A stretch of 64,000 nucleotides of DNA from Kocuria turfanensis. GTDB taxonomy: Bacteria; Actinomycetota; Actinomycetes; Actinomycetales; Micrococcaceae. Every line of letters begins with the position of its first letter. The first letter of the stretch is position 1. The notes beneath the pieces were generated by a model. That model searched no databases. It was not told where the DNA came from and worked only from the letters and a program-made list of their open reading frames with translations. The stretch spans positions 3,618,290 to 3,682,289 of the forward strand of contig NZ_CP014480.1 in NCBI RefSeq assembly GCF_001580365.1, given 5' to 3'. The position numbers were made by a program, and so were the translations under genes. Shown piece after piece: positions 1 to 64,000 of the stretch.

Positions 1-27
1 CCGTGCGGGCCCGCCCCGGCCGGCGCC

Positions 28-666
28 TCAGATGGTGACGAGCCCGTCGAGGGTGCTGAAGGACACCGAGAGCAGGCCGGGCGTGCCCTCCGGGTAGCGC
101 CACTCCACCGCCAGGTCGTCCAGCGCGGTCTCCACGGGCGCGCCCAGCCACTCGGCCACCCGGTCGGGCGACCCGGCGATGCACATCCCCGCCAGGGCCA
201 CGTCGGTGATCCGCGCCTGGGACGGGTGCATCTCCGGGTCCGAGTCGAAGTGCACCATGAACGGCAACTGGGGGTCGGCGATCAGGCCCTTGACGCCGAT
301 CTGGTGCCACTCCAGGCACCGGCCGTCGGGGAACACCCGGTGGCCGGGCACCGCGTGCCGGCCCAGGCGCTGCTCGAAGGGCGCGAGGTCGTCGACCTCG
401 ACGACCCAGCCCAGCCAGCCGCCGCCGGCCTCGGAGCGGGCGCGCACGGCCCGCCCGAACGGGGCCTTCTCCGCCGCCGGGTGCTCGAGGACCTCGACGA
501 CCTCGACGTACTGGTGGTTCGTGAGGGGAAGGATCATGTTGCGGGTGCCGAAACGGGGGTGCACCCCACCCTTGACCGGCTCGATCCCCAGCTGATCGGC
601 GATGCGCTCGGTGGTGGCCGCCAGGCCCTCCGGGCGGCAGGCGTAGGACACGTGGTCGACTCTCAT
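28..666 (-). CDS. VOC-family (glyoxalase-like domain) protein
   Basis: A 212-residue cytosolic protein that starts MRVDHVSYAC, the usual first strand of a vicinal-oxygen-chelate fold with an early metal-binding His. A second half (from about residue 85, GGGWLGWVVEVDD) looks like the paired domain, and the motifs EVVEVLEHP and CLEWHQIG fit the PF13468-type glyoxalase-like family. The open frame runs 49 codons further upstream, but that part is Arg/Pro/Gly-rich and crosses the divergent regulatory region, so the ATG at 666 is preferred; its Shine-Dalgarno sequence is weak. The gene diverges from metY. Members of this family are mostly uncharacterised, and the substrate cannot be told from the sequence. 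Confidence 0.8.
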   Translation of the reverse strand: MRVDHVSYACRPEGLAATTERIADQLGIEPVKGGVHPRFGTRNMILPLTNHQYVEVVEVLEHPAAEKAPFGRAVRARSEAGGGWLGWVVEVDDLAPFEQRLGRHAVPGHRVFPDGRCLEWHQIGVKGLIADPQLPFMVHFDSDPEMHPSQARITDVALAGMCIAGSPDRVAEWLGAPVETALDDLAVEWRYPEGTPGLLSVSFSTLDGLVTI

Positions 667-805
667 GGGCTCATCGTGGCACCGTGTGACTTTCGTCTCC
701 AAATCGGTCCCCGGCGAGGTGCTCCCCGGCCCGTCCGGCCCGCGTGCGGGGCGCTCGCCGCGCCCCGGCTTGACGCCGTGTCGCTCGAATCCGGAGAATG
801 CTGTC

Positions 806-932
806 CAGGTCATGAGCGCCAGCGTCCAAGCCCCAGCTAGCTGGCCGGCAACCCTCCTCCGCGGTGGGGTGCCCTGGGTGAAGACCGGGCTCCTCGCAAC
901 CGGCGAGCGAGCAAGCGCGGGTCCTCGGTGCC
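806..932 (+). ncRNA. SAM riboswitch, SAM-IV type, upstream of metY-metX
   Basis: The segment has the SAM-I/SAM-IV core: a P1 stem GGTC (808-811) with GACC (883-886), the GCCAGCG / GCTGGC arm, the conserved GCAACCCTCC stretch (848-857) and GGTGGGGTGCC (863-873). Beyond P1 come a second hairpin (about 886-912) and GCGCGGGTCC (915-924), which is the downstream pseudoknot arrangement that separates actinobacterial SAM-IV from SAM-I. It lies just ahead of two methionine-synthesis genes, as expected for an element that lowers expression when S-adenosylmethionine is plentiful. The ribosome-binding site AAGGAG (987-992) lies about 55 bases after the aptamer, so control of translation is possible. The outer boundaries are approximate. 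Confidence 0.9.
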
Positions 933-1001
933 CGGCCGTCGCACGGCAGCACCACCACGGTCGGACACCGGACCCCTGACACCCGCAAGGAGTCTCCCGG
1001 C

Positions 1002-2393
1002 ATGTCCGAGTCCACTGCTTCCACGACCGACCGCCCCGCGACCGCGCTGCCCAGCCCGGAGCACCCGGCCGGCTGGTCGTTCGAGACCCAGCAGATCCAC
1101 GCCGGCCAGCGCCCCGATCCGGTCACCGGCTCCCGCGCCCTGCCCATCCACCAGAGCACGTCCTTCGTCTTCCCCGACGCCCAGGCCGCCGCGGACCGCT
1201 TCGCGCTGGCGGAGCTGGGGCCCATCTACACCCGCATCGGCAACCCGACCACGGAGGTCGTGGAGAACCGGATCAGCGCCCTGGAGGGCGGGGTGGGCGC
1301 CCTGATGCTCAGCGCGGGGCAGTCGGCCACGACCTTCGCGGTGCTCAACCTCGCCGGGGCGGGGGACCACGTGGTGGCCAGCCCGAGCCTGTACGGCGGG
1401 ACGTACAACCTCTTCAAGTTCACGCTGCCCAAGCTCGGCATCGAGACCACCTTCGTGACCGACCCGGACGACCCGGAGGCCTGGCGGCGGGCCGTGCGCC
1501 CGAACACCAAGGCGTTCTTCGCCGAGACCATCCCCAACCCGCGCAACGACGTCCTCGACATCGAGACGGTCTCCGGGATCGCCCACGAGCACGAGGTCCC
1601 GCTCATCGTGGACAACACGGTGGCGACCCCGTACCTCGTCCAGCCGTTCCGCTGGGGCGCGGACATCGTGGTGCACTCCGCCACGAAGTTCCTGGGCGGG
1701 CACGGCACCGCGCTCGGCGGCGTGATCGTGGACTCCGGCGCCTTCGACTTCGGCCGGTACCCGGAGCGCTTCCCCGGCTTCAACCAGCCCGACGAGTCCT
1801 ACGGCGGGCTGGTCTACGCCCAGGCCCTCGGTGCGGAGGGCGCGTTCGGGGTCAACCTCTCCTACATCCTCAAGGCCCGGGTGCAGCTGCTGCGCGACCT
1901 CGGCTCGGCGATCTCCCCGTTCAACGCGTTCCTCATCGAGCAGGGCATCGAGACGCTGTCGCTGCGCATGGAGCGCCACGTGGCCAACGCCGGGGAGGTG
2001 GCCCGCTGGCTGGAGGCGCGCGAGGACGTGCGCTCGGTGAGCTGGGCGGGGCTGGAGTCCTCGCCCTGGCACGACCGGGCGCGCAAGTACGCGCCCCGCG
2101 GCGCCGGGTCCGTCCTCGGGTTCGTCCTCGAGGGCGGCCGGGCGGCCGGGGCGGCGTTCGTGGACGCCCTGACGCTGCACTCCAACGTGGCGAACATCGG
2201 CGACGTGCGCTCCCTGGTGATCCACCCCGCGTCCACCACGCACAGCCAGCTGCTGCCCGAGGAGCAGCTCGCGGCGGGGGTGGAGCCCGGCTTCGTGCGC
2301 CTGTCCGTGGGGCTGGAGAACGTCAAGGACATCCTGGCGGACCTGGAGCAGGGCTTCGCCGCGGCCGCGGCCGTGGCCGGAGGGCAGGAGTGA
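1002..2393 (+). CDS. metY: O-acetylhomoserine aminocarboxypropyltransferase (O-acetylhomoserine sulfhydrylase)
   Basis: A 463-residue PLP enzyme of the Cys/Met metabolism family that makes homocysteine from O-acetylhomoserine and sulfide in the cytosol. Visible marks are the N-terminal SFETQQIHAGQ and IHQSTSFVF segments, YTRIGNPT, and the Schiff-base Lys229 in HSATKFLGGHG. The length and the PLP-site context favour MetY over MetB/MetC. The start is ATG at 1002, with AAGGAG nine bases upstream. The stop overlaps the GTG start of metX, so the two are translationally coupled, and the SAM-IV leader above controls both. Together they form the acetylation/direct-sulfhydrylation branch of methionine synthesis. 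Confidence 0.95.
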   Translation: MSESTASTTDRPATALPSPEHPAGWSFETQQIHAGQRPDPVTGSRALPIHQSTSFVFPDAQAAADRFALAELGPIYTRIGNPTTEVVENRISALEGGVGALMLSAGQSATTFAVLNLAGAGDHVVASPSLYGGTYNLFKFTLPKLGIETTFVTDPDDPEAWRRAVRPNTKAFFAETIPNPRNDVLDIETVSGIAHEHEVPLIVDNTVATPYLVQPFRWGADIVVHSATKFLGGHGTALGGVIVDSGAFDFGRYPERFPGFNQPDESYGGLVYAQALGAEGAFGVNLSYILKARVQLLRDLGSAISPFNAFLIEQGIETLSLRMERHVANAGEVARWLEAREDVRSVSWAGLESSPWHDRARKYAPRGAGSVLGFVLEGGRAAGAAFVDALTLHSNVANIGDVRSLVIHPASTTHSQLLPEEQLAAGVEPGFVRLSVGLENVKDILADLEQGFAAAAAVAGGQE

Positions 2394-3568
2394 GCGTGAC
2401 GGTGCTGCGCGGGGCCGGCGCGGACGTGCGCGAGGACGGCGTGCCGCGGCACGCCGAGATCGGCACCCTGGAGCTGGAGTCCGGCTTCCGGCTGCCGGAG
2501 GTCCGGCTCGCCTACGAGACCTGGGGCGTGCTCGCCCCGGACGGCTCCAACGCGGTGCTCGTGGAGCACGCCCTCACCGGGGACACCCACGTCGCCGCCG
2601 GGCGGGCCCGGCCCGGGGCCCCGGAGGCGCAGCGGCGCGCCGCCGAGAGCGGCGGCTGGTGGGACGGCCTGGTCGGCCCCGGCGCCGCCATCGACACGGA
2701 CCGCTACTTCGTGGTGTGCGCCAACATCGTGGGCGGCTGCTACGGCTCCACCGGGCCGTCCACCCCGGCCCCGGCCGAGGTGGACCCCGAGCGCCGGCCC
2801 TGGGGCTCCCGCTTCCCCCTGGTCACCGTGCGCGACTCCGTGCACGCGGAGGCCGCCCTGGCCGACGCCCTGGGCATCGACGCGTGGCGCCTGGTCATCG
2901 GCGGGTCCATGGGCGGGGCGCGCGCCCTGGAGTGGGCGGTGACCTACCCCGAGCGGGTCCGGGCCTGCGCGGTGGTCGCCGCGTGCGCCCAGTCCAGCGC
3001 CGAGCAGCTGGCCTGGGGACAGGCGCAGAACCTCGCGATCCGCCAGGACCCGGACTTCCGGGGCGGGGACTACTACGACGGGCCCTTCCCGGTGACCGGG
3101 CTGGGCCTGGCCCGGCGGATCGCCCACATCACCTACCGCTCCGCCGACGAGCTGCACCACCGGTTCGGGCGCACCCCGCAGGCCGAGGAGCAGGTGATCG
3201 ACACCCATCCCGGGGGGCGCGGGCGCTACCAGGTCGAGAGCTACCTGGACCACCAGGCCTCCAAGCTCGCGGGCCGCTTCGACGCGAACAGCTACCTCGC
3301 CGTCAACGAGACGCTCATGTCCCACGACGTCTGCCGCGGCCGCGGCACGCTGGAGGAGGCCCTGTCGGTGACCTCGTGCGAGTGGCTCGTGGCCGCGGTC
3401 GACTCCGACCGCCTGTACCTGCCGCGCGAGTCCGACGTCCTGGCCGCCGCCCTGCCCGGGGACGTCCGGCGGCACACCCTCACGTCCCCGTCCGGGCACG
3501 ACGGGTTCCTCATCGAGGCGCCGCAGGTGGGCAAGCTGCTCGTGGAGACCGTGCTGGCCCGGCCCTGA
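2390..3568 (+). CDS. metX: homoserine O-acetyltransferase
   Basis: A 392-residue alpha/beta-hydrolase-fold acyltransferase that makes O-acetylhomoserine, the substrate of the adjacent metY. The nucleophile Ser173 sits in GGSMGGARALEW. The remaining triad residues are likely Asp338 or Asp340 (VDSDRLY) and His370 (SGHDGF), and the family segments LTGDTH and NIVGGCYGSTGP are present. It starts at GTG 2390, overlapping the metY stop by four bases, with GCAGGAG just ahead. It lies downstream of the SAM riboswitch in a two-gene operon. Acetyl rather than succinyl specificity is inferred from pairing with an O-acetylhomoserine sulfhydrylase. Confidence 0.95.
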   Translation: MSVTVLRGAGADVREDGVPRHAEIGTLELESGFRLPEVRLAYETWGVLAPDGSNAVLVEHALTGDTHVAAGRARPGAPEAQRRAAESGGWWDGLVGPGAAIDTDRYFVVCANIVGGCYGSTGPSTPAPAEVDPERRPWGSRFPLVTVRDSVHAEAALADALGIDAWRLVIGGSMGGARALEWAVTYPERVRACAVVAACAQSSAEQLAWGQAQNLAIRQDPDFRGGDYYDGPFPVTGLGLARRIAHITYRSADELHHRFGRTPQAEEQVIDTHPGGRGRYQVESYLDHQASKLAGRFDANSYLAVNETLMSHDVCRGRGTLEEALSVTSCEWLVAAVDSDRLYLPRESDVLAAALPGDVRRHTLTSPSGHDGFLIEAPQVGKLLVETVLARP

Positions 3569-3569
3569 C

Positions 3570-3590
3570 GCCCGGGCCGTGGGCCCGGGC
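3570..3590 (+). terminator. probable terminator hairpin after metX
   Basis: A perfect 9-bp inverted repeat, GCCCGGGCC / GGCCCGGGC, with a GTG loop directly after the metX stop. There is no T-tract, which is common in high-GC actinobacterial terminators. Confidence 0.45.
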
Positions 3591-3626
3591 CCGGGCGGAC
3601 GGCGCCGCGGGTGGCACACTGGTGCC

Positions 3627-4298
3627 ATGACCGACGCCCCCGCCCCGACCGGAACCGCCCCGACCGCAGCCGCCCCCCACGCCGTGTGGAGCAACGACCC
3701 CGAGGCCCGCCCCGGCACCCCGCTGCTCGTGCTGCTGCACGGCTACGGCTCGCACGAGCACGACCTCATGGGCCTCGTCCCGGAGCTGCCGGGTGAGTTC
3801 AGCGTGGCCTCCCTGCGCGCGCCCCAGCCCGTGCAGCTGGGCTTCCAGTGGTTCCCGCTCGCGGCCGACCTCAGCTTCTCCACGGAGCGCGTGGCCGAGG
3901 CGGTGGCGCCCGTGGCCGCCTGGCTGCGCGAGCGCGCCGCGGAGCACTCCAGCATCACGCTGCTGGGCTTCTCGCAGGGCATGGCGATGGCCACCTCGCT
4001 GGCGCGCACCCTGCCCGGGGAGATCGCCGCGGTGGTGGGCCTGTCCGGGTTCGTGGTGCCGGGCGAGCACCCAACCCTCGCCGACGAGCGGCTGCGCGAG
4101 CGTCCCCTGCCGATGTTCTGGGGCCGCGACCCGCAGGACCCCGTCATCCCGCAGCACCTCGTCGACAGCACGGCCGAGTGGATGCTCGAGCACGCCGACG
4201 TCATGAAGGTGCACTACACCGGGGTGGGCCACGGGATCAGCCCCCAGGAGCTGCGCCACGTGCGGGAGTACCTCACCCACGTGGTCCTGGGGGGCTGA
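3627..4298 (+). CDS. phospholipase/carboxylesterase-family alpha/beta hydrolase
   Basis: A 223-residue cytosolic serine hydrolase of the Abhydrolase_2 type (the YpfH/carboxylesterase group). It has [10 protein letters not shown] for the oxyanion-hole strand, the nucleophile in GFSQGMAMA, Asp in DPQDPVIP and His in GVGHGISP. The family acts on short-chain or acyl esters; the natural substrate is unknown. The ATG at 3627 is used because a CACACT hexamer (3615-3620) ends six bases before it and no Shine-Dalgarno is seen, which suggests a leaderless transcript. The gene converges with the S4 gene, only ten bases apart at the 3' ends. Confidence 0.85.
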
Positions 4299-4308
4299 CC
4301 GCGGACGC

Positions 4309-4551
4309 TCAGCCGCCGGCGGTGATCCGGACGGCGGCGCCCCCGGTCGAGACCACGTCGCCCGGGTGCAGCTGCCGGCCGCGCCGGGTCTCGACCTCGC
4401 CGTTGACGCTCACCTGCCCCTCCTCCACGAGGGAGCGGGCCTGGGCGCCGTCCTCGGCGAGGTTGGCCAGCTTGAGCGCCTGGCCGAGCCGGATCATGTC
4501 GTCGCGGATGGGCAGGTCGTCGGTGTGCCGGGGCGTCGGGGAGCTCGTCAT
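4309..4551 (-). CDS. small S4-domain RNA-binding protein
   Basis: An 80-residue protein that is almost entirely one S4 domain: [16 protein letters not shown], then [28 protein letters not shown]. It resembles the YbcJ/RqcP/HslR-like stand-alone S4 proteins that bind structured RNA or ribosomal particles. The start ATG (4551) opens [12 protein letters not shown]. The gene lies between a convergent esterase and divergent glyS. The family is clear; whether it takes part in ribosome rescue (RqcP-like) or another RNA task cannot be decided here. Confidence 0.85.
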
Positions 4552-4641
4552 GCTCCCAGTGTCCCAGGTCCCGGCGCCCGGCGGGCCGCGCCGGTTCCCC
4601 GCCCCCCGTTCCGCCGGTCGGCGACGGCCCCGGCGATTGGC

Positions 4642-4677
4642 TACCCTGGGTCGGGGACGCCGCCCGCGGCGTCCCCG
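4642..4677 (+). promoter_or_regulatory. candidate glyS promoter and leader hairpin
   Basis: A -10-like TACCCT (4642-4647) is followed at once by a strong inverted repeat (4652-4677, GGGGACGCCG with CGGCGTCCCC), which would lie at or near the 5' end of the glyS transcript. No T-box features are visible. This could be an mRNA-stabilising hairpin or an attenuator. Confidence 0.35.
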
Positions 4678-4785
4678 ACCGTGACGGCCGGCGACGGCCG
4701 CATCCCCGGCGCCGACCCGCCGGGCTACGCAACCCACCACGCGCGTCCGCAGCCGGCGGTCGGGCGAGAACCTGGAGTGATCCCC

Positions 4786-6168
4786 ATGGCCCCCAAGTCC
4801 ACGTTGGACAACGTCATCTCGCTGGCCAAGCGCCGCGGTTTCGTGTTCCAGGCGGGTGAGATCTACGGCGGCTCCCGCTCCGCCTGGGACTACGGGCCCC
4901 TCGGCGCCGAGCTCAAGGAGAACATCAAGCGCGAGTGGTGGCAGACCTTCGTGCGCGGGCGCGAGGACATGGTGGGCCTCGACTCCTCGATCATCCTCCC
5001 GAAGGCCGTCTGGGAGGCCTCCGGGCACGTGGCGACCTTCACGGACCCGCTGGTGGAGTGCACCTCCTGCCACCGGCGCGCCCGCCAGGACCACCTGATC
5101 GAGGCGTTCGAGGAGAAGAAGGGGCGCGCCCCGGAGAACGGGATGGCCGAGATCCCCTGCCCCAACTGCGGCACCAAGGGCCAGTGGACCGAGCCCCAGC
5201 AGTTCTCCGGCCTGCTGAAGACCTTCCTCGGCCCGGTCGACAACGAGGAGGGCCTGCACTACCTCCGGCCCGAGACCGCCCAGGGCATCTTCGTGAACTT
5301 CAACAACGTGGTCACCGCCTCGCGCAAGAAGCCCCCGTTCGGCATCGGCCAGATCGGCAAGGCCTTCCGCAACGAGATCACCCCGGGCAACTTCATCTTC
5401 CGCACCCGCGAGTTCGAGCAGATGGAGATCGAGTACTTCACCCACCCCTCGGAGGCCGGGCACTGGTTCGACGAGTGGGTGGAGGCGTGCTGGAACTGGT
5501 TCACCGACCTCGGCATCGACCCCGACCACATGCGCCGCTACGACGTCCCCGAGGACGACCGCGCGCACTACTCCGCCGGGACGATCGACATCGAGTACCG
5601 GTTCGGCTTCCAGGGCAACCCGTGGGGCGAGCTCATGGGCGTGGCCAACCGCACCGACTACGACCTCGGCGTGCACAACCAGCACTCCAACGCGGACCTC
5701 AGCTACTTCGACCAGCAGACCAACGAGCGCTACGTGCCCTACGTGATCGAGCCCTCGTTCGGGCTGACCCGCTCGATGATGGCCTTCCTGGTGGACGCCT
5801 ACACCGAGGACGAGGCGCCCAACGCCAAGGGCGGGGTGGACAAGCGCACCGTGCTGAAGCTGGACCCGCGGCTGGCCCCGGTCAAGGCCGCGGTCCTGCC
5901 GCTGTCCCGCAACGAGGACCTCTCGCCGAAGGCCCGGGACCTGGCCGCCGAGCTGCGCCGGAACTGGAACATCGACTTCGACGACTCCGGGGCGATCGGG
6001 CGCCGCTACCGCCGCCAGGACGAGATCGGCACCCCGTTCTGCATCACCGTGGACTTCGACACCCTCGAGGACCAGGCCGTGACCATCCGCGAGCGGGACG
6101 CGATGACCCAGGAGCGCGTGGCCCTCGACCAGGTGAAGTCCTACCTGGCCGGGAAGCTCGTCCGCTGA
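4786..6168 (+). CDS. glyS: glycyl-tRNA synthetase, single-chain type
   Basis: A 460-residue class II synthetase of the homodimeric (alpha2) kind that charges tRNA-Gly. It starts [18 protein letters not shown], with GGAG eight bases before the ATG. Visible features are [13 protein letters not shown], a zinc-type pair of Cys-x2-Cys clusters (CTSC near residue 88 and CPNC near 126), class II motif 2 (FRNEITPGN and [10 protein letters not shown]) and motif 3 ([11 protein letters not shown]), followed by the anticodon-binding C-domain. The open frame continues upstream in a non-coding-like sequence, so the internal ATG is chosen. The stop overlaps the next ATG (TGATG). Confidence 0.97.
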
Positions 6169-7154
6169 TGAGCGCCGCGCTCACCCTGCGCCCCTGGCGC
6201 GACGGCGACGACCTGCGGCTGCTGGAGGTGTGGCCGGACCCGGAGACCCCGCAGGCCGCCGCGTTCCGCGCCGTGCTGCGCCCCGACGCCGACGCCCCGT
6301 GGTCGCGGACCGTGGTCGCGGAGGACGCCGGGGTGCCGGTGGCCGCCGGAACCGTCTACGAGTCGGCGCTGCACCCCCTGCGGCTGTGGGTCTACGTCGA
6401 GGTCGCCCCCGACCGCCGTGGCGAGGGGATCGGCCGGGCCCTGCTGGGGCGGTTGCGCGCCGAGGCCGCGGGCTCGCCCTCGGGCGTGCGGGCGCTGCGC
6501 ACCAAGGCCGAGCCCGGCTCGGCGGGGGAGCGGTTCGCCCGCGCGGCCGGCCTGGAGCCCGTCCAGGTCTCCACGGTGGTGCGCGTCGGCGCCGGGGCGC
6601 TGCCGCTGCAGCCGCTGCGCGAGCACCCCGACGGCACGCCGGCCCAGGCCGTGGAGGACCTGGCCACCGGCTCCGTGGAGCTCACCCGGGCGCTGTGGGA
6701 GTTCTACCGCTCCGTGCACGCCTGGGACGAGCCGGCCGAGCTGCCGATCGGGCGGGTCAACCAGCTGTTCCTCTCCGACGCCGCGCACGCGTACGGGGCC
6801 GTGGTGCTGCGCAACGGCGTGGCGGCGGGGGAGCGGGGGCGGATCTCGGCCTTCGCCGTCAGCTACCGCCCGGTCGAGCTGGACGCCGCCCCCGGCGGCG
6901 ACCCGGGCCCGGCCGCGGGACGGACGGCCGAGGACGCCCCGGCGCACGTGGTGCTCGGCTGGGCCCCGGGGGACGCCGCGGCGGGACCGGCGCTGGAGCG
7001 GCTGCTGGCGCTGCTGGCCCACCAGCATCCGGTGCAGTTCCAGGTGGACGGGTCCATGGCGCCGCTGACCGCCGTCGTCGAGAACCTGCTCGCCGCCGGC
7101 GCGGCCACGGTCGTGGAGACCACCGTGGTCCTCGCGGAGCCGCCCGCCGCCTGA
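6168..7154 (+). CDS. two-domain GNAT-family N-acetyltransferase
   Basis: A 328-residue protein with an N-terminal GNAT fold. LTLRPWRDGDD opens strand 1 and VYVEVAPDRRGEGIGRALLGRL (about residues 72-93) carries the acetyl-CoA loop of the R/Q-x2-G-x-G/A type. The C-terminal half (from about residue 150) resembles a second, degenerate GNAT-like domain without a clear pyrophosphate loop. It overlaps glyS by one base (TGATG), so it is probably co-transcribed. The acceptor substrate is unknown. A 15-bp terminator hairpin follows. Confidence 0.75.
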   Translation: MSAALTLRPWRDGDDLRLLEVWPDPETPQAAAFRAVLRPDADAPWSRTVVAEDAGVPVAAGTVYESALHPLRLWVYVEVAPDRRGEGIGRALLGRLRAEAAGSPSGVRALRTKAEPGSAGERFARAAGLEPVQVSTVVRVGAGALPLQPLREHPDGTPAQAVEDLATGSVELTRALWEFYRSVHAWDEPAELPIGRVNQLFLSDAAHAYGAVVLRNGVAAGERGRISAFAVSYRPVELDAAPGGDPGPAAGRTAEDAPAHVVLGWAPGDAAAGPALERLLALLAHQHPVQFQVDGSMAPLTAVVENLLAAGAATVVETTVVLAEPPAA

Positions 7155-7170
7155 GCGCCCGTGGCACGGG

Positions 7171-7204
7171 CCGGGCCCCGGGACCATCCGGTCCCGGGGC
7201 CCGG
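7171..7204 (+). terminator. strong terminator hairpin after glyS-GNAT
   Basis: A perfect 15-bp inverted repeat with a four-base ATCC loop (left arm 7171-7185, right arm 7190-7204), located 17 bases after the GNAT stop. The T-tract is lacking, as is usual at this GC content. Confidence 0.7.
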
Positions 7205-7234
7205 TCCGTCGGCCGTCCGTGAGAGAATTCCCCG

Positions 7235-8425
7235 GTGATGGATACGCGACCGACCGACACCCTGCCCGGGCCCGCCCGGCTCGACCTGCCGCCGCTGCAG
7301 CTGGGCGGCCTCACGATCGACGTGCCCGTGGTGCTGGCCCCCATGGCCGGGGTGACCAACAAGGCGTTCCGCCGGGTGTGCCGGGAGTACGGCGGCGGGC
7401 TCTACGTCACCGAGATGGTCACCGCCCGCGCCCTCGTGGAGCGCCGGCCCGAGTCCATGCGGATCATCGACCACGACCCGGACGAGACCCCTCGCTCCAT
7501 CCAGATCTACGGGGTGGACGCCGTTCACGTGGGCCGGGCCGTGCGCATGGTCGTGGAGGAGGACCGGGCCGACCACGTCGACCTCAACTTCGGCTGCCCC
7601 GTGCCCAAGGTCACCAAGCGCGGGGGCGGGTCGGCCCTGCCCTGGAAGACCGACCTGTTCACCGCGATCGTGCGCACCGCCGTGGAGGAGGCCTCCCGCG
7701 GCGGCGTCCCCGTGACCGTCAAGATGCGCAAGGGCATCGACGACGCCCACCTCACCCACCTCGAGGCCGGCCGGATCGCCCGCGACCTCGGCGTCGCGGC
7801 CGTGTCCCTGCACGGGCGCACCCTCGAGCAGCACTACTCCGGGACCGCGGACTGGAACGCCATCGCCGAGCTGCGCGAGGCCCTGCCCGACGTGCCCGTG
7901 CTCGGCAACGGGGACATCTGGAGCGCCGAGGACGCCGTGCGCATGGTCGAGCAGACCGGTGTGGACGGCGTGGTCATCGGCCGCGGCTGCCAGGGCCGGC
8001 CCTGGCTGTTCGGGGACCTGCAGGCCGCCTTCGAGGGCCACCCCGACCGCTTCCGGCCCGGGGTCGCCGAGGTCGCCCGCACGATCTACCGGCACGCGGA
8101 GCTGCTCGTCGAGATGTTCGGCGACGAGGCCAAGGGGCTGCGCGACATCCGCAAGCACGTCGCCTGGTACTTCAAGGGCTACCCGGTGGGCGGGGAGCTG
8201 CGCGCGCGGATGGCCCAGGTGCCCGACCTCGCCACCCTGCGCGAGCTGCTGGCCGAGCTCGACCTCACCGTCGGCTACCCGGGTCCGGCGGTGGAGGGTC
8301 CGCGCGGACGGGCCGGCTCGCCCAAGCGGCCGCACCTGCCGCAGGGCTGGCTGGACTCCCGCGAACTGGGCGACGCCGAGCGGCTGGGCCTGGTCGCGGC
8401 GGAGCTCGACGTCTCCGGCGGCTGA
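7235..8425 (+). CDS. dusB: tRNA-dihydrouridine synthase (DusB type)
   Basis: A 396-residue FMN-dependent TIM-barrel enzyme that reduces uridine to dihydrouridine in the tRNA D-loop. Family marks are VVLAPMAGVTNKAFRR, SIQIYG, the active-site Cys in LNFGCPVPKVTKRGGG, VKMRKGID, SLHGRTLEQ and the FMN-phosphate site NGDIW / GVVIGRGCQGRPWLF. GTG (7235) or ATG (7238) can start it. dgt follows 30 bases later on the same strand, an arrangement common in actinobacteria. Confidence 0.93.
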   Translation: MMDTRPTDTLPGPARLDLPPLQLGGLTIDVPVVLAPMAGVTNKAFRRVCREYGGGLYVTEMVTARALVERRPESMRIIDHDPDETPRSIQIYGVDAVHVGRAVRMVVEEDRADHVDLNFGCPVPKVTKRGGGSALPWKTDLFTAIVRTAVEEASRGGVPVTVKMRKGIDDAHLTHLEAGRIARDLGVAAVSLHGRTLEQHYSGTADWNAIAELREALPDVPVLGNGDIWSAEDAVRMVEQTGVDGVVIGRGCQGRPWLFGDLQAAFEGHPDRFRPGVAEVARTIYRHAELLVEMFGDEAKGLRDIRKHVAWYFKGYPVGGELRARMAQVPDLATLRELLAELDLTVGYPGPAVEGPRGRAGSPKRPHLPQGWLDSRELGDAERLGLVAAELDVSGG

Positions 8426-8455
8426 GCCGCCCTCCCCGACCAGAGAGGACCGGGC

Positions 8456-9787
8456 ATGCCCCACACGTCCATCGAGATCGACCGCACCGGTTCCCCGGCC
8501 CCGGGCTACGAGGCCCGCGACGTGGCGCGCTGGGTGGCGGAGGACCACCACAACAAGTACCGCTCCGACTTCGAGCGGGACCGCGCCCGGATCCTGCACT
8601 CCTCGGGGCTGCGGCGCCTGGCGTCCAAGACCCAGGTCGTCTCCCCGGACACCGACGACTTCGTGCGCAACCGCCTGACCCACTCCCTGGAGGTCGCCCA
8701 GATCGGCCGGGAGCTGGGCCGGATGCTCGGCTGCGACCCCGACGTCGTCGACGCCGCCTGCCTCTCCCACGACCTCGGCCACCCGCCCTTCGGGCACAAC
8801 GGGGAGTCGGCCCTGCACCGGCTGACCCAGCACATCGGCGGCTTCGAGGGCAACGCGCAGACCCTGCGCCTGCTCACCCGGCTCGAGCCGAAGGTGCTCG
8901 ACGACGCCGGGGCGCCCGCCGGGCTGAACCTCACCCGCGCCGTGCTGGACGCCGCCTGCAAGTACCCGTGGCAGGCGCACGAGGCGCCGCTGCGCCCGGA
9001 CGGGACCCGCTCCCCGAAGTTCGGCGTGTACACCGACGACCTGCCGGTGTTCGAGTGGCTGCGGGAGGGCGCGCCCGCGCGCACGAAGTGCCTCGAGGCC
9101 CAGGTCATGGACCTCTCCGACGACATCTCGTACTCGGTGCACGACGTCGAGGACGCGATCGCCTCCGGGTACGTGCAGCTGGGCTGGCTGGCCGACACGA
9201 CCCAGCGGGACAAGGTGCTCGAGATGACCCGGCGGTGGTACCTGCCCGGGGCCGCCCCCGCCGCCCTCGACGCGGCCCTCACCCGTCTGGAGGAGTCCTC
9301 CCTGTGGGTGCGGGAGATGGACGGCTCCCGCAAGCACCTCGCCCGGCTCAAGAACATGACGAGCCAGCTCATCGGGCGCTTCGCGATGTCCGCGGTGGGC
9401 GCCACCCGGGACATCTACGGCGAGGACCCGCTGACCCGCTACGACGCCCAGCTCGTCGTCCCGCAGGACACGGCGGTGGAGATCGCGGTGCTCAAGGGCA
9501 TCGCCACCACCTACGTCATCACGGTGCGCGACGCCCAGCCGATCTACGACAACCAGCAGGAGGTGCTCTCCATCCTCGTGGGCGCGCTCATGGACTCGGA
9601 CGGCCGCTACCTCTCGCACGCCTTCGCCGCCGACTGGCACGAGATCGGCGAGGGCCCGGGGACGGAGACGGCCCGGCTGCGCCTCGTCGTGGACCAGATC
9701 GCCTCCCTCACCGACCTCTCCGCCGTGGCCCTCCACGACCGGATCCGCGGCACGCACTGGCGGGTGGGGGACAAGCCGCTCTGGTGA
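8456..9787 (+). CDS. dgt: deoxyguanosinetriphosphate triphosphohydrolase-like protein (HD domain)
   Basis: A 443-residue HD-superfamily metalloenzyme expected to remove tripolyphosphate from dNTPs. The metal-binding residues appear as NRLTHSLEVAQIGRELG, then CLSHDLGHPPFGHNGE, the classic H...HD pattern, followed by a later Asp in VMDLSDDISYSVHDVEDA. The start ATG at 8456 has AGAGGA seven bases upstream. It follows dusB and lies in front of the MFS gene; in related genomes it leads into dnaG, which is next but one here. Strict dGTP specificity is uncertain for this subgroup. Confidence 0.9.
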   Translation: MPHTSIEIDRTGSPAPGYEARDVARWVAEDHHNKYRSDFERDRARILHSSGLRRLASKTQVVSPDTDDFVRNRLTHSLEVAQIGRELGRMLGCDPDVVDAACLSHDLGHPPFGHNGESALHRLTQHIGGFEGNAQTLRLLTRLEPKVLDDAGAPAGLNLTRAVLDAACKYPWQAHEAPLRPDGTRSPKFGVYTDDLPVFEWLREGAPARTKCLEAQVMDLSDDISYSVHDVEDAIASGYVQLGWLADTTQRDKVLEMTRRWYLPGAAPAALDAALTRLEESSLWVREMDGSRKHLARLKNMTSQLIGRFAMSAVGATRDIYGEDPLTRYDAQLVVPQDTAVEIAVLKGIATTYVITVRDAQPIYDNQQEVLSILVGALMDSDGRYLSHAFAADWHEIGEGPGTETARLRLVVDQIASLTDLSAVALHDRIRGTHWRVGDKPLW

Positions 9788-9854
9788 GCCCGGCGGCGAA
9801 CACCGCGGATCCCGTTCAACGGATGTGAGCTGGGTCTCCCCGGCGGGCGCTTCC

Positions 9855-9860
9855 TAGAAT
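9855..9860 (+). promoter_or_regulatory. -10 element for the MFS transporter gene
   Basis: TAGAAT matches the actinobacterial -10 consensus and lies 41 bases before the MFS start codon. No good -35 is visible at the right spacing. Confidence 0.4.
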
Positions 9861-9901
9861 CGTCGGAGCTGTGCTCCTCCTCACAAAAGGGTCTGAACGC
9901 C

Positions 9902-11233
9902 ATGAGCTCCTCTCCCGGGTCCGCCGCGCGCGCGGCGTCCACCACCGCCGGGCGGCCCACGCCCGTGCTCCGCTCCCGCGCCTGGGTGGCGCCGCTGTGC
10001 TGGACGGCGGTGCTGCTCGACGGCTTCGACGCCGTGGTCCTGGGCGCCGTGCTGCCGTCCATGCTCGAGGGCGGCGCCCTGGGCCTGACCACCGCCCAGG
10101 GCACGGCCGTGGCCACCGCCGGGCTCCTGGGCATGATGATCGGCGCCCTCGCGATGGGCTACCTCACCGACCTGCTCGGCCGCCGCAAGATGCTCATCGG
10201 CGCCGTGGTCCTGTTCTCCCTGCTGACCTTCGCCGCGGCCTTCTCCCCGAACGTGCTGGTCTTCGGCCTGCTGCGCTTCCTCGCGGGGCTAGGCCTGGGC
10301 GGCTGCCTGCCCACCGCCATCGCGATGGTCACGGAGTTCGCCCGCCGCGGGCGGGGCTCCAACGCCACCACCCTGGTGATGACCGGCTACCACGTGGGCG
10401 CCGTGCTCACCGCGGCGGTCGCCATCGCCGTGGTCCGCCAGTTCGGCTGGCAGGAGATGTTCGTGCTGGGCGCCCTCCCGGCGTTCGTCCTCGTGCCGCT
10501 GATGGTCGTCTTCCTGCCCGAGTCCCCGTCCTGGCTCGCGTCGCAGGGCCGCGCGGCCGAGGCCCGCGCGGTGGCCGAGCACTACGGCCTGGACATCGCC
10601 CACCGCTCCGCCGCCGAGGAGCAGGCCGAGAAGGTCGGCGCACGGATGCTGCTGGCCCCGGGCTGGCGCCGCAACTCCGTGGCGATCTGGGTGGCCTCCT
10701 TCATGGGCCTGCTGCTGGTCTACGGGCTCAACACCTGGCTCCCGCAGATCATGCGCGCCGCCGAGTACGACCTCGGCAACTCCCTCGGTTTCCTGCTCAT
10801 CCTCAACGTGGGCGCCATCCTCGGCCTGGCGGTCGCCGGGCGGGTGGCCGACCGGATCACCCCGCGGGTGGCGGGCATCGTCTGGTTCCTCGGCTCGGCG
10901 GCGCTGCTCGCGGCGCTGGCGATCAGGCTGCCCTTGCTCGGGATCTACGCCCTGGTCCTCGTCACCGGCTTCTTCGTCTTCTCCTCCCAGGTGCTCGTCT
11001 ACGCCTTCACCGCGGCCAACCACCCGCCGCGGGTGCGCGCCACGGCCCTGGGCATGTCCGCCGGCGTGGGGCGGCTCGGGGCGATCTCCGGGCCCATCAT
11101 CGGCGGCACCCTGCTCACCGCGGGCCTGGCCTACCCCTGGGGCTTCTTCGCCTTCGCCGCGGTGGGCGGGCTGGGCGGGCTGGCCCTGGCCGGCACGAGG
11201 ACCCGCCAGGAGCTGCGCGAGACCGCCCGCTGA
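9902..11233 (+). CDS. MFS transporter, aromatic acid:H+ symporter type
   Basis: A 443-residue inner-membrane protein with about twelve transmembrane helices. The first helix carries DGFDAVVLGAVLPSML, the DGFD signature typical of the aromatic acid:H+ symporter (AAHS: BenK/PcaK-like) family. The loop 2-3 motif GYLTDLLGRRKML and the central loop with FLPESPSWL also fit. It would import an organic or aromatic acid with protons. No catabolic genes are adjacent, so the substrate stays open. It is a single gene between dgt and dnaG, bounded by its own -10 element (9855) and a terminator (11258). Confidence 0.85.
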   Translation: MSSSPGSAARAASTTAGRPTPVLRSRAWVAPLCWTAVLLDGFDAVVLGAVLPSMLEGGALGLTTAQGTAVATAGLLGMMIGALAMGYLTDLLGRRKMLIGAVVLFSLLTFAAAFSPNVLVFGLLRFLAGLGLGGCLPTAIAMVTEFARRGRGSNATTLVMTGYHVGAVLTAAVAIAVVRQFGWQEMFVLGALPAFVLVPLMVVFLPESPSWLASQGRAAEARAVAEHYGLDIAHRSAAEEQAEKVGARMLLAPGWRRNSVAIWVASFMGLLLVYGLNTWLPQIMRAAEYDLGNSLGFLLILNVGAILGLAVAGRVADRITPRVAGIVWFLGSAALLAALAIRLPLLGIYALVLVTGFFVFSSQVLVYAFTAANHPPRVRATALGMSAGVGRLGAISGPIIGGTLLTAGLAYPWGFFAFAAVGGLGGLALAGTRTRQELRETAR

Positions 11234-11257
11234 GCCCCGCCGCTCCCGGGCGGCACC

Positions 11258-11298
11258 GGCCGGGCCCCGCGGCACTGCACCGCCGCCGGGGTCCGGCC
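11258..11298 (+). terminator. terminator hairpin between the MFS gene and dnaG
   Basis: A 12-bp stem with one G-T pair (GGCCGGGCCCCG, 11258-11269; CGGGGTCCGGCC, 11287-11298) and a GC-rich loop that can fold further. It ends the MFS transcript just upstream of the dnaG -10 element. Confidence 0.5.
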
Positions 11299-11331
11299 GG
11301 GCGCGTCGGGCGGCGCGCCTAGACTGTTCCC

Positions 11332-13209
11332 GTGGCAGGACTGATCAGACGCGAGGACATCGACGAGGTGCGCGCGCGCACCGACATCAAGGAGATCGTC
11401 GACGGCTACGTCACCCTCAAGAGCGCCGGCATCGGCTCCTGGAAGGGCCTGTGCCCCTTCCACGACGAGCGCTCGCCGTCCTTCCACGTCCGGCCGCAGA
11501 TGGGGACCTACCACTGCTTCGGCTGCGACGAGTCCGGGGACGTCATCGCGTTCCTGATGAACATCGACCACACCACGTTCGCGGAGACGGTGGAGAAGCT
11601 CGCCGCCCGCCTGGGCTACGAGCTGCACTACGAGCAGGGCTCGGGGCCGAAGAAGGAGGAGGTCGGGCGCCGCCAGCGGCTGCTGGACGCGCACAAGGTC
11701 GCGGCCGAGTTCTTCCAGCGCCACCTCTACACGCGCCAGGCCGCGCCCGCCCAGCAGTTCCTGGGGGAGCGGGGCTTCGACGGCGAGGCGGCCAAGCGCT
11801 ACGGGGTGGGCTACGCCCCGCGCGGCTGGGACCACCTGCTCAAGCACCTGCGCGAGCGCGGCTTCACCGACCAGGAGCTCAAGCTCACCGGGATGTTCTC
11901 GGAGGGCAACCGGGGGCTCTACGACCGCTTCCGCGGGCGGCTGGTGTGGCCGATCCGCGCGGTCGCCGGCGAGGTCATCGGCTTCGGCGCCCGCAAGCTC
12001 TTCGACGACGACCCCGGCCCCAAGTACCTCAACACCCCCGAGACGGCGCTCTATAAGAAGTCCCAGGTGCTCTACGGGATCGACCTCGCCAAGCGGGAGA
12101 TCGCCCGGCAGCGCCGGCTCGTCGTCGTCGAGGGCTACACGGACGTCATGGCCTGCCACCTGGCCGGGGTGACCACGGCCGTGGCCACGTGCGGGACCGC
12201 CTTCGGGCCCGAGCACATCAAGATCGTCCGCCGTTTCCTCTCCGACGACGGCGGCGGCGGCGAGGTGGTCTTCACCTTCGACGGCGACGCCGCCGGGCAG
12301 AAGGCCGCCCTGCGCGCGTTCGAGGAGGACCAGAAGTTCGTGGCCCAGACCTACGTGGCGGTCGAGCCCCACGGGATGGACCCGTGCGACCTGCGGCTGG
12401 CCCGCGGCGACGCCGCCGTGGCCGAGCTGGTGGAGAACCGCCGGCCCCTGTTCGAGTTCGCCATCCGGGCCACGCTGAAGAACTACGACCTCGACACCAT
12501 CGAGGGCCGGATCCGGGCCATGCGGGCGTGCGCGCCCATCGTGGCGCGGATCCGGGACCGCTCCCTGCGCCCCGCCTACGCCCGCCAGCTCGCGGGCTGG
12601 CTGGGTCTGGACCCCGCCGAGGTCCAGCGCGCCGTCGACGCCGCCGGCCGCGCCCCCCGGGAGGGGCGGGCGGAGCCGCCGCGGCCGGAGCCCGAATCCT
12701 CCGGGCCGCCCGCGGTCGAGCTGCCCGATCCGCGCGAGCCGGTGGCCCGGATGGAGCGCGAGGCGCTCGAGACCGTGATCCAGTGCCCGGACCTGATGCT
12801 GGAGCGGCACTGGGAGGAGTTCGGCCTCAGCGTCTTCCGCTACCCGGTGCACGGCGCCGTGCACGACGCCGTGCTCGCCGCCCGCGCCGGCCTGCTCGGC
12901 GACGGCGCCGGGGTGCCCGGCGGTCAGGTGTGGGTGGACGCCGTGCGCGGGCACCTGCCCGAGCCGCTGCACGGCTTCCTCGCCGAGCTCGCCGTGACCC
13001 CGCTGCCGGCCACCACCCAGCAGCAGCTGGAGCGCTACACGGCGGACATCCTCAACCGGCTCTTCGAGCTGCAGATCAACCGGCGCAAGTCCGACCGGCT
13101 CGCCGAGCTGCAGCGCACGGACCCGGCCGGGCAGCGGGAGCGCTACCAGCAGCTGCAACGGGAGCTGCTGGAGCTGGAGATGCAGCGGCGCAGCCTGCGC
13201 CAGGACTGA
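11332..13209 (+). CDS. dnaG: DNA primase
   Basis: A 625-residue primase that makes RNA primers at the replication fork. The CHC2 zinc-binding domain is complete: Cys41 and His44 in CPFHDE, Cys62 and Cys65 in CFGC. The catalytic core and Toprim domain follow (EGYTDVMACH near residue 266, FDGDAAGQKAA), then a C-terminal helicase-binding region ending in a Gln/Arg/Leu-rich helix. The start is GTG at 11332. TAGACT (11320-11325) ends six bases before it and there is no Shine-Dalgarno, so the mRNA is probably leaderless. A Pro/Glu-rich linker lies at about residues 438-475. Confidence 0.97.
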   Translation: MAGLIRREDIDEVRARTDIKEIVDGYVTLKSAGIGSWKGLCPFHDERSPSFHVRPQMGTYHCFGCDESGDVIAFLMNIDHTTFAETVEKLAARLGYELHYEQGSGPKKEEVGRRQRLLDAHKVAAEFFQRHLYTRQAAPAQQFLGERGFDGEAAKRYGVGYAPRGWDHLLKHLRERGFTDQELKLTGMFSEGNRGLYDRFRGRLVWPIRAVAGEVIGFGARKLFDDDPGPKYLNTPETALYKKSQVLYGIDLAKREIARQRRLVVVEGYTDVMACHLAGVTTAVATCGTAFGPEHIKIVRRFLSDDGGGGEVVFTFDGDAAGQKAALRAFEEDQKFVAQTYVAVEPHGMDPCDLRLARGDAAVAELVENRRPLFEFAIRATLKNYDLDTIEGRIRAMRACAPIVARIRDRSLRPAYARQLAGWLGLDPAEVQRAVDAAGRAPREGRAEPPRPEPESSGPPAVELPDPREPVARMEREALETVIQCPDLMLERHWEEFGLSVFRYPVHGAVHDAVLAARAGLLGDGAGVPGGQVWVDAVRGHLPEPLHGFLAELAVTPLPATTQQQLERYTADILNRLFELQINRRKSDRLAELQRTDPAGQRERYQQLQRELLELEMQRRSLRQD

Positions 13210-13230
13210 GCGGCGCGCCGCGCGCGCAAT

Positions 13231-13259
13231 TTGTCGAACCCTGCCCGGGACGGTACAGT
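13231..13259 (+). promoter_or_regulatory. promoter of tRNA-Asn
   Basis: TTGTCG (13231-13236) and TACAGT (13254-13259) are separated by exactly 17 bases, a near-ideal housekeeping-sigma promoter ending 29 bases before the tRNA. It is the cleanest -35/-10 pair noticed in the window. Confidence 0.8.
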
Positions 13260-13288
13260 AGTGGCTCGTTGCACGCGTGCGTGCACGG

Positions 13289-13361
13289 TCCCCCGTAGCT
13301 CAATTGGCAGAGCATTCGACTGTTAATCGAAGGGTTACTGGTTCGAGTCCAGTCGGGGGAG
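13289..13361 (+). tRNA. tRNA-Asn (GTT anticodon)
   Basis: A complete 73-base cloverleaf. Acceptor arm TCCCCCG (13289-13295) pairs with CGGGGGA (13354-13360), with discriminator G13361. The D arm is GCTC...GAGC. The anticodon stem TTCGA/TCGAA encloses the loop CTGTTAA with anticodon GTT at 13322-13324, and the T arm ACTGG/CCAGT has the loop TTCGAGT. CCA is not encoded. Its own promoter lies upstream and a terminator downstream. Confidence 0.97.
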
Positions 13362-13370
13362 CAGCGCAGA

Positions 13371-13404
13371 AGGCCCTCACCGACGGAAACGCCGGTGGGG
13401 GCCT
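13371..13404 (+). terminator. terminator after tRNA-Asn
   Basis: A 12-bp stem (AGGCCCTCACCG with CGGTGGGGGCCT, one T-G pair) followed by CTCTCTCGT. It lies ten bases after the tRNA. Confidence 0.7.
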
Positions 13405-13655
13405 CTCTCGTGCCCACCGGCGGCCACTCGCCGCGGACACGGAGGGACACCTGTTTCCGGTGACTGGTCTCCTGCCTGCTTCCGTGACGTGAGCACGGGA
13501 TGCGCACCGAGGCAGCTTCGCGGCGCGGAGCCCAGGGTGGGACGAGGAGCTGCATCCACGGGCGCACGCGCTCGTCGCGTGATCATCCCCCGGTGCGCAG
13601 GACACGACCCGGCCGGGCGCCTGATGGTCCATCCCCTTCGACGACAATGAGCCGC

Positions 13656-14300
13656 ATGAGACCCCGTCGCGCCCTGGCCGCCGCCGCGCTGCTCGCCCTC
13701 ACCGGATGCGGTGAGCCGGAGGCCCCGCCCGCATCCGACCCGCCCCGGCCCACCTCCTCACCGGACCAACCGGCGCCCGTTGCCTCCCCGACCGCCTCCG
13801 ACGCCGAGAGGGAAGCCGGCCAGGTGCTGCGTGCCCGCACCGCGGACGGCCGCCTCGTCACGGCCTACCTGGACGCACCCGTGCCGGGGGACCTGAAGAG
13901 CTACTTCGACGACACCGGAGCGACAGGCAACCAGTCCTACGTCGTGATGCAGTGCCAGAGACCGTGCTCCCTGGCCGATGCCGGCACCCCGGAGCTCGAC
14001 GGCCTGGACCTGTGGCTGGAGCCGGTGGCCGGCGAGGAAGGTGAGGACGGAGCCATCGCCGACGCCGCGCCCGCTCAGTGGGGCGACGGAGCGGAGATGG
14101 CGTGGACGGAGGAGATGATCACCACCGAGGAGGCGGAGGTCCTCTGGGCGCGGGCCGCGGAGCTGGCCGAGAAGTACGCCCCGGGCACCGACGCTGCTCA
14201 GCAGATCTTCGTCCACCAGGCGGTGTCCGTGCCGGTGCCGGTGACCGGCGGGAAGGTGCAGATCGGGAACGAGACGGTGGTGCTGAGCCCGGTGGAGTGA
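13656..14300 (+). CDS. hypothetical lipoprotein
   Basis: A 214-residue predicted secreted lipoprotein. A short basic N-terminus (MRPRR), a hydrophobic stretch and the lipobox ALTGC put lipidation near residue 19; a Pro/Ser/Thr-rich spacer then leads to a globular domain of about 150 residues containing CQRPCSL. The domain is not recognised. GACAAT (13643-13648) ends seven bases before the ATG at 13656, which suggests a leaderless start; ATG 13647 would add three residues. It is the first gene after tRNA-Asn and is transcribed away from it. It probably sits on the outer face of the cell membrane. Confidence 0.7.
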   Translation: MRPRRALAAAALLALTGCGEPEAPPASDPPRPTSSPDQPAPVASPTASDAEREAGQVLRARTADGRLVTAYLDAPVPGDLKSYFDDTGATGNQSYVVMQCQRPCSLADAGTPELDGLDLWLEPVAGEEGEDGAIADAAPAQWGDGAEMAWTEEMITTEEAEVLWARAAELAEKYAPGTDAAQQIFVHQAVSVPVPVTGGKVQIGNETVVLSPVE

Positions 14301-14497
14301 ACGGGCACGGTCTCGCGCGGCTGCGCACACCCGCGGTGCGCCATCACGTCCCGTGCCGCGACGGCGTCCCCACCATGTCGCTCACCGGCAACCCGGCCCG
14401 CGTCGCCGAGGCGTTCCCCGTCTCGACGTCGCCGCCCACCAGCTCACGGTCGCCCACGAGGACACGATGCCGCCGGCCAGCTCGATGAGCGTGGACC

Positions 14498-14953
14498 ATG
14501 AGGGACTCACGTCATCGGCCCGATCCCGCCGCCGGCGGGGACCGTCGGGAACAGGTCGAGCACACCATCGCGGCCCTCAACGCCCACGACGCCGCCGGAT
14601 TCGCGGCCACCTACAGCCAGGACGCGATCGTCTACACCGCAGCCTCCCCGGACCCCGTGCGTGGCCGAGCAGCCATCCAGCAGGACACCGAGCAGTGGAT
14701 CACCGCGATGCCGGACATGACCCTCGAGCTCGAGGAGGTGGCGGTCGACGGCCCCACAGCAGCGATGCGGCTGCTGTTCGTGGGCACCCACACCGGCCCG
14801 CTGATGACACCGTCCGGGGCGGTCCCGCCCACCGGCCGCCGGGTGTCCGTGCCCATGGCGGTGTTCAACCGGCGCGACGAGAGCGGAACGACCGAGGTGG
14901 AGCACAGATACCTCGACATGATGTCCATGGCCCAGCAGCTCGGCCTCGTCTGA
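14498..14953 (+). CDS. SnoaL-like / nuclear transport factor 2 family protein
   Basis: A 151-residue protein with the cone-fold pattern of SnoaL-like ester cyclase or limonene-1,2-epoxide-hydrolase-type proteins: TIAALNAHDAAGFAATYSQDAIVY, then VRGRAAIQQDTEQW, MPDMTLELEEVAVDG, and GRRVSVPMAVFNRRDE leading to YLDMMSMAQQLGL. Such small single-domain proteins have very diverse substrates and many have none known. The start is ATG 14498; the Shine-Dalgarno is poor. It stands alone between a lipoprotein gene and a convergent cupin gene. Confidence 0.75.
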   Translation: MRDSRHRPDPAAGGDRREQVEHTIAALNAHDAAGFAATYSQDAIVYTAASPDPVRGRAAIQQDTEQWITAMPDMTLELEEVAVDGPTAAMRLLFVGTHTGPLMTPSGAVPPTGRRVSVPMAVFNRRDESGTTEVEHRYLDMMSMAQQLGLV

Positions 14954-15006
14954 CTCCCTGTGCGACGAACGCCCCGGGCTCCGTCGTGGAAGCCGATCCG
15001 CGAGAC

Positions 15007-15597
15007 TCAGTCCTGCCGGTAGTAGTGCTTCTCCAGCTGCTCGGCGATGCCCCTGCGCCGGGCCCGGGCCGCCAGCAGCCGGAACACCGGCATCAACACC
15101 CGGCCGAGGCCGGGAAGGTTCACATCGGACTCCACCAGGACCAGGGCGGCGTGGTGGACGTTCTTCGGCCGCCCGTCCGGGGTGGTCAGGCCGGCCGCTG
15201 CCATGCGCTGCAGCGTGACCACCCACTTCTCGAACCCCGGATGGGCGGGCCGGACCTCGACGAGGAAGCGCACGGGCCGGTCGCCGGAGGCGCGGAACTC
15301 GTGCACCGCCAGCCGCGGCACCACGGCTTCCTCTCCGGCGCCCAACTGGACGGCGCGGCCGGCGATCTTGCCTGCCCCGCGTCCTCCGAGCACGCGAAAG
15401 GTCTCCACATAGTCCCTGTGGAAGTGCGGGAACACCCCGGTGCCGGGGTCGTACTCCCCGTAGATCAGCCCGTACTCCCCGCCGGTGTCCTCGCCTCGGC
15501 GCAACCAGGTCAGGGACGTCCCGGCGGCGTCGTTGCGGTACACCGGCCGCCCGGTGCGCATCTGCGTGATCTGCTCATCGGTCCAGTTCATGACCAT
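15007..15597 (-). CDS. cupin-domain protein
   Basis: A 196-residue protein with a single cupin barrel. FPHFHRDYVETFRVLGGRG gives cupin motif 1 (the H-x-H...E/G pattern) and GAGEEAVVPRLAVHEFRASGDRPVRFLVEVRP gives motif 2. The C-terminal helical tail, about 85 residues long (RVLMPVFRLLAARARRRGIAEQLEKHYYRQD), is typical of a family annotated only as cupin-domain protein. It starts at ATG 15597 (MVMNW) or two codons later. It converges with the NTF2-like gene. Metal binding is likely; the substrate is unknown. Confidence 0.8.
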   Translation of the reverse strand: MVMNWTDEQITQMRTGRPVYRNDAAGTSLTWLRRGEDTGGEYGLIYGEYDPGTGVFPHFHRDYVETFRVLGGRGAGKIAGRAVQLGAGEEAVVPRLAVHEFRASGDRPVRFLVEVRPAHPGFEKWVVTLQRMAAAGLTTPDGRPKNVHHAALVLVESDVNLPGLGRVLMPVFRLLAARARRRGIAEQLEKHYYRQD

Positions 15598-15799
15598 CGC
15601 CCCCGGTCACCAGTCTAATTTCGGGCCCTCCGGGCAGCGCTCGCCGAGCGGGCAGGCGGTGGATTGTGAACGCGCTGTGCCCGTGCGCAAGACCGGAGCG
15701 CAGGTCGGTCGGAGCAGCGGCTCGGACAGGACAGGAGGCGCGGCGGAGACAGGTGCACAGGGGTTTGAGGCGCTCAGCCTCGGGGAGCCCGCCCACAAG

Positions 15800-15990
15800 C
15801 GGCACATCGGGTCCGCGCTGCTGCGGCTGCCGGCCGCGGTCTTGTTCGTCGTGCGCCGGTTGATGGACACTCGCGGCAAGGACCGGAAGAGCCGGGACCG
15901 GCGGATCGCGCTCGTGCTGGTGGCCGCCTCGGTGGCCTGCACGCTGCGGGGCATCCTCCTCGGCTGGAACGGCAGCAGAAGGGAGGCACC
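15800..15990 (+). pseudogene. degenerate upstream copy of the small membrane protein at 15993
   Basis: A translation of this stretch contains RLMDTRGKDRKSRDRRIALVL, matching KGRDRRIAAALLAVAA of the next gene both in sequence and in position ahead of a hydrophobic helix. The DNA is also alike around GCCGGGACCG. The copy has no stop of its own and no start with a Shine-Dalgarno; its frame runs on as an antisense-like shadow. It is read as a decayed tandem duplicate. The limits are approximate. Confidence 0.35.
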
Positions 15991-15992
15991 CG

Positions 15993-16562
15993 ATGCGGAC
16001 CGCGGTAGGGCTCAACCTGTTCGCCCTCGGATTCCTGACCGTCGGGCTGGCCTACCTGGCTCGCGGCCTGGCGCAGGGCAAAGGCACGGTGCCCAAGGGC
16101 CGGGACCGTCGGATCGCCGCGGCCCTGCTCGCCGTGGCGGCCGCGTTGTTCCTGGCTGCCGGCGGCTTCCTGATGACCGGAGACTGGAGATCCGGTCAAC
16201 ACATGGCTCCGTGGCGGCCCCGGCTGGGAAGCAGGACCGCCAGGGGCGGCGCGCGCCTCAAGGGGTGTTGCGGGTGGCGAGACCACGTCCCCCCGACGTG
16301 GTCTCGCGCTGTCGGGCCGCTCGCAGCGGCTCGCCGACAGGGATCAGCCCAGAGAGTCCGCCGGCGCCCCGGCAGCCCCACTTCTGTGCACACGCATGGG
16401 TTCAGCGGCGCCGGTGCCCTGGGCTACTTCGGCGCCTCGACGATCCGCAGCCCCGGCACGTCCTCGGCCACCCGGTGGGCGACCGCCCGCCACCACCGGG
16501 CGGTGGGCGGCAGCGGTGCGCCGGGCAGGTCGAGGGCCGGCATGTCGGCGTCCCGGTCGTAG
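15993..16562 (+). CDS. small two-helix membrane protein with doubtful 3' end
   Basis: The start is well supported: AAGGGAGG (15979-15986) lies six bases before ATG 15993. The first 65 residues form two transmembrane helices (LNLFALGFLTVGLAYLA and AALLAVAAALFLAAGGFLM) joined by a basic loop with KGRDRR. After MTGDWRSG the frame continues for about 120 residues of low-complexity Arg/Gly/Pro sequence. That part runs through a perfect terminator hairpin (16277-16307) and into the end of the opposite gene, so the original stop has probably been lost. The function is unknown, and only the N-terminal part is likely to be meaningful. Confidence 0.45.
   Translation: MRTAVGLNLFALGFLTVGLAYLARGLAQGKGTVPKGRDRRIAAALLAVAAALFLAAGGFLMTGDWRSGQHMAPWRPRLGSRTARGGARLKGCCGWRDHVPPTWSRAVGPLAAARRQGSAQRVRRRPGSPTSVHTHGFSGAGALGYFGASTIRSPGTSSATRWATARHHRAVGGSGAPGRSRAGMSASRS
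16277..16307. terminator. bidirectional terminator hairpin
   Basis: A perfect 13-bp inverted repeat (GCGAGACCACGTC / GACGTGGTCTCGC) with a five-C loop. It lies between the plus-strand membrane gene and the end of the minus-strand operon, so it can serve both. Confidence 0.7.
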
Positions 16563-16876
16563 ACCTCGAGCACCGGGGTGCCGCCGGCGTGCTCGAGCAG
16601 GTGGGCGGCCAGCTGGTCGGCGACCTCGGCGGTGTACGCCTCGATCCGCTCGACGTCGTCGCGGACGCCCTCGGGGATGGGCCGGCGGTCGGACTCCCAG
16701 TCGTCGACCGAGCGCAGGCCGACGTCCAGAGCGGCGGCGAGCTGTTCCCGCGACAGGCCCAGCGCCTCGCGCACGACCTTCAGCTCGATCGGCGTCATCC
16801 GCCCGTCGGCCGGAACCCGCCCCGCAGGGAATGACTGCCGGCGGGACTGTGCCCAGGCGGCCAGGGCCTCGCTCAC
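16424..16876 (-). CDS. helix-turn-helix protein, last gene of an overlapping operon
   Basis: A 150-residue protein. The segment after residue 28, TPIELKVVREALGLSREQLAAAL followed by VGLRSVDDWESDRRPIP, is a clear XRE-like helix-turn-helix of the DUF1870/YdiL type, with recognition-helix residues RSVDDWE. The C-terminal half is a separate small domain (TPVLEVYDRDADMPAL, WWRAVAHRVAEDVPGL) that is not recognised. The start is GTG 16876, overlapping the upstream stop by four bases (GTGA). As the final gene of a coupled operon it may be an autoregulator; this is inferred from position only. Confidence 0.75.
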   Translation of the reverse strand: MSEALAAWAQSRRQSFPAGRVPADGRMTPIELKVVREALGLSREQLAAALDVGLRSVDDWESDRRPIPEGVRDDVERIEAYTAEVADQLAAHLLEHAGGTPVLEVYDRDADMPALDLPGAPLPPTARWWRAVAHRVAEDVPGLRIVEAPK

Positions 16877-17442
16877 GAGCCCTCCACCGTCTGCCCGGTG
16901 TCGTCGTCGGGGTGGGCGGCGCCGACGGCCCAGCTCCACGGGGTGGTGAGGAAGTCGTAGGCGTCCTGCGGGAAGCCGTCGTCGTCGATCAGGTCCCGGG
17001 CGGCCAGGGCGACCAGGGCGTGACCCACCGGCAGCTCGAAGCTGCTGGCGGCAGCCGAGGCGGCGCGCTCCAGGGCTGCCCCGGACGGGGGCGGGGAGTC
17101 GGGACGGGAGCGCCGGTACATCTGCAGGAACAGGTCGGTGGCGATCGCCTGCGACAGGCTCCGCCACGACCCGAGGAGCTGGTCCAGGGCGTCCTGGCGC
17201 CCGGCGGCGGCCGCGGCGTTGACGGCCAGCGTCATGGCGGCGAGGCCGAGCTCCCCGTAGTCGACCTGCTCGGGGGCGTTGTCGGTGACGAACTTCTGGT
17301 GCAGGTCGGTCGCCTTCCGCAGCGCCAGGGACTCATGCAGACCGATGGCGGAGGCCTTCTCGAAGACGGCTCGGACCTGCGTGCCCTGGGGGCCGGCCGC
17401 GGCGGTGAGCATCACGGGATTCTGCCAGACGGGGCTGCTCAC
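16873..17442 (-). CDS. hypothetical protein, fourth gene of the overlapping operon
   Basis: A 189-residue soluble, mostly helical protein rich in Ala and Leu (LGLAAMTLAVNAAAAAGRQDALDQLLGSWRSLSQAIATDLFLQMY). It has no signal peptide and no recognised domain. GTG 17442 is chosen because it overlaps the stop of the 49-codon gene upstream and has GGGAGGGA nine bases before it. The reading frame extends further upstream, but that stretch is a shadow of the neighbouring genes. It is coupled on both sides by GTGA overlaps. Confidence 0.65.
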   Translation of the reverse strand: MSSPVWQNPVMLTAAAGPQGTQVRAVFEKASAIGLHESLALRKATDLHQKFVTDNAPEQVDYGELGLAAMTLAVNAAAAAGRQDALDQLLGSWRSLSQAIATDLFLQMYRRSRPDSPPPSGAALERAASAAASSFELPVGHALVALAARDLIDDDGFPQDAYDFLTTPWSWAVGAAHPDDDTGQTVEGS

Positions 17443-17588
17443 GCGCTCTGTCCCTCCCCGTGGTGGTGGTGCTTCTCCACGTCGTCGTCCAGAAGATGTC
17501 CCGAGGCTGAGACCGCTGCATCGCGGTGGGCCGTGATGGCACGGGAGACATAGGCGACGCGGTCGTTGCCGGTGGTGCGCTCTATCAT
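17439..17588 (-). CDS. 49-residue small protein, third gene of the overlapping operon
   Basis: ATG 17588 to TGA 17439, encoding a 49-residue polar protein that begins MIERTTGNDRVAYV and ends with an acidic/His-rich tail (DDDVEKHHHHGEGQSA). It is supported as a gene by its junctions: its ATG overlaps the stop of the 257-residue gene (ATGA) and its stop overlaps the next GTG (GTGA). It has no hydrophobic segment, so it is neither a membrane peptide nor a secreted one by sequence. The His cluster might bind metal. No family is recognised. Confidence 0.55.
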   Translation of the reverse strand: MIERTTGNDRVAYVSRAITAHRDAAVSASGHLLDDDVEKHHHHGEGQSA

Positions 17589-18358
17589 CGGGAGGCCCTT
17601 CGGTCGTGATCGTGATGCTCGTCGAGGATCCCGGAGAGGACTGCTCCGGGGGTGTGCTGGTGCGCGGGGTCAAGACGCTCCAGCGCCGCGAGGAGAGCCG
17701 CGACGTCGTAGACCTCCGCTGGGTCCCCGCCGTGGTGGGTCCAGCGCCGTTCGGCGACCCAGGCCCACACGTGCACGGGCCGGCACCGGTCACAGGTGCC
17801 GTGCTCGGTGGTGAGGCAGTCCGGCCCGACCGGCTGATTGAGCCCGGAGATCTCTTCGGGGGTGCGGCGGTGGCGCTCCACCACGGACCAGAACTTCTCG
17901 TCGGGGATCTTGGCGAAGTCCTCGCTCAGCTCGGCCAGCGCTTCCCTGGACCGGGCCACGTCGTAGTAGAAATCCGCCCTGGACCACGGCGGGATCCGGT
18001 GGTGGGCGCGCAGCGCTTCGGTGATGACGCGATCCTGGTCGTACGCGATCTCGGCCACGGTGCGAGGCGCCGGGTCGGTGGCCGAGCGCCAGAGGCTGTC
18101 GAACAGGCCGGCACCCTCGGTGTAGGCCTGACGGACCAGAAGGGTGCCGATGTCCAGGGAGTAGCGCTTGGACCACAGTGCCCCGGAGAGCCGGTGGTAG
18201 ACCTGGCCGTCGTCGAGAGTGAAGCTTCTCCGGTCGGAGGAGACGACGACACGGCGGGTGGTGGGCTCGCCGCTGGATCCGCTGCGGGCCGGGATGACCA
18301 CCGCCCGAGCGCCGACGTACACCGCGCCGCCCTTGTTGAGCATCCGCCGCTCATCCAT
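17585..18358 (-). CDS. hypothetical protein with a Cys cluster, second gene of the overlapping operon
   Basis: A 257-residue soluble protein from ATG 18358 (MDERRMLNKGG). The N-terminal 75 residues look like a beta-rich domain (VYVGARAVVIPARS, RRVVVSSDRRSFTLDDGQVY), the middle is helical (ADFYYDVARSREALAEL, KFWSVVERHRRTPEEI), and near residue 190 comes a Cys-x6-Cys-x2-Cys cluster (CLTTEHGTCDRC) that could hold zinc. The C-terminal tail is His/Asp-rich. The stop overlaps the next ATG. A TTG at 18364 is an alternative start. No family is recognised. Confidence 0.65.
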   Translation of the reverse strand: MDERRMLNKGGAVYVGARAVVIPARSGSSGEPTTRRVVVSSDRRSFTLDDGQVYHRLSGALWSKRYSLDIGTLLVRQAYTEGAGLFDSLWRSATDPAPRTVAEIAYDQDRVITEALRAHHRIPPWSRADFYYDVARSREALAELSEDFAKIPDEKFWSVVERHRRTPEEISGLNQPVGPDCLTTEHGTCDRCRPVHVWAWVAERRWTHHGGDPAEVYDVAALLAALERLDPAHQHTPGAVLSGILDEHHDHDRRASR

Positions 18359-18434
18359 CGGCAACGCTCACGCTCATGTGGATCGGCCGGCGCTGTGGTC
18401 CGGAGGGCGGGAACGAGTCGTGCGCGGTGGACAT
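18351..18434 (-). CDS. 27-residue small ORF leading the overlapping operon
   Basis: ATG 18434 to TGA 18351 with a good GAGGAG Shine-Dalgarno eight bases upstream. It encodes a Pro/Ser/Arg-rich peptide that begins MSTAHDSFPPSG and ends in MSVSVADG. Its stop lies eight bases inside the start of the 257-residue gene (ATGGATGA), and that gene has no good Shine-Dalgarno of its own, so translation of the peptide would feed ribosomes into it. It may be a coupling leader, a small gene, or the original N-terminus of the next protein after a frameshift. Confidence 0.4.
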   Translation of the reverse strand: MSTAHDSFPPSGPQRRPIHMSVSVADG

Positions 18435-18658
18435 CGTGGTTGCTCCTCGTGGAGTCGGAGGCGGTGGGCGACGTCTTCGTCCTGTGCCTGCTGTTCGGAA
18501 CCGTAGCAGTCCACGGATGCCCGACGACAGGGTTGGAGCCAGCGGTCACGACAGGCGACGGCACCCGCTCCGGAGACGGTGCGCATGTAGGACATCACGT
18601 TCTCGGTGTGCCGCACCCCGGCACCTTCCGGGCGCCTCCGGGAATCGACCCTCAGGGC

Positions 18659-18934
18659 TCACAGCCCCGCGTAACGCAGCAGCAGCGGCACGGAGACCGA
18701 GCAGATGACACCGCCGAGCAAGGCGGCCACGGACACCATCCGCCACGACCCCAGCACCAGGTAGGACACCACCGACGGCAGCACGACGCCGGCGATCATC
18801 CCGATCACCGTGAAGGCGGTGTAGAAGGGGTCCATGGGGCCTCGCCGGGTACCGAACAGTCCCACGTACTCCAGCTGGAACATGAAGTAGCAGATGAGGG
18901 TGAAATGCAGCCCCAGCACCCACAGCGCCGACAT
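18659..18934 (-). CDS. small membrane protein of unknown function
   Basis: A 91-residue protein with three transmembrane helices (LHFTLICYFMFQLEYVGLF; FYTAFTVIGMIAGVVLPSVVSYLVLG; VSVAALLGGVICSVSVPLLL). The chosen ATG has a perfect AAGGAGG (18940-18946) five bases upstream. An alternative ATG at 18994 (MSPGRN) has GGAGG and overlaps the stop of a 16-codon frame (18991-19041), so a longer form cannot be excluded. It lies downstream of a cupin gene on the same strand, about 90-150 bases away. No family is recognised. Confidence 0.65.
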   Translation of the reverse strand: MSALWVLGLHFTLICYFMFQLEYVGLFGTRRGPMDPFYTAFTVIGMIAGVVLPSVVSYLVLGSWRMVSVAALLGGVICSVSVPLLLRYAGL

Positions 18935-19081
18935 CGCAGCCTCCTTGCGCACCGGGGTCTCCGACCGGGACTGCGGGTTCCGCCCGGGGCTCATCGGGCT
19001 CCCTCCGTGCGCAGCGCGCCGAGTTCCACGGCGAAGGTCATCGGACCCCGGTCGCGCTCCTCTGCGGGCCGGGTGGCCAGG

Positions 19082-19594
19082 TCAGGTGCGCAGGTTGCCG
19101 GGCATCTGGGTCGCGGTCCGGTCGTCCGGCGGCGGCCCACCTGTGTCCAGCGGCCGATCGGAGTGGTCCGTGATCTCGGCCGGGTAGCGGCTGTCATCGA
19201 CGTCGTCGCCGATGAACGGCAGCCGGGTGGCTTGCGGATGCCGGGCGCGGACCCGAAGCGCCAGCTCCTCCACCGTGGACGAGCCCTGGTTCGCCCATAG
19301 ATGCACGGCGTCCACCGGCGCCGTGGCGTCCTCCCCGGGCAGCACGGCGTGGGGTTTCCTGGCGATCTCGACGGTCAGTGCACCACCCTCCAGGACCTCG
19401 AAGTGCTCGGCGGAGTGCAGAGGGTGGCGCCGGGGCACGCCGGCCCCGGGCTCCGCCACGAGGTGGACGAGAGTGCACTCCCCGCTGGTCCCCGCACTGG
19501 TGCGCAGGAAGGTGACCGCGTCGCCCAGGAACGTGTTCCGGTGGGTGGTGCACGTGGCCAGCAGCTCGTCGATCTCCGCCTGGGTCGGCCGCAT
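19082..19594 (-). CDS. cupin-domain protein
   Basis: A 170-residue protein with one cupin barrel. LVAEPGAGVPRRHPLHSAEHFEVLEGG forms motif 1, with His/Glu metal-ligand positions, and VHLWANQGSSTVEELALRV forms motif 2. The start is ATG 19594 (MRPTQAEIDELL); the extra 19 codons upstream look non-coding. The Asp/Pro-rich tail (DDVDDSRYP) is disordered. Related proteins are called cupin-domain proteins with no assigned reaction. It is possibly co-transcribed with the membrane-protein gene downstream. Confidence 0.75.
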   Translation of the reverse strand: MRPTQAEIDELLATCTTHRNTFLGDAVTFLRTSAGTSGECTLVHLVAEPGAGVPRRHPLHSAEHFEVLEGGALTVEIARKPHAVLPGEDATAPVDAVHLWANQGSSTVEELALRVRARHPQATRLPFIGDDVDDSRYPAEITDHSDRPLDTGGPPPDDRTATQMPGNLRT

Positions 19595-20380
19595 GGCGAT
19601 CGCCGTTCGTGCGTCTGTGCCGGCCACCACGCTACGCCGAGGTGAGGGCACGGGACCTGCGCACGGTCGAATGACGGCCGGGAGGACATACGGCCCGCAG
19701 CGCGGCCCACAGCACGGTGATCATGCCTCAACCTGTGCCGCGACTGCCCACCGGCACCAGATGCCCGGCCATGGCGGGCGTGGCGTCGTCCGCGGAGGGT
19801 CCGGAACGACATTGGGCGTCCCGTGGGGCGGGGACGCCGTGTGCCGGCGACCCCGAACACGAGCTGAAGATGAACGTTGACGAGCTGCGCGTCGGTCTGC
19901 CGGGGGGCCTGGGGCACCGATCACCGAGGAGCCGCACGAGATTTGCGAGAAGCCCGTCGCGACGGCCGCGATCACCGCCCCGCGGTCCTCGACGGGACCG
20001 CCGATCGACGGGCTCGATGCCACGCACACCGGCCGGCTGACAGGGGTCACCGTCGACGACGAGGGCCGCTCCGCCGGCTCGTGCGTGCGGCCGATGAGCC
20101 CCGCGGATGAGGGTTGCGTCGCGACCGTTGCCCGTATCGGCAACGCGGATGCACGATCCTCATCTCCTCTCACTGCAGAGGCCGCAGGTCGGTGACCATG
20201 CGGTTCGCGCGGTTGGAGGCCGACGGAGGCAGACATGGGTGCCAGGGCGTGGCGACGTGCAGCGGCAGGCTCGGGGGCGGCGGGTCTGGCGGTGTCCGCC
20301 CTCATGCCGTCGGCGTAGGAGTACGTCGTCGTGGAGCTGAGCCGGGCCTCATGCTGAACCGCTGTCGATCGGGGCCGCGG
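19595..20380. other. 786-base stretch with no intact gene
   Basis: Apart from the possible remnant at 19870-20195, only short, Arg/Ser-rich overlapping frames are seen. No tRNA, repeat array, strong hairpin or insertion-sequence end was recognised. It looks like decayed DNA inside the accessory region. Confidence 0.5.
19870..20195 (+). pseudogene. possible frameshifted remnant gene
   Basis: ATG 19870 opens a frame (MNVDELRVGLPGGLG) that turns into a poor sequence. A protein-like frame without a start begins in the -1 phase at the G6 run 19902-19907 and continues to TGA 20195 (GAPITEEPHEICEK ... GRLTGVTVDDEG ... ADEGCVATVARIGNAD). One indel in the G-run would join them into a product of roughly 108 residues. 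No family is recognised, and the call rests only on amino-acid composition. Confidence 0.25.
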
Positions 20381-21067
20381 TCAGTCCTCGTACTGGTCCA
20401 GCACGCCGACCATCCACCGCGAATAGACGGCCATCGCCGGGTCGTGGTCCTCTCGTGGCCCCGGGGTGGTCGCCTGCGCGGCGGCGGTGCGCAGCAGGGC
20501 GAGCGCCGTGGCGCGCAGACCGCTGCGCATGACGGCGTCGTGGAGGATCAGCTCCGAGACGTCCATGACGCGCCCGGTCACCTCCGCACCGTCGTCGGTG
20601 GGGTGCGGGCCCATCCACGCCCAGGTGCTCTCCATGCCGGGGTCCACGAGCAGGTGAGCTGTGGGATCGCCGTAGGAGTCGGGTTGGCGGATCCTCAGGG
20701 CGACGGCCGTGCCGATGCGGACCTCGAGGATGCCGACGGCCTGCCGGTACTCCTGCCCTCCGGGGGAGACCGGCACGAGGGCGCACAGTCCGGCCCCGGC
20801 CAGCAGCTCCACCGAGGCCGGCATCACGTCGCGCAACCACCGGGCCAGTAGCACCAGGGCCACCTCGCCGCCGTCCATCGCCGCCGTGTTGCGCACCGCT
20901 GCGGAGATCTGGCTATGGTCCGGGAACTCGTCCGAGGGGGTGAACCCGCTGACGAAGGCGTCCGGGTCTGCGAGGAAGCGGATCTGGTCGGCCGCCGGCA
21001 CGAGGACGGCCAGTCGTCCGGGATCGGCACGGACCTCGTCGGCGGTGACGGTCAGGGGCTGGGACAT
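20381..21067 (-). CDS. hypothetical protein
   Basis: A 228-residue soluble protein from ATG 21067 (MSQPLTVTADEV), with AGGAGA four bases before the start. It has no signal peptide or membrane segment. Acidic and hydrophobic blocks alternate (LVPAADQIRFLADPDAFVSGF; VALVLLARWLRDVMPASVELL; GQEYRQAVGILEVRIG), and the C-terminus ends MVGVLDQYED. No catalytic motif stands out. It is flanked by sequence without genes on both sides. Codon use matches the host, so it is likely expressed, but its function is unknown. Confidence 0.65.
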   Translation of the reverse strand: MSQPLTVTADEVRADPGRLAVLVPAADQIRFLADPDAFVSGFTPSDEFPDHSQISAAVRNTAAMDGGEVALVLLARWLRDVMPASVELLAGAGLCALVPVSPGGQEYRQAVGILEVRIGTAVALRIRQPDSYGDPTAHLLVDPGMESTWAWMGPHPTDDGAEVTGRVMDVSELILHDAVMRSGLRATALALLRTAAAQATTPGPREDHDPAMAVYSRWMVGVLDQYED

Positions 21068-21365
21068 GGGTTCTCCTGGACGTGGGTGCGTTCGTCCCAT
21101 GCTCCGCTCCCGCCGGGGAGCACCCGTGCAGGACACGCCCCAGGCTGATACCGGTGTGCCGAATCAGCAGGTGACCATGAGCAGGAGGCGGTCGGCGACA
21201 TGGGGGCTCGGCGGAATCCACTGTCCCGAGTGCACTTGTGGCAGCAACCTGGCGGTCGCGCGTGCCGCGTTCCCGGGACGGGTGGCGACGCACGGTGACG
21301 GGCGCGGGCAGGACGAGGGCTGCAGCGCGGCGGGCCCGGCAGGCGACCGGTGCAGGACCGGCCGC
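21068..21365. other. 298-base gap without a supported gene
   Basis: Contains only short frames, such as MSRRRSATWGLGG on the plus strand near 21178. No terminator or promoter of note was recognised apart from the Shine-Dalgarno of the gene at 21067. Confidence 0.4.
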
Positions 21366-22106
21366 TCAGCCGCCGATGTACTCGCCCGTGATCGCGTCGA
21401 CGGTGCCGGCCTCGATGCCCTCGCACTGGGAGACCCCCGCGGCGGTGACGGGGGTGTAGTTGAGGCAGAAGGCGTCGTAGTAGGGCATCCCGGACTGCCA
21501 GGCGGCGTAGGCCTCGTCGTAGCTGAAGTCCTGGTCCGGGATCGCCCCGGGGCCGGGGTTCGCGCCGGGCGCGGCGGCGCAGGCGGCCGGATCGGCGCTG
21601 TTGGTGGCGAGGTACTGGCCGAGGGCGTCGACGACGTCGACCTGCTGGCGGCCGGTGCCCATCTCCGTGCGGTAGCTGTCACAGAGCGCCACGGCCACGC
21701 CGGGGTCGTAGAGGTTCGTGCTCAGCCGGTGCACCGTGGGCCCGTCGCCGGTCCCGCCCATGATGTCGATGCCGGTGAGCGCGCCGGCGAACCGGGCGCC
21801 GGCGTCCGTGCCCGTGAACGCCGCCAGCGGATCGGCCGCCGGCGGGTTGTTCGCGGAGCCGGCCTGGGTCGGCTCCGGCCCGGGGGCCGGGGCGGCCGGA
21901 TCCTCCGTGGGCTCCGGTGCCTCGGAGGTCTCGGGTGCCTCCGGGGTCTTCGAGGCCCCGGGCGCCGTGGCGGATGCGGACGGCGACGCGGCCGGGGTGC
22001 TGGAGGACGTCGCTCCGTTCCCCGGGTCCTCGGCGTCGTCGGAGCAGGCGGTCAGGGCGAGGCCGGTGGTGAGGACCAGGGCGACGAGGGGGGCCTTCTT
22101 GCGCAC
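21366..22106 (-). CDS. hypothetical lipoprotein with Pro/Ala/Thr-rich linker
   Basis: A 246-residue predicted lipoprotein. GTG 22106 has AGGAG six bases upstream and opens VRKKAPLVALVLTTGLALTAC, whose lipobox LTAC puts the acylated Cys at residue 21. About 70 residues of Ala/Pro/Ser/Glu linker follow, then a globular domain of roughly 150 residues with four Cys (ALCDSY, DPAACAAAP, DAFCLNY, SQCEGIE) that could form two disulfides outside the membrane. The 382-codon open frame upstream is a shadow. It is a surface-anchored protein of unknown role. Confidence 0.75.
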   Translation of the reverse strand: MRKKAPLVALVLTTGLALTACSDDAEDPGNGATSSSTPAASPSASATAPGASKTPEAPETSEAPEPTEDPAAPAPGPEPTQAGSANNPPAADPLAAFTGTDAGARFAGALTGIDIMGGTGDGPTVHRLSTNLYDPGVAVALCDSYRTEMGTGRQQVDVVDALGQYLATNSADPAACAAAPGANPGPGAIPDQDFSYDEAYAAWQSGMPYYDAFCLNYTPVTAAGVSQCEGIEAGTVDAITGEYIGG

Positions 22107-22210
22107 GGAGGACTCCTGCGGGGGCGGGGGCGGGGGACGTACTGCACACTGTAGGGCGCGCTCGCCCGGCAGCGACGGAGGACGCCCCGCCTCCGTGTCA
22201 GCCGTCCGTG

Positions 22211-22477
22211 TCAGCCGTCGAGGCGGATCCGGACCCCGTCGACCGGCTCGGGCAGCCCGTGGACGGCCGTGTGGTTGAGCACGGTGTTCCACACGGCGAT
22301 CCGGACCTCCGTCTCGGTCAGGGCGGCCGGACGGCCGGAGACCACCACGGACCACTCCCGGCCCTCGGAGAGCACGTCGGCGCTGGAGACGGCGATGCCC
22401 CGGGCGGACAGGGAGCGGAGGACGTCGTCGCGCACCGGGGTCGCGGTGGGACGGGCCGTGCGGGTGATGACGGTCAT
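22211..22477 (-). CDS. small hypothetical protein
   Basis: An 88-residue protein from ATG 22477 (MTVITRTARPTATPVRDDVLRSL), with GGAAGGA about ten bases before the start. The predicted alternation of helix and strand (SARGIAVSSADVLSEGREWSVVVSGRPAAL, ETEVRIAVWNTVLNHTAV) suggests a compact alpha/beta fold. It is about 100 bases upstream of, and on the same strand as, the lipoprotein at 22106, so the two may be co-transcribed. Not recognised. Confidence 0.6.
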   Translation of the reverse strand: MTVITRTARPTATPVRDDVLRSLSARGIAVSSADVLSEGREWSVVVSGRPAALTETEVRIAVWNTVLNHTAVHGLPEPVDGVRIRLDG

Positions 22478-22783
22478 GGCGGGATTCCTTCCGGGAGAGC
22501 ACGAGGCTGCGCACCTCCTATTCAGCCGCATGGGACCGCTCCTGTAATGCCCGCTCTTTGCGGGACAGCGCGAGGACGCCGCTGTGGGCTCCTCGGCGGA
22601 CGGGCGCGCTGCGGAGCCGCCTCCGCGCTGTTCGGCCCCGGTGGGCCGGGAGACCGGTCGGGCCCCTCGCCCGGGCCCGGCACCCGGCGGCCTGCCGACC
22701 CCGTGCGCGCCCGCCGGCGGTCGGCCCGATGGTAGCTTGGTGCTCAGTCCACGTACTTTTTCTCATCATCAACGGAGGCGGGC
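22478..22783. other. 306-base divergent intergenic region
   Basis: Carries the 5' ends of two divergent genes. On the plus strand TAGCTT (22733-22738) is a possible -10 for the holin-like gene, followed by a T-rich stretch (TACTTTTTCTC) and the GGAGG ribosome-binding site. Nothing else was recognised. Confidence 0.4.
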
Positions 22784-23629
22784 ATGAGTCATTCGGTAGG
22801 CCCCAGCACGGGCGGCACCTCGGGAGCGGGGGCGGAGCGCACCGACCCGGGGACGGCGTCGATCCTGGATGTCGTCAAGGTCTTCGGCCGACTGCTGCCC
22901 AAGCAGCTCAAGGACGAGGCGCAGCTCGCGAAGATCGAGCTCACGGAGAAGGCCAAGACGCTCGGGAAGGGCGCGGCCTTCGTCGTCGTCGGACTGGTCT
23001 TCCTGCTGCTGGCCACCATCGCGCTCGTCGGCGCCGCCATCGCCGGCCTGTCGCAGGTGATGCCGGCGTGGCTGGCGGCACTGCTGCTGGGCGTGCTGTT
23101 CCTGATCGTCCTGGTGGTCGCGGCGCTGATCGGGGTGGCCACGATCAAGAAGGCCATGCCGCTCGTCCCGCGCAAGGCGATCTTCGGGCTCAAGTACGAC
23201 CTCGGCGTGGTCAAGGAGGGCTCCGCCTACACCGAGAGCCGCGTCCAGCGCGAGGAGCAGCTGGCCCGCGAGCGCAAGGAGCAGGAGCAGCGCGAGGCGG
23301 CCCAGGACCCGGCCCGCCAGAAGCCCCCGGCGCCGACCGAGGAGCAGCTGCGGCACCGGCTGAAGCTGCGCCGCGAGCACCTCAAGACGCTGCGTGACGA
23401 CGTCCAGGGCCGCGCCGAGACCATCCAGTCCACGACCAAGGGCTTCGTGGACCGCACGAGCCGCACGGTCCGGACCACGCCCAAGGACGTCAAGAGCCTC
23501 CTGGCCCAGGGCGGCGGGACCCGCTCCGGCGCGGGACAGTCCGGGCTGGGGGAGCGCTGGCAGCCGCTCACGGTCCTGGCCGTGGCGGGCAGCGCGTTCC
23601 TCGTCTTCCTGCGCAGGCTGTTCCGGTGA
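22784..23629 (+). CDS. phage-holin-family (holin III/DUF1469-like) membrane protein
   Basis: A 281-residue protein. After a polar N-terminus, a charged amphipathic segment (LPKQLKDEAQLAKIELTEKAKTLG) leads to two long transmembrane helices (FVVVGLVFLLLATIALVGAAIAGL and LAALLLGVLFLIVLVVAALIGVA). This is the layout of the putative actinobacterial holin-III family (PF07332-like). A basic, coiled-coil-like cytoplasmic region of 130 residues follows (EEQLARERKEQEQREAAQ). A hydrophobic patch near the C-terminus (TVLAVAGSAFLVFLRRLF) may be a third membrane segment. GGAGG lies just before the ATG. These proteins are common chromosomal genes and do not by themselves mark a prophage. Confidence 0.8.
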   Translation: MSHSVGPSTGGTSGAGAERTDPGTASILDVVKVFGRLLPKQLKDEAQLAKIELTEKAKTLGKGAAFVVVGLVFLLLATIALVGAAIAGLSQVMPAWLAALLLGVLFLIVLVVAALIGVATIKKAMPLVPRKAIFGLKYDLGVVKEGSAYTESRVQREEQLARERKEQEQREAAQDPARQKPPAPTEEQLRHRLKLRREHLKTLRDDVQGRAETIQSTTKGFVDRTSRTVRTTPKDVKSLLAQGGGTRSGAGQSGLGERWQPLTVLAVAGSAFLVFLRRLFR

Positions 23630-23669
23630 CCACGGCGCCCACGGCCATCCCGTGGGCGCGCACACCGGC

Positions 23670-23704
23670 CGAAGGCCCGGAAGCCACCGGCTTCCGGGCC
23701 TTCG
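23670..23704 (+). terminator. strong terminator hairpin
   Basis: A perfect 16-bp inverted repeat (CGAAGGCCCGGAAGCC / GGCTTCCGGGCCTTCG) with an ACC loop, 41 bases after the holin-like gene and before the DMT gene promoter. Confidence 0.8.
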
Positions 23705-23759
23705 CCGTGCGTTCACCCGGCGGCCACGCCCCACGCGGACGGCCTCGCGAGCGCCTCGC

Positions 23760-23799
23760 TAGAATTCCGGGCGTGAGCACAGGTCGGTGGATGTGGTGA
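23760..23799 (+). promoter_or_regulatory. promoter and 8-codon leader ORF of the DMT gene
   Basis: TAGAAT (23760-23765) is followed after seven bases by GTG 23773, which opens the eight-residue frame MSTGRWMW and ends at TGA 23797-23799. That stop overlaps a GTG start (23796) of the transporter gene. It is read as a leaderless mini-ORF coupled to the transporter. Confidence 0.4.
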
Positions 23800-24716
23800 G
23801 CCAGTGGTTGGCCGTGGCCCTCGCGCTGCTCTCGGCCCTGTGCCTGGCCGTCGGCACGCAGAAGCAGGGCAGCGCCGTGGCGGACCGCACGCACGGCCGC
23901 CTGACCCCGCGGGCCCTGATGACGCTGCTGGGCAACCACCGCTGGCTCCTGGGGCTGGGCCTGCTCGGGCTCGGCACGGCGCTCAACGTGGCGGCCCTCG
24001 GCCTCGCCACCGTGACGGTGGTCCAGCCCATCGGCGTCGTGGCCCTGGTGATCACCACCTTGCTGCACGCCCGCCACCGGCGGCTGCGGATCAACCGGCG
24101 GACCTGGGCGGCCATCGGACTGTGCACCGCCGGCGGTGCGGTCTTCGTGACCTGCGCGGTCGCGGCGACGGATCCGGCCCACGGGATCTCGGCGTGGGCG
24201 GAGCGCACCGTGGTCGTCATGCTCGTGGTCCTCGTCTGCGTCCTCGGCGTCGCCGCGGCACTGTTCCGCCACGGCCTCGGCGGGACGTTCTACGTGGTGG
24301 CCGCCGGCATCCTCTACGGATTCGTGGCGGTGCTGGTCCGGCTGACCATCACCCGGATCCAGGGCAGCGCCGGGGGCCCGCTGGACGACGTCAACTGGCT
24401 CGCGATCGGCGCCGCCGCGGTGGCCGCCGCCCTGGGCGGGTGGTTCCTGCAGACCGCGTTCGCCTCCGGGCCCCCGGACCTGGTCATCGCCGGTCTCACC
24501 GTGATCGACCCGATGGTGGGCGTCCTCCTGGGGCTGCTGGTGCTCGGCGAGGCCGGCCCCGGCTTCTCCGTGCTGACCGGCGTGCTCATGACGCTGGCGG
24601 GAGGCGTTGCTATAGTCGGGGTCGCCGTGCTCTCGCAGCACCACCCGGAGGTGCTCGCACGCCGTGCAGAGCTCGCGCACCGGGACCGGCACGCACCGAG
24701 CCGGCCGGGGCCGTGA
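23796..24716 (+). CDS. DMT-family (EamA/NIPA-like) transporter
   Basis: A 306-residue inner-membrane protein with nine or ten helices in two similar halves, beginning VSQWLAVALALLSALCLAVGTQKQG. The blocks LNVAALGLATVTVVQPIGVVALVITTLL and PPDLVIAGLTVIDPMVGVLLGLLVLGE are the paired EamA/NIPA pattern (xxVQPIG and DPxxGxxLG). Substrates of this superfamily range from metabolites to Mg2+. GTG 23796 is preferred because it overlaps the leader ORF stop; GTG 23787 and 23793 are in frame. The C-terminal tail is basic and soluble. Confidence 0.8.
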   Translation: MSQWLAVALALLSALCLAVGTQKQGSAVADRTHGRLTPRALMTLLGNHRWLLGLGLLGLGTALNVAALGLATVTVVQPIGVVALVITTLLHARHRRLRINRRTWAAIGLCTAGGAVFVTCAVAATDPAHGISAWAERTVVVMLVVLVCVLGVAAALFRHGLGGTFYVVAAGILYGFVAVLVRLTITRIQGSAGGPLDDVNWLAIGAAAVAAALGGWFLQTAFASGPPDLVIAGLTVIDPMVGVLLGLLVLGEAGPGFSVLTGVLMTLAGGVAIVGVAVLSQHHPEVLARRAELAHRDRHAPSRPGP

Positions 24717-24763
24717 CCCGCAGGACCTGACCGACCAGCCGACCATCGACCGGGAAGCCACGC

Positions 24764-26017
24764 TTGAGCGCCGAGACCACGACCACCGACCGCCCCCTGA
24801 CCGTGCTGCTGGGCGCCGAGACGTATCCACCGGACGTCAACGGGGCCGCGCAGTTCGGGCACCGGCTCGCCCGGGGCCTGCACGAGCGGGGACACCGGGT
24901 GCACGTGGTCTGCGCCCGGACCGGCCGCGGGCCGTCCGCGCGCGCCGAGGACGACGGCGTCGTCGAGCACCGGCTGCGCTCCCACCGCGCCTTCACCCAC
25001 CCGTACTTCCGGCTCTGCTTCCCGTGGCAGGTGGCCGGGGAGATCCGCCGGGTGTTCGACGAGGTGGACCCCGACGTCGTGCACGTGCAGTGCCACTACA
25101 TCCTCGGCCGGCTGCTCGTGCGCGAGGCCCGGCGGCGGGGCATCCGGACGGTGGGCACCAACCACTTCGTCCCGGAGAACCTGGATCCCTTCCTGCCGTT
25201 CCCGCAGTGGTTCCTCGACCTCTACCGCAAGGTCTCCTGGCGGGACATGGTGCGGGTCTTCGGCCGGTGCGACGTGGTGACCGCCCCCACGCCGCTGGCC
25301 GTGCAGACCATGGTCAGCAACGGCTTCCCGGACACCGTGCTCGCCGTGTCGAACGGGATCCGGATCTCCGACTACGAGGCCCACGCCGGGGAGCACGCGG
25401 ACCACGGCCCGCACCCGACCGTCCTGTTCACCGGCCGTCTCGCGGTGGAGAAGAACGTGGACGTCCTCATCGAGGCCATGTCCCTGCTCCCGGCCGAGCT
25501 CGGCGCCCACCTGGAGCTGGCCGGGGACGGGGAGCAGCGCGCCGCGCTCGAGAAGCTCGCGCTGGCCCTGGGGGTCGGCGACCGGGTGCACTTCCTCGGC
25601 TACGTCCCCGACGAGGAGCTGCGCGCCGCCTACCTGCGGGCCGACGTCTTCTGCCAGCCGGGCACGGCCGAGCTGCAGTCGCTGGTGACCCTGGAGGCGA
25701 TGTCGGCGTCCCGCCCGGTCGTGCTGGCCGACGCCCGGGCCCTGCCGCACCTGGCCGAGGACGGCGTCAACGGCTGGCTGTTCCGCCCCGGGGACGCCCG
25801 CGACCTGGCGCACAAGCTGGGCCTAGTGCTCGGGGCGACCGCCGAGGAGCGGGCCCGGATGGGACGGGAGAGCCGCCGCAAGGTGGCCCAGCACAGCTTC
25901 CCGCGCACCCTGGAGACGTTCCTGCGGATCTACTGCGGCGAGCAGCCCGATCCCGGGCCCGACCGCGGCGGGCGGCCGCGCCGACTGCGGACCCGGCTGG
26001 GCGCCCTGGTGCGGTAA
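24764..26017 (+). CDS. GT4-family glycosyltransferase (mannosyl/glycolipid type)
   Basis: A 417-residue cytosolic or membrane-associated GT-B glycosyltransferase. The N-domain has VLLGAETYPPDVNGAAQFGHRLARGL with the glycine-rich acceptor loop. The C-domain has SNGIRISDYE, VLFTGRLAVEKNVDVLIEAM, and the donor-binding E-x7-E motif ELQSLVTLEAMS with SRPVVLAD. It resembles the GDP-mannose-dependent alpha-mannosyltransferases of actinobacterial glycolipid synthesis. The start is TTG 24764, with GGGAAG upstream. It is followed directly by a tRNA gene. Donor and acceptor are inferred only. Confidence 0.85.
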   Translation: MSAETTTTDRPLTVLLGAETYPPDVNGAAQFGHRLARGLHERGHRVHVVCARTGRGPSARAEDDGVVEHRLRSHRAFTHPYFRLCFPWQVAGEIRRVFDEVDPDVVHVQCHYILGRLLVREARRRGIRTVGTNHFVPENLDPFLPFPQWFLDLYRKVSWRDMVRVFGRCDVVTAPTPLAVQTMVSNGFPDTVLAVSNGIRISDYEAHAGEHADHGPHPTVLFTGRLAVEKNVDVLIEAMSLLPAELGAHLELAGDGEQRAALEKLALALGVGDRVHFLGYVPDEELRAAYLRADVFCQPGTAELQSLVTLEAMSASRPVVLADARALPHLAEDGVNGWLFRPGDARDLAHKLGLVLGATAEERARMGRESRRKVAQHSFPRTLETFLRIYCGEQPDPGPDRGGRPRRLRTRLGALVR

Positions 26018-26047
26018 CGTGGTCTGCGCCGCCGGCCCGCCCGGCGC

Positions 26048-26121
26048 GGGGCCGTAGCTCAGCTGGTCAGAGCAGAGGACTCATAATCCTTCGGTCGTGG
26101 GTTCAAGCCCCACCGGCCCTA
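26048..26121 (+). tRNA. tRNA with CAT anticodon (elongator Met, or Ile2 if lysidine-modified)
   Basis: A 74-base cloverleaf. Acceptor GGGGCCG (26048-26054) pairs with CGGCCCT (26114-26120, one G-T pair), with discriminator A26121. The anticodon stem GAGGA/TCCTT holds the loop CTCATAA with anticodon CAT at 26082-26084. The T loop is TTCAAGC. CCA is not encoded. The initiator-type mismatch at 1:72 is absent, so it is not tRNA-fMet. A CAT anticodon alone cannot separate elongator Met from Ile2. Confidence 0.93.
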
Positions 26122-26252
26122 CTCCCGCACCCCTGTCACCGCGTTCGCCCGGTGGGAGGGGTGCCTCACTGTCCCCGGGCGGGTGCGCGCCGCGGCCGGA
26201 TGTGGTGCACTGGTGCTGCGAGGCACGCACCACCGACCGAGGAGATGTCCGG

Positions 26253-26519
26253 ATGACCCGCCGCAGGCCGTGGAGGCCCCTGTCCCTGGCGGCGCTCGCG
26301 CTCGCCGCGCTGACCGGCTGCGACCTCGGCGCCGAGGAGATCCAGCAGGACGTCGAGCAGGGCGCCGAGGAGATCCAGCAGGAGGTCGAGCAGGGCGCGG
26401 AGGACGTCCAGCAGGGCGCCGAGGACGGCGTCGAGGAGGTCGAGCAGGGCCTCGAGGACGCCCGGGACGAGAATGCTCAGGACGAGGGTGCAAGGGACGA
26501 GGGCGGCCAGGACGGCTGA
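26253..26519 (+). CDS. small lipoprotein with Glu/Gln-rich 11-residue repeats
   Basis: An 88-residue protein. The basic start MTRRRPWRP, a hydrophobic stretch and the lipobox ALTGC (Cys23) indicate a lipoprotein. The mature part is almost only acidic repeats: GAEEIQQDVEQ, GAEEIQQEVEQ, GAEDVQQ, GAEDGVEEVEQ, a likely amphipathic or coiled-coil rod, followed by an Asp/Glu/Asn tail. GAGGAG lies eight bases before ATG 26253. Its last 43 bases overlap the 3' end of the convergent M23-like gene. The function is unknown; comparable spacer lipoproteins act in the cell envelope. Confidence 0.65.
   Translation: MTRRRPWRPLSLAALALAALTGCDLGAEEIQQDVEQGAEEIQQEVEQGAEDVQQGAEDGVEEVEQGLEDARDENAQDEGARDEGGQDG
26328..26393 (+). 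repeat. two 33-base direct repeats inside the lipoprotein gene
   Basis: Two adjoining units (26328-26360, 26361-26393), nearly identical, encode GAEEIQQxVEQ. Further diverged units continue to about 26445. The period is a multiple of three, so copy-number change would keep the frame. Confidence 0.75.
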
Positions 26520-27061
26520 GCCGCCGCGTGCGGCCGCTCGGGCACGGGCAGCAGCACCGAGGGCTCCAGGGCGCCGACGAACTGCAGCGGATTGAGGTAG
26601 TCCCCGCCCCGGCGCACGCCCCAGTGCAGGCAGGCCGCGGCCCCGCAGTGGTCGCGCCCGCGCAGCACGCCCACCGCCTGCCCGCGACGGACCCGGTCCC
26701 CGCGCACGAGGGCCGACTCGACGGGCTCGAAGCTCGAGCGCAGGCCGCCGCCGTGGTCCACCGTGAGCACCGGGCGGTCCACCACGAACCCCACGAAGCT
26801 CACGGTGCCGTCGGCGGGGGAGCGCACGGTCGCGCCCGGGGCCGCGGCCAGGTCCACGCCGCGGTGCCCCCGCCCCCAGCGCTGCGCCGGGGCGGCCCAC
26901 TCGCCCACCACCGCCGGCCGCGGCACGAGCGGCCAGACCCAGCCCCGCTCCCCGGAGGCCGGCAGCGGTGTCCCCGCCAGGACGACGACGAGGGCCAGGA
27001 CCACGGCGATCGGCAGGCGCGGCCGGCGGATCGTGCGGGAGCGGGGCGGGACGGGTCTCAT
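26477..27061 (-). CDS. M23-family (LytM-like) peptidase-fold protein, probably exported
   Basis: A 194-residue protein with a signal-like N-terminus (RPRLPIAVVLALVVVLAGTPLPASG) and one M23 domain. HRGVDLAAAPG gives the H-x3-D zinc motif near residue 68, and ACLHWGVRRGGDYLNP stands where active enzymes have H-x-H. The first His there is Cys, paired with Cys in DHCGAAAC. This Cys form is frequent in actinobacterial proteins encoded just before rpsB, so activity may be reduced or the role may be peptidoglycan binding. It diverges from rpsB and overlaps the lipoprotein gene at its 3' end. Confidence 0.85.
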   Translation of the reverse strand: MRPVPPRSRTIRRPRLPIAVVLALVVVLAGTPLPASGERGWVWPLVPRPAVVGEWAAPAQRWGRGHRGVDLAAAPGATVRSPADGTVSFVGFVVDRPVLTVDHGGGLRSSFEPVESALVRGDRVRRGQAVGVLRGRDHCGAAACLHWGVRRGGDYLNPLQFVGALEPSVLLPVPERPHAAAQPSWPPSSLAPSS

Positions 27062-27502
27062 GCCCCCACCCTCGGCCGCGACGGCGCCGCCCGCCGGGCC
27101 CTCCCCGCCGCCTGTGGACGGCCCCGGGCGAAGCCCTGCCCGCGGCCGTGGGTGTGCAGGGGCAACGGGGCCCGTGTAGTACAGTTGACCCCGCAGTGTG
27201 CTCTCTGCGCTCCTCGTGGCGTGCCCTCGTGACCACTCCGGATCCGGCTCCGTGCCGGATCCGACGGCGCGGTGGCGAGCAGCTGACTTCGCGCGCAGCG
27301 CCGCCGGGATCTCCTGTCCCGGCCCGGCCGCCCCGGTCCGCGTTCCCCGTCCCGGCGGGGTGCGGCACGGCGGCCCGGCAGCGGATCCGCCTCGGTTCCG
27401 CTCACCGCTGCGCCAGGGGCTCGTCCGCCGGACGCAGCCGATAACCGTACCCGCGGGCCGGGCGTCGTCGCACGCCCTCCCGCACGAGAACAAGGAGACG
27501 AC
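27062..27502 (+). promoter_or_regulatory. rpsB promoter and long 5' leader
   Basis: A 441-base region without a gene. TACAGT (27180-27185) is a likely -10, giving a leader of about 310 bases. The leader holds a perfect 9-bp hairpin (GGATCCGGC / GCCGGATCC near 27239-27261) and other GC-rich stems before the AAGGAG site. Long leaders of ribosomal-protein S2 genes commonly bind the protein for feedback; this one may too. Confidence 0.45.
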
Positions 27503-28375
27503 ATGTCCGTCGTTACCATGCGCCAGCTCCTCGACAGCGGCGTGCACTTCGGCCACCAGACCCGCCGCTGGAACCCGAAGATGAAGCGCTTCATCTTCAC
27601 CGAGCGCAACGGCATCTACATCATCGACCTCCAGCAGTCGCTGTCCTTCATCGACCGCGCCTACGAGGCCGTCAAGACCACCGTGGCCCACGGCGGCACC
27701 ATCCTGTTCGTCGGCACGAAGAAGCAGGCGCAGGAGGCCATCGCCGAGCAGGCCACCCGCGTGGGGATGCCCTACGTGAACCACCGCTGGCTGGGCGGCA
27801 TGCTCACCAACTTCACCACGGTCTCCAAGCGCATCGAGCGCATGAAGGAGCTCGAGGAGATCGACTTCGACGACGTCGCCGGCTCGCAGTACACCAAGAA
27901 GGAGCTGCTGCTCCTGCGCCGCGAGAAGGAGAAGCTGGAGCGCACCCTCGGCGGCATCCGCAACCTGACCAAGGCCCCGTCCCTGGTCTGGATCGTGGAC
28001 ACCAAGAAGGAGCACCTGGCCGTGGACGAGGCCCAGAAGCTGGGCATCCCCGTCGTCGCGATCCTCGACACCAACTGCGACCCCGACGAGGTCGCCTTCC
28101 CGATCCCGGGCAACGACGACGCGATCCGCTCCGTCAACCTGCTGACCCGCGTGATCGCCGACGCCGTGGCCGAGGGCCTCATGGAGCGCCACAACAAGAA
28201 GTCCGGTGGCGCCGAGCAGGCCGCCGAGCCGATGGCCGAGTGGGAGCGCGAGCTGCTCGAGCAGCACGCCGCCGAGCAGACCGCCGCCCCGGAGGTCTCC
28301 GCCGAGGCCCCGGCCGAGACCGCCGCCCCCGCCGAGACCGCCGCCCCCGCCGAGACCGAGACCGCCGCCGAGTAG
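27503..28375 (+). CDS. rpsB: 30S ribosomal protein S2
   Basis: A 290-residue core 30S protein that starts [27 protein letters not shown], the S2 signature. [12 protein letters not shown] and [15 protein letters not shown] also match. AAGGAG lies eight bases before ATG 27503. Compared with the usual 240 or so residues it carries a C-terminal acidic tail with a repeated PAETAA unit, a common variation in actinobacteria. tsf follows after a hairpin, as in most bacteria. Confidence 0.98.
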
Positions 28376-28424
28376 TCTCCGTTCATCGTCCGTTTTCCCC
28401 GGTGGGGCACCATCTCCACCGGAC

Positions 28425-28456
28425 GCCGGCCGGGGCGCCCGCGCGCCCCGGCCGGC
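28425..28456 (+). terminator. hairpin between rpsB and tsf
   Basis: A perfect 14-bp inverted repeat (GCCGGCCGGGGCGC / GCGCCCCGGCCGGC) with a CCGC loop in the 106-base spacer. It is probably a partial terminator or a processing site that sets the S2:EF-Ts ratio. Confidence 0.5.
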
Positions 28457-28481
28457 ACCACCGACTACGTGAGGAGTTCAC

Positions 28482-29312
28482 ATGGCGAACTACACCGCCG
28501 CTGAGATCAAGGCCCTGCGGGAGCGCACCGGCGCCGGCATGCTCGACGTCAAGAAGGCCCTCGACGAGGCCGACGGCGACCTGCAGAAGGCCCAGGAGAT
28601 CATCCGCGTCAAGGGCCTGAAGGGCGTCACCAAGCGCGAGGGCCGCGCCACGGCCGAGGGGCTCGTGGCCGCGCGGGTCGAGGGCACCGTGGGCTACCTG
28701 GTCGAGGTCAACTCCGAGACCGACTTCGTGGCCAAGTCCGCCCCGTTCGTCGAGTTCGGCAACAAGGTCCTCGAGGCCGCCGTCGCCGCCGACGCGAGCT
28801 CCCTCGAGGAGCTCATGGAGGCCCAGGCCGACGGCAAGGCCGTCTCCGAGCTCGTCACCGAGACCGGCGCGCTGCTCGGCGAGAAGGTCGTCGTCCGCCG
28901 CCTCGCCCGGGTCGAGGGGGAGAACGTGGCCGTGTACCTGCACAAGACCTCCAAGGATCTCCCGGCCCAGGTCGGCGTGCTGCTGGCCGCCTCCGGCGCC
29001 CAGGCCGACCAGGTCGCCCACGACGTGGCCGTGCACATCGCCGCGATGTCCCCGACCTTCCTCTCCGAGGAGGACGTGCCCGCCGCGACCGTCGAGTCGG
29101 AGAAGCGCGTGGCCGAGGAGACCGCCCGCGCCGAGGGCAAGCCGGAGAAGATCATCCCGAACATCATCAACGGCCGCCTGAAGGGCTACTACAAGGACGT
29201 CGTCCTGCTCGACCAGGACTTCGCCAAGGACTCCAAGAAGACCGTCGGCAAGGTGCTCGAGGAGGCTGGCGCGACCGCCACGGCCTTCGCCCGCTTCCGC
29301 GTCGGCGCCTGA
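28482..29312 (+). CDS. tsf: elongation factor Ts
   Basis: A 276-residue guanine-nucleotide exchange factor for EF-Tu. The N-terminal UBA-like part ([34 protein letters not shown]) and the hallmark [11 protein letters not shown] are present, followed by the two core subdomains ([23 protein letters not shown]) and the C-terminal module. AGGAG lies close to ATG 28482. It is the second gene of the rpsB-tsf unit, and a 19-bp terminator follows. Confidence 0.98.
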
Positions 29313-29343
29313 CCGGGTCCGTCCGGGCGCCACGGCGCCCCGC

Positions 29344-29384
29344 CGGAGGGAGGCGACCCTGCACCGCAGGGTCGCCTCCCTCCG
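29344..29384 (+). terminator. very strong terminator after tsf
   Basis: A perfect 19-bp inverted repeat with an ACC loop (left arm 29344-29362, right arm 29366-29384), 31 bases after the tsf stop. It is the longest perfect stem noticed in the window. Confidence 0.85.
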
Positions 29385-29541
29385 TCATACTCGCTCCCAC
29401 CTGCGACGATGCCCCGGAGACCGCCGGCACCGGCGGAGGGCGCGCCGGGTGTTCTGTATGCTGAGGGAGGCCCGGACCCGCTCCGCCCCACCTTCGCGGG
29501 ACCGTGCCCGTCCAGCAGCACCGTCGTCGCCGGGAGGAACC

Positions 29542-30315
29542 ATGCCCACCACTTCAGCGTCCGAGATCCAGGACGAGGCCCTGCGCCTGAGCCGTGGCCC
29601 GCGGGTCACCCCCACGCGGCGCCGGGTCCTGCTGAAGCTCTCGGGCGAGGTCTTCGGCGGCGGCTCCATCGGCGTGGACACCCGCGTGATCCGCGACATC
29701 GCCGAGCAGATCGCCGCGACGGTCGGACAGGTGGAGACCGCGATCGTCGTCGGCGGCGGCAACTTCTTCCGCGGCGCCGAGCTCTCCCAGGCCGGCATGG
29801 ACCGCTCCCGCGCCGACTACATGGGGATGCTCGGCACCGTCATGAACTGCCTGGCCCTGCAGGACTTCCTCGAGCAGTGCGGGGTCGACACGCGGGTGCA
29901 GTCCGCGATCAAGATGGAGCAGGTCGCCGAGGCGTACATCCCGCGGCGCGCCATCCGCCACATGGAGAAGGACCGCGTCGTGATCTTCGGCGCCGGGGCC
30001 GGGCTGCCCTACTTCTCCACCGACACCGTCGCCGCCCAGCGCGCCCTCGAGGTGCACGCGGACGAGGTGCTGATGGCCAAGAACGGGGTCGACGGCGTCT
30101 ACACGGCCGACCCGCGCACGAACCCGGACGCCCAGCGGCTGTCCGCACTGACCTACGACGAGGCCCTGGCCCGCGACATCCGCGTGATGGACCAGACGGC
30201 CTTCAGCCTGTGCCGCGACAACGACGTGACGATGCGCGTGTTCGGCATGCAGGGCGAGGGCAACGTCACCCGCGCGATCCTCGGGGAGCAGATCGGCACC
30301 CTCGTCACCGCCTGA
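29542..30315 (+). CDS. pyrH: UMP kinase
   Basis: A 257-residue amino-acid-kinase-fold enzyme that phosphorylates UMP to UDP. It has [24 protein letters not shown] (phosphate-binding glycine loop), [50 protein letters not shown] and [18 protein letters not shown] 29542 has GGGAGGA eight bases upstream; the longer open frame upstream is not coding. A possible -10, TATGCT, lies at 29457. It heads the pyrH-frr-cdsA series. Confidence 0.97.
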
Positions 30316-30338
30316 TCCGGCCCCCGGCGGCCCGGCGC

Positions 30339-30344
30339 TAGACT
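30339..30344 (+). promoter_or_regulatory. -10 element upstream of frr
   Basis: TAGACT, the most repeated -10 form in this window, lies about 100 bases before the frr start, so frr-cdsA can be transcribed apart from pyrH. Confidence 0.4.
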
Positions 30345-30442
30345 GGGGCCAGCATGCCCGGGACGGGCGCCCCCCCGGCGCCGTCCCGGCGGAACCGACC
30401 CCGCGCGGAGGACTCCGTGCGACCCGACGAAGGAGCTCCTAC

Positions 30443-31000
30443 GTGATCTCAGACATCCTGTCCGAAGCGAAGACCAAGATGGGCAAGGCCGTGGACGGCG
30501 CCAAGGAGGACTTCGCCGGCATCCGCACGGGCCGGGCCAATCCCTCCCTCTTCTCCAGCGTCCTCGTCGAGTACTACGGCACGCCCACCCCCCTCCAGCA
30601 GCTCGCCTCCTTCCAGAACCCCGAGGCCCGCACCCTGCTCATCACCCCCTACGACCGCTCGGCGCTGACCGACATCGAGAAGGCGCTGCGCAACTCGGAC
30701 ATCGGCGCCAACCCGGCCAACGACGGCAACGTCATCCGGGTGGTCATGCCGGAGCTGACCCAGGAGCGCCGCAAGGAGTACGTGAAGATCGTCGGGCACA
30801 AGGCCGAGGAGGCCCGGGTGTCGGTGCGCAACATCCGCCGGCACGCCAAGGACCAGATCGAGAAGACCGTCAAGGACGGCGACATCGGCGAGGACGAGGG
30901 CAAGCGCGCCGAGAAGGACCTCGACGCCGTGACCAAGAAGCACATCGAGCAGATCGACGAGATGCTCAAGAACAAGGAAGCGGAGCTGCTGCAGGTCTGA
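30443..31000 (+). CDS. frr: ribosome recycling factor
   Basis: A 185-residue protein that, with EF-G, splits the post-termination ribosome. It shows RTGRANPSLF, VEYYGTPTPLQQLA, ITPYDRSALTDIEKAL, IRVVMPELTQERRKEYVK, VRNIRRHAKD and the helical end EIDEMLKNKEAELLQV. The length is standard. The start is GTG 30443, with AAGGAG seven bases upstream. The stop TGA overlaps the cdsA ATG (TGATG). Confidence 0.98.
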   Translation: MISDILSEAKTKMGKAVDGAKEDFAGIRTGRANPSLFSSVLVEYYGTPTPLQQLASFQNPEARTLLITPYDRSALTDIEKALRNSDIGANPANDGNVIRVVMPELTQERRKEYVKIVGHKAEEARVSVRNIRRHAKDQIEKTVKDGDIGEDEGKRAEKDLDAVTKKHIEQIDEMLKNKEAELLQV

Positions 31001-31944
31001 TGCCGGACCCGCGACCCCCGCACCAGGAGCTGAAGGCTTCCCCGGGACCCGCCGGGGAGGCCTTCCCCTCTCGTGCCCCCGGCACCCGGGACGCGGCGGC
31101 GGGCCACCACCGGGAGCGGCGGCACACCGCACCCTCCCGCGCCGGACGGAACCTGCCGGCCGCCGTGGGCGTCGCCGTGGTGCTCATCGGGACCCTGCTC
31201 GTGGGCCTGTTCGTCCAGCCCGCCGTGCTCGCCCTGCTCGCCGGCACGGCCGCCGGGATCGGGGTCTGGGAGGTCGGGCGGTCGCTGCGCTACCGCGGCA
31301 TCTCCATCCCGCGCGTCCCGGCGGTCACCGCCGGGGTGCTCATGCCCCTCGCCGCGTTCGCCGGCGGGGGAGAGGCCCTCATGATGGCCGTGGTCGTGGG
31401 CCTGACCCTGGTGATCGTGTGGCGGGCGCTGGGCGAGCGGGACGGGATGATCCTGTCCATCATGGGCTCGGTCTTCGCCCTCGTCTGGGTCGGGTTCCTC
31501 CTCAGCATCGCGCTGCTGCTCTACCACACGGACGGCGGGGCGCTGAAGGTGCTCACCGTCATCCTGCTGGCCATCGGCTCTGACACGTGCGGCTACGCCG
31601 TGGGGGTGGTCTGGGGCCGCCACCCCATGGCCCCGAGGATCAGCCCGAAGAAGTCCTGGGAGGGCTTCGCCGGCTCCCTGGGCGGGTCCGTGGTGATCGG
31701 GATCCTGTGCGCCGTGCTGCTGCTCGACCACGCCTGGTGGGAGGGCGCCCTCCTGGCGGTGGCCCTCGTGCTGGCCGCCACCCTCGGCGACTTCTCCGAG
31801 TCCATGGTCAAGCGCGAGCTGGGGATCAAGGACATGGGCACGCTGCTGCCCGGCCACGGGGGCGTGATGGACCGGATCGACTCCATCCTCTTCGCGGTCC
31901 CCGCCGGGTACCTGCTCTTCGAGCTGTTCGCCGCGAGCGCCTGA
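31000..31944 (+). CDS. cdsA: phosphatidate cytidylyltransferase
   Basis: A 314-residue membrane enzyme that makes CDP-diacylglycerol from phosphatidate and CTP for all phospholipids. The first 50 residues are a polar, Pro-rich extension; then come about eight membrane helices. The C-terminal half has SDTCGYAVGVVWGRHPMAPRISPKKSWEG and the CDS signature SMVKRELGIKDMGTLLPGHGG followed by DRIDS. The start ATG overlaps the frr stop. The rlmN gene often found after cdsA in actinobacteria is not here. Confidence 0.95.
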   Translation: MPDPRPPHQELKASPGPAGEAFPSRAPGTRDAAAGHHRERRHTAPSRAGRNLPAAVGVAVVLIGTLLVGLFVQPAVLALLAGTAAGIGVWEVGRSLRYRGISIPRVPAVTAGVLMPLAAFAGGGEALMMAVVVGLTLVIVWRALGERDGMILSIMGSVFALVWVGFLLSIALLLYHTDGGALKVLTVILLAIGSDTCGYAVGVVWGRHPMAPRISPKKSWEGFAGSLGGSVVIGILCAVLLLDHAWWEGALLAVALVLAATLGDFSESMVKRELGIKDMGTLLPGHGGVMDRIDSILFAVPAGYLLFELFAASA

Positions 31945-31969
31945 CCGGGCCGCCCAGGACCGCCCGCCC

Positions 31970-32572
31970 ATGCCCGCCGAGCACGCCGCCGCACGCATCC
32001 CCGCGTCCCGCATCCCCCGCTGCGCCGAGGGCGCGTGGGGCTACGACGTCGCCGAGGTGGACGCCTTCCTCGCCCGCGTGCGGAAGACCCTGGAGGCGCC
32101 CGATCCCGCCCCGGGGGAGGGGTGCGCCCTCCTGCTGAGCACGCAGGTGCGCGCGGCCGTGTTCTCCGGGGCGCGGGGCGGCTACCGCCCGGAGGCCGTC
32201 GACGAGGCCCTGGACGCCGCGGAGGACGCCCTCGCCGCCGCCGAGCGCGAGCAGGTCCTGCGCCTGCGCGGACCCGAGGTCTGGCGGCAGCACGTCGACG
32301 CCCTGACGGGGCTGCTGCGCGGGCGGATCGAGCGGCCGCGCACCCAGCGCTTCCGGCACCCCGGACGGTCCCGGGGGCAGGGCTACTCGGCCGCCCACGT
32401 CGACGTCCTCTGCGAGCGCCTCGGCGCCCGGCTGACGGACTCCGCCCCGCTGGATCCGGCCGAGCTGCGCGGGGCCGTCTTCCCGCTCGCGCACGGCGAG
32501 CGCAGCTACGAGGAGCAGCAGGTGGACGCCTTCCTGGACCGCGCCGTCCAGCTCCTGCTGGCCCTGCGCTGA
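31970..32572 (+). CDS. DivIVA-domain-motif protein with four short repeats
   Basis: A 200-residue soluble protein. The DivIVA N-terminal motif (aromatic-x4-VDAFL) occurs four times: WGYDVAEVDAFLARV (residues 23-37), GYRPEAVDEALD (71-82), GYSAAHVDVLCERL (138-151) and SYEEQQVDAFLDRAV (179-193). The helices between them are short, not the long coiled coil of Wag31/DivIVA. Such proteins are called DivIVA-domain proteins in Micrococcaceae and may bind curved or polar membrane, which is an inference. It is 25 bases after cdsA and probably co-transcribed. ATG 31970 lacks a strong Shine-Dalgarno. Confidence 0.75.
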   Translation: MPAEHAAARIPASRIPRCAEGAWGYDVAEVDAFLARVRKTLEAPDPAPGEGCALLLSTQVRAAVFSGARGGYRPEAVDEALDAAEDALAAAEREQVLRLRGPEVWRQHVDALTGLLRGRIERPRTQRFRHPGRSRGQGYSAAHVDVLCERLGARLTDSAPLDPAELRGAVFPLAHGERSYEEQQVDAFLDRAVQLLLALR

Positions 32573-32735
32573 GGAGCCCACCCGCGCCCGCTGTGTATAC
32601 AGCCTTGGACACGAATCGTCCAGAATGCGCCCTCCATGTCACATTCGTGCCCCAAACTGGGAATTGCCGGTGCTTCGTCTTGCCCCTCTGCATACAAAGG
32701 CCTAGTGTGGTCCGCATCACATGAGGAGGTAGCCC

Positions 32736-33116
32736 ATGTCCAACCAGCCACCCATCGACGCCGACGACCTCGTCGCCGACGTCGACTTCCCCGCGGCCCA
32801 GCGGTCGCCCGAGTTCCAGGAACTGCGGAGGACCCACCGCGGCTTCGTCTTCCCGCTCGCTGTCGCCTTCCTGGTCTGGTACCTGCTGTACGTGGTGCTC
32901 GCCATGTACGTCCCGCAGCTCTTCGCCATCCAGGTGGTCGGCAACGTCAACCTGGGCGTGATCCTGGGGCTGCTCCAGTTCGTCACCACCTTCGCGATCA
33001 CGGGCGCCTACGTGTCCTTCGCCAACCGCAAGCTGGACCCGAAGGCCACGGCCATCCGGGAGCGCCTCGAGCCCAGCCTCGGGACCACCCGCGGCGTCCA
33101 CGGACAGGAGAACTAG
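32736..33116 (+). CDS. DUF485-family membrane protein
   Basis: A 126-residue protein with an acidic N-terminus and then SPEFQELRRTHRGFVFPLAVAFLVWYLLYVVLAMY, the DUF485 signature, plus a second membrane helix (VNLGVILGLLQFVTTFAITGAYV) and a short polar tail. GAGGAGGT lies just before ATG 32736. DUF485 proteins are regularly encoded directly before acetate/actP-type symporters, as here (three bases apart), and are thought to be accessory subunits or to aid assembly; the actual role is not established. Confidence 0.9.
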   Translation: MSNQPPIDADDLVADVDFPAAQRSPEFQELRRTHRGFVFPLAVAFLVWYLLYVVLAMYVPQLFAIQVVGNVNLGVILGLLQFVTTFAITGAYVSFANRKLDPKATAIRERLEPSLGTTRGVHGQEN

Positions 33117-33119
33117 TCG

Positions 33120-34751
33120 ATGAACCACCTCCCCACCGCGCTCGCGCCCATGGCGACCGCCACCACGGAGACGGTCGGCACGCCCTGGATCAACATCTCC
33201 ATCTTCGGGGCCTTCGTGGTCGTCACCATGGTGATCGTGCTGCGGGCCTCCAAGTCCACGGCCACGGCGGCCGACTACTACGCCGGCGGCCGCGGGTTCA
33301 GCGGGACGCAGAACGGCCTGGCGATCGCCGGCGACTACCTCTCGGCGGCGTCCTTCCTGGGCATCGTCGGCGCGATCGCCGTCCAGGGCTACGACGGGTT
33401 CCTCTACTCCATCGGCTTCCTCGTGGCCTGGCTGGTGGCTCTGCTGCTCATCGCCGAGCTCCTGCGCAACACCGGGAAGTTCACGATGGCCGACGTCCTG
33501 TCCTTCCGGCTGCGCCAGCGCCCGGTGCGCGTGGCGGCGTCGATCTCCACCCTCGCGGTGTCCGCGTTCTACCTGCTGGCCCAGATGGCCGGCGCCGGTG
33601 CCCTGGTGTCCCTGCTGCTGGGCATCAGCTCCCGGGCGGGACAGTCCCTCGTCATCGTCGTCGTGGGCGTGCTCATGATCGTCTACGTGCTCGTGGGCGG
33701 GATGAAGGGCACCACCTACGTGCAGATCATCAAGGCCGTGCTGCTCGTCTCCGGCGTGGCGGTGATGACCGTCTGGATCCTGGCGCTCTACGGCTTCAAC
33801 CTCTCCTCCCTGCTGGGCGACGCGGTCGCCGTCTCCGGCAACCCCGCGATCCTCGAGCCGGGTCTGCGCTACGGGGCCAGCGAGACCAGCAAGCTGGACT
33901 TCATCTCCCTGGGGCTCGCCCTGGTCTTCGGCGCCGCGGGTCTGCCCCACGTGCTGATGCGCTTCTACACCGTGCCCACGGCCAAGGAGGCCCGCACCTC
34001 GGTGGTCTGGGCGATCGGGCTGATCGGCCTGTTCTACCTCTTCACGCTCGTCCTGGGCTTCGGCGCGGCGGCCCTCATCGGCGCCGAGCGGATCCAGGCG
34101 GCCCCCGGCGGCGTGAACTCCGCGGCCCCGCTGCTGGCCTTCGAGCTCGGCGGCTCGCTGCTGATGGGCATCATCGCCGCCGTGGCGTTCGCCACGATCC
34201 TCGCGGTCGTCGCCGGCCTGGCCATCACGGCCTCGGCCTCCTTCGCCCACGACATCTACACCAGCGTCATCAAGAAGGGGAACTCCGACCCCCGCCAGGA
34301 GCTGCGCGTCGCCAAGACCACCGTGGTGGTCATCGGCATCGTCTCCATCGCGGGCGGGATCGGGGCCCAGGGCCAGAACGTCGCGTTCCTCGTGGCGCTG
34401 GCCTTCGCGGTGGCGGCCTCGGCGAACCTGCCGACCATCCTGTACTCGCTGTACTGGCGGCGGTTCACCACCCGCGGCGCGGTCTGGTCCATGTACGGCG
34501 GCCTGATCATCTCCGTGGTCCTGATCATCTTCTCCCCGGTGATGTCCGGGGCGGAGACCTCGATGATCCCCACGGCGGACTTCGCCTGGTTCCCGCTGCA
34601 GAACCCGGGCATCGTGTCCATCCCGGCGTCCTTCCTCCTCGGCTTCATCGGTTCCATGACGGAGCGGCGCCTGGAGGACCCGGTCAAGCAGTCCGAGATG
34701 GAGGTGCGTTCGCTCACAGGCATCGGCGCGGAGAAGCCGGTCGCCCACTGA
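33120..34751 (+). CDS. cation/acetate-type solute:sodium symporter (ActP-like)
   Basis: A 543-residue inner-membrane transporter of the sodium:solute symporter family with about thirteen helices. It has DYYAGGRGFSGTQNGLAIAGDYLSAASFLGIVGAIA, the ActP hallmark, then VLVGGMKGTTYVQIIKA, FGAAGLPHVLMRFYTVP and NLPTILYSLYWRRFTTRGAVWSMYGGL. It would take up acetate or a similar short monocarboxylate with Na+. It forms an operon with the DUF485 gene (stop to start, three bases). No acetate-activation gene is nearby. Confidence 0.92.
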   Translation: MNHLPTALAPMATATTETVGTPWINISIFGAFVVVTMVIVLRASKSTATAADYYAGGRGFSGTQNGLAIAGDYLSAASFLGIVGAIAVQGYDGFLYSIGFLVAWLVALLLIAELLRNTGKFTMADVLSFRLRQRPVRVAASISTLAVSAFYLLAQMAGAGALVSLLLGISSRAGQSLVIVVVGVLMIVYVLVGGMKGTTYVQIIKAVLLVSGVAVMTVWILALYGFNLSSLLGDAVAVSGNPAILEPGLRYGASETSKLDFISLGLALVFGAAGLPHVLMRFYTVPTAKEARTSVVWAIGLIGLFYLFTLVLGFGAAALIGAERIQAAPGGVNSAAPLLAFELGGSLLMGIIAAVAFATILAVVAGLAITASASFAHDIYTSVIKKGNSDPRQELRVAKTTVVVIGIVSIAGGIGAQGQNVAFLVALAFAVAASANLPTILYSLYWRRFTTRGAVWSMYGGLIISVVLIIFSPVMSGAETSMIPTADFAWFPLQNPGIVSIPASFLLGFIGSMTERRLEDPVKQSEMEVRSLTGIGAEKPVAH

Positions 34752-34872
34752 CGACGTCCCCGCTCCCACCTGGGAGGACTCCCGGCCCGGCGGCCGCACC
34801 CGGAATTCGCGAAAGAGAAAAGACAGAGGGCTGACAGTCCGGTAGGGTGGCTGCAGAAGCCGGCTCAGGGTA

Positions 34873-34902
34873 TTCCTGGGAAACTCGCCGGTTGCTTACA
34901 AT
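34873..34902 (+). promoter_or_regulatory. promoter of the GlsB-like gene
   Basis: TACAAT (34897-34902) is a near-consensus -10, with TTCCTG (34873-34878) as a possible -35 at an 18-base spacing. The DNA here is AT-richer than its surroundings. Confidence 0.45.
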
Positions 34903-34935
34903 GAAAGTCCCTCCCGGGACGGACAAGGAGAAGTC

Positions 34936-35196
34936 ATGGGCGCAATCATCTGGTGGATCGTCGTCGGCCTCATCGCCGGTGCTCTCGCGAAGCTGATCAT
35001 GCCAGGCAGGCAGGGCGGGGGCATTATCGTTACCATCGTTTTGGGCATTCTGGGGGCCCTGCTCGGTGGATGGATCGGTTCGTTGCTCAATATCGGCGGT
35101 GGAACCATCACTTCAATCATCCTCGCAGTTGTTGGCGCTCTCATTCTGCTTTTCATCTATGGACTCGTGACGGGTCGCAAGGGCCGCACACACTGA
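34936..35196 (+). CDS. GlsB/YeaQ/YmgE-family stress membrane protein
   Basis: An 86-residue protein with three glycine-rich transmembrane segments: IIWWIVVGLIAGALAKLIMPG, IIVTIVLGILGALLGGWIGSLL and TSIILAVVGALILLFIYGLV. This is the full-length pattern of the transglycosylase-associated (GlsB/YeaQ) family. AAGGAG lies seven bases before ATG 34936. Family members are induced by acid or envelope stress in other bacteria; the mechanism is unknown. Codon use here is less GC-biased (for example ATTATCGTTACC) than in the neighbours. Confidence 0.9.
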   Translation: MGAIIWWIVVGLIAGALAKLIMPGRQGGGIIVTIVLGILGALLGGWIGSLLNIGGGTITSIILAVVGALILLFIYGLVTGRKGRTH

Positions 35197-35215
35197 CACG
35201 CACCCCAGCGGACCT

Positions 35216-35254
35216 CGAGGCCCCGGCCACCGGAAACGGTGACCGGGGTCTCGA
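35216..35254 (+). terminator. terminator hairpin between the GlsB-like gene and dxr
   Basis: GAGGCCCCGG pairs with CCGGGGTCTC (one G-T pair) around an inner CCG/CGG stem, directly after the GlsB stop and ahead of the dxr promoter. Confidence 0.55.
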
Positions 35255-35299
35255 TACGTCCGAGCCCAGGCCCGGGCTCGGCTGGGGGATACTGGGACA

Positions 35300-36574
35300 A
35301 TGAGGTCCCCCTTCATCGCGTCCCGTTCCCACCCGACCCCCGAACTGCGCGCGTTGGCCGCCTCCGGCCCCCGCCGGATAGTCGTGCTCGGCTCGACGGG
35401 GTCGATCGGCACCCAGGCCCTCGACGTCGTGCGGGCAGCCGACGGGCTCGCCGGCGGGGCGCCGTTCCGCGTGGTGGCCCTCGCGGCCGGCCAAGGCCGT
35501 CTGTCGCTGCTGGCGGAGCAGGCCGTGCAGACCCGCGCCGCCGTGGTGGCGACCAGCGGCAGCGGGGAGGACGCCCAGGAGCTGGCCCGGCGGATCGGCG
35601 AGCGCGCCGCGGCCGCCGGCGCCGGGGACTACCGGCCCGAGATCCTGCACGGCCCCGAGGCCGCCACGGCGGCCGCGGCGCACCCCGAGGCCGACCTCGT
35701 GCTCAACGGGATCACCGGCTCGATCGGCCTCGCCCCCACCCTGGCGGCCCTGCGGGCCGGGCACCGGCTGGCGCTGGCCAACAAGGAGTCGCTGATCGCC
35801 GGGGGAGCGCTGGTGAAGGAGGCGGCCGCGGCCTCGGGCCACCCGGACGCGCTGATCCCGGTGGACTCCGAGCACTCCGCCCTGGCGCAGGCGCTGCGCG
35901 GCGGGAGCGCCGCCGAGGTGGACCGGCTCGTCCTGACCGCCTCGGGCGGGCCGTTCCGCGGTCGCACCCGGGCGGAGCTGGAGGCGGTCACCCCGCGCGA
36001 GGCGCTGCGCCATCCCACCTGGGACATGGGCGTGATGGTCACCACCAACTCGGCCTCCATGGTGAACAAGGCCCTGGAGGTGCTGGAGGCGCATCTGCTC
36101 TTCGACGTTCCCCTTGAGCGCATCGACGTGGTCGTCCACCCGCAGTCGGTGGTGCACTCCATGGTCCAGTTCGTGGACGGGTCGACGCTGGCCCAGGCCT
36201 CGCCGCCGGACATGCGCCTGCCCATCGCCCTCGGCCTCGCCTGGCCGCACCGGGTGCCCGGTGCCGCCGCCGCGTGCGACTGGACCCGCGCGACCGAGTG
36301 GACCTTCGAGCCGCTGGACCGGGACGCGTTCCCCGCCGTCGAGCTCATCAAGGCCGCGGGGGAGCGCGGGGGCACCCATCCGGCGGTGTTCAACGCCGCC
36401 AACGAGGAGGCGGTGCACGCCTTCCACGACGGGAGGATCCGGTTCCCGGCGATCGTGGACACGGTGGAGGCGGTGCTGGGCGAGCATGAGGACGGCGGCG
36501 GCCTGGACCTCGGCGCTGTCCTGGAGGCCGAGCGCTGGGCGCGGCGGCGGGCCCAGGAGGTCCTTGCCCGCTGA
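35300..36574 (+). CDS. dxr: 1-deoxy-D-xylulose 5-phosphate reductoisomerase
   Basis: A 424-residue NADPH enzyme that makes MEP, the first committed step of non-mevalonate isoprenoid synthesis. It has the nucleotide loop [26 protein letters not shown], the metal/substrate site [29 protein letters not shown], and [16 protein letters not shown] followed by [24 protein letters not shown] (35288-35293) ends six bases before ATG 35300 and there is no Shine-Dalgarno, so a leaderless mRNA is likely. Unlike the usual actinobacterial order, rseP and ispG follow only about 4 kb later. Confidence 0.97.
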
Positions 36575-37038
36575 GCGTTTCGAGAGATTTCTGTGGACAT
36601 ACAGCATGGTTTCCCGTTTGAGGTTAGCGGAGGAGTAACGCTGTGAGACAAGCCCGGAGGCGGTACCGCCTCCCGGGTGCAGAAACGGGGCATGGAACCA
36701 TGCTGACATGGCGCTTTCCGGGGGGTCTACGCAGCATGTTCCGTTTGCGCCGTGGCGCGCGGTGGACGTGTATGACCATGAGGTAAAGTAGGAATGACAT
36801 CAAGACGGCCGTTCGGACCCCAGCGGGTGGTCGTCATCGTTGGGGTGATAAACGAAGTGGAAATCTCATACTCAAGAATCCCACGCGCCAGTTTGTTTTC
36901 GTGTGGCTTGGCTTGCCGTGGCGATTGCTAGGTGTCCGGGATGACTCAGTTAATTCGAATGAACGGCACCCTAGGTGTCGGATCGGCCCGTCAATTTTAT
37001 TAGCTCCAGTACTACTCACTGACAGAGGTAGGCATCCT
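36575..37038. other. 464-base lower-GC spacer after dxr
   Basis: Holds a palindromic GC-rich hairpin (36652-36678, GGAGGCGG with CCGCCTCC), a likely dxr terminator, and one 47-codon Arg-rich frame (GTG 36643 to TAA 36786) with a good GGAGGAG site. The 3' half is clearly AT-richer (for example CAATTTTATTAG near 36993). No stable RNA was recognised. Confidence 0.5.
36643..36786 (+). CDS. doubtful 47-codon Arg-rich small ORF
   Basis: GGAGGAG (36629-36635) lies seven bases before GTG 36643. The product is very basic (RQARRRYRLPG ... FRLRRGARW). The frame overlaps the hairpin at 36652-36678, which argues against it. It is kept only because of the strong Shine-Dalgarno. Confidence 0.15.
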   Translation: MRQARRRYRLPGAETGHGTMLTWRFPGGLRSMFRLRRGARWTCMTMR

Positions 37039-37386
37039 ATGGATCACCAGCAGGCAGGGCATGCGCGAGATGACGTCCCGCAGGCGCAGCCTCAGTACTC
37101 GCAAAATCCCTATATGCATCAGCAATACGTGCAGTATCCCGGATATTCGCCCCTTCCCCACCCAATGGCCATGCAGGGTATGAGCCACAAGAGCAATGCC
37201 GTTGTCCTGGGGGTGATTGGCCTATTCGTTCTCGGAATAGTCCTCGGACCCCTTGCCATCTCGCAGGCCAGCAAAGCTCAGTCGATGGGCGTCCCCGCGA
37301 CAGCGGGGAAAGTTCTCGGCTGGATCGACCTAGCCTTCGGTCTTTTGGGGTTGCTGTGGTTTCTTGCTGTTATTGGCCTTTATTAA
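37039..37386 (+). CDS. small DUF4190-like membrane protein with unusual base composition
   Basis: A 115-residue protein. A Gln/Tyr/Pro-rich soluble N-terminus (PQAQPQYSQNPYMHQQYVQYPGYSP) is followed by two transmembrane helices (NAVVLGVIGLFVLGIVLGPLAISQASKAQ and GWIDLAFGLLGLLWFLAVIGLY). The second-helix connector LAISQASKAQSMG, followed by AGKVLG, matches the DUF4190 pattern of actinobacteria. ATG 37039 is preceded by AGAGGTAGG. Its codons are markedly less GC-rich than those of the neighbours (TAT, AAT and CAA are frequent), which suggests recent acquisition or low expression. The function is unknown. Confidence 0.75.
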   Translation: MDHQQAGHARDDVPQAQPQYSQNPYMHQQYVQYPGYSPLPHPMAMQGMSHKSNAVVLGVIGLFVLGIVLGPLAISQASKAQSMGVPATAGKVLGWIDLAFGLLGLLWFLAVIGLY

Positions 37387-37589
37387 TCAGTTCCTGGCCA
37401 TCTATCCCAAATATCATATGCAAAGTTTGACGTCGCAGTAGCTTGCTAATCCAGACTAATCACCAACGCATAAGAAATTTCGCTGTGAACATAGACTGGT
37501 AAGTGATGCGCGGTCCGACACGCCGCATTGAGCATTTTCCATTTGTTGACCGGCCAGAAGTGGACCGGATGTGGCCCCGGCGCACGTGC

Positions 37590-37595
37590 TAGTCT
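37590..37595 (+). promoter_or_regulatory. -10 element of the metQNI operon
   Basis: TAGTCT lies eight bases before the first base of the SAM riboswitch P1 stem, so transcription would start at or just before the aptamer. Confidence 0.5.
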
Positions 37596-37602
37596 GTCGG
37601 GC

Positions 37603-37720
37603 GGATGACGAGTCCCAGCGCGCAGCCCTGGCTTGCTGGGCGGCAACCCTCTCCCGTAGTGGGGTGCCCCAGGTGAACCATCCGGCACCGGCCATCGTGG
37701 GCCGGCGGCAAGTACGGTTC
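37603..37720 (+). ncRNA. SAM riboswitch (SAM-I/IV family) upstream of metQNI
   Basis: P1 is GGATG (37603-37607) with CATCC (37679-37683). Between them lie GTCCCAGCG, GCTTGCTGGG, the conserved GGCAACCCTCTCCC and GTGGGGTGCCCC, the same core as the element before metY. A GC-rich downstream arm (CCGGCACCGG and GGGCCGG, about 37682-37710) fits a SAM-IV or SAM-I/IV-variant pseudoknot. A short hairpin (CGCGCC tcc GGCGCG near 37730) could be part of the expression platform. It sits before a methionine importer operon, as expected. The 3' limit is approximate. Confidence 0.88.
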
Positions 37721-37819
37721 GACCGCGGACGCGCCTCCGGCGCGCCCTCGACCGTGGCCGTCGGCCCTGGTGGGACTGGTGGAGATCCCCGACCTCCTGG
37801 ACCCACGGAAAGGCACGAC

Positions 37820-38707
37820 ATGCGATCGCAGCGCCTCACCTTCCTCGCCCTGGCCACCACCCTCGGCCTCACCCTCACCGCCTGCGGCGGCTCCGACCAG
37901 GCCGGCGAGGGCGCCCTGGCCGACGGCAAGGTCAGCATCGGCGTCGTCGGCTCGCACCCGACCCACGACGCCCTCAAGCAGCTGGCCGAGGAGCAGGGCA
38001 TCACCGTCGAGTACGTCGACTTCTCCGACTACAACCAGCCCAACCCGGCCACCGAGTCCGGCGACGTGGACATGACCTGGTTCCAGCACGTCCCCTTCCT
38101 CGCCGACTACAACAACTCCGCCGGGGGCTCCATCACCCCGATCGGCTCGACGTCGATCTACCCGCTGGGCCTGTACTCCAACGAGTACGACTCCGTGGAC
38201 CAGTTCCAGAAGGGCGACGAGATCGCCGTCCCCAACGACGCCGTGAACCTCTCCCGGGCCCTGCTCGTGCTCGAGTCGGCCGGTCTCGTGGAGCTGAAGA
38301 GCGACACCCTCATCCCCACCGAGCTCGACGTCGACACCGAGGCCTCCACGGTCCGGGTCACCCCCGTGTCGGCCGAGCAGACGGTGCTCTCCATGGACTC
38401 GGTGGCCGGTTCGGTCATCAACAACGACTTCCTCGCCCGCGCGGACATCGACCCGAAGTCCGCCCTGGCCCAGGACGACCCCGAGGCGGAGGGCTCCCGC
38501 GCCTACGTCAACCTCTTCACCACCACCGAGGAGCTCGCCGACGACGAGACCCTCCGGCAGGTCGCGGACCTCTACCACGAGCAGACCGTGATCGACGCCG
38601 AGATGGAGGAGACCAAGGACACGGCCGTGCCGCTGCAGCTGGAGCCGGAGGAGCTGCAGGAGCTGGCCGCGCGCTACCAGCAGGAGCTGAAGGACCAGGG
38701 ACAGTGA
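37820..38707 (+). CDS. metQ: methionine ABC transporter substrate-binding lipoprotein (NlpA family)
   Basis: A 295-residue lipoprotein: MRSQRLTFLALATTLGLTLTAC ends in the lipobox LTAC with Cys22. The mature part shows the NlpA fold: VSIGVVGSHPTHDALKQLAEEQGITVEYVDFSDYNQPNPATESGDVDMTWFQH, then PLGLYSNEYDSVDQFQKGDEIAVPNDAVNLSRALLVLE. It captures methionine outside the membrane for MetNI. ATG 37820 follows the SAM riboswitch. The stop overlaps the GTG start of metN. Confidence 0.95.
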   Translation: MRSQRLTFLALATTLGLTLTACGGSDQAGEGALADGKVSIGVVGSHPTHDALKQLAEEQGITVEYVDFSDYNQPNPATESGDVDMTWFQHVPFLADYNNSAGGSITPIGSTSIYPLGLYSNEYDSVDQFQKGDEIAVPNDAVNLSRALLVLESAGLVELKSDTLIPTELDVDTEASTVRVTPVSAEQTVLSMDSVAGSVINNDFLARADIDPKSALAQDDPEAEGSRAYVNLFTTTEELADDETLRQVADLYHEQTVIDAEMEETKDTAVPLQLEPEELQELAARYQQELKDQGQ

Positions 38708-39783
38708 GCGCTGCGGTCCCCTCCGGGCCGGTCGCACGCGGGCGCCCGGACGAGGTGCTCGTCGCCTTCCGCAACGTCTCGAAGTCCTTCCGCACCGGCT
38801 CCGGCCGGGCCGCGCGCGAGGTGCTGGCCGTCGACGACGTCAGCCTCGACGTCCACCGCGGCGAGATCTTCGGCGTGATCGGCTACTCCGGGGCGGGCAA
38901 GTCCACCCTGGTGCGCCTGATCAACGGGCTCGAGCCCGTCTCCTCGGGGTCCCTGACCGTGGAGGGCTTCGAGGTGGCCGGCCGCAAGGAGACCGAGCTG
39001 GCGCCCGTCCGGCAGGAGATCGGGATGATCTTCCAGCAGTTCAACCTGTTCACGTCCCGGACCGTGGCCGGCAACGTCGAGTACCCGCTCAAGCGGGCCG
39101 GCTGGCCGAAGGAGAAGCGGCGGGCGCGGGTCGCCGAGCTGCTGGAGTTCGTGGGCCTGTCCGCGCGCGCCGGCAACTACCCGGAGCAGCTCTCCGGCGG
39201 GCAGAAGCAGCGCGTGGGCATCGCCCGGGCGCTGGCGACCAGCCCGAAGCTGCTCCTGGCCGACGAGTCGACCAGCGCCCTCGACCCGGAGACCACCCAG
39301 GAGGTGCTGCAGGTGCTGCAGCGGGTCAACCGCGAACTGGGCATCACGATCGTGATCATCACCCACGAGATGGACGTGGTCCGGGCGATCGCCGACCGCG
39401 TCGCCGTGATGCAGGACGGCAAGGTCGTGGAGCACGGCTCCACCGTGGACATCTTCGCCCGGCCCCGCACCGAGACCGCACGCCGCTTCGTCTCCTCCGT
39501 CCTGCACTCGGTGCCGGACGAGCGCGAGGTCGAGCGGCTGCGCCGGGCCCACCGCGGGCGCCTGGTGATCGTGGACGTCGGCGACGGCGTGGACATCGGC
39601 GGCGTGCTCTCCGACGGCGCCGCCCGCGGGGTCCGCTTCACCATCGCCTACGGCGGGATCAGCGTGCTCCAGGAGCAGTCCTTCGGGTCCCTCACCTTCG
39701 AGCTGACCGGCGAGGACGCGGCCGTGCAGGCCGTGGTCGACGAGCTGTCCCGCATCACGACCCTGAGAGAGGTGGCCGCGTGA
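38704..39783 (+). CDS. metN: methionine ABC transporter ATP-binding protein
   Basis: A 359-residue ATPase. It has Walker A GYSGAGKST, Q-loop IFQQFNLF, signature LSGGQKQRVGIARAL, Walker B LLLADESTSALDPET and H-loop IIITHEMD. After residue 270 there is an NIL-type C-terminal domain (RLVIVDVGD ... GVRFTIAYGGISVLQEQSFGSLTFELTG), which in MetN senses methionine and inhibits transport. The start is GTG 38704, overlapping metQ by four bases. The stop overlaps the metI start in the same way. Confidence 0.95.
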   Translation: MSAAVPSGPVARGRPDEVLVAFRNVSKSFRTGSGRAAREVLAVDDVSLDVHRGEIFGVIGYSGAGKSTLVRLINGLEPVSSGSLTVEGFEVAGRKETELAPVRQEIGMIFQQFNLFTSRTVAGNVEYPLKRAGWPKEKRRARVAELLEFVGLSARAGNYPEQLSGGQKQRVGIARALATSPKLLLADESTSALDPETTQEVLQVLQRVNRELGITIVIITHEMDVVRAIADRVAVMQDGKVVEHGSTVDIFARPRTETARRFVSSVLHSVPDEREVERLRRAHRGRLVIVDVGDGVDIGGVLSDGAARGVRFTIAYGGISVLQEQSFGSLTFELTGEDAAVQAVVDELSRITTLREVAA

Positions 39784-40439
39784 ACGACTGGTCCGTCCTG
39801 GGCCCCGAGCTGCTCTCCGCGCTCGGGGAGACCCTGTACATGGTGTCCGTCACCCTCGTCCTCGCCGGCTTCCTCGGGATGCTCGTGGGCGTGGGGCTCT
39901 ACGTGACCCGCCGGGGCAACATCCTGGAGAACCGGGCGGTGCACGAGGGGCTCAACCTCGTCGTGAACTTCGTCCGGCCGATCCCCTTCATCATCCTCCT
40001 GGCGGCGCTCGGGCCGCTGACGCAGCAGGTCGTCGGGACCCGCCTGGGCCCCAACGCGGCGATCTTCGCGATGACCATCGGGGCGATGTTCGCGGTCGCG
40101 CGCATCGTCGAGCAGAACCTGATGAGCGTGGACCCCGGCGTGGTGGAGGCCGCCCGCTCGATGGGCGTCTCGCGCGGGAGGATCATCACCACGGTGATCC
40201 TGCCCGAGGCGCTCGGACCCCTGGTGCTCGGCTACACCTTCCTGGTCATCGGCATCACGGACATGTCCGCGATGGCCGGGGCCATCGGCGCCGGGGGACT
40301 GGGCGACTTCGCACTGCGCCTGGGCTACCAGCGGTTCAACGACGAGGTCACGTGGGCGGCGGTCGCCGTGATCGTCGTCCTCGTCCAGCTGGTCCAGCTG
40401 GTGGGCAACCGGCTGGCCCGGCGCATCCTGCGCCGCTGA
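39780..40439 (+). CDS. metI: methionine ABC transporter permease
   Basis: A 219-residue inner-membrane permease with five or six helices. The MetI/BPD signature is in EAARSMGVSRGRIITTVILPEALGPLVLGYTFLVI, where the EAA loop contacts MetN. NFVRPIPFIILLAALGPLTQQVVG and AGAIGAGGLGDFALRLGYQRFN are typical of MetI. GTG 39780 overlaps the metN stop, and an 11-bp terminator follows. Confidence 0.95.
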   Translation: MNDWSVLGPELLSALGETLYMVSVTLVLAGFLGMLVGVGLYVTRRGNILENRAVHEGLNLVVNFVRPIPFIILLAALGPLTQQVVGTRLGPNAAIFAMTIGAMFAVARIVEQNLMSVDPGVVEAARSMGVSRGRIITTVILPEALGPLVLGYTFLVIGITDMSAMAGAIGAGGLGDFALRLGYQRFNDEVTWAAVAVIVVLVQLVQLVGNRLARRILRR

Positions 40440-40465
40440 GGCCCCGGCGCCCCGGCGGTGCCCGC

Positions 40466-40500
40466 GACGGCCGGTCCCTCCCCGGAGGCGACCGGCCGTC
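40466..40500 (+). terminator. terminator after metQNI
   Basis: An 11-bp stem (GACGGCCGGTC / GACCGGCCGTC) that can be extended inside by CCTCC/GGAGG, 26 bases after metI and before rseP. Confidence 0.7.
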
Positions 40501-40628
40501 GTCGTGCGCGGGAGCGTGACACCCCGCGCCCAGGATCGTGGTGCACACTGGTCCTCGCCGCGCACGCGCGGCCCCTGCCGTCCCCGGCGCCCGCCAGGGA
40601 CGACCCGACGATCTCCGGAGGTCCCCGG

Positions 40629-41963
40629 ATGGGCGTGGTCCTGTTCCTCGTGGGCGTGCTGCTCGCCGCCGTGGCCATCGCGGTCTCCATCGCCCTGCAC
40701 GAGCTCGGCCACCTGGTCCCCGCCAAGCTCTTCGGCGTGCGCGTCACCCAGTACATGGTCGGCTTCGGACGCACCGTGTTCTCCCGCCGCCGCGGGGAGA
40801 CCGAGTACGGGCTCAAGGCCGTGCCGCTGGGCGGCTACATCTCCATGGTCGGGATGTACCCGCCCGCCCGGGCGGGGAGCACGGCGCGGACCGCCGGCAC
40901 CGGGGTCCTCCAGCAGCTCGCCGCCGAGGCCCGCAGCGCCTCCGCCGTGCAGCTGGCCCCCGGGGACGAGGACCGCGTCTTCTACCGCCTGCCCGTGTGG
41001 AAGCGGATCGTGATCATGCTCGGCGGGCCCGTCATGAACCTGCTGCTGGGCAGCGTGTGCCTCGCCGTGCTGCTCACCGGGTTCGGCACGGCGACGCCGA
41101 CCACGACGGTCGCGTGGGTCTCGGAGTGCGTGGTGCCCGCCGAGCGGCAGGCCGCCGGGCAGACCGAGTGCCGCGCGGAGGACCCCGAGGCCCCGGCCAA
41201 CGCGGCGGGGCTGCGTCCCGGGGACGTCGTCACCGCCGTCGCCGGCGCCCCCGTGGCCACGTGGGAGGAGCTCACCGCGCGGATCCGCGACCGCGCCGGG
41301 GAGCGGATCCCCGTGGTGGTCGAGCGCGACGGGGCGGAGGTGCGGACCGTGCTCACCCCGATCCTCACCTCCCGCCCGGTGGTCGACGACACCGGCGCCG
41401 CCGTGACGGGCCCCGACGGCGCGCCCCGCTACGAGGAGGTCGGGTTCATCGGGATCAGCCCCACCGCCGTGCCCGTCCGGCAGCCGCTCACCGCGGTGCC
41501 CGGGGCGGTGCTCGACGGCCTGGAGCAGATCGCCGGGGTCGTGCTGCACCTGCCGCAGCGGGTCTACGAGGTCGGGCAGGCCGCGTTCTCGGACGCGCCG
41601 CGGGACCCGGACGGGCCCATCTCCGTGGTCGGGATCGGCCGGATCTCCGGGGAGATCGCCGCCCACGAGGAGATCGAGCTGCGGGACAAGGCGGCCTCCC
41701 TGGTGGGGCTGATCGGGTCGGTGAACCTGGCGCTGTTCGTCTTCAACCTGCTGCCCCTGCTGCCGCTGGACGGCGGGCACGTGGCCGGCGCCCTGTGGGA
41801 GGGCCTGCGGCGGGGTGTCGCCCGGCTGCTGGGCCGCGCCGACCCGGGCCCGTTCGACCCGGCGCGGCTGCTCCCGCTGACCTACGCCGTGGCCGTGCTG
41901 ATGATCGGGATGTCGGTCCTGCTGGTCTACGCGGACATCGTGAAGCCCGTGCAGCTGTTCTGA
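40629..41963 (+). CDS. rseP: site-2 protease, RseP/Rip1-like M50 zinc metallopeptidase
   Basis: A 444-residue intramembrane protease. HELGH (residues 24-28) in the first helix is the zinc site, and NLLPLLPLDGGHV near residue 377 supplies the third ligand Asp. A periplasmic PDZ domain lies between (NAAGLRPGDVVTAVAGAPVATWEELTARI). Proteins of this type cut membrane-bound anti-sigma factors or signal peptides. ATG 40629 is used; the Shine-Dalgarno (CCGGAGG) is near 40616. It sits just before ispG as in other actinobacteria, but is separated from dxr by the metQNI block. Confidence 0.93.
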   Translation: MGVVLFLVGVLLAAVAIAVSIALHELGHLVPAKLFGVRVTQYMVGFGRTVFSRRRGETEYGLKAVPLGGYISMVGMYPPARAGSTARTAGTGVLQQLAAEARSASAVQLAPGDEDRVFYRLPVWKRIVIMLGGPVMNLLLGSVCLAVLLTGFGTATPTTTVAWVSECVVPAERQAAGQTECRAEDPEAPANAAGLRPGDVVTAVAGAPVATWEELTARIRDRAGERIPVVVERDGAEVRTVLTPILTSRPVVDDTGAAVTGPDGAPRYEEVGFIGISPTAVPVRQPLTAVPGAVLDGLEQIAGVVLHLPQRVYEVGQAAFSDAPRDPDGPISVVGIGRISGEIAAHEEIELRDKAASLVGLIGSVNLALFVFNLLPLLPLDGGHVAGALWEGLRRGVARLLGRADPGPFDPARLLPLTYAVAVLMIGMSVLLVYADIVKPVQLF

Positions 41964-42107
41964 GCCGTTCGGCCACGGCGGAATCCGGGAACCGCGCCCA
42001 GGAACCGTCCGGGGGCATGGGGCACAATGGGAGGCGACGACGGACCCGGCGACCGGGTCCGCCCGCCACCGTCCCCGCATCTGTCCGCGAACTCCTCGGA
42101 GGAACCC

Positions 42108-43274
<1,167 letters not shown>

Positions 43275-43292
43275 CGGGCCGGTGACGATCGG

Positions 43293-44147
43293 GTGAGGAC
43301 GCAGCGGAGGACGGCGCCGCGGCTCGTGCCGTCCGGGGAGGTCGACCCCGCCGACCTGGACCGCCTGCTCGGGGCGGACCCCGTCGCCCACGCCTTCGTG
43401 GCCGCCCACGTGGAGTCCCACCGCCGCGGCAAGGGCTCCCGGGTGCCGCCGGTCGTCGGCACGGCGGGCCCGGACGGGCAGCTCACCGGGGCCTGCTGGA
43501 CGGGCACCAACGTGGTCCCCATCGCCCTCGACGAGCCCGGCCTCGACCTCGTGGCCGGGCACCTGCGCCGGGGCGGGGCCCGGTACGCGTCCATCTTCGG
43601 CCCGGCCGAGCCGGTGCTCGGACTGTGGTCCCGGCTCGAGCGCTCGTGGCCGCGGCCCTTCGACGTCCGCCCGGTGCAGCCCCTGCTGGCGATCGACCAC
43701 GACCCGGCGCCCGACCCGCACCCCGGTGTCCGGTTCGCCACGAGCGCCGACCTGCCCGCCGTGCTCCCGGCCAGCGCCGCGATGTTCGAGGAGGAGGTCG
43801 GCTACTCCCCGTACTCCGGCGGGGACCGCGGCTACCGCGACCGGGTGGCCGCCCTCGTCGGCTCGGGACGCTGCCTGGTGCTGACCGACGAGCGGGACCG
43901 GGTGGTGTTCAAGGCCGACCTCGGCTCGGTCGCCCGCGGGGTCGCCCAGGTGCAGGGCGTGTGGGTGGACCCGGCGCACCGGGGCCGGGGGCTGGCGGTG
44001 CCGTGCATGGCCGCCGCGGTGCGCCTGGCCCGCCGCGGCACCCCGGTGGTCAGCCTCTACGTCAACGACTACAACACCCGCGCCCTGGCCACCTACCAGC
44101 GGGTCGGCTTCCGCCGGGTCGGGACCTTCGCGACCGTCCTGCTCTGA
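43293..44147 (+). CDS. GNAT-family acetyltransferase with DUF4081-like N-domain
   Basis: A 284-residue protein. The N-terminal half ([41 protein letters not shown]) is the DUF4081 type. The C-terminal half is a GNAT fold with VQGVWVDPAHRGRGLAVPCMAAAV (the acetyl-CoA loop R-G-R-G-L-A) and YVNDYNTRALATYQRVGFRRVGTFATVL. It starts at GTG 43293, 18 bases after ispG. The pairing with ispG and proS is conserved in many actinobacteria, but the substrate is unknown. Confidence 0.88.
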   Translation: MRTQRRTAPRLVPSGEVDPADLDRLLGADPVAHAFVAAHVESHRRGKGSRVPPVVGTAGPDGQLTGACWTGTNVVPIALDEPGLDLVAGHLRRGGARYASIFGPAEPVLGLWSRLERSWPRPFDVRPVQPLLAIDHDPAPDPHPGVRFATSADLPAVLPASAAMFEEEVGYSPYSGGDRGYRDRVAALVGSGRCLVLTDERDRVVFKADLGSVARGVAQVQGVWVDPAHRGRGLAVPCMAAAVRLARRGTPVVSLYVNDYNTRALATYQRVGFRRVGTFATVLL

Positions 44148-44290
44148 GCCCCGCACCGGGCGCGCCGTCCGGCGCGGCGCCGGGGGTGTAGATTTGACCG
44201 GAATCCGCGGCGCCGTCGGTGCCGCACCCCCTCTCGACGCCCCGGGCCCGGCCGCACCTCGCCGCGCTCCCCGGGAGAAACGGAGCCCAC

Positions 44291-46090
44291 GTGGCGCTGC
44301 GCCTCTCCTCCCTGTTCCTGCGGACCCTCCGCGAAGACCCCGTCGACGCCGAGGTGGACAGCCACCGGCTGCTCGTGCGCGCCGGGTACATCCGCCGCGC
44401 CGCTCCCGGCATCTACACCTGGCTGCCGATGGGCCTGCGGGTGCTCGCGAAGGTGGAGCGGGTGGTGCGCGAGGAGATGGACGCGATCGGCGCCCAGGAG
44501 GTGCACTTCCCGGCGCTGCTGCCGCGCGAGCCCTACGAGGTCACCAACCGGTGGACGGAGTACGGCGAGAACCTCTTCCGCCTGAAGGACCGCAGGGAGG
44601 CCGACTACCTCCTCGCGCCCACGCACGAGGAGATGTTCACCCTGCTCGTGAAGGACCTGTACTCCTCGTACAAGGACCTCCCGGTCACCCTCTACCAGAT
44701 CCAGGCCAAGTACCGTGACGAGGCCCGCCCGCGCGCCGGCCTGCTGCGCGGGCGCGAGTTCGTGATGAAGGACTCCTACTCCTTCGACGTCGACGACGCC
44801 GGCCTCGACGAGTCCTACGCCCGCCACCGCGAGGCCTACGTCCGGATCTTCGAGCGCCTGGGCCTGCCCGTGATCGCCGTGTCGGCGCAGTCCGGGGCCA
44901 TGGGCGGCTCCCGCTCCGAGGAGTTCCTGCACCCCACGCCGATCGGGGAGGACACCTTCGTGCGCTCGGCCGGGGGCTACGCGGCCAACGTCGAGGCGGT
45001 CACCACGGTGGTGCCGCCCGAGCGCGAGCTCGACGACGCACCCGAGGCCCGGGTGCTCGACACCCCGGACAGCCCCACCATCGACACGCTCGTGGAGCGC
45101 TCGAACGAGCTGCACCCGCGCGCCGAGGGCCCCTGGACCGCCTCCGACACGCTCAAGAACGTGGTGCTGGCCGTCGTCCTGCCCGACGGCGGGCGCCGGC
45201 TCGTGGCGGTCGGCCTGCCCGGGGACCGTGCCGTGGACCTCAAGCGCATCGAGGCCGGCGTCGGCGCCGCCCTGGAGGTCTCCGGGGAGGTGCTGGTGGA
45301 GCAGGCCACCGACGAGGACCTGCGCACCTGCCCGCTGCTGGTGAAGGGCTACATCGGCCCGGGCCTGGGCCTCGACCAGGCCGTGCTCGGCGAGGACTCC
45401 TCGACCGGGATCCCCTTCTTCGTCGACCCGCGCGTGGTCCGCGGCACCCGCTGGATCACCGGGGCGAACGTGGCCGGCAAGCACGTCTACGACCTCACGG
45501 CCGGGCGCGACTTCGCCTGGGACGGCGTCCTCGAGTGCGCCGAGGTCCGGGCCGGCGATCCCGCACCGGACGGTTCCGGCCCGCTCGAGGCGGCCCGCGG
45601 CATCGAGATGGGCCACATCTTCCAGCTGGGCCGCAAGTACGCCGAGGCCCTCGGGCTGAAGGTCCTGGACCGCAACGGCAAGCTCGTCACCGTGACCATG
45701 GGCTCCTACGGGATCGGCGTCACCCGCGCGGTGGCCGCCCTGGCCGAGGCCTACCACGACGACAAGGGCCTGATCTGGCCCCGCCGGGTCGCCCCGGCCG
45801 ACGTCCACGTGGTCGCCACCGGCAAGGGGCCCGAGGTGCTCGAGGAGGCCGAGCGGATCGTGGCCGAGCTCGAGGCCGAGGGCATCGAGGTGCTCTTCGA
45901 CGACCGCCCCAAGGTCTCCCCGGGAGTGAAGTTCGGCGACGCCGAGCTGCTCGGCGTGCCCACCGTCCTGGTGGTCGGCCGCGGCCTCAAGGACGGCCTG
46001 CTGGAGCTCAAGGACCGCGCGAGCGGCACCAGCGAGGACGTGGCCCGGGACGGCATCGCCGCGGTGGTCTCCGCAGCCGTGCGCGGCTGA
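44291..46090 (+). CDS. proS: prolyl-tRNA synthetase
   Basis: A 599-residue class IIa synthetase of the bacterial (ProS type 1) form, with an editing insertion between motifs 2 and 3. It has [25 protein letters not shown] (motif 1), [25 protein letters not shown] (motif 2), the INS domain (about residues 220-400), [20 protein letters not shown], and [26 protein letters not shown] (motif 3), then the anticodon-binding domain. GTG 44291 with GGAG six bases upstream is preferred over the ATG at 44219. A TAGATT -10 lies near 44189. Confidence 0.97.
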
Positions 46091-46094
46091 GCCC

Positions 46095-46907
46095 GTGGAC
46101 CAGCTCGAGGGCTGGCTGGGGGCCTCCGGCCTGGAGCAGATGGAGCCCGGCGTCGTGGCCCTGCTGGTCGCCGCCGGGCTGGCCGCCGGGTTCATCGACG
46201 CCGTGGTCGGCGGCGGCGGGCTGCTGCAGCTGCCGGTGGTGCTCATGGTGCCCGGCATCAGCCCGGTCCAGGCGCTGGCGACCAACAAGATGGGCTCGGT
46301 GTTCGGCACGGCCACGAGCGCGCTGACGTTCTACCGCCGCACCTCCCCGGACCTGCGCACGGCCCTGCCCATGGCCGGGGTCGCGCTGGCCGGCAGCTTC
46401 GGCGGCGCCGCCCTGGCCGCGTCCCTGCCCGAGGAGGTGTTCCGGCCGATCATCCTCGCGGCGCTGGTGGCCGTGCTGCTGTTCACCGTCGCCCAGCCGA
46501 CCGTCGGCCAGCTCACCGAACTGCGCCACAGCGGGGCGCGGCACTACGGGACCGCGATGGTGATCGGCACGGTCATCGGCTTCTACGACGGCGTGATGGG
46601 CCCGGGCACCGGGTCGTTCCTGGTGATCGCCATGATCACGCTGCTGGGCTACAGCTTCCTGGCCGCGAGCGCGAAGGCGAAGATCGTCAACCTGGCCACC
46701 AACGTGGGCGCCCTGCTGTTCTTCTTCGGGCACGGCTCGGTGCTGTGGGGCCTGGGGCTGCTGCTGGGCCTGTCCAACATGGTGGGCGGCTACCTCGGGG
46801 CGCGCACCGCCGTGGCCCGCGGCAACCGGTTCATCCGGGTCGTGTTCCTCAGCGTGGTCTCGCTGCTGATCCTCAAGCTGGGCGTCGACGTGCTCCGGGG
46901 GGCCTGA
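46095..46907 (+). CDS. TSUP-family (TauE/SafE, YfcA-like) membrane transporter
   Basis: A 270-residue inner-membrane protein with seven or eight helices. AAGLAAGFIDAVVGGGGLLQLPVVLMVPGISPVQALATNKMGS and GFYDGVMGPGTGSFLVIAMITLLGYSFLAASAKAKIVNLATN are the two repeated TauE/SafE motifs. Such proteins export sulfite, sulfoacetate or other organic anions; the substrate is not known here. GTG 46095 lies four bases after proS, so the genes form one transcript. A terminator-like stem follows. Confidence 0.88.
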   Translation: MDQLEGWLGASGLEQMEPGVVALLVAAGLAAGFIDAVVGGGGLLQLPVVLMVPGISPVQALATNKMGSVFGTATSALTFYRRTSPDLRTALPMAGVALAGSFGGAALAASLPEEVFRPIILAALVAVLLFTVAQPTVGQLTELRHSGARHYGTAMVIGTVIGFYDGVMGPGTGSFLVIAMITLLGYSFLAASAKAKIVNLATNVGALLFFFGHGSVLWGLGLLLGLSNMVGGYLGARTAVARGNRFIRVVFLSVVSLLILKLGVDVLRGA

Positions 46908-46915
46908 CCCCGGAG

Positions 46916-46952
46916 CCCGGCCCCGGCGCGGCCGCCCCGGTCCGGGGCCGGG
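46916..46952. terminator. terminator hairpin between convergent genes
   Basis: An 11-bp stem (CCCGGCCCCGG, 46916-46926; CCGGGGCCGGG, 46942-46952) between the TSUP gene and the convergent ferritin-like gene. It could serve both strands. Confidence 0.55.
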
Positions 46953-47013
46953 GCCCGGCACGGCTCCTGGCGGCGGGGCGCCGGGGGCACCCCGGGGCGA
47001 CGCCGGCCGCGCG

Positions 47014-47973
47014 TCACGGTGCGCCGGGCGCGGCGGAGCGGTCGTCGGGGAGCACCCCGGGCAGGGCGTCCACCTCGCCGCCGAGCTCCGCGCGCAGCGT
47101 GCCGGCCCGTTCGAGCGCCTGCAGCGCCCAGCAGCGTGTCGCCGGCCCGCCCTGGGCGAGGGCCCGGGCGGCGGCCTCCTGCACGTCGCCGGCCGCCGCA
47201 CCGGCACCCCGGAGGGGGTCCTCCGCGACCTCCCGGGGCAGCACGTAGGCGCCGGCCCGCAGCCCGGGCTCGGCCGCGAGCACCCCGCGCGCCACGGGAG
47301 CCTCCAGCAGGTCGGCCACGTCCTCGCGGGCCTGCCGCAGCGGAGCGCCCGCCGGTGCGCCGGCCGGCCCCGTGCGGGCGGCCAGCGCCTCGAGGGCGTA
47401 GCCGGCCCGGTCCAGCGCGGACCACAGCGGCGCCGCCGCGGGAGTCGTCGCCCCGGAGCCGGGGTCCGCGCCGGGCGCGCACAGCCGCGGCACCGCGGCG
47501 TCCCCGCCCAGCTGCCCGGCCGTGGTCGCCCGCGAGGCCGCGGTGGCGCCCAGGACGGCGGCCAGGGCGGGGTCCTCGGCGTCCAGGGCGTCCCGGGCCA
47601 GGGTCTCGGCCGAGCGCGCCAGGGCGCCGGGCAGGTCCTCGGTGTCCGCCGGGGCGCCGGGGCCGGCGGCGTCCGCGGGGGAGGGGTCCGCGGCCCGCGC
47701 CGCGGCCGGGACCCGGGCCGCGGGCGCCGGGCCCAGGGCGGCGAGCTGGCGGTCCAGGTCCGCGCGCACGGCCGCCCCCTCCGCCAGGGCCTCCAGGGAC
47801 GGGTGCCTCAGCAGCGCCTCCGTGCGCGACCACGCGTCCGCCCGGGCCGCCTCGTCGGGGGGCACCGGCCGCGCCGCGCCGAGCCACCAGCCGCCGACCG
47901 CGGCGAGGAGCACCACCAGCACCGTCAGCAGCGGCGGGAGCACCCGGCGGGCGGGCGTGCGGGGATCGGTCAC
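47014..47973 (-). CDS. DUF4439-type ferritin-like protein with N-terminal membrane anchor
   Basis: A 319-residue, extremely Ala-rich protein from GTG 47973 (MTDPRTPARRV). A single N-terminal transmembrane helix (LPPLLTVLVVLLAAVGGWWLG) is followed by long helices. The region AALWSALDRAGYALEALAARTG, followed by REDVADLL, resembles the four-helix DUF4439 ferritin-like domain, which is normally encoded divergently from rimP at this place in Micrococcaceae. Iron-binding residues cannot be picked out. Part of the assignment rests on position. Confidence 0.6.
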   Translation of the reverse strand: MTDPRTPARRVLPPLLTVLVVLLAAVGGWWLGAARPVPPDEAARADAWSRTEALLRHPSLEALAEGAAVRADLDRQLAALGPAPAARVPAAARAADPSPADAAGPGAPADTEDLPGALARSAETLARDALDAEDPALAAVLGATAASRATTAGQLGGDAAVPRLCAPGADPGSGATTPAAAPLWSALDRAGYALEALAARTGPAGAPAGAPLRQAREDVADLLEAPVARGVLAAEPGLRAGAYVLPREVAEDPLRGAGAAAGDVQEAAARALAQGGPATRCWALQALERAGTLRAELGGEVDALPGVLPDDRSAAPGAP

Positions 47974-48076
47974 CGAGGGCTCCTGGGCGGGGGGAGGGGA
48001 GAAGGGCGGGGTCCCGGTTCATCATAGGATCTGCAGGAGCGACCCCCGCCCGACCCTAGAGCACCAGGAGATCCCC

Positions 48077-48595
48077 GTGAGCGAGCAGAGCAGCACCGGA
48101 CCCGACGACCACCGGAGGCTGACCGAGCTGATCGGACCGGTCGTGGAGGAGGCGGGCCTGGTCCTGGAGGACGTCGCCCTGAAGCCGAGCGGCACCGGGC
48201 TGGTGCTGCAGGTGCTCGTCGACCTCCCCGAGGACCGCACCGACAGCGTGGACATCGACCGGATCGCCGAGGTGGCCCGCGCGGTCTCCGACGCCCTGGA
48301 CCGGGACGACCCCGTGCCCGGGTCCGCCTACGAGCTGGAGGTCTCCTCCCCGGGGGCCACCCGGGAGCTCGCCGAGCCCCGGCACTGGCGGCGCTCGCTC
48401 GGGCGGCTGGTGCGCGTCACCCCCGTGGAGGGGGAGAAGTTCACCGCCCGGCTGCTGGAGGTGGCGCAGGACGGCGTGGTCCTGCAGCGCAGCCACCAGG
48501 CCAAGAAGGGGATGCCCGCCCGGCTGCTCGACCCGGAGCGGTGGCCGTTCGACCGTGTGCGCCGGGCCAAGGTGGAGGTCGAGTTCACGGACTGA
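48077..48595 (+). CDS. rimP: ribosome maturation factor RimP
   Basis: A 172-residue protein needed for assembly of the 30S subunit. IGPVVEEAGLVLEDVALKPSGTGLVLQVLVDLPEDRTDSVDIDRIAEVARAVSDALDRDDP is the N-domain, YELEVSSPGATREL the hallmark, and LGRLVRVTPVEGEKFTARLLE the SH3-like C-domain. The start is GTG 48077, with AGGAG six bases upstream. It heads the rimP-nusA-ylxR-infB series, although nusA also has its own -10. Confidence 0.95.
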   Translation: MSEQSSTGPDDHRRLTELIGPVVEEAGLVLEDVALKPSGTGLVLQVLVDLPEDRTDSVDIDRIAEVARAVSDALDRDDPVPGSAYELEVSSPGATRELAEPRHWRRSLGRLVRVTPVEGEKFTARLLEVAQDGVVLQRSHQAKKGMPARLLDPERWPFDRVRRAKVEVEFTD

Positions 48596-48622
48596 GCGCC
48601 CCGGAGCACCCCGCGGCGAGTG

Positions 48623-48628
48623 TAAGAT
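48623..48628 (+). promoter_or_regulatory. -10 element upstream of nusA
   Basis: TAAGAT, about 160 bases before the nusA ATG, gives a long leader with a GC-rich stem (CGCGGCGCC / GGCGCCGCGG near 48640-48664). Confidence 0.4.
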
Positions 48629-48787
48629 GTGCCGTTGACGCCGCGGCGCCCACCGGCGCCGCGGTCCGCAGTGCGACGACAACCGAGTACAACGAACGAG
48701 TGTGCGAACACGACCCGTGGCAGCGCTCCGTCCTCACCGACGGCGCGCTGTTTCGTCCCCGGGGTCGACACGTGAGGAAGGCCGGAC

Positions 48788-49768
48788 ATGGACATCGATA
48801 TGAGCACCCTCCGACTGCTGGAGCGTGAGCGCGACATCCCCGTGGACCTGCTCATCCCCACGATCGAGCAGGCCCTCCTGCTGGCCTACCAGAAGAGCCC
48901 CGGGGCGCTGCCGGGCGCCCGCGCCGAGATCGAGCGCCGGACCGGGCACGTGACCATCTGGGCCCCCGAGCTGGACGAGGACGGCGAGGCGATCGGGGAG
49001 TTCGACGACACCCCGGCCGGCTTCGGGCGGATCGCGGCCTCCACGGCCCGCCAGGTCATCCTGCAGCGCCTGCGCGACGTCGAGGACGACGCCGTGCTGG
49101 GCCACTTCAAGGGCCGCGAGGGCGAGATCGTGTCGGGGCAGATCCAGCAGGGCCACAACCCGCACATGGTGCAGGTCGACCTCGGCACCGTGGAGGGCGT
49201 GCTGCCCCCGCACGAGCAGTCCCCGGGCGAGAAGTACCTGCACGGGTCCCGGATCCGGGCCTTCGTGGTGGAGGTCAAGCGCGGCATGAAGGGCCCGTCC
49301 ATCACGCTGTCCCGCTCCCACCCCGACCTCGTGCGCCGGCTCTTCGAGATGGAGGTGCCCGAGATCGCCGACGGCTCCGTCGAGATCATGGCCGTGGCCC
49401 GCGAGGCCGGGCACCGCACCAAGATCGCCGTGCGCGCCACCCAGGGCGGGATCAACGCCAAGGGCGCCTGCATCGGCGAGATGGGCTCCCGGGTGCGCGC
49501 GGTGATGAGCGAGCTGCACGACGAGAAGATCGACATCGTGGACTGGTCCGACGACCCGGCCCGCTGCATCGCCAACGCCCTGTCCCCGGCCAAGGTGTCC
49601 CGGGTCACCGTGCTGGACGAGCGCGCCCGCTCGTCCCGCGCCGTCGTCCCCGACTCCCAGCTGTCCCTGGCCATCGGCAAGGAGGGGCAGAACGCCCGCC
49701 TCGCCGCGAAGCTCACCGGCTGGAAGATCGACATCGTGCCCGAGTCGAAGGCGGCCCCGCGGGCCTGA
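48788..49768 (+). CDS. nusA: transcription termination/antitermination protein NusA
   Basis: A 326-residue RNA-polymerase-binding factor. It has an N-terminal polymerase-binding part ([33 protein letters not shown]), the S1 domain ([40 protein letters not shown]), then KH1 and KH2 ([15 protein letters not shown] [49 protein letters not shown]). It lacks the C-terminal acidic repeats of E. coli NusA, as actinobacterial forms do. GAGGAAGG precedes ATG 48788. Confidence 0.97.
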
Positions 49769-49821
49769 GCGCGCCCCCGGGTCACCGCCCGCCCGGTTTC
49801 GGCTCAGGGCCGTCCCCGGGA

Positions 49822-49827
49822 TAGACT
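49822..49827 (+). promoter_or_regulatory. -10 element upstream of ylxR-infB
   Basis: TAGACT, 96 bases before the ylxR start, in the 155-base gap after nusA. Confidence 0.4.
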
Positions 49828-49923
49828 GGTCCACGGTCAGATCGTTGGTGGTCCCTGTCCGGCGCCGGATCCCCGGCCCGCGCGAGCCGTCCCGACGTCC
49901 CGCCGCGAGACGAGGAGCCCTGA

Positions 49924-50334
49924 GTGAGTGCGGACTCCCGTCGCACGTGCATCGGATGCCGGACCACCGACCACCCTGACCAGCTCGTACGTGTGGTGAC
50001 CGAGCCGGACGACGGCGGCCGAAAGGCCGTGCTCGACCGGACCGGGCGCCTCGGCGGTCGTGGAGCCTGGCTCCACCCCTCCCGCGAGTGCCTGGACACG
50101 GCCCTGCGCCGGCGCGCCTTCCAGCGCGCGTTCCGGGCCCCCGTGGACACCGAGGGGATCGCCCCCGAGCTGGACGCCCTGCTGTCCTCGCGGACGGCCC
50201 GGCGACCGGGCGCACGAGTGCCGACCACAGCCGTCCCCGGACGGCAGCCCGCGCGGTCCGACCGGACCGGTGACCACGTCCGCACGCGGGTCAGAACTGG
50301 AAAGCGAGTCAGAGAACCGATGGAAAACCGATGA
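49924..50334 (+). CDS. ylxR: YlxR (DUF448) family RNA-binding/nucleoid-type protein
   Basis: A 136-residue basic protein. RRTCIGCRTTDHPDQLVRVV, then GRLGGRGAWLHPSRECLDTALRRRAFQRAFR is the full YlxR domain, including the signature GRGAWLHP. The 45-residue tail is Arg/Thr/Pro-rich and disordered. GTG 49924 has CGAGGAG upstream. YlxR is encoded between nusA and infB across Gram-positive bacteria; it has been linked to RNA binding or regulation, and its exact job is unsettled. Confidence 0.93.
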   Translation: MSADSRRTCIGCRTTDHPDQLVRVVTEPDDGGRKAVLDRTGRLGGRGAWLHPSRECLDTALRRRAFQRAFRAPVDTEGIAPELDALLSSRTARRPGARVPTTAVPGRQPARSDRTGDHVRTRVRTGKRVREPMENR

Positions 50335-50476
50335 GTGCCCAGCGATGAGTGCTTCGTTGTGCTCTGCCTACGGCCTCCTGGGCCGGTGCGCCGTCATCGA
50401 CGGCCGACACCCCGGGAGCCTCAACGGAAAATAAGTGGTTCGTGCCTGTTTCGGTGCGGACCGAGACAGGAGAGAA

Positions 50477-53329
50477 GTGGCCAAGCCCCGCGTTCACGAG
50501 CTCGCGAAAGAGCTCGGAATAACGTCCAAGGAAGCGATTTCCACGCTTCAGACCCTGGGTGAGTTCGTCCGAGGCGCGTCCTCGACCGTCGAGCCCCCCG
50601 TCGCCAAGAAGCTGCGCTCGGCGTTCGCCGACAAGGCGGACAAGGCCGCCGCGGCCCCCGCCCGCCCGGCCGGCGGCAGCGCGCCGTCCCCCGCGAAGTC
50701 GGGCCGTCCCGCACCCCGGCCCGGCACGTCCGCCAAGCCGGGCTCCGCCGCGCCCGCCCCGGGCCCGGCGGCCGCCAAGCCCGCCGAGAAGCCCGCTGAG
50801 AAGCCGGCCGCCAAGCCCGCCCAGCAGGCCCCCGCGCAGCCCCAGCAGCCGGCCGCCCCGCAGCGTCCCGCCTCGCCGGGCGCCAAGGCACCCAGCCCCG
50901 GGCCCCGCCCGGGCAACAACCCGTTCGCCACCCAGCAGGGGATGTCCCGCGGCGGGGCGCCCCGTCCGGGCTCGGCCGCGCCGCGCCCCGGCGCCGCGGC
51001 TCCCCGCCCGGGCTCGGCCGGGCCCCGTCCCGGCGCGCCCCGTCCCGGCGGCCCCCGCCCGGGCAACAACCCGTTCGCCGCCCAGCAGGGCATGCGCACG
51101 GGCCGCCCCGAGCGCCAGGGCGGACCGCGTCCCCAGGGCCAGGGCGGTCCCCGTCCGCAGGGCCAGGGCGCGGCCGGTCCGCGTCCGCAGGGCCAGGGCG
51201 GACCCCGTCCCCAGGGCGGCCCCCGCCCCGGCGGCGCCCGTCCCAGCCCGAACATGATGCCCGGTCACACCTCCGGTGTGGCCCCGATCGGCTCGCGCCC
51301 GGCCGGCGGCGGAGCCGGCCCCCGGCGCGGCGGCCCCGGTGGCGGCGGCGGGTTCTCCCGTCCCGGCGGCGGCCCCGGCCGCGGCGGCCGCGGCGGCACC
51401 CAGGGCGCCTTCGGGCGCGGCGGTGCGCGCGGCAAGCAGCGCAAGTCGAAGCGGGCGAAGCGCCAGGAGCTCGAGCAGATGAAGGCCCCGTCCGTCGGTG
51501 GCGTCTCCGTGCCCCACGGCGACGGCAACACGGTCGTGCGGCTGCGCCGCGGCGCGTCCCTGACGGACTTCGCCGAGAAGATCAACGCGAACCCGGCCTC
51601 CCTCGTCACGGTGCTCATCCACCTCGGCGAGATGGCCACCCAGACGCAGTCCCTCGACGAGGAGACCTTCCAGCTGCTGGGCGCCGAGCTCGGGTACAGG
51701 ATCCAGGTCGTCTCCCCGGAGGACGAGGAGCGCGAGCTCTTCGAGTCCTTCGACATCGACCTGGAGGCGGAGGCCGCGGCCGAGGGCGACGACGTGCTCG
51801 AGGCGCGCCCGCCGGTCGTGACCGTCATGGGCCACGTGGACCACGGCAAGACCCGCCTGCTCGACGCGATCCGCAACACCAAGGTGATCGAGGGGGAGGC
51901 CGGCGGCATCACCCAGCACATCGGCGCCTACCAGATCGAGACCGAGGTGGACGGCCAGGAGCGGCAGATCACCTTCATCGACACCCCGGGCCACGAGGCG
52001 TTCACCGCCATGCGTGCCCGTGGTGCCCAGGTGACGGACATCGCCGTGCTCGTGGTCGCCGCGGACGACGGCGTCATGCCGCAGACGGTCGAGGCGCTCA
52101 ACCACGCCCAGGCCGCCGGCGTGCCGATCGTGGTGGCGGTCAACAAGATCGACAAGCCCGAGGCGAACCCGGAGAAGATCCGCGGTCAGCTCACCGAGTA
52201 CGGTCTGGTCCCGGAGGAGTACGGCGGCGACACCATGTTCGTCGACGTCTCGGCCCGCCAGAACCTGAACATCGACGACCTGCTGGACGCGATCGTGCTG
52301 ACCGCGGACGGTGCGCTCGAGCTGCAGGCGAACCCCAACAAGGACGCCCGCGGTGTGGCCATCGAGGCGAACCTGGACAAGGGCCGCGGTGCGGTCTCGA
52401 CCGTGCTCGTGCAGTCCGGCACGCTGCGCGTCGGCGACGCGATCGTCGCCGGCGCCGCGTACGGCCGCGTGCGCGCCATGTTCGACGAGAACGGCAAGTC
52501 GGTCGAGCAGGCCGGCCCCTCGCGGCCGGTGCAGGTCCTCGGCCTGGACTCGGTGCCCCGCGCCGGTGACACGTTCCTGTCCACCCCGGAGGAGCGCACC
52601 GCGCGCCAGATCGCCGAGAAGCGGCAGGCGGCGGACCGCAACGCGCTGCTCGCCAAGCGCCGCAAGCGGATCACGCTGGAGTCCTTCGACGAGGCCGTGG
52701 CCGCGGGCAAGATCGACACGCTCAACCTCATCATCAAGGGCGACGTGTCCGGTGCCGTCGAGGCGCTGGAGGACTCGCTGCTCAAGATCGACGTGGGCGA
52801 GGAGGTCCAGCTGCGCGTCATCCACCGCGGTGTGGGCGCGATCACCCAGAACGACGTCAACCTGGCGACCGTCGACAACGCCATCATCATCGGCTTCAAC
52901 GTCCGTCCCGCCGAGCGCGTGACGGAACTGGCCGACCGCGAGGGCGTCGAGATGAAGTTCTACTCGGTGATCTACAACGCCATCGACGACGTCGAGAGCG
53001 CGCTCAAGGGCATGCTCAAGCCGGAGTACGAGGAGGTGGAGCTCGGCACCGCCGAGATCCGCGAGGTGTACCGCTCCTCCAAGTGGGGCAACATCGCCGG
53101 TGCCTACATCACCAAGGGCACCATCCGCCGCAACTCCAAGGCCCGGCTGGTCCGGGACGGCAGCGTGGTGGCCGACAACCTCACGATCGACTCGCTGCGC
53201 CGGTTCAAGGACGACGCGACCGAGGTCCGCGAGGGCTACGAGTGCGGTATCGGGCTCGGCTCCTTCAACGACATCCGTGAGGGCGACCTCATCGAGACGT
53301 GGGAGATGCGCGAGAAGCCGCGCGCCTGA
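50477..53329 (+). CDS. infB: translation initiation factor IF-2
   Basis: A 950-residue GTPase that delivers fMet-tRNA to the 30S subunit. The IF2-N domain ([29 protein letters not shown]) is followed by a Pro/Ala/Gly/Arg-rich linker of about 270 residues with repeats ([36 protein letters not shown]), then a basic patch and a second N-type helix domain. The G domain has GHVDHGKT near residue 452, DTPGHEAF and NKID, and domains II-IV close the protein. GTG 50477 has AGGAGA upstream; the ORF extends 14 codons further without a site. The linker is longer than in E. coli, which is normal for high-GC Gram-positives. Confidence 0.98.
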
Positions 53330-53438
53330 CCCGTCCCCGGCCCCGCGCCCCGCGCGCGGGGCCGGCACGGACGGGCCCGGTGCCCGTCCGTGCCGCCGCC
53401 ACCGTGTGCACCACAGCACCCCCGAAGCACAGCACCGT

Positions 53439-53488
53439 CGAACGACGAGCACCACCGAACGACGAGCACCACCGAACGACAGCACCGT
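53439..53488 (+). repeat. 17-base tandem repeat in the rbfA leader
   Basis: Unit CGAACGACGAGCACCAC occurs at 53439-53455 and 53456-53472, with a partial third copy. AGCACCGTCGAA flanks both ends (53431-53442, 53481-53492). The tract is G-poor on the mRNA side and lies just before the rbfA ribosome-binding site. Confidence 0.75.
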
Positions 53489-53511
53489 CGAAGAACCGAG
53501 GAGCACCCACC

Positions 53512-53961
53512 ATGGCTGACGCAGCACGCGCCGCCCGACTCGCCGACCGGATCAAGGTGGTCGTGGCCCAGGCGCTCGAGCGCCGGGTCAAGGACCCCCG
53601 GCTCGGCTTCGTGACCATCACGGACGCCCGGGTGACCAACGACCTGCAGCACGCGACGCTGTACTACACGGTCTTCGGCACCGCGGAGGAGCAGGAGAGC
53701 ACCCGCGCGGCCCTGGAGTCCGCCAAGGGCGTCCTGCGCAGCGAGGTCGGCCGCAACATCACGGCCCGCCTCACCCCGACCCTCACGTTCGTCCCCGACG
53801 AGATCCCCGTGAACGCCTCCCACCTGGAGGAGGTGCTGCGCGCCGCCAAGGAGAAGGACGCCGAGGTCGCCGCGCAGGCCGCCTCGGCCACCTGGGCGGC
53901 GGGGGAGGACCCCTACCGCAGGCCCGCCGAGGAGGACGACGAGTCCTCCCCGTCCCGCTGA
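53512..53961 (+). CDS. rbfA: ribosome-binding factor A
   Basis: A 149-residue KH-fold protein for late 30S maturation and cold adaptation. It has ADRIKVVVAQALERRVKDPRLGFVTITDARVTNDLQHATLYYTVFG, then LRSEVGRNITARLTPTLTFVPDEIP. The acidic, Ala-rich C-tail is not conserved. ATG 53512 has GAGGAG eight bases upstream; the upstream extension of the frame reads through tandem repeats and is rejected. truB follows after 20 bases. Confidence 0.96.
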   Translation: MADAARAARLADRIKVVVAQALERRVKDPRLGFVTITDARVTNDLQHATLYYTVFGTAEEQESTRAALESAKGVLRSEVGRNITARLTPTLTFVPDEIPVNASHLEEVLRAAKEKDAEVAAQAASATWAAGEDPYRRPAEEDDESSPSR

Positions 53962-53981
53962 GCGCGGCAGGCACCGGACCG

Positions 53982-55031
53982 GTGGCCCGCGCCCCGCACG
54001 ACGTCCCGAGCCCGGACCCGTCCCTGCCGACGGTGTCCGGGCTCGTGGTCGTGGACAAGCCCGCCGGCTGGACCAGCCACGACGTCGTCGCCCGGATGCG
54101 CCGGCTCGCCGGCACCCGGAAGGTCGGCCACGCCGGGACCCTGGACCCCATGGCCACCGGGGTGCTGGTGGTGGGCGTCGAGAAGGCGACCCGCCTGCTG
54201 ACCTGGGTGGTCGGCCAGGACAAGACCTACGAGGCCGTCCTGCGGCTGGGCCAGGCGACGGTGACCGACGACGCCGAGGGCGAGCTGGTCGCCGCGGCGG
54301 AGCCCGCCGCCGTCGAGGCCCTCACCGACGAGGCCGTGACCGCCGCGGTCGCCGGGCTCACCGGTGCCATCCAGCAGGTCCCGGCCAAGGTCAGCGCCAT
54401 CAAGGTCGACGGCCGGCGGGCCTACGCCCAGGTGCGCGCCGGACGGGACGTGGAGCTCGCCGCCCGTCCCGTGACGGTCTCGGCCTTCGACGTGCACCGC
54501 ATCACCCGGACCCGCGACGACGCCGGCCGACCGGTCCTCGACGTCGAGGCCACCGTCTCCTGCAGCACCGGCACCTACGTGCGCGCCCTGGCGCGGGACC
54601 TCGGCGAGGCCCTGGGGGTCGGCGGGCACCTCACCGCCCTGCGCCGCACCCGCGTGGGCGCGCTGACCGTGGAGCACGCCTCCACCCTGGACCAGCTCGC
54701 CGCCGACGTCGCCGCGGGCCGCCCCCTGCCCGTGACCACCCTGGAGCAGGCCGCCGCCGGGCTCTTCCCCGTCCGCCGGCTCACGGCCGCCGAGGCCGGG
54801 GACCTCGCCGACGGGCGCCGGATCGGGCCCTCCGCCGGGGACCCGGCGGATGGCCCTCTCGACAACGACGCCGTCACCGCCGGCCTCGCCCCGGACGGAC
54901 GGCTCGTCGCCCTGCTCCAGGACCGGGGCGACCGCGGTGCCCGCACGGCCAAGCCCGTGCTCGTGTTCCTGCCCGGGGAGCGGTTTCCCGCCGTCCCGGA
55001 GCCGCCCGCTCAGCCGGGGCGGGACCGCTGA
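53982..55031 (+). CDS. truB: tRNA pseudouridine(55) synthase
   Basis: A 349-residue enzyme that makes pseudouridine 55 in the T-loop of tRNAs. LVVVDKPAGWTSHDVVARM, then the catalytic Asp55 in GHAGTLDPMATGVLVVGV; later KTYEAVLRLGQATVTDDAEG, VSAIKVDGRRAY and CSTGTYVRALARDLGEALG. The C-terminal part has a PUA-like segment (RLTAAEAGDLADGRRI). The start is GTG 53982 with no strong Shine-Dalgarno. Its stop overlaps the next ATG (TGATG). Confidence 0.96.
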   Translation: MARAPHDVPSPDPSLPTVSGLVVVDKPAGWTSHDVVARMRRLAGTRKVGHAGTLDPMATGVLVVGVEKATRLLTWVVGQDKTYEAVLRLGQATVTDDAEGELVAAAEPAAVEALTDEAVTAAVAGLTGAIQQVPAKVSAIKVDGRRAYAQVRAGRDVELAARPVTVSAFDVHRITRTRDDAGRPVLDVEATVSCSTGTYVRALARDLGEALGVGGHLTALRRTRVGALTVEHASTLDQLAADVAAGRPLPVTTLEQAAAGLFPVRRLTAAEAGDLADGRRIGPSAGDPADGPLDNDAVTAGLAPDGRLVALLQDRGDRGARTAKPVLVFLPGERFPAVPEPPAQPGRDR

Positions 55032-55402
55032 TGCTGTGGGGCTACGACGGCTGGTTCTGGGCCGCGGTCCTGCTCGGCGGGGCGTCCTTCCTGGTGTGCG
55101 TGGTGCAGGCCCTGCGGGGCCGGCGGCCCGACGACTGGACCCAGGGCTCCGTGCTGCTGCTGGAGGCCTTCCTGCTCGCCTACGCGGTGGGCTCGGTCGT
55201 CATGCACGTGCTGGGTCCCGCCCCCACCGGCTCGGCACTGGAGTACTGGGGCTACCTGCTGACCGCGCTGCTCATCCCCGCCGGGACCTTCGTGTGGTCG
55301 CTGGTGGAGCGCTCGGCCTGGTCCAACTACGTGCTCGCCGCCGCGGGGCCCGTGGTGGCGATCATGGTCTACCGCATGAACTTCATCTGGTACTACCAGT
55401 GA
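55031..55402 (+). CDS. small four-helix membrane protein
   Basis: A 123-residue protein with four transmembrane helices (WFWAAVLLGGASFLVCVVQAL; GSVLLLEAFLLAYAVGSVVMHVLG; YWGYLLTALLIPAGTFVWSLV; NYVLAAAGPVVAIMVYRMNFIWYYQ). It starts one base inside the truB stop, so it is co-transcribed with truB and coupled to it. Members of this unnamed actinobacterial family sit near truB/ribF. No catalytic residues can be seen. Confidence 0.75.
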   Translation: MLWGYDGWFWAAVLLGGASFLVCVVQALRGRRPDDWTQGSVLLLEAFLLAYAVGSVVMHVLGPAPTGSALEYWGYLLTALLIPAGTFVWSLVERSAWSNYVLAAAGPVVAIMVYRMNFIWYYQ

Positions 55403-55445
55403 GCCCCCGCCCACCGTCCGCCCCGCCCGACCAGGAGACCGCCCG

Positions 55446-55925
55446 ATGACCCACCACCCCGAGCCCGGCCGCACCCGGCTGCAGCAGCGCTTCGGCCCCC
55501 GGGGCGGCGGCGTGCGCGCCGACCGGAAGTCCTCGGGCTTCGGCCGTCTGGTCGTGGTGGTCTACGCGGTGTTCTCGCTCTCGGCCGGGGTCCGGTCCCT
55601 GTACCAGATCCTCACCGACTTCGGCGCCGCCCCGCTGCCGTACCTGCTCTCCGCCTTCGCCGCGGCGGTGTACGTGCTGGCCACCGTGGCCCTCGCCCGG
55701 CCCGGCGCCCGCTGGCACCGCGTGGCCGTGGCCGCGGTGCTGGTGGAGCTGTGCGGGGTGCTCGGCGTGGGGCTGCTCTCGGTGCTCGCCCCCGAGCTCT
55801 TCCCCGAGGCCAGCGTGTGGTCGCACTTCGGCCAGGACTACGGCTACGTGCCGCTGGTCCTGCCCCTGGTCGGGCTGGTGTGGCTGTGGCGCTCCCGTCC
55901 CCGGGCCGCCGCCCCGGGAGCCTGA
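55446..55925 (+). CDS. integral membrane protein of unknown function
   Basis: A 159-residue protein. A basic, Arg/Gly-rich cytoplasmic N-terminus precedes four helices (LVVVVYAVFSLSAGVRSLYQIL; LPYLLSAFAAAVYVLATVALA; VAVAAVLVELCGVLGVGLLSVL; YVPLVLPLVGLVWLWRS). AGGAGA lies close to ATG 55446. It follows the membrane protein at 55031 by 43 bases on the same strand, and the two may form a complex. The function is unknown. Confidence 0.75.
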   Translation: MTHHPEPGRTRLQQRFGPRGGGVRADRKSSGFGRLVVVVYAVFSLSAGVRSLYQILTDFGAAPLPYLLSAFAAAVYVLATVALARPGARWHRVAVAAVLVELCGVLGVGLLSVLAPELFPEASVWSHFGQDYGYVPLVLPLVGLVWLWRSRPRAAAPGA

Positions 55926-56037
55926 GCTCCCCGCCGGGGAGCCCGGCCCGGCCGCGCCGGGCGGCCGCCGGCAGCGGGTAGGCTCGTGCGCGGGCCCGAG
56001 CGCCCCGCGCCGCACCCCTCCCGAAAGGACCACGCCC

Positions 56038-56652
56038 ATGCCCGCACGCCCCGACGGCGCCGGAGACTACGACGTCCCCGTCCTCACCGACGGGACCGTG
56101 GTCCTGCGCCGGCTCGAGGAGCGCGACGTCCCGCAGCTGGCCCGCAACTGCGCCGATCCCGCGGCCGCCGAGTTCACCACCGTGCCGCTGGGCTACACGG
56201 AGTCCGACGCCCGCTGGTACGTCGAGCACTTCGTCCCCGAGGCCTGGCGCGCGGGCCGCGAGTACAACTGGGCCGCCGCCGACGCCGCGACCGACCGCCT
56301 CTACGGGACCGTGGGGTTCAACGCGCTGCGCGGCACCACCGCCGACGTCGGGCTCAACTTCGGCCCGCACGCCCGGGGGACCGGGGCCGCCGAGGCCGCC
56401 TGCCGGCTGCTGCTCGACCACGGCTTCGAGCAGCTGGGCCTGACCTATGCTTACTGGGTGGCGAAGGTCCCCAACTGGGCCAGCCGCAAGCTCGCGTGGA
56501 AGCTGGGGTTCCGGTCGCCGGTGCGGATCGACGGGTTCATGGAGCAGCGCGGCGCCTCCGTGGACGCCTGGATCCTCACCCTCGGCGCCGACGACCCCCG
56601 CGCCCCCCGCACCCCCTGGGACGGCCCGCCCCCGCCCGGCGCCGCGCGCTGA
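56038..56652 (+). CDS. GNAT-family N-acetyltransferase (RimJ/RimL type)
   Basis: A 204-residue acetyltransferase. LTDGTVVLRRLEERDVPQLARNCADPAAAEFTTVPLGYTESDARWYVEHF is the N-terminal RimL-like half; VGLNFGPHARGTGAAEAACRLLLDHGFEQLGLTYAYWVAKVPNWASRKLAWKLGFR carries the acetyl-CoA loop and the family's N-x2-S-x3 helix. ATG 56038 has AAAGGA upstream, and a TAGGCT -10 lies at 55979. The substrate (protein N-terminus or small molecule) is not known. ribF follows. Confidence 0.85.
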   Translation: MPARPDGAGDYDVPVLTDGTVVLRRLEERDVPQLARNCADPAAAEFTTVPLGYTESDARWYVEHFVPEAWRAGREYNWAAADAATDRLYGTVGFNALRGTTADVGLNFGPHARGTGAAEAACRLLLDHGFEQLGLTYAYWVAKVPNWASRKLAWKLGFRSPVRIDGFMEQRGASVDAWILTLGADDPRAPRTPWDGPPPPGAAR

Positions 56653-56670
56653 AGCCCGCCCGTCCCGTCC

Positions 56671-56704
56671 CTGCCTGTCCCGATCCTGCCTGTCCCGATC
56701 CTGC
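56671..56704 (+). repeat. 15-base tandem repeat before ribF
   Basis: CTGCCTGTCCCGATC at 56671-56685 and 56686-56700, then CTGC; the ribF ribosome-binding site GAGGAG starts right after. Confidence 0.75.
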
Positions 56705-56714
56705 GAGGAGAACC

Positions 56715-57704
56715 GTGTTCCGCTGGCGAGACCTCTCTGACGTCCCCCCGGGCTTCGGCCCGTCGGTGGTCACCCTCGGCAACTTCGACGGCGTCCACCG
56801 GGGCCACCAGCAGGTGATGTCCCAGCTCGTCAGCTCCGCCCGCGAGCGCGGCTGGGCCTCGGTCGTGGTGACGTTCGACCCGCACCCGGCCCAGGTGCAC
56901 CGGCCCGACAGCCCGCCGGGGCTGATCATGGGCACCGAGGACAAGCTCGACGCCCTCGAGCAGACCGGGGCGGACGCGGTGCTCGTGCTGCGGTACACCC
57001 TGGAGCTCGCGGAGCAGACCGCCGAGGAGTTCGTGCTGGGCACCCTGGTCGGACCGCTCGGCGCCCGCTGCCTGGTGGTGGGCTCCGACACCCGCCTGGG
57101 CCGGGGCAACTCCGGCAACATCGACACGCTGCGGGAGCTGGGGGAGCGGCACGGCTTCGAGGTCCGGGTGGTCGACGACCTGCTGGACCCGCTGGACGGC
57201 GAGGACTCCCGGCACGCCCCGGCGGGCGAGCGGCGCTGCTCGTCGACGTGGATCCGCTCCTGCCTGCAGGCCGGGGACGTGCGCGCCGCCGCCCGGCTGC
57301 TCGGGCGCAACCACCGGGTGCGCGGGGAGGTGGTGCACGGGGCGGCCCGGGGGCGGGAGCTGGGCTACCCCACGGCCAACCTGTCTCCGGAGACGGCCGG
57401 CTTCGTCCCCGCGGACGGGATCTACGCCGGGTGGCTGGTCGACGCCCACGGCACCCGCTGGCCCACCGCGATCTCCGTGGGCTCCAACCCCACGTTCGAG
57501 AACGTCCCGCGCCAGGTGGAGGCCCACGTCATCGACCGCCCCGCGGAGCGGGTCGAGGACTTCGACCTCTACGGCCAGGACGTGGTCGTCGAGTTCGTGG
57601 AGCGTCTGCGCGGGATGGTCGCCTACGAGGGCGTCGACAAGCTCGTGGCGCAGATGGACGACGACGTCGCCCGCACCCGGCGGATCCTGGCCGCCGAGGG
57701 CTGA
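56715..57704 (+). CDS. ribF: bifunctional riboflavin kinase / FAD synthetase
   Basis: A 329-residue enzyme that makes FMN and then FAD. The N-terminal nucleotidyltransferase domain has VVTLGNFDGVHRGHQQVM (the H-x-G-H site) and CSSTWIRSCLQAGDVRAAARLLGR. The C-terminal flavokinase domain has GRELGYPTANLSPE (the PTAN motif) and DGIYAGWLVD, followed by SVGSNPTFEN. GTG 56715 is four bases after GAGGAG. In many actinobacteria ribF lies between truB and rpsO, as it does here. Confidence 0.96.
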   Translation: MFRWRDLSDVPPGFGPSVVTLGNFDGVHRGHQQVMSQLVSSARERGWASVVVTFDPHPAQVHRPDSPPGLIMGTEDKLDALEQTGADAVLVLRYTLELAEQTAEEFVLGTLVGPLGARCLVVGSDTRLGRGNSGNIDTLRELGERHGFEVRVVDDLLDPLDGEDSRHAPAGERRCSSTWIRSCLQAGDVRAAARLLGRNHRVRGEVVHGAARGRELGYPTANLSPETAGFVPADGIYAGWLVDAHGTRWPTAISVGSNPTFENVPRQVEAHVIDRPAERVEDFDLYGQDVVVEFVERLRGMVAYEGVDKLVAQMDDDVARTRRILAAEG

Positions 57705-57722
57705 GCCCCCGGCGGCCCGGGG

Positions 57723-58592
57723 CTACATCTCCTCGTGGGTGTTCGGGTCGAAGCCCGAGCCGCTGATCCCGGTGTGCAGCATCTGCATCCGCTGCATCTG
57801 CTCCTCGTCGAGCTCCCAGTCGAAGACGTCCAGGTTCTCGGCCATCCGCCGGGTGTCGGAGGTCTTCGGGATCGGTACGGTCCGGGACTGCAGGTGCCAG
57901 CGCAGCACGACCTGCGCCGGGGTGCGCCCGGTCCGCCGGGCGATCCGCGCGATCCACTCGTGCTGGAGGACGTCCGTCTTGCGGCCCAGCGGGGACCAGG
58001 CCTGCGTGACGATGCGGTGCTCCTCGTGGAACTCCCGCAGCCGCTCCTGCTGGTACTGCGGGTGCAGCTCGACCTGGTTCACGGCCGGGGTCGTCCCGGT
58101 CTCCGCCACGAGGCGGCGGATGTGCGCCGGGGTGAAGTTGGACACCCCGACCGAGCGGACCAGGCCCTCCTCCTGCAGCTCCAGCATGGTCCGCCACGTC
58201 TCCACGTAGCGGTCCACCGACGGGTTCGGCCAGTGGATGAGGTAGAGGTCCACGTGGTCGGTGCCCAGCCGCCGCAGCGACCCGTCGAGGGAGCGGCGCA
58301 CGGCGTCGGTGCCGTGGTCCCGGCCCGGCAGCTTGGTGGTCAGGAACAGCTCGTCGCGGGGCACGCCGGAGGCGGCGATCCCGCGGCCCACCCCGGCCTC
58401 GTTGCGGTAGTTCACGGCCGTGTCGACCATCCGGTAGCCGAGCATCAGCGCCTCGGCCACGTTCGCCTCCGCCTCGGCGTCGTCCATGGGGTAGGTCCCC
58501 AGGCCGATCGCGGGGATGCGCCGGCCGTCCCGCATGGTGTGCGTGCGGCCGGCCGGCTCGAGGCCCCGGCCCTCGTGGGTGTCCTTGCTCAC
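57723..58592 (-). CDS. aldo/keto reductase
   Basis: A 289-residue NADPH-dependent TIM-barrel oxidoreductase of the AKR5/2,5-diketo-gluconate-reductase-like group. It has [20 protein letters not shown], the catalytic Asp and Tyr in [14 protein letters not shown], Lys in [11 protein letters not shown], and His in [10 protein letters not shown]. The C-terminal [18 protein letters not shown] binds NADPH. The start is GTG 58592, with AGGAG six bases upstream; the longer open frame is antisense to the rpsO region. The true substrate is unknown. Confidence 0.92.
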
Positions 58593-58735
58593 GGGCTGCT
58601 CCTGTGCTCCGTGCCCGGCGCGCGTGCGCGCCGGGCCCTGGTCGTGGTGTCCTTCCCATCTTGGCCCACGGCCCCGGGAGCACCCAGCCCAGCGCGCCGC
58701 GGGCCGCCCCGCTGGGGTGATCCGCGCGCGTCCGG

Positions 58736-58741
58736 TAGACT
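58736..58741 (+). promoter_or_regulatory. -10 element of rpsO and leader
   Basis: TAGACT is 110 bases before rpsO. The leader contains a palindrome CCCGGGAGCTCCCGGG near 58780. S15 leaders often fold to bind S15, so feedback control is possible. Confidence 0.45.
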
Positions 58742-58851
58742 TGACGGCGGTCCGACTGCAGTCCGTGGTTGTCGGATCCCCGGGAGCTCCCGGGACCCGG
58801 CGGCGAACCCGCCGACCGGGCCGCACGGTACTGACTCGAACGGAGTTACAC

Positions 58852-59121
58852 GTGGCACTCGACGCCGCCGTCAAGCAGCAGATCATCCAGGACTTCGCCA
58901 CCCACGAGGGCGACACCGGTTCTCCCGAGGTGCAGATCGCGGTCCTGACCCGCCGGATCGCCGATCTGACGGAGCACCTGAAGCAGCACAAGCACGACCA
59001 CCACACCCGCCGCGGCCTGATGGCCCTGGTCGGTCGTCGTCGCCGCATGCTGACCTACCTGCGCGACACCGACATCACGCGCTACCGCACGCTCATCGAG
59101 CGCCTCGGCCTGCGCCGCTAG
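58852..59121 (+). CDS. rpsO: 30S ribosomal protein S15
   Basis: An 89-residue, all-helical 30S protein that binds 16S r[85 protein letters not shown] covers the full standard S15 length. GTG 58852 has CGGAG eight bases upstream. pnp follows, as in most bacteria. Confidence 0.98.
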
Positions 59122-59379
59122 TCGGCCCCCGGCGGCGTCCCCCCGGCCCCCGGGAGGGCGCCGCCGAGCACCACCCCCGTCCGGCCCGGACGGGTGAGCA
59201 CCACCGCACGCAGCAGCACCACCGAACCCCAGACGGGGCCACCGCGCCGATCATTCGCGGTCCTCGGTAGTGATCTCCGGAAACCGGACGGCCCCCGCGG
59301 GCCCCGGCGGTCCGTGGATCTCGATCGAAGACCGGGTGACGCGCGGACCGCCCCGCCGATCACGAAACGGAGGTGACCC
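59122..59379 (+). promoter_or_regulatory. rpsO-pnp spacer / pnp leader
   Basis: A 258-base spacer with GAGCACCACC-like repeats (59189-59225) and then a long imperfect stem (GGACGGCC with GGTCCG, about 59284-59316) before an ideal ACGGAGGTGA site. A structured leader of this kind is the usual target of pnp autocontrol. Confidence 0.4.
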
Positions 59380-61644
59380 TTGGAGGGTCCCGAGATCCAG
59401 TACGCCGAAGCCGTCATCGACAACGGCTCCTACGGAAAGCGCGTCGTGCGCTTCGAGACCGGCCGCCTCGCCAAGCAGGCCGCCGGCTCCACCCTCGTCT
59501 CCATCGACGAGGACACCACCATGCTCTCGGCCACCACGGTGGGCAAGTCCCCCCGCGAGGGCTTCGACTTCTTCCCCCTGACGGTCGACGTCGAGGAGCG
59601 CATGTACGCCGCCGGGCGCATCCCCGGCTCGTTCTTCCGCAGGGAGGGCCGCCCCTCCACGGACGCGATCCTCACCTGCCGCCTCATCGACCGCCCGCTG
59701 CGCCCGGCCTTCGGCAAGGGCATCCGCAACGAGGTCCAGGTCGTGGTGACGATCCTGTCCATCAACCCGGACGAGATCTACAACACCGTGGCGATCAACG
59801 CCGCGTCGATGTCCACGACCCTGTCCGGCATGCCCTTCCAGGGCCCGGTCGGCGGCGTGCGCATGGCCCTGATGGCCGGGGAGAACGGCCAGCACCAGTG
59901 GGTGGCCTTCCCGAAGCACTCCCAGCTCGAGAACGCCGTGTTCGACATGGCCGTGGCCGGCCGCGTCGTCACCGGCAAGGACGGCACCGAGGACGTCGCG
60001 ATCATGATGGTCGAGGCCGAGGCCACCGACAACTCCTGGAACCTGATCAAGAGCAACGGCGCCGTGGCCCCCACGGAGGAGCTCGTGGCCCAGGGCCTCG
60101 AGGCCGCCAAGCCCGCGATCAAGGCCCTGTGCGACGCCCAGGCCGACCTCAAGGCCCGCGCCGGCAAGCCGGCGATGGAGCTGCCGCGCTTCGGCGGCTT
60201 CGGCGACGACGTCGAGGAGGCCGTGGCGGCCGCCGTCGGCACCCGGCTCGCCGAGGTCTACTCGATCGCCGACAAGCAGGAGCGCGAGACCGCGACCGAC
60301 GAGCTGCACCAGTCGACCCTCGCGGAGCTGACCGGGGAGGGCAAGCCCTTCGCCGACCGCAAGGAGGAGGTCAACGGCGCCTACCAGGCCCTGACCAAGC
60401 AGACCGTGCGCCAGCGGATCCTCACCGAGCAGGTGCGCATCGACGGCCGCGGGCTGACGGACATCCGCCAGCTCACCGCCGAGGTCGAGGTCCTGCCCCG
60501 GGTCCACGGCTCCGCGATCTTCGAGCGCGGGGAGACCCAGATCATGGGCGTCACCACGCTGAACATGCTCAAGATGGAGCAGCAGATCGACTCGCTGTCC
60601 CCGGTCAAGCACAAGCGCTACGTGCACCACTACAACTTCCCGCCGTACTCCACCGGCGAGACCGGCCGCGTGGGCTCCCCGAAGCGCCGCGAGATCGGCC
60701 ACGGCGCCCTGGCCGAGCGCGCCATCACCCCGGTGCTGCCCTCCCGCGAGGAGTTCCCCTACGCCATCCGCCAGGTCTCGGAGGCGCTGGGCTCCAACGG
60801 CTCCACGTCGATGGGCTCCGTGTGCGCCTCGACCCTGTCGCTGCTCAACGCCGGTGTGCCGCTGCGCGCCCCGGTCGCCGGCATCGCCATGGGCCTGGTC
60901 TCGGACGAGGTCGACGGGGAGACCCGCTACGCCGCGCTGACCGACATCCTGGGCGCGGAGGACGCGCTGGGCGACATGGACTTCAAGGTCGCCGGCACCG
61001 CCGAGTTCGTGACCGCGATCCAGCTCGACACCAAGCTCGACGGCATCCCCTCCTCCGTCCTGGACGCGGCCCTGACCCAGGCCCGCGAGGCCCGGCTGCA
61101 CATCCTCGGGGTGCTCAACGCGGCCATCGACCAGCCGGACGAGATGAGCGAGTTCGCCCCGCGCGTGATCTCCGTGACGGTGCCCGTCTCCAAGATCGGT
61201 GAGGTCATCGGCCCCAAGGGCAAGATGATCAACCAGATCCAGGAGGACACCGGCACCGACATCTCCATCGAGGACGACGGCACCGTCTACATCGGCGCCA
61301 CCGACGGCCCCTCGGCCGAGGCGGCCCGCGCGGCGATCAACGCGATCGCCAACCCGCAGGTCCCCGAGGTCGGGGAGCGCTACCTGGGCACCGTGGTCAA
61401 GACCACGACCTTCGGCGCCTTCGTCTCCCTGACCCCGGGCAAGGACGGCCTGCTGCACATCTCGGAGCTGCGCAAGCTCAACGAGGGCAAGCGCGTCACC
61501 GACGTCGAGGACGTCCTCGGCGTGGGCCAGAAGGTCCAGGTGGAGATCACCAAGGTCGACGACCGCGGCAAGCTCTCGCTGGCCCCGGTGGTCGCCGAGG
61601 AGCCCAACGTCTTCCCCGAGGACGACGTCGCCTCCGAGGTCTGA
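59380..61644 (+). CDS. pnp: polyribonucleotide nucleotidyltransferase
   Basis: A 754-residue 3'-5' phosphorolytic RNase. It has two RNase PH domains separated by a helical domain (the second contains [23 protein letters not shown] and [35 protein letters not shown]), then KH ([23 protein letters not shown]) and C-terminal S1 ([31 protein letters not shown]). The start is TTG 59380, four bases after ACGGAGGTGA, a near-perfect match to the 16S 3' end, which compensates for the weak start codon. It acts in RNA turnover. Confidence 0.97.
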
Positions 61645-61698
61645 GCCGGGCCCGTCCCGCGCGCAGCAGAGCACGAGCACAGAAAGCAGCACACCTGG

Positions 61699-63123
61699 AT
61701 GACGGCAGTCGATCTGCCGCTGGAGGCGGGCGACCGCGGCCCGGGGACCACCCCGGGCCCGGGCGCCCGCCTCTCGGCGGTCCTGAGCAGTTCACCGACC
61801 ACCACCGCCGGGGCGTTGACCGCCGCGGCCGGGGGGTTCACGCACACCCTGCACGAGGGCGAGGGCGGCAACGTGGTGCGGCGCACCGTGCTGCCGTGCG
61901 GCACCCGCGTGCTCACCGAGCGGATGCCGGCCCAGCGCGCCGTGACGATCGGCTTCTGGGTGGGCGTCGGCTCCCGCGACGAGCAGCCCGGGCGGCTGGG
62001 CTCCACGCACTTCCTGGAGCACCTGCTGTTCAAGGGCACCACGCGGCGCTCGGCGCTGCAGATCGCCGAGGCCTTCGACGAGGTGGGCGGGGAGTCCAAC
62101 GCGGCCACGGCCAAGGAGCACACCTGCTACTACGCCCGGGTGCTCGCCGAGGACCTGCCGATGTCCATCGACGTCATCACCGACATGGTCACCTCGGCCG
62201 TCCTCGACCCGGAGGAGCTCGAGCGGGAGCGGGGGGTGATCCTCGAGGAGCTGGCCATGGACAAGGACGACCCCGAGGACGTCGCCTTCGAGGAGTTCAC
62301 CCAGCGGGTGCTGGGCGACCACCCGCTGGGCCGGCCGATCGGCGGCACCCCGGAGGAGATCCTGGCCGTGCCCCGCGACGCGGTGCTCGAGCACTACCGG
62401 CGGCACTACCGGCCCGAGGGCCTCGTGGTCACGGCCGCCGGCGGGCTGGAGCACGACGTGGTGGTGGGCCTCGTCGCGGAGGCCCTCGGCCGCGCCGGCT
62501 GGGACCCGTCCGCACCGGCCGCCCCGGTGGCCCGGCGCGAGCGCACCCCCGCCCCGCTGGCCCCCGCGTGGGGCGAGCACTTCCTGGAGCGGCCCGTGGA
62601 GCAGACCAACGTGCTCGTGGGCCGGCCCGGGATCGTGGCCGGCGACGAGCGCCGCTTCGCGATGACCGTGCTCAACGCCGCGCTGGGCGGCGGGATGTCC
62701 TCCCGCCTGTTCCAGGAGATCCGGGAGAAGCGCGGGCTGGCCTACAGCACGTTCTCCTTCTCGGGGGCGTACTCGGACGCCGGCTACTTCGGGATGTACG
62801 CCGGGTGCCTGCCGGCGCGCACCGACGAGGTCGTGGCGCTGATGACGGGCGAGCTCGAGACCCTCGCCGCGGACGGGATCGGCGCCGACGAGCTGCGCAA
62901 GGTCGTCGGCCAGCTCGGCGGCGGCACCGTGCTCGCCCTGGAGGACACCGGCTCGCGGATGTCGCGGCTGGGCTCGGCGGAACTGAAGTCGGGGGAGTTC
63001 CTCGACATCGACGAGTCGCTGGAGCGGGTGCGCTCCGTGACCCCCGAGCAGGTCCGGGAGCTCGCCGCGTGGCTCGCCGAGGGCCCCGTCGTCACCACCA
63101 TCGTGGCGCCCTCCCGCCGCTGA
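61699..63123 (+). CDS. M16-family zinc metallopeptidase
   Basis: A 474-residue processing-peptidase-like protein. The inverted zinc motif H-x2-E-H is present (His104-Phe-Leu-Glu107-His108 in GSTHFLEHLLFKGT), with the third ligand Glu expected in the ERGVILEELAM region. The second, inactive M16 half has RPVEQTNVLVGRPG, then LNAALGGGMSSRLFQEIREKRGLAYSTFSF. ATG 61699 gives an unusual 50-residue Pro/Gly/Thr-rich N-terminus. It follows pnp by 54 bases, an order conserved in actinobacteria. It probably degrades or processes peptides in the cytosol. Confidence 0.92.
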   Translation: MTAVDLPLEAGDRGPGTTPGPGARLSAVLSSSPTTTAGALTAAAGGFTHTLHEGEGGNVVRRTVLPCGTRVLTERMPAQRAVTIGFWVGVGSRDEQPGRLGSTHFLEHLLFKGTTRRSALQIAEAFDEVGGESNAATAKEHTCYYARVLAEDLPMSIDVITDMVTSAVLDPEELERERGVILEELAMDKDDPEDVAFEEFTQRVLGDHPLGRPIGGTPEEILAVPRDAVLEHYRRHYRPEGLVVTAAGGLEHDVVVGLVAEALGRAGWDPSAPAAPVARRERTPAPLAPAWGEHFLERPVEQTNVLVGRPGIVAGDERRFAMTVLNAALGGGMSSRLFQEIREKRGLAYSTFSFSGAYSDAGYFGMYAGCLPARTDEVVALMTGELETLAADGIGADELRKVVGQLGGGTVLALEDTGSRMSRLGSAELKSGEFLDIDESLERVRSVTPEQVRELAAWLAEGPVVTTIVAPSRR

Positions 63124-63162
63124 CCGCCGTCCCCGCACCCCGTGTGACCTAGAGTTGGAGCC

Positions 63163-63981
63163 ATGACCGAGAGCACCGCCCCCGTGTCCACCGACGCCGC
63201 GACCACCGACGCCGCGGCGTCCGTCCCCGCCCCGCTGCGGGTCGCCGTGCTCGGCGCCCGCGGCCGGATGGGCAGCGAGGCCGTGCAGGCGGTGCGCCGC
63301 GCCGAGGGCCTGCAGCTCGTCGCCGAGCTCGGCCGGGAGGACTCCCTGCAGGCCCTGGTCGCCGCCGGCGCCGAGGTGGTGGTCGACCTCACCGTCCCCT
63401 CCGCCACGGAGGCCAACGTCCGCTTCGCCGTGGCGCACGGCATCCACTGCGTGGTCGGCACCACCGGCTGGGACGCCGAGCGGCTGGACCGGCTCGGGGT
63501 GCTCCTGGCCGAGCACCCGGGGGTGGGCGTGCTGATCGCCCCCAACTTCTCGGTCGGGGCGGTGCTGGCCATGCGCTTCTCCGCCCAGGCCGCCCGGTTC
63601 TTCGAGTCGGTGGAGATCGTGGAGCTGCACCACCCGGACAAGGTCGACGCCCCCTCCGGCACGGCCGCGCGCACCGCGGCCCTCGTCGGCGAGGCGCGTC
63701 GGGCCGCCGGGGCGGGGCCGTCGCCCGACGCCACCGAGCACGACCCGGCCGGCGCGCGCGGGGCGCTCGTCGACGACGTCCGGGTGCACTCGGTGCGCCT
63801 GCGCGGGCTGGTGGCCCACCAGGAGACGCTGCTCGGCGGCGTGGGGGAGCAGCTCACCATCCGGCACGACTCCTTCGACCGGATCTCCTTCATGACCGGC
63901 GTGGTCCTCGGCGTGCGCGAGGTCGGCTCCCACCCGGGGCTCACGCACGGCCTCGAGGGCTACCTCGACCTGGGGCTGTGA
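63163..63981 (+). CDS. dapB: 4-hydroxy-tetrahydrodipicolinate reductase
   Basis: A 272-residue NAD(P)H enzyme of lysine/diaminopimelate synthesis. It has the nucleotide loop VAVLGARGRMGSEAVQAV, VVDLTVPSATEANVRFAVAHGIHCVVGTTGWD, IAPNFSVGAVL and the catalytic VELHHPDKVDAPSGTA. An Ala/Thr/Asp-rich extension of 24 residues precedes the domain. TAGAGT (63150-63155) ends seven bases before ATG 63163 with no Shine-Dalgarno, so the mRNA is probably leaderless. The gene is complete; the window ends 19 bases later. Confidence 0.97.
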   Translation: MTESTAPVSTDAATTDAAASVPAPLRVAVLGARGRMGSEAVQAVRRAEGLQLVAELGREDSLQALVAAGAEVVVDLTVPSATEANVRFAVAHGIHCVVGTTGWDAERLDRLGVLLAEHPGVGVLIAPNFSVGAVLAMRFSAQAARFFESVEIVELHHPDKVDAPSGTAARTAALVGEARRAAGAGPSPDATEHDPAGARGALVDDVRVHSVRLRGLVAHQETLLGGVGEQLTIRHDSFDRISFMTGVVLGVREVGSHPGLTHGLEGYLDLGL

Positions 63982-64000
63982 CCCGGTGAGCTCGATGCGC

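Follow-up and report, generated by a model that had tools for sequence, protein, structure and literature searches.

Two separable gene modules behind one shared leader on accessory DNA of Kocuria turfanensis

Five overlapping frames in a 64,000-nucleotide stretch of the Kocuria turfanensis genome (the window) are two separate modules behind one shared promoter, not one indivisible five-gene machine. Module A encodes a 257-aa protein with a Cys cluster, and module B a 189-aa helical protein followed by a helix-turn-helix (HTH) regulator. Both carry the same promoter/leader, so together they would form, as judged from sequence, a small regulon on accessory DNA. The shared promoter is probably controlled by the regulator that is encoded last. 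We read the locus as a composite accessory operon, in which one leader drives modules A and B and is feedback-repressed by the HTH protein, and we give this reading a probability of roughly one half.

Locus and gene order across Kocuria

The reading frames lie in the window exactly as the first-pass annotation had described them: five, all on the minus strand, chained by overlaps of 8, 4, 4 and 4 bases (Table 1). The accessory setting near tRNA-Asn that it proposed was also borne out, since the interval varies among strains; it is a variable recombination hotspot. On the evidence of homologs and pN/pS ratios, the 257, 189 and HTH frames are real genes. No terminator was detected on the operon strand, and a scan for consensus sigma-70 promoters was likewise empty.

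Table 1 Features of the operon and its surroundings (positions in the window).
Feature	Position	Strand	Basis and remarks
Shared promoter/leader	18441..18509	-	CTGCT-TACGGT extended -10, conserved 5' leader, Shine-Dalgarno GAGGAG (18448-18443); aligned with eight other leaders, all preceding 257 or 189 genes
Candidate operator	18488..18509	-	Inverted repeat CTGCT-N12-AGCAG across the -10; predicted HTH binding
27-codon frame (27 aa)	18351..18434	-	ORF; possibly a short upstream frame feeding ribosomes to the 257 gene
Module A, 257-aa protein	17585..18358	-	ORF, homologs, selection
49-aa orphan frame between modules	17439..17588	-	ORF
Module B gene 1, 189-aa helical protein, phrog_8332 relative	16873..17442	-	ORF, profile match, homologs
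Module B gene 2, 150-aa Aca2/YdiL-like HTH regulator	16424..16876	-	ORF, HTH_31 match
tRNA-Asn	13289-13362
Strain-variable interval, tRNA-Asn to the conserved gene at 22784; contains the operon	13363..22783	not assigned

In a survey of 27 Kocuria genomes, a close relative of the 257 gene was found in six and the 189 gene in four, with both present in three. These two genes adjoin only in the window genome, and the 257-49-189 chain is accordingly present in one of the three genomes that hold both; the distance between the 257 gene and the 189-HTH pair is 734 kb in G003 and 11 kb in G013. Three further genomes (G008, G014 and G021) carry the 257 gene without the 189 gene, and G016 carries the 189-HTH pair without a close 257 gene. 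Because the 257 gene and the 189-HTH pair occur apart in other Kocuria genomes, modules A and B are separable. One homolog each of the 257-aa and 189-aa proteins may nevertheless share a metagenome contig, as both are listed from a contig of 20,076 bases. The 4-base overlap of the 189 and HTH genes is kept in 4/4 genomes. Thus, conservation of the overlaps in relatives holds for this junction and fails for the first three.

This distribution bears on the initial proposal that the five frames are one selected unit, each overlap fixing product ratios. The overlaps do exist, and short overlaps couple translation according to PMC6728339 and PMC10666635. The 257-49-189 junction is, however, confined to one of the three surveyed genomes with both genes, and neither the 49-aa nor the 27-aa frame has a conserved counterpart. 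Overlaps of 4 bases are also commonplace: by the gene calls made in this analysis at the loci compared, they are the commonest overlap (19 of 27 overlapping pairs) and occur at 19 of 213 co-directional neighbour pairs. The argument from strict coupling to fixed ratios is thus not supported, and synteny largely refutes the five-frame unit, which we consider highly unlikely.

Proteins and small frames

The 257-aa protein (16 aligned homologs, 51-83% identity) is under purifying selection, with a pN/pS of 0.27-0.53 for its gene. It consists of an N-terminal domain common with paralogs and two related helical stretches, between which sits an invariant C181/H186/C189/C192 cluster. The paralogs, Kocuria-specific proteins of 165 aa and ~110 aa, share the N-terminal GGA..GaRAVV..DDG.. 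domain, and the 165-aa type also has the YDV...IP..FW.VV..H helical stretch (profile match E 1.6e-17) and lies among recurring neighbour genes in G003, G013 and G016. Neither type has the Cys cluster or the second of the helical stretches found in the 257-aa protein. Inspected by eye, the 257 gene start is not preceded by a Shine-Dalgarno that belongs to it. The gene was found alone on two Kocuria plasmids and, among the matches listed for genome contigs, at least one locus was confirmed (Kocuria rosea TA 28). No homologs were found in phages at E 0.1, and a search of viral contigs for the 257 gene, the 189 gene and the leader pattern confirmed none.

Purifying selection likewise acts on the 189-aa gene (pN/pS = 0.20-0.57), the product of which has 15 aligned homologs at 64-82% identity. 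The phrog_8332 profile matches this protein in two stretches, N- and C-terminal, the best covering residues 16-101 (E 5.9e-7, 30.3 bits). The first-pass annotation recognised no family in the operon besides the HTH, which is right for Pfam, NCBIfam and PADLOC but overlooks this resemblance to a phage family. Across 396 genomes of the order, with at most eight candidates scored in the listed genomes, the matches listed for the 189-aa protein comprised, besides the gene itself, one partial hit to the C-terminal part that contains a stop. In plasmids, the leader preceding the 189 gene of G013 had matches at chance level only.

The 150-aa HTH protein has two intact relatives (88-89% identity), and its gene is also under purifying selection (pN/pS = 0.26-0.32). 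Its helix-turn-helix scores above the cut-offs of HTH_31 (28.6 bits, cut-off 27) and HTH_3 (26.8 bits, cut-off 23) and is preceded by a conserved 26-residue N-terminal extension. The protein is most likely an Aca2/YdiL-like regulator, judging from its closest PDB chain, Aca2 7ezy (E 0.0049, residues 27-106, extending past the HTH), and from the annotation DUF1870 carried by its plasmid relatives; PF08965 (Aca2_YdiL) scores 17.1 bits, under the curated cut-off of 23.8. The only PADLOC-DB models to match were RmrA models, over the HTH part (E 0.0057 and 0.067). The copy in G003 is missing 36 residues, helix-turn-helix included.

Codon-level selection on the two small frames, implicit in the first reading of the locus, is disfavoured for the 27-aa frame and decided neither way for the 49-aa frame. 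The 27-aa frame scores poorly, at a level to which 5 of 570 true-gene pieces fall and 518 of 2148 off-frame pieces rise, and it is not conserved: relatives carry other frames or none at the same place. The 49-aa frame scores higher than the other five frames of its stretch, with a value that is intermediate overall and is reached by 42 of 1779 off-frame open stretches, with 15 of 570 true-gene pieces scoring as low. This frame matches only itself among ~5.8 billion proteins, and every match in the 27 genus genomes, apart from its own place, is at E 0.024 or worse. With its ends fixed, the gap it occupies stays open in 49% of shuffles. Its derivation from a decayed second leader or from old sequence downstream of 257 was rejected, as none of ten local DNA alignments stood out (three regions upstream of 189, three leader regions of 257 and four regions downstream of 257); the closest, G013 downstream of 257, was equalled by 32 of 300 shuffles.

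Shared leader, candidate operator and competing explanations

Both modules, linked or not, are preceded by a leader of ~70 bp that includes an extended -10 and a candidate inverted repeat. The -10 and the Shine-Dalgarno were assigned by eye, and the consensus promoter scan was negative. The leader core, TACGGTN{5,6}NARCAGGCAC, has eight matches in the 27 genomes, all eight before a 257 or 189 gene; a reversed control pattern has two. The 257-leaders of G000 and G013 show 85-90% identity to three 189-leaders, and the 60 columns upstream of the leaders only 25-40% in the same comparison. Through this shared and specific upstream element, the earlier proposal of a functional link between members survives in part: some link is supported, one five-gene fixed-ratio system is not. 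A shared leader of this kind could also be a product of duplication or gene conversion that has no regulatory role.

The inverted repeat, CTGYT-N11/12-ARCAG, straddles TACGGT. Its arms pair fully in 7/9 leaders and with one mismatch in 2/9, with a spacer of 11 in eight leaders and of 12 in the window; in a Kocuria rosea plasmid leader both arms are changed together (CTGTT/AACAG). The two leaders within G003, where the HTH copy is broken, are 74% identical, and those within G013, where it is intact, 90%, a comparison of one genome against one. An RNA element was rejected: four out of four tested folds were no better than shuffles, and the consensus fold gave a covariation term of 0.31, practically no covariation. 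Rfam yielded no match at E 1 in window positions 16000-19300.

In the composite operon that we favour, one leader copy would drive both modules in the window, the relatives having one copy per module. The HTH protein, its gene translationally coupled to the 189 gene through the conserved 4-base overlap, would bind the inverted repeat over the -10 and shut off its own operon, and would also repress the 257 gene in trans where it is unlinked. After arrival in a new cell, where the repressor has not yet built up, a burst of both effectors may follow. The 27-codon frame would at most deliver ribosomes to the 257 start, and the 49-aa frame may be a young bridging frame of putative use. The joint change of both repeat arms in the K. 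rosea plasmid and the greater drift of the leaders in G003 favour this reading; the longer spacer in the window, the two leaders with a mismatched arm, the negative promoter and terminator scans, the unremarkable leader folds and the sub-cut-off PF08965 score weigh against it. An extension of this scheme, which we think unlikely, is a two-locus genus-specific system, in which separately mobile modules, one for a Cys-cluster protein and one for a phage-type protein and its repressor, are linked by the shared operator-leader and not by gene order; the repressor would control both wherever they landed, and the two effectors would work jointly, with phages, incoming plasmids or host defences as their most likely targets.

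The same leader could instead be a copied strong promoter/ribosome site, with recombination having joined two accessory gene sets that have no common task and the HTH protein regulating something else. A related leader is kept before 257 in G008, G021 and the K. rosea plasmid, and G008 and G021 hold no relative of the HTH protein at E 0.001, so that the leader can persist in the absence of the HTH protein. This fits a copied promoter, as do the solitary 257 genes on plasmids and the recombination hotspot next to tRNA-Asn. A generic strong promoter would, however, be an odd source of core matches that fall exclusively before 257 and 189 genes, or of ~70 bp conserved in front of two unrelated genes at separate loci, and we regard this explanation as somewhat doubtful. 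It is rather improbable that the 189-HTH pair is a toxin-antitoxin system (a toxin gene followed by one for an XRE-type antitoxin, on the pattern of HigBA/MqsRA), 257 being a third or unrelated member. The conserved coupled order with the HTH gene second (4/4), a weak PDB match to HigA-2 and sub-threshold HTH scores to MqsA (24.2 bits, cut-off 61.8) and YdaS_toxin (23.4, cut-off 30) point that way, yet all antitoxin scores are far below their cut-offs and the relatives of the 189-aa protein are phage and plasmid proteins. For 257, 49 and 189, neither a toxin family in Pfam, NCBIfam or PADLOC nor a PADLOC-DB defence model was matched.

An aca-type anti-defence operon, in which 189 (and 257) would inhibit a defence of the host, for instance CRISPR-Cas, under an Aca-like repressor, is suggested by the Aca2-like regulator as last gene and by the occurrence of the 189 family in phages and plasmids and of 257 on plasmids. 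Cas1 is, however, absent from all seven genomes carrying either module and present in 5/27 genomes of the genus, which makes an anti-CRISPR role by association with the regulator unlikely. According to PMC9410906, an upstream acr gene accompanies only 3% (35/1223) of Aca2-like proteins, and in the four phage/plasmid regions inspected, relatives of the HTH protein have no adjoining gene annotated as 189-like, by annotations in which the products are hypothetical. Anti-defence thus appears very unlikely.

Implications and comparison with known systems

A shared leader that acts as a common operator would let accessory genes remain one regulon, by simple means, after their operon breaks up, and would provide a search handle for partner genes missed by synteny. 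Were the leader no more than a copied promoter, nothing would set the locus apart from other hotspot cargo. Two undescribed protein families gain named partners, and the G003 regulator copy without its HTH is a natural experiment.

The 189-aa protein has a C-terminal motif, ARDLI...F.Q..YD.LT.PW...G..HPDD, in common with its phrog_8332/phrog_762 relatives, which are proteins of actinobacterial phages and plasmids. The phrog_8332 profile is also matched by Orf55 of Skermania phage SPI1 (E 2.5e-16) and by a Mycolicibacterium aubagnense plasmid protein (E 6.1e-10). Coupling to an HTH gene distinguishes the Kocuria members from the other proteins of these families, as far as seen. The operon as a whole resembles those under Aca2/YdiL-like autorepressors (acr-aca operons; PF08965, DUF1870) in having an XRE-like HTH gene last in a short coupled accessory operon. 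Inverted repeats that overlap the -10 and -35 are binding sites of Aca1 and Aca2 (PMC8434428). The candidate inverted repeat of the Kocuria leader would likewise overlap the -10 of the predicted promoter. The Kocuria regulator differs from Aca2 in its conserved N-terminal extension and sub-cut-off PF08965 score. Unlike acr-aca operons, the Kocuria operon contains no known acr gene, its carrier genomes lack Cas1, and its repressor is proposed to have an unlinked second target operon.

Frames, proteins and genomic setting

The five minus-strand frames of the first-pass annotation are present in the window, and its overlaps of 8, 4, 4 and 4 bases were all borne out. The 257-, 189- and 150-residue (HTH) frames are real genes, because they have homologs and pN/pS values well under 1. 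The 49-residue frame is an orphan: a search of ~5.8 billion proteins returned only its self-match, and the best E outside its own place in 27 Kocuria genomes was 0.024. Its codon score is intermediate, reached by 42 of 1779 off-frame open stretches, with 15 of 570 true-gene pieces equally low.

Locations of the features discussed (L numbers, fetched loci; G numbers, Kocuria genomes, G000 being that of the window)
Feature	Location	Remark
tRNA-Asn	13289-13362	operon 3 kb beyond
tRNA-Asn interval	13363-22783	to conserved gene at 22784
Ten called genes	13824-22106	
Cupin-like genes	15007-15597; 19082-19651	either side of operon, ~32% alike
Small membrane-protein frame	15993-16202; L043:10694-10888 (G016)	converges on HTH gene; remnant in G003 (by eye)
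HTH gene (150 residues)	16876-16424	minus strand
189-residue gene	17442-16873	minus strand
49-residue frame	17588-17439	minus strand
257-residue gene	18358-17585	minus strand
27-residue frame	18434-18351	minus strand
Regulator copy in G003	L041:10285-10629	
Frame upstream of 189 gene in G016	L043:8775-10010	no stop
Paralogs of 257 N-terminal domain	L018:6232-6729; L020:6868-7365; L023, L024, L029, L030, L025-L028	165- and ~110-residue types, genus-specific

The annotation had allowed no recognised family except the HTH. This stood for the 257-residue protein, which has no match in Pfam, NCBIfam, PADLOC or PDB; it needs qualifying for the 189-residue protein, which groups by sequence with phrog_8332, a family with members in Skermania phage SPI1 and on a Mycolicibacterium plasmid. 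The N-terminal domain of the 257-residue protein is common to genus-specific paralogs (profile match, residues 7-165, E 1.6e-17); in G003 and G013 such paralogs also lie ~7 kb upstream of the 257 gene. Between two helical stretches related to each other (P 1.4e-4 by profile comparison, with a probability of only 26%) lies a Cys/His cluster (C181, H186, C189, C192), invariant in 17 of 17 sequences and plausibly a zinc site. The predicted fold model was too poor in quality for use.

The proposed accessory nature of the stretch by tRNA-Asn was supported. The interval is 9.4 kb in the window and 0.9-12.4 kb across seven measurable relatives (8.8, 3.9, 9.1, 0.9, 12.4, 4.1 and ~6.8 kb) and is near-empty in G008; it is a strain-variable hotspot. 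The ten called genes were not found in this interval of the seven relatives, with two partial exceptions, a SnoaL-like gene piece (16% coverage, G021) and a paralog of the 257 N-terminal domain (35% identity, G014).

Two modules in the overlap chain

The reading of the chain as one strictly coupled unit did not survive comparison. Six of the 27 genomes carry a close 257 gene, at 69-100% identity (G000, G003, G008, G013, G014 and G021); the 189 gene occurs in G000, G003, G013 and G016, as does the HTH gene, for which G011 has in addition a distant, partial match. Where both modules occur, they adjoin in the window only, being separated by 734 kb in G003 and 11 kb in G013, whereas the 4-base overlap between the 189 and HTH genes is preserved in 4 of 4. 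The chain consists of two modules, the 257 gene and the 189-HTH pair. Exact 4-base overlaps were found in 19 of 213 co-directional pairs and any overlap in 27, as counted on genes that we called ourselves in the window and 16 fetched loci; start-stop overlaps are described as common and as coupling translation (PMC6728339, PMC10666635). On their own the overlaps have little meaning, and a chain of them is ordinary. The fused arrangement may occur in one further organism, since the metagenome-derived homologs P0006 and P0023 both come from contigs stated as 20,076 bases.

The 257 gene is also carried by a 63-kb Kocuria rosea plasmid. The G014 copy is reported with one internal stop and lies on a 4520-bp contig corresponding to Kocuria flava plasmid 4. 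The circular record of that plasmid (L047, 4520 bp) holds a 257-like gene alongside genes for an Asp/Glu racemase and an NCS1 transporter, both of which also neighbour the gene in G008; the record has no annotated replication gene and therefore may be an assembly product.

A leader shared by both modules

The non-ordinary feature of the locus is a ~70-bp leader found upstream of the 257 gene in G000, G003, G008, G013, G021 and the K. rosea plasmid, and upstream of the 189 gene in G003, G013 and G016. It consists of CTG(C/T)TACGGT, 5-6 bases, (C/T/G)A(G/A)CAGGCAC(C/A)GG and, ~45 bases on, a Shine-Dalgarno stretch. The core pattern gave 8 matches in 6 of the 27 genomes, all 8 before a 257 or 189 gene, against 2 for the pattern read backwards; the G014 plasmid copy of 257 has none. 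Identity between the 189 leaders and the 257 leaders of G000 and G013 is 85-90%, versus 25-40% over the preceding 60 columns; the 257 leader of G003 is less similar (74%), and for the 257 leaders of G021, G008 and the K. rosea plasmid identity is 61-75%. By eye, TACGGT with its preceding TG reads as a putative extended -10; a consensus promoter scan found no promoter site and no terminator on the operon strand. In G016 the upstream frame stays open across the leader and runs on into the 189 gene, placing the predicted promoter there within an open frame.

Downstream of the leader, the place of the window's 27-residue frame, itself poor in codon score, is taken by a 42-residue frame in G003, by none in G013 and by other short or unstopped frames in other relatives. 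Since the window's 257 start has, by eye, no Shine-Dalgarno of its own, the 27-codon frame may hand ribosomes on to it.

A candidate regulator and its Aca2 relative

HTH_31 and HTH_3 both match the HTH protein above their cut-offs, Aca2_YdiL below its own, and plasmid relatives of the protein are annotated DUF1870. In the G003 copy an in-frame loss of 36 residues has taken out the HTH, with the 189 partner intact, and the two leaders within that genome are 74% identical, versus 90% in G013. This fits the loss of a common binder, an argument weakened because it sets one case against one and because a related leader persists in G008 and G021, which have no HTH gene of this kind. Most likely the locus is a small accessory regulon, with self-repression predicted. 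The best solved relative of the HTH protein is Aca2 (residues 27-106, E 0.0049), described as a repressor of its own operon whose binding site, an inverted repeat, overlaps the promoter (PMC8434428); the Kocuria leader has a candidate repeat, CTGYT-N11/12-ARCAG, across the putative -10, its arms fully paired in 7 of 9 leaders, in one of these with both arms changed.
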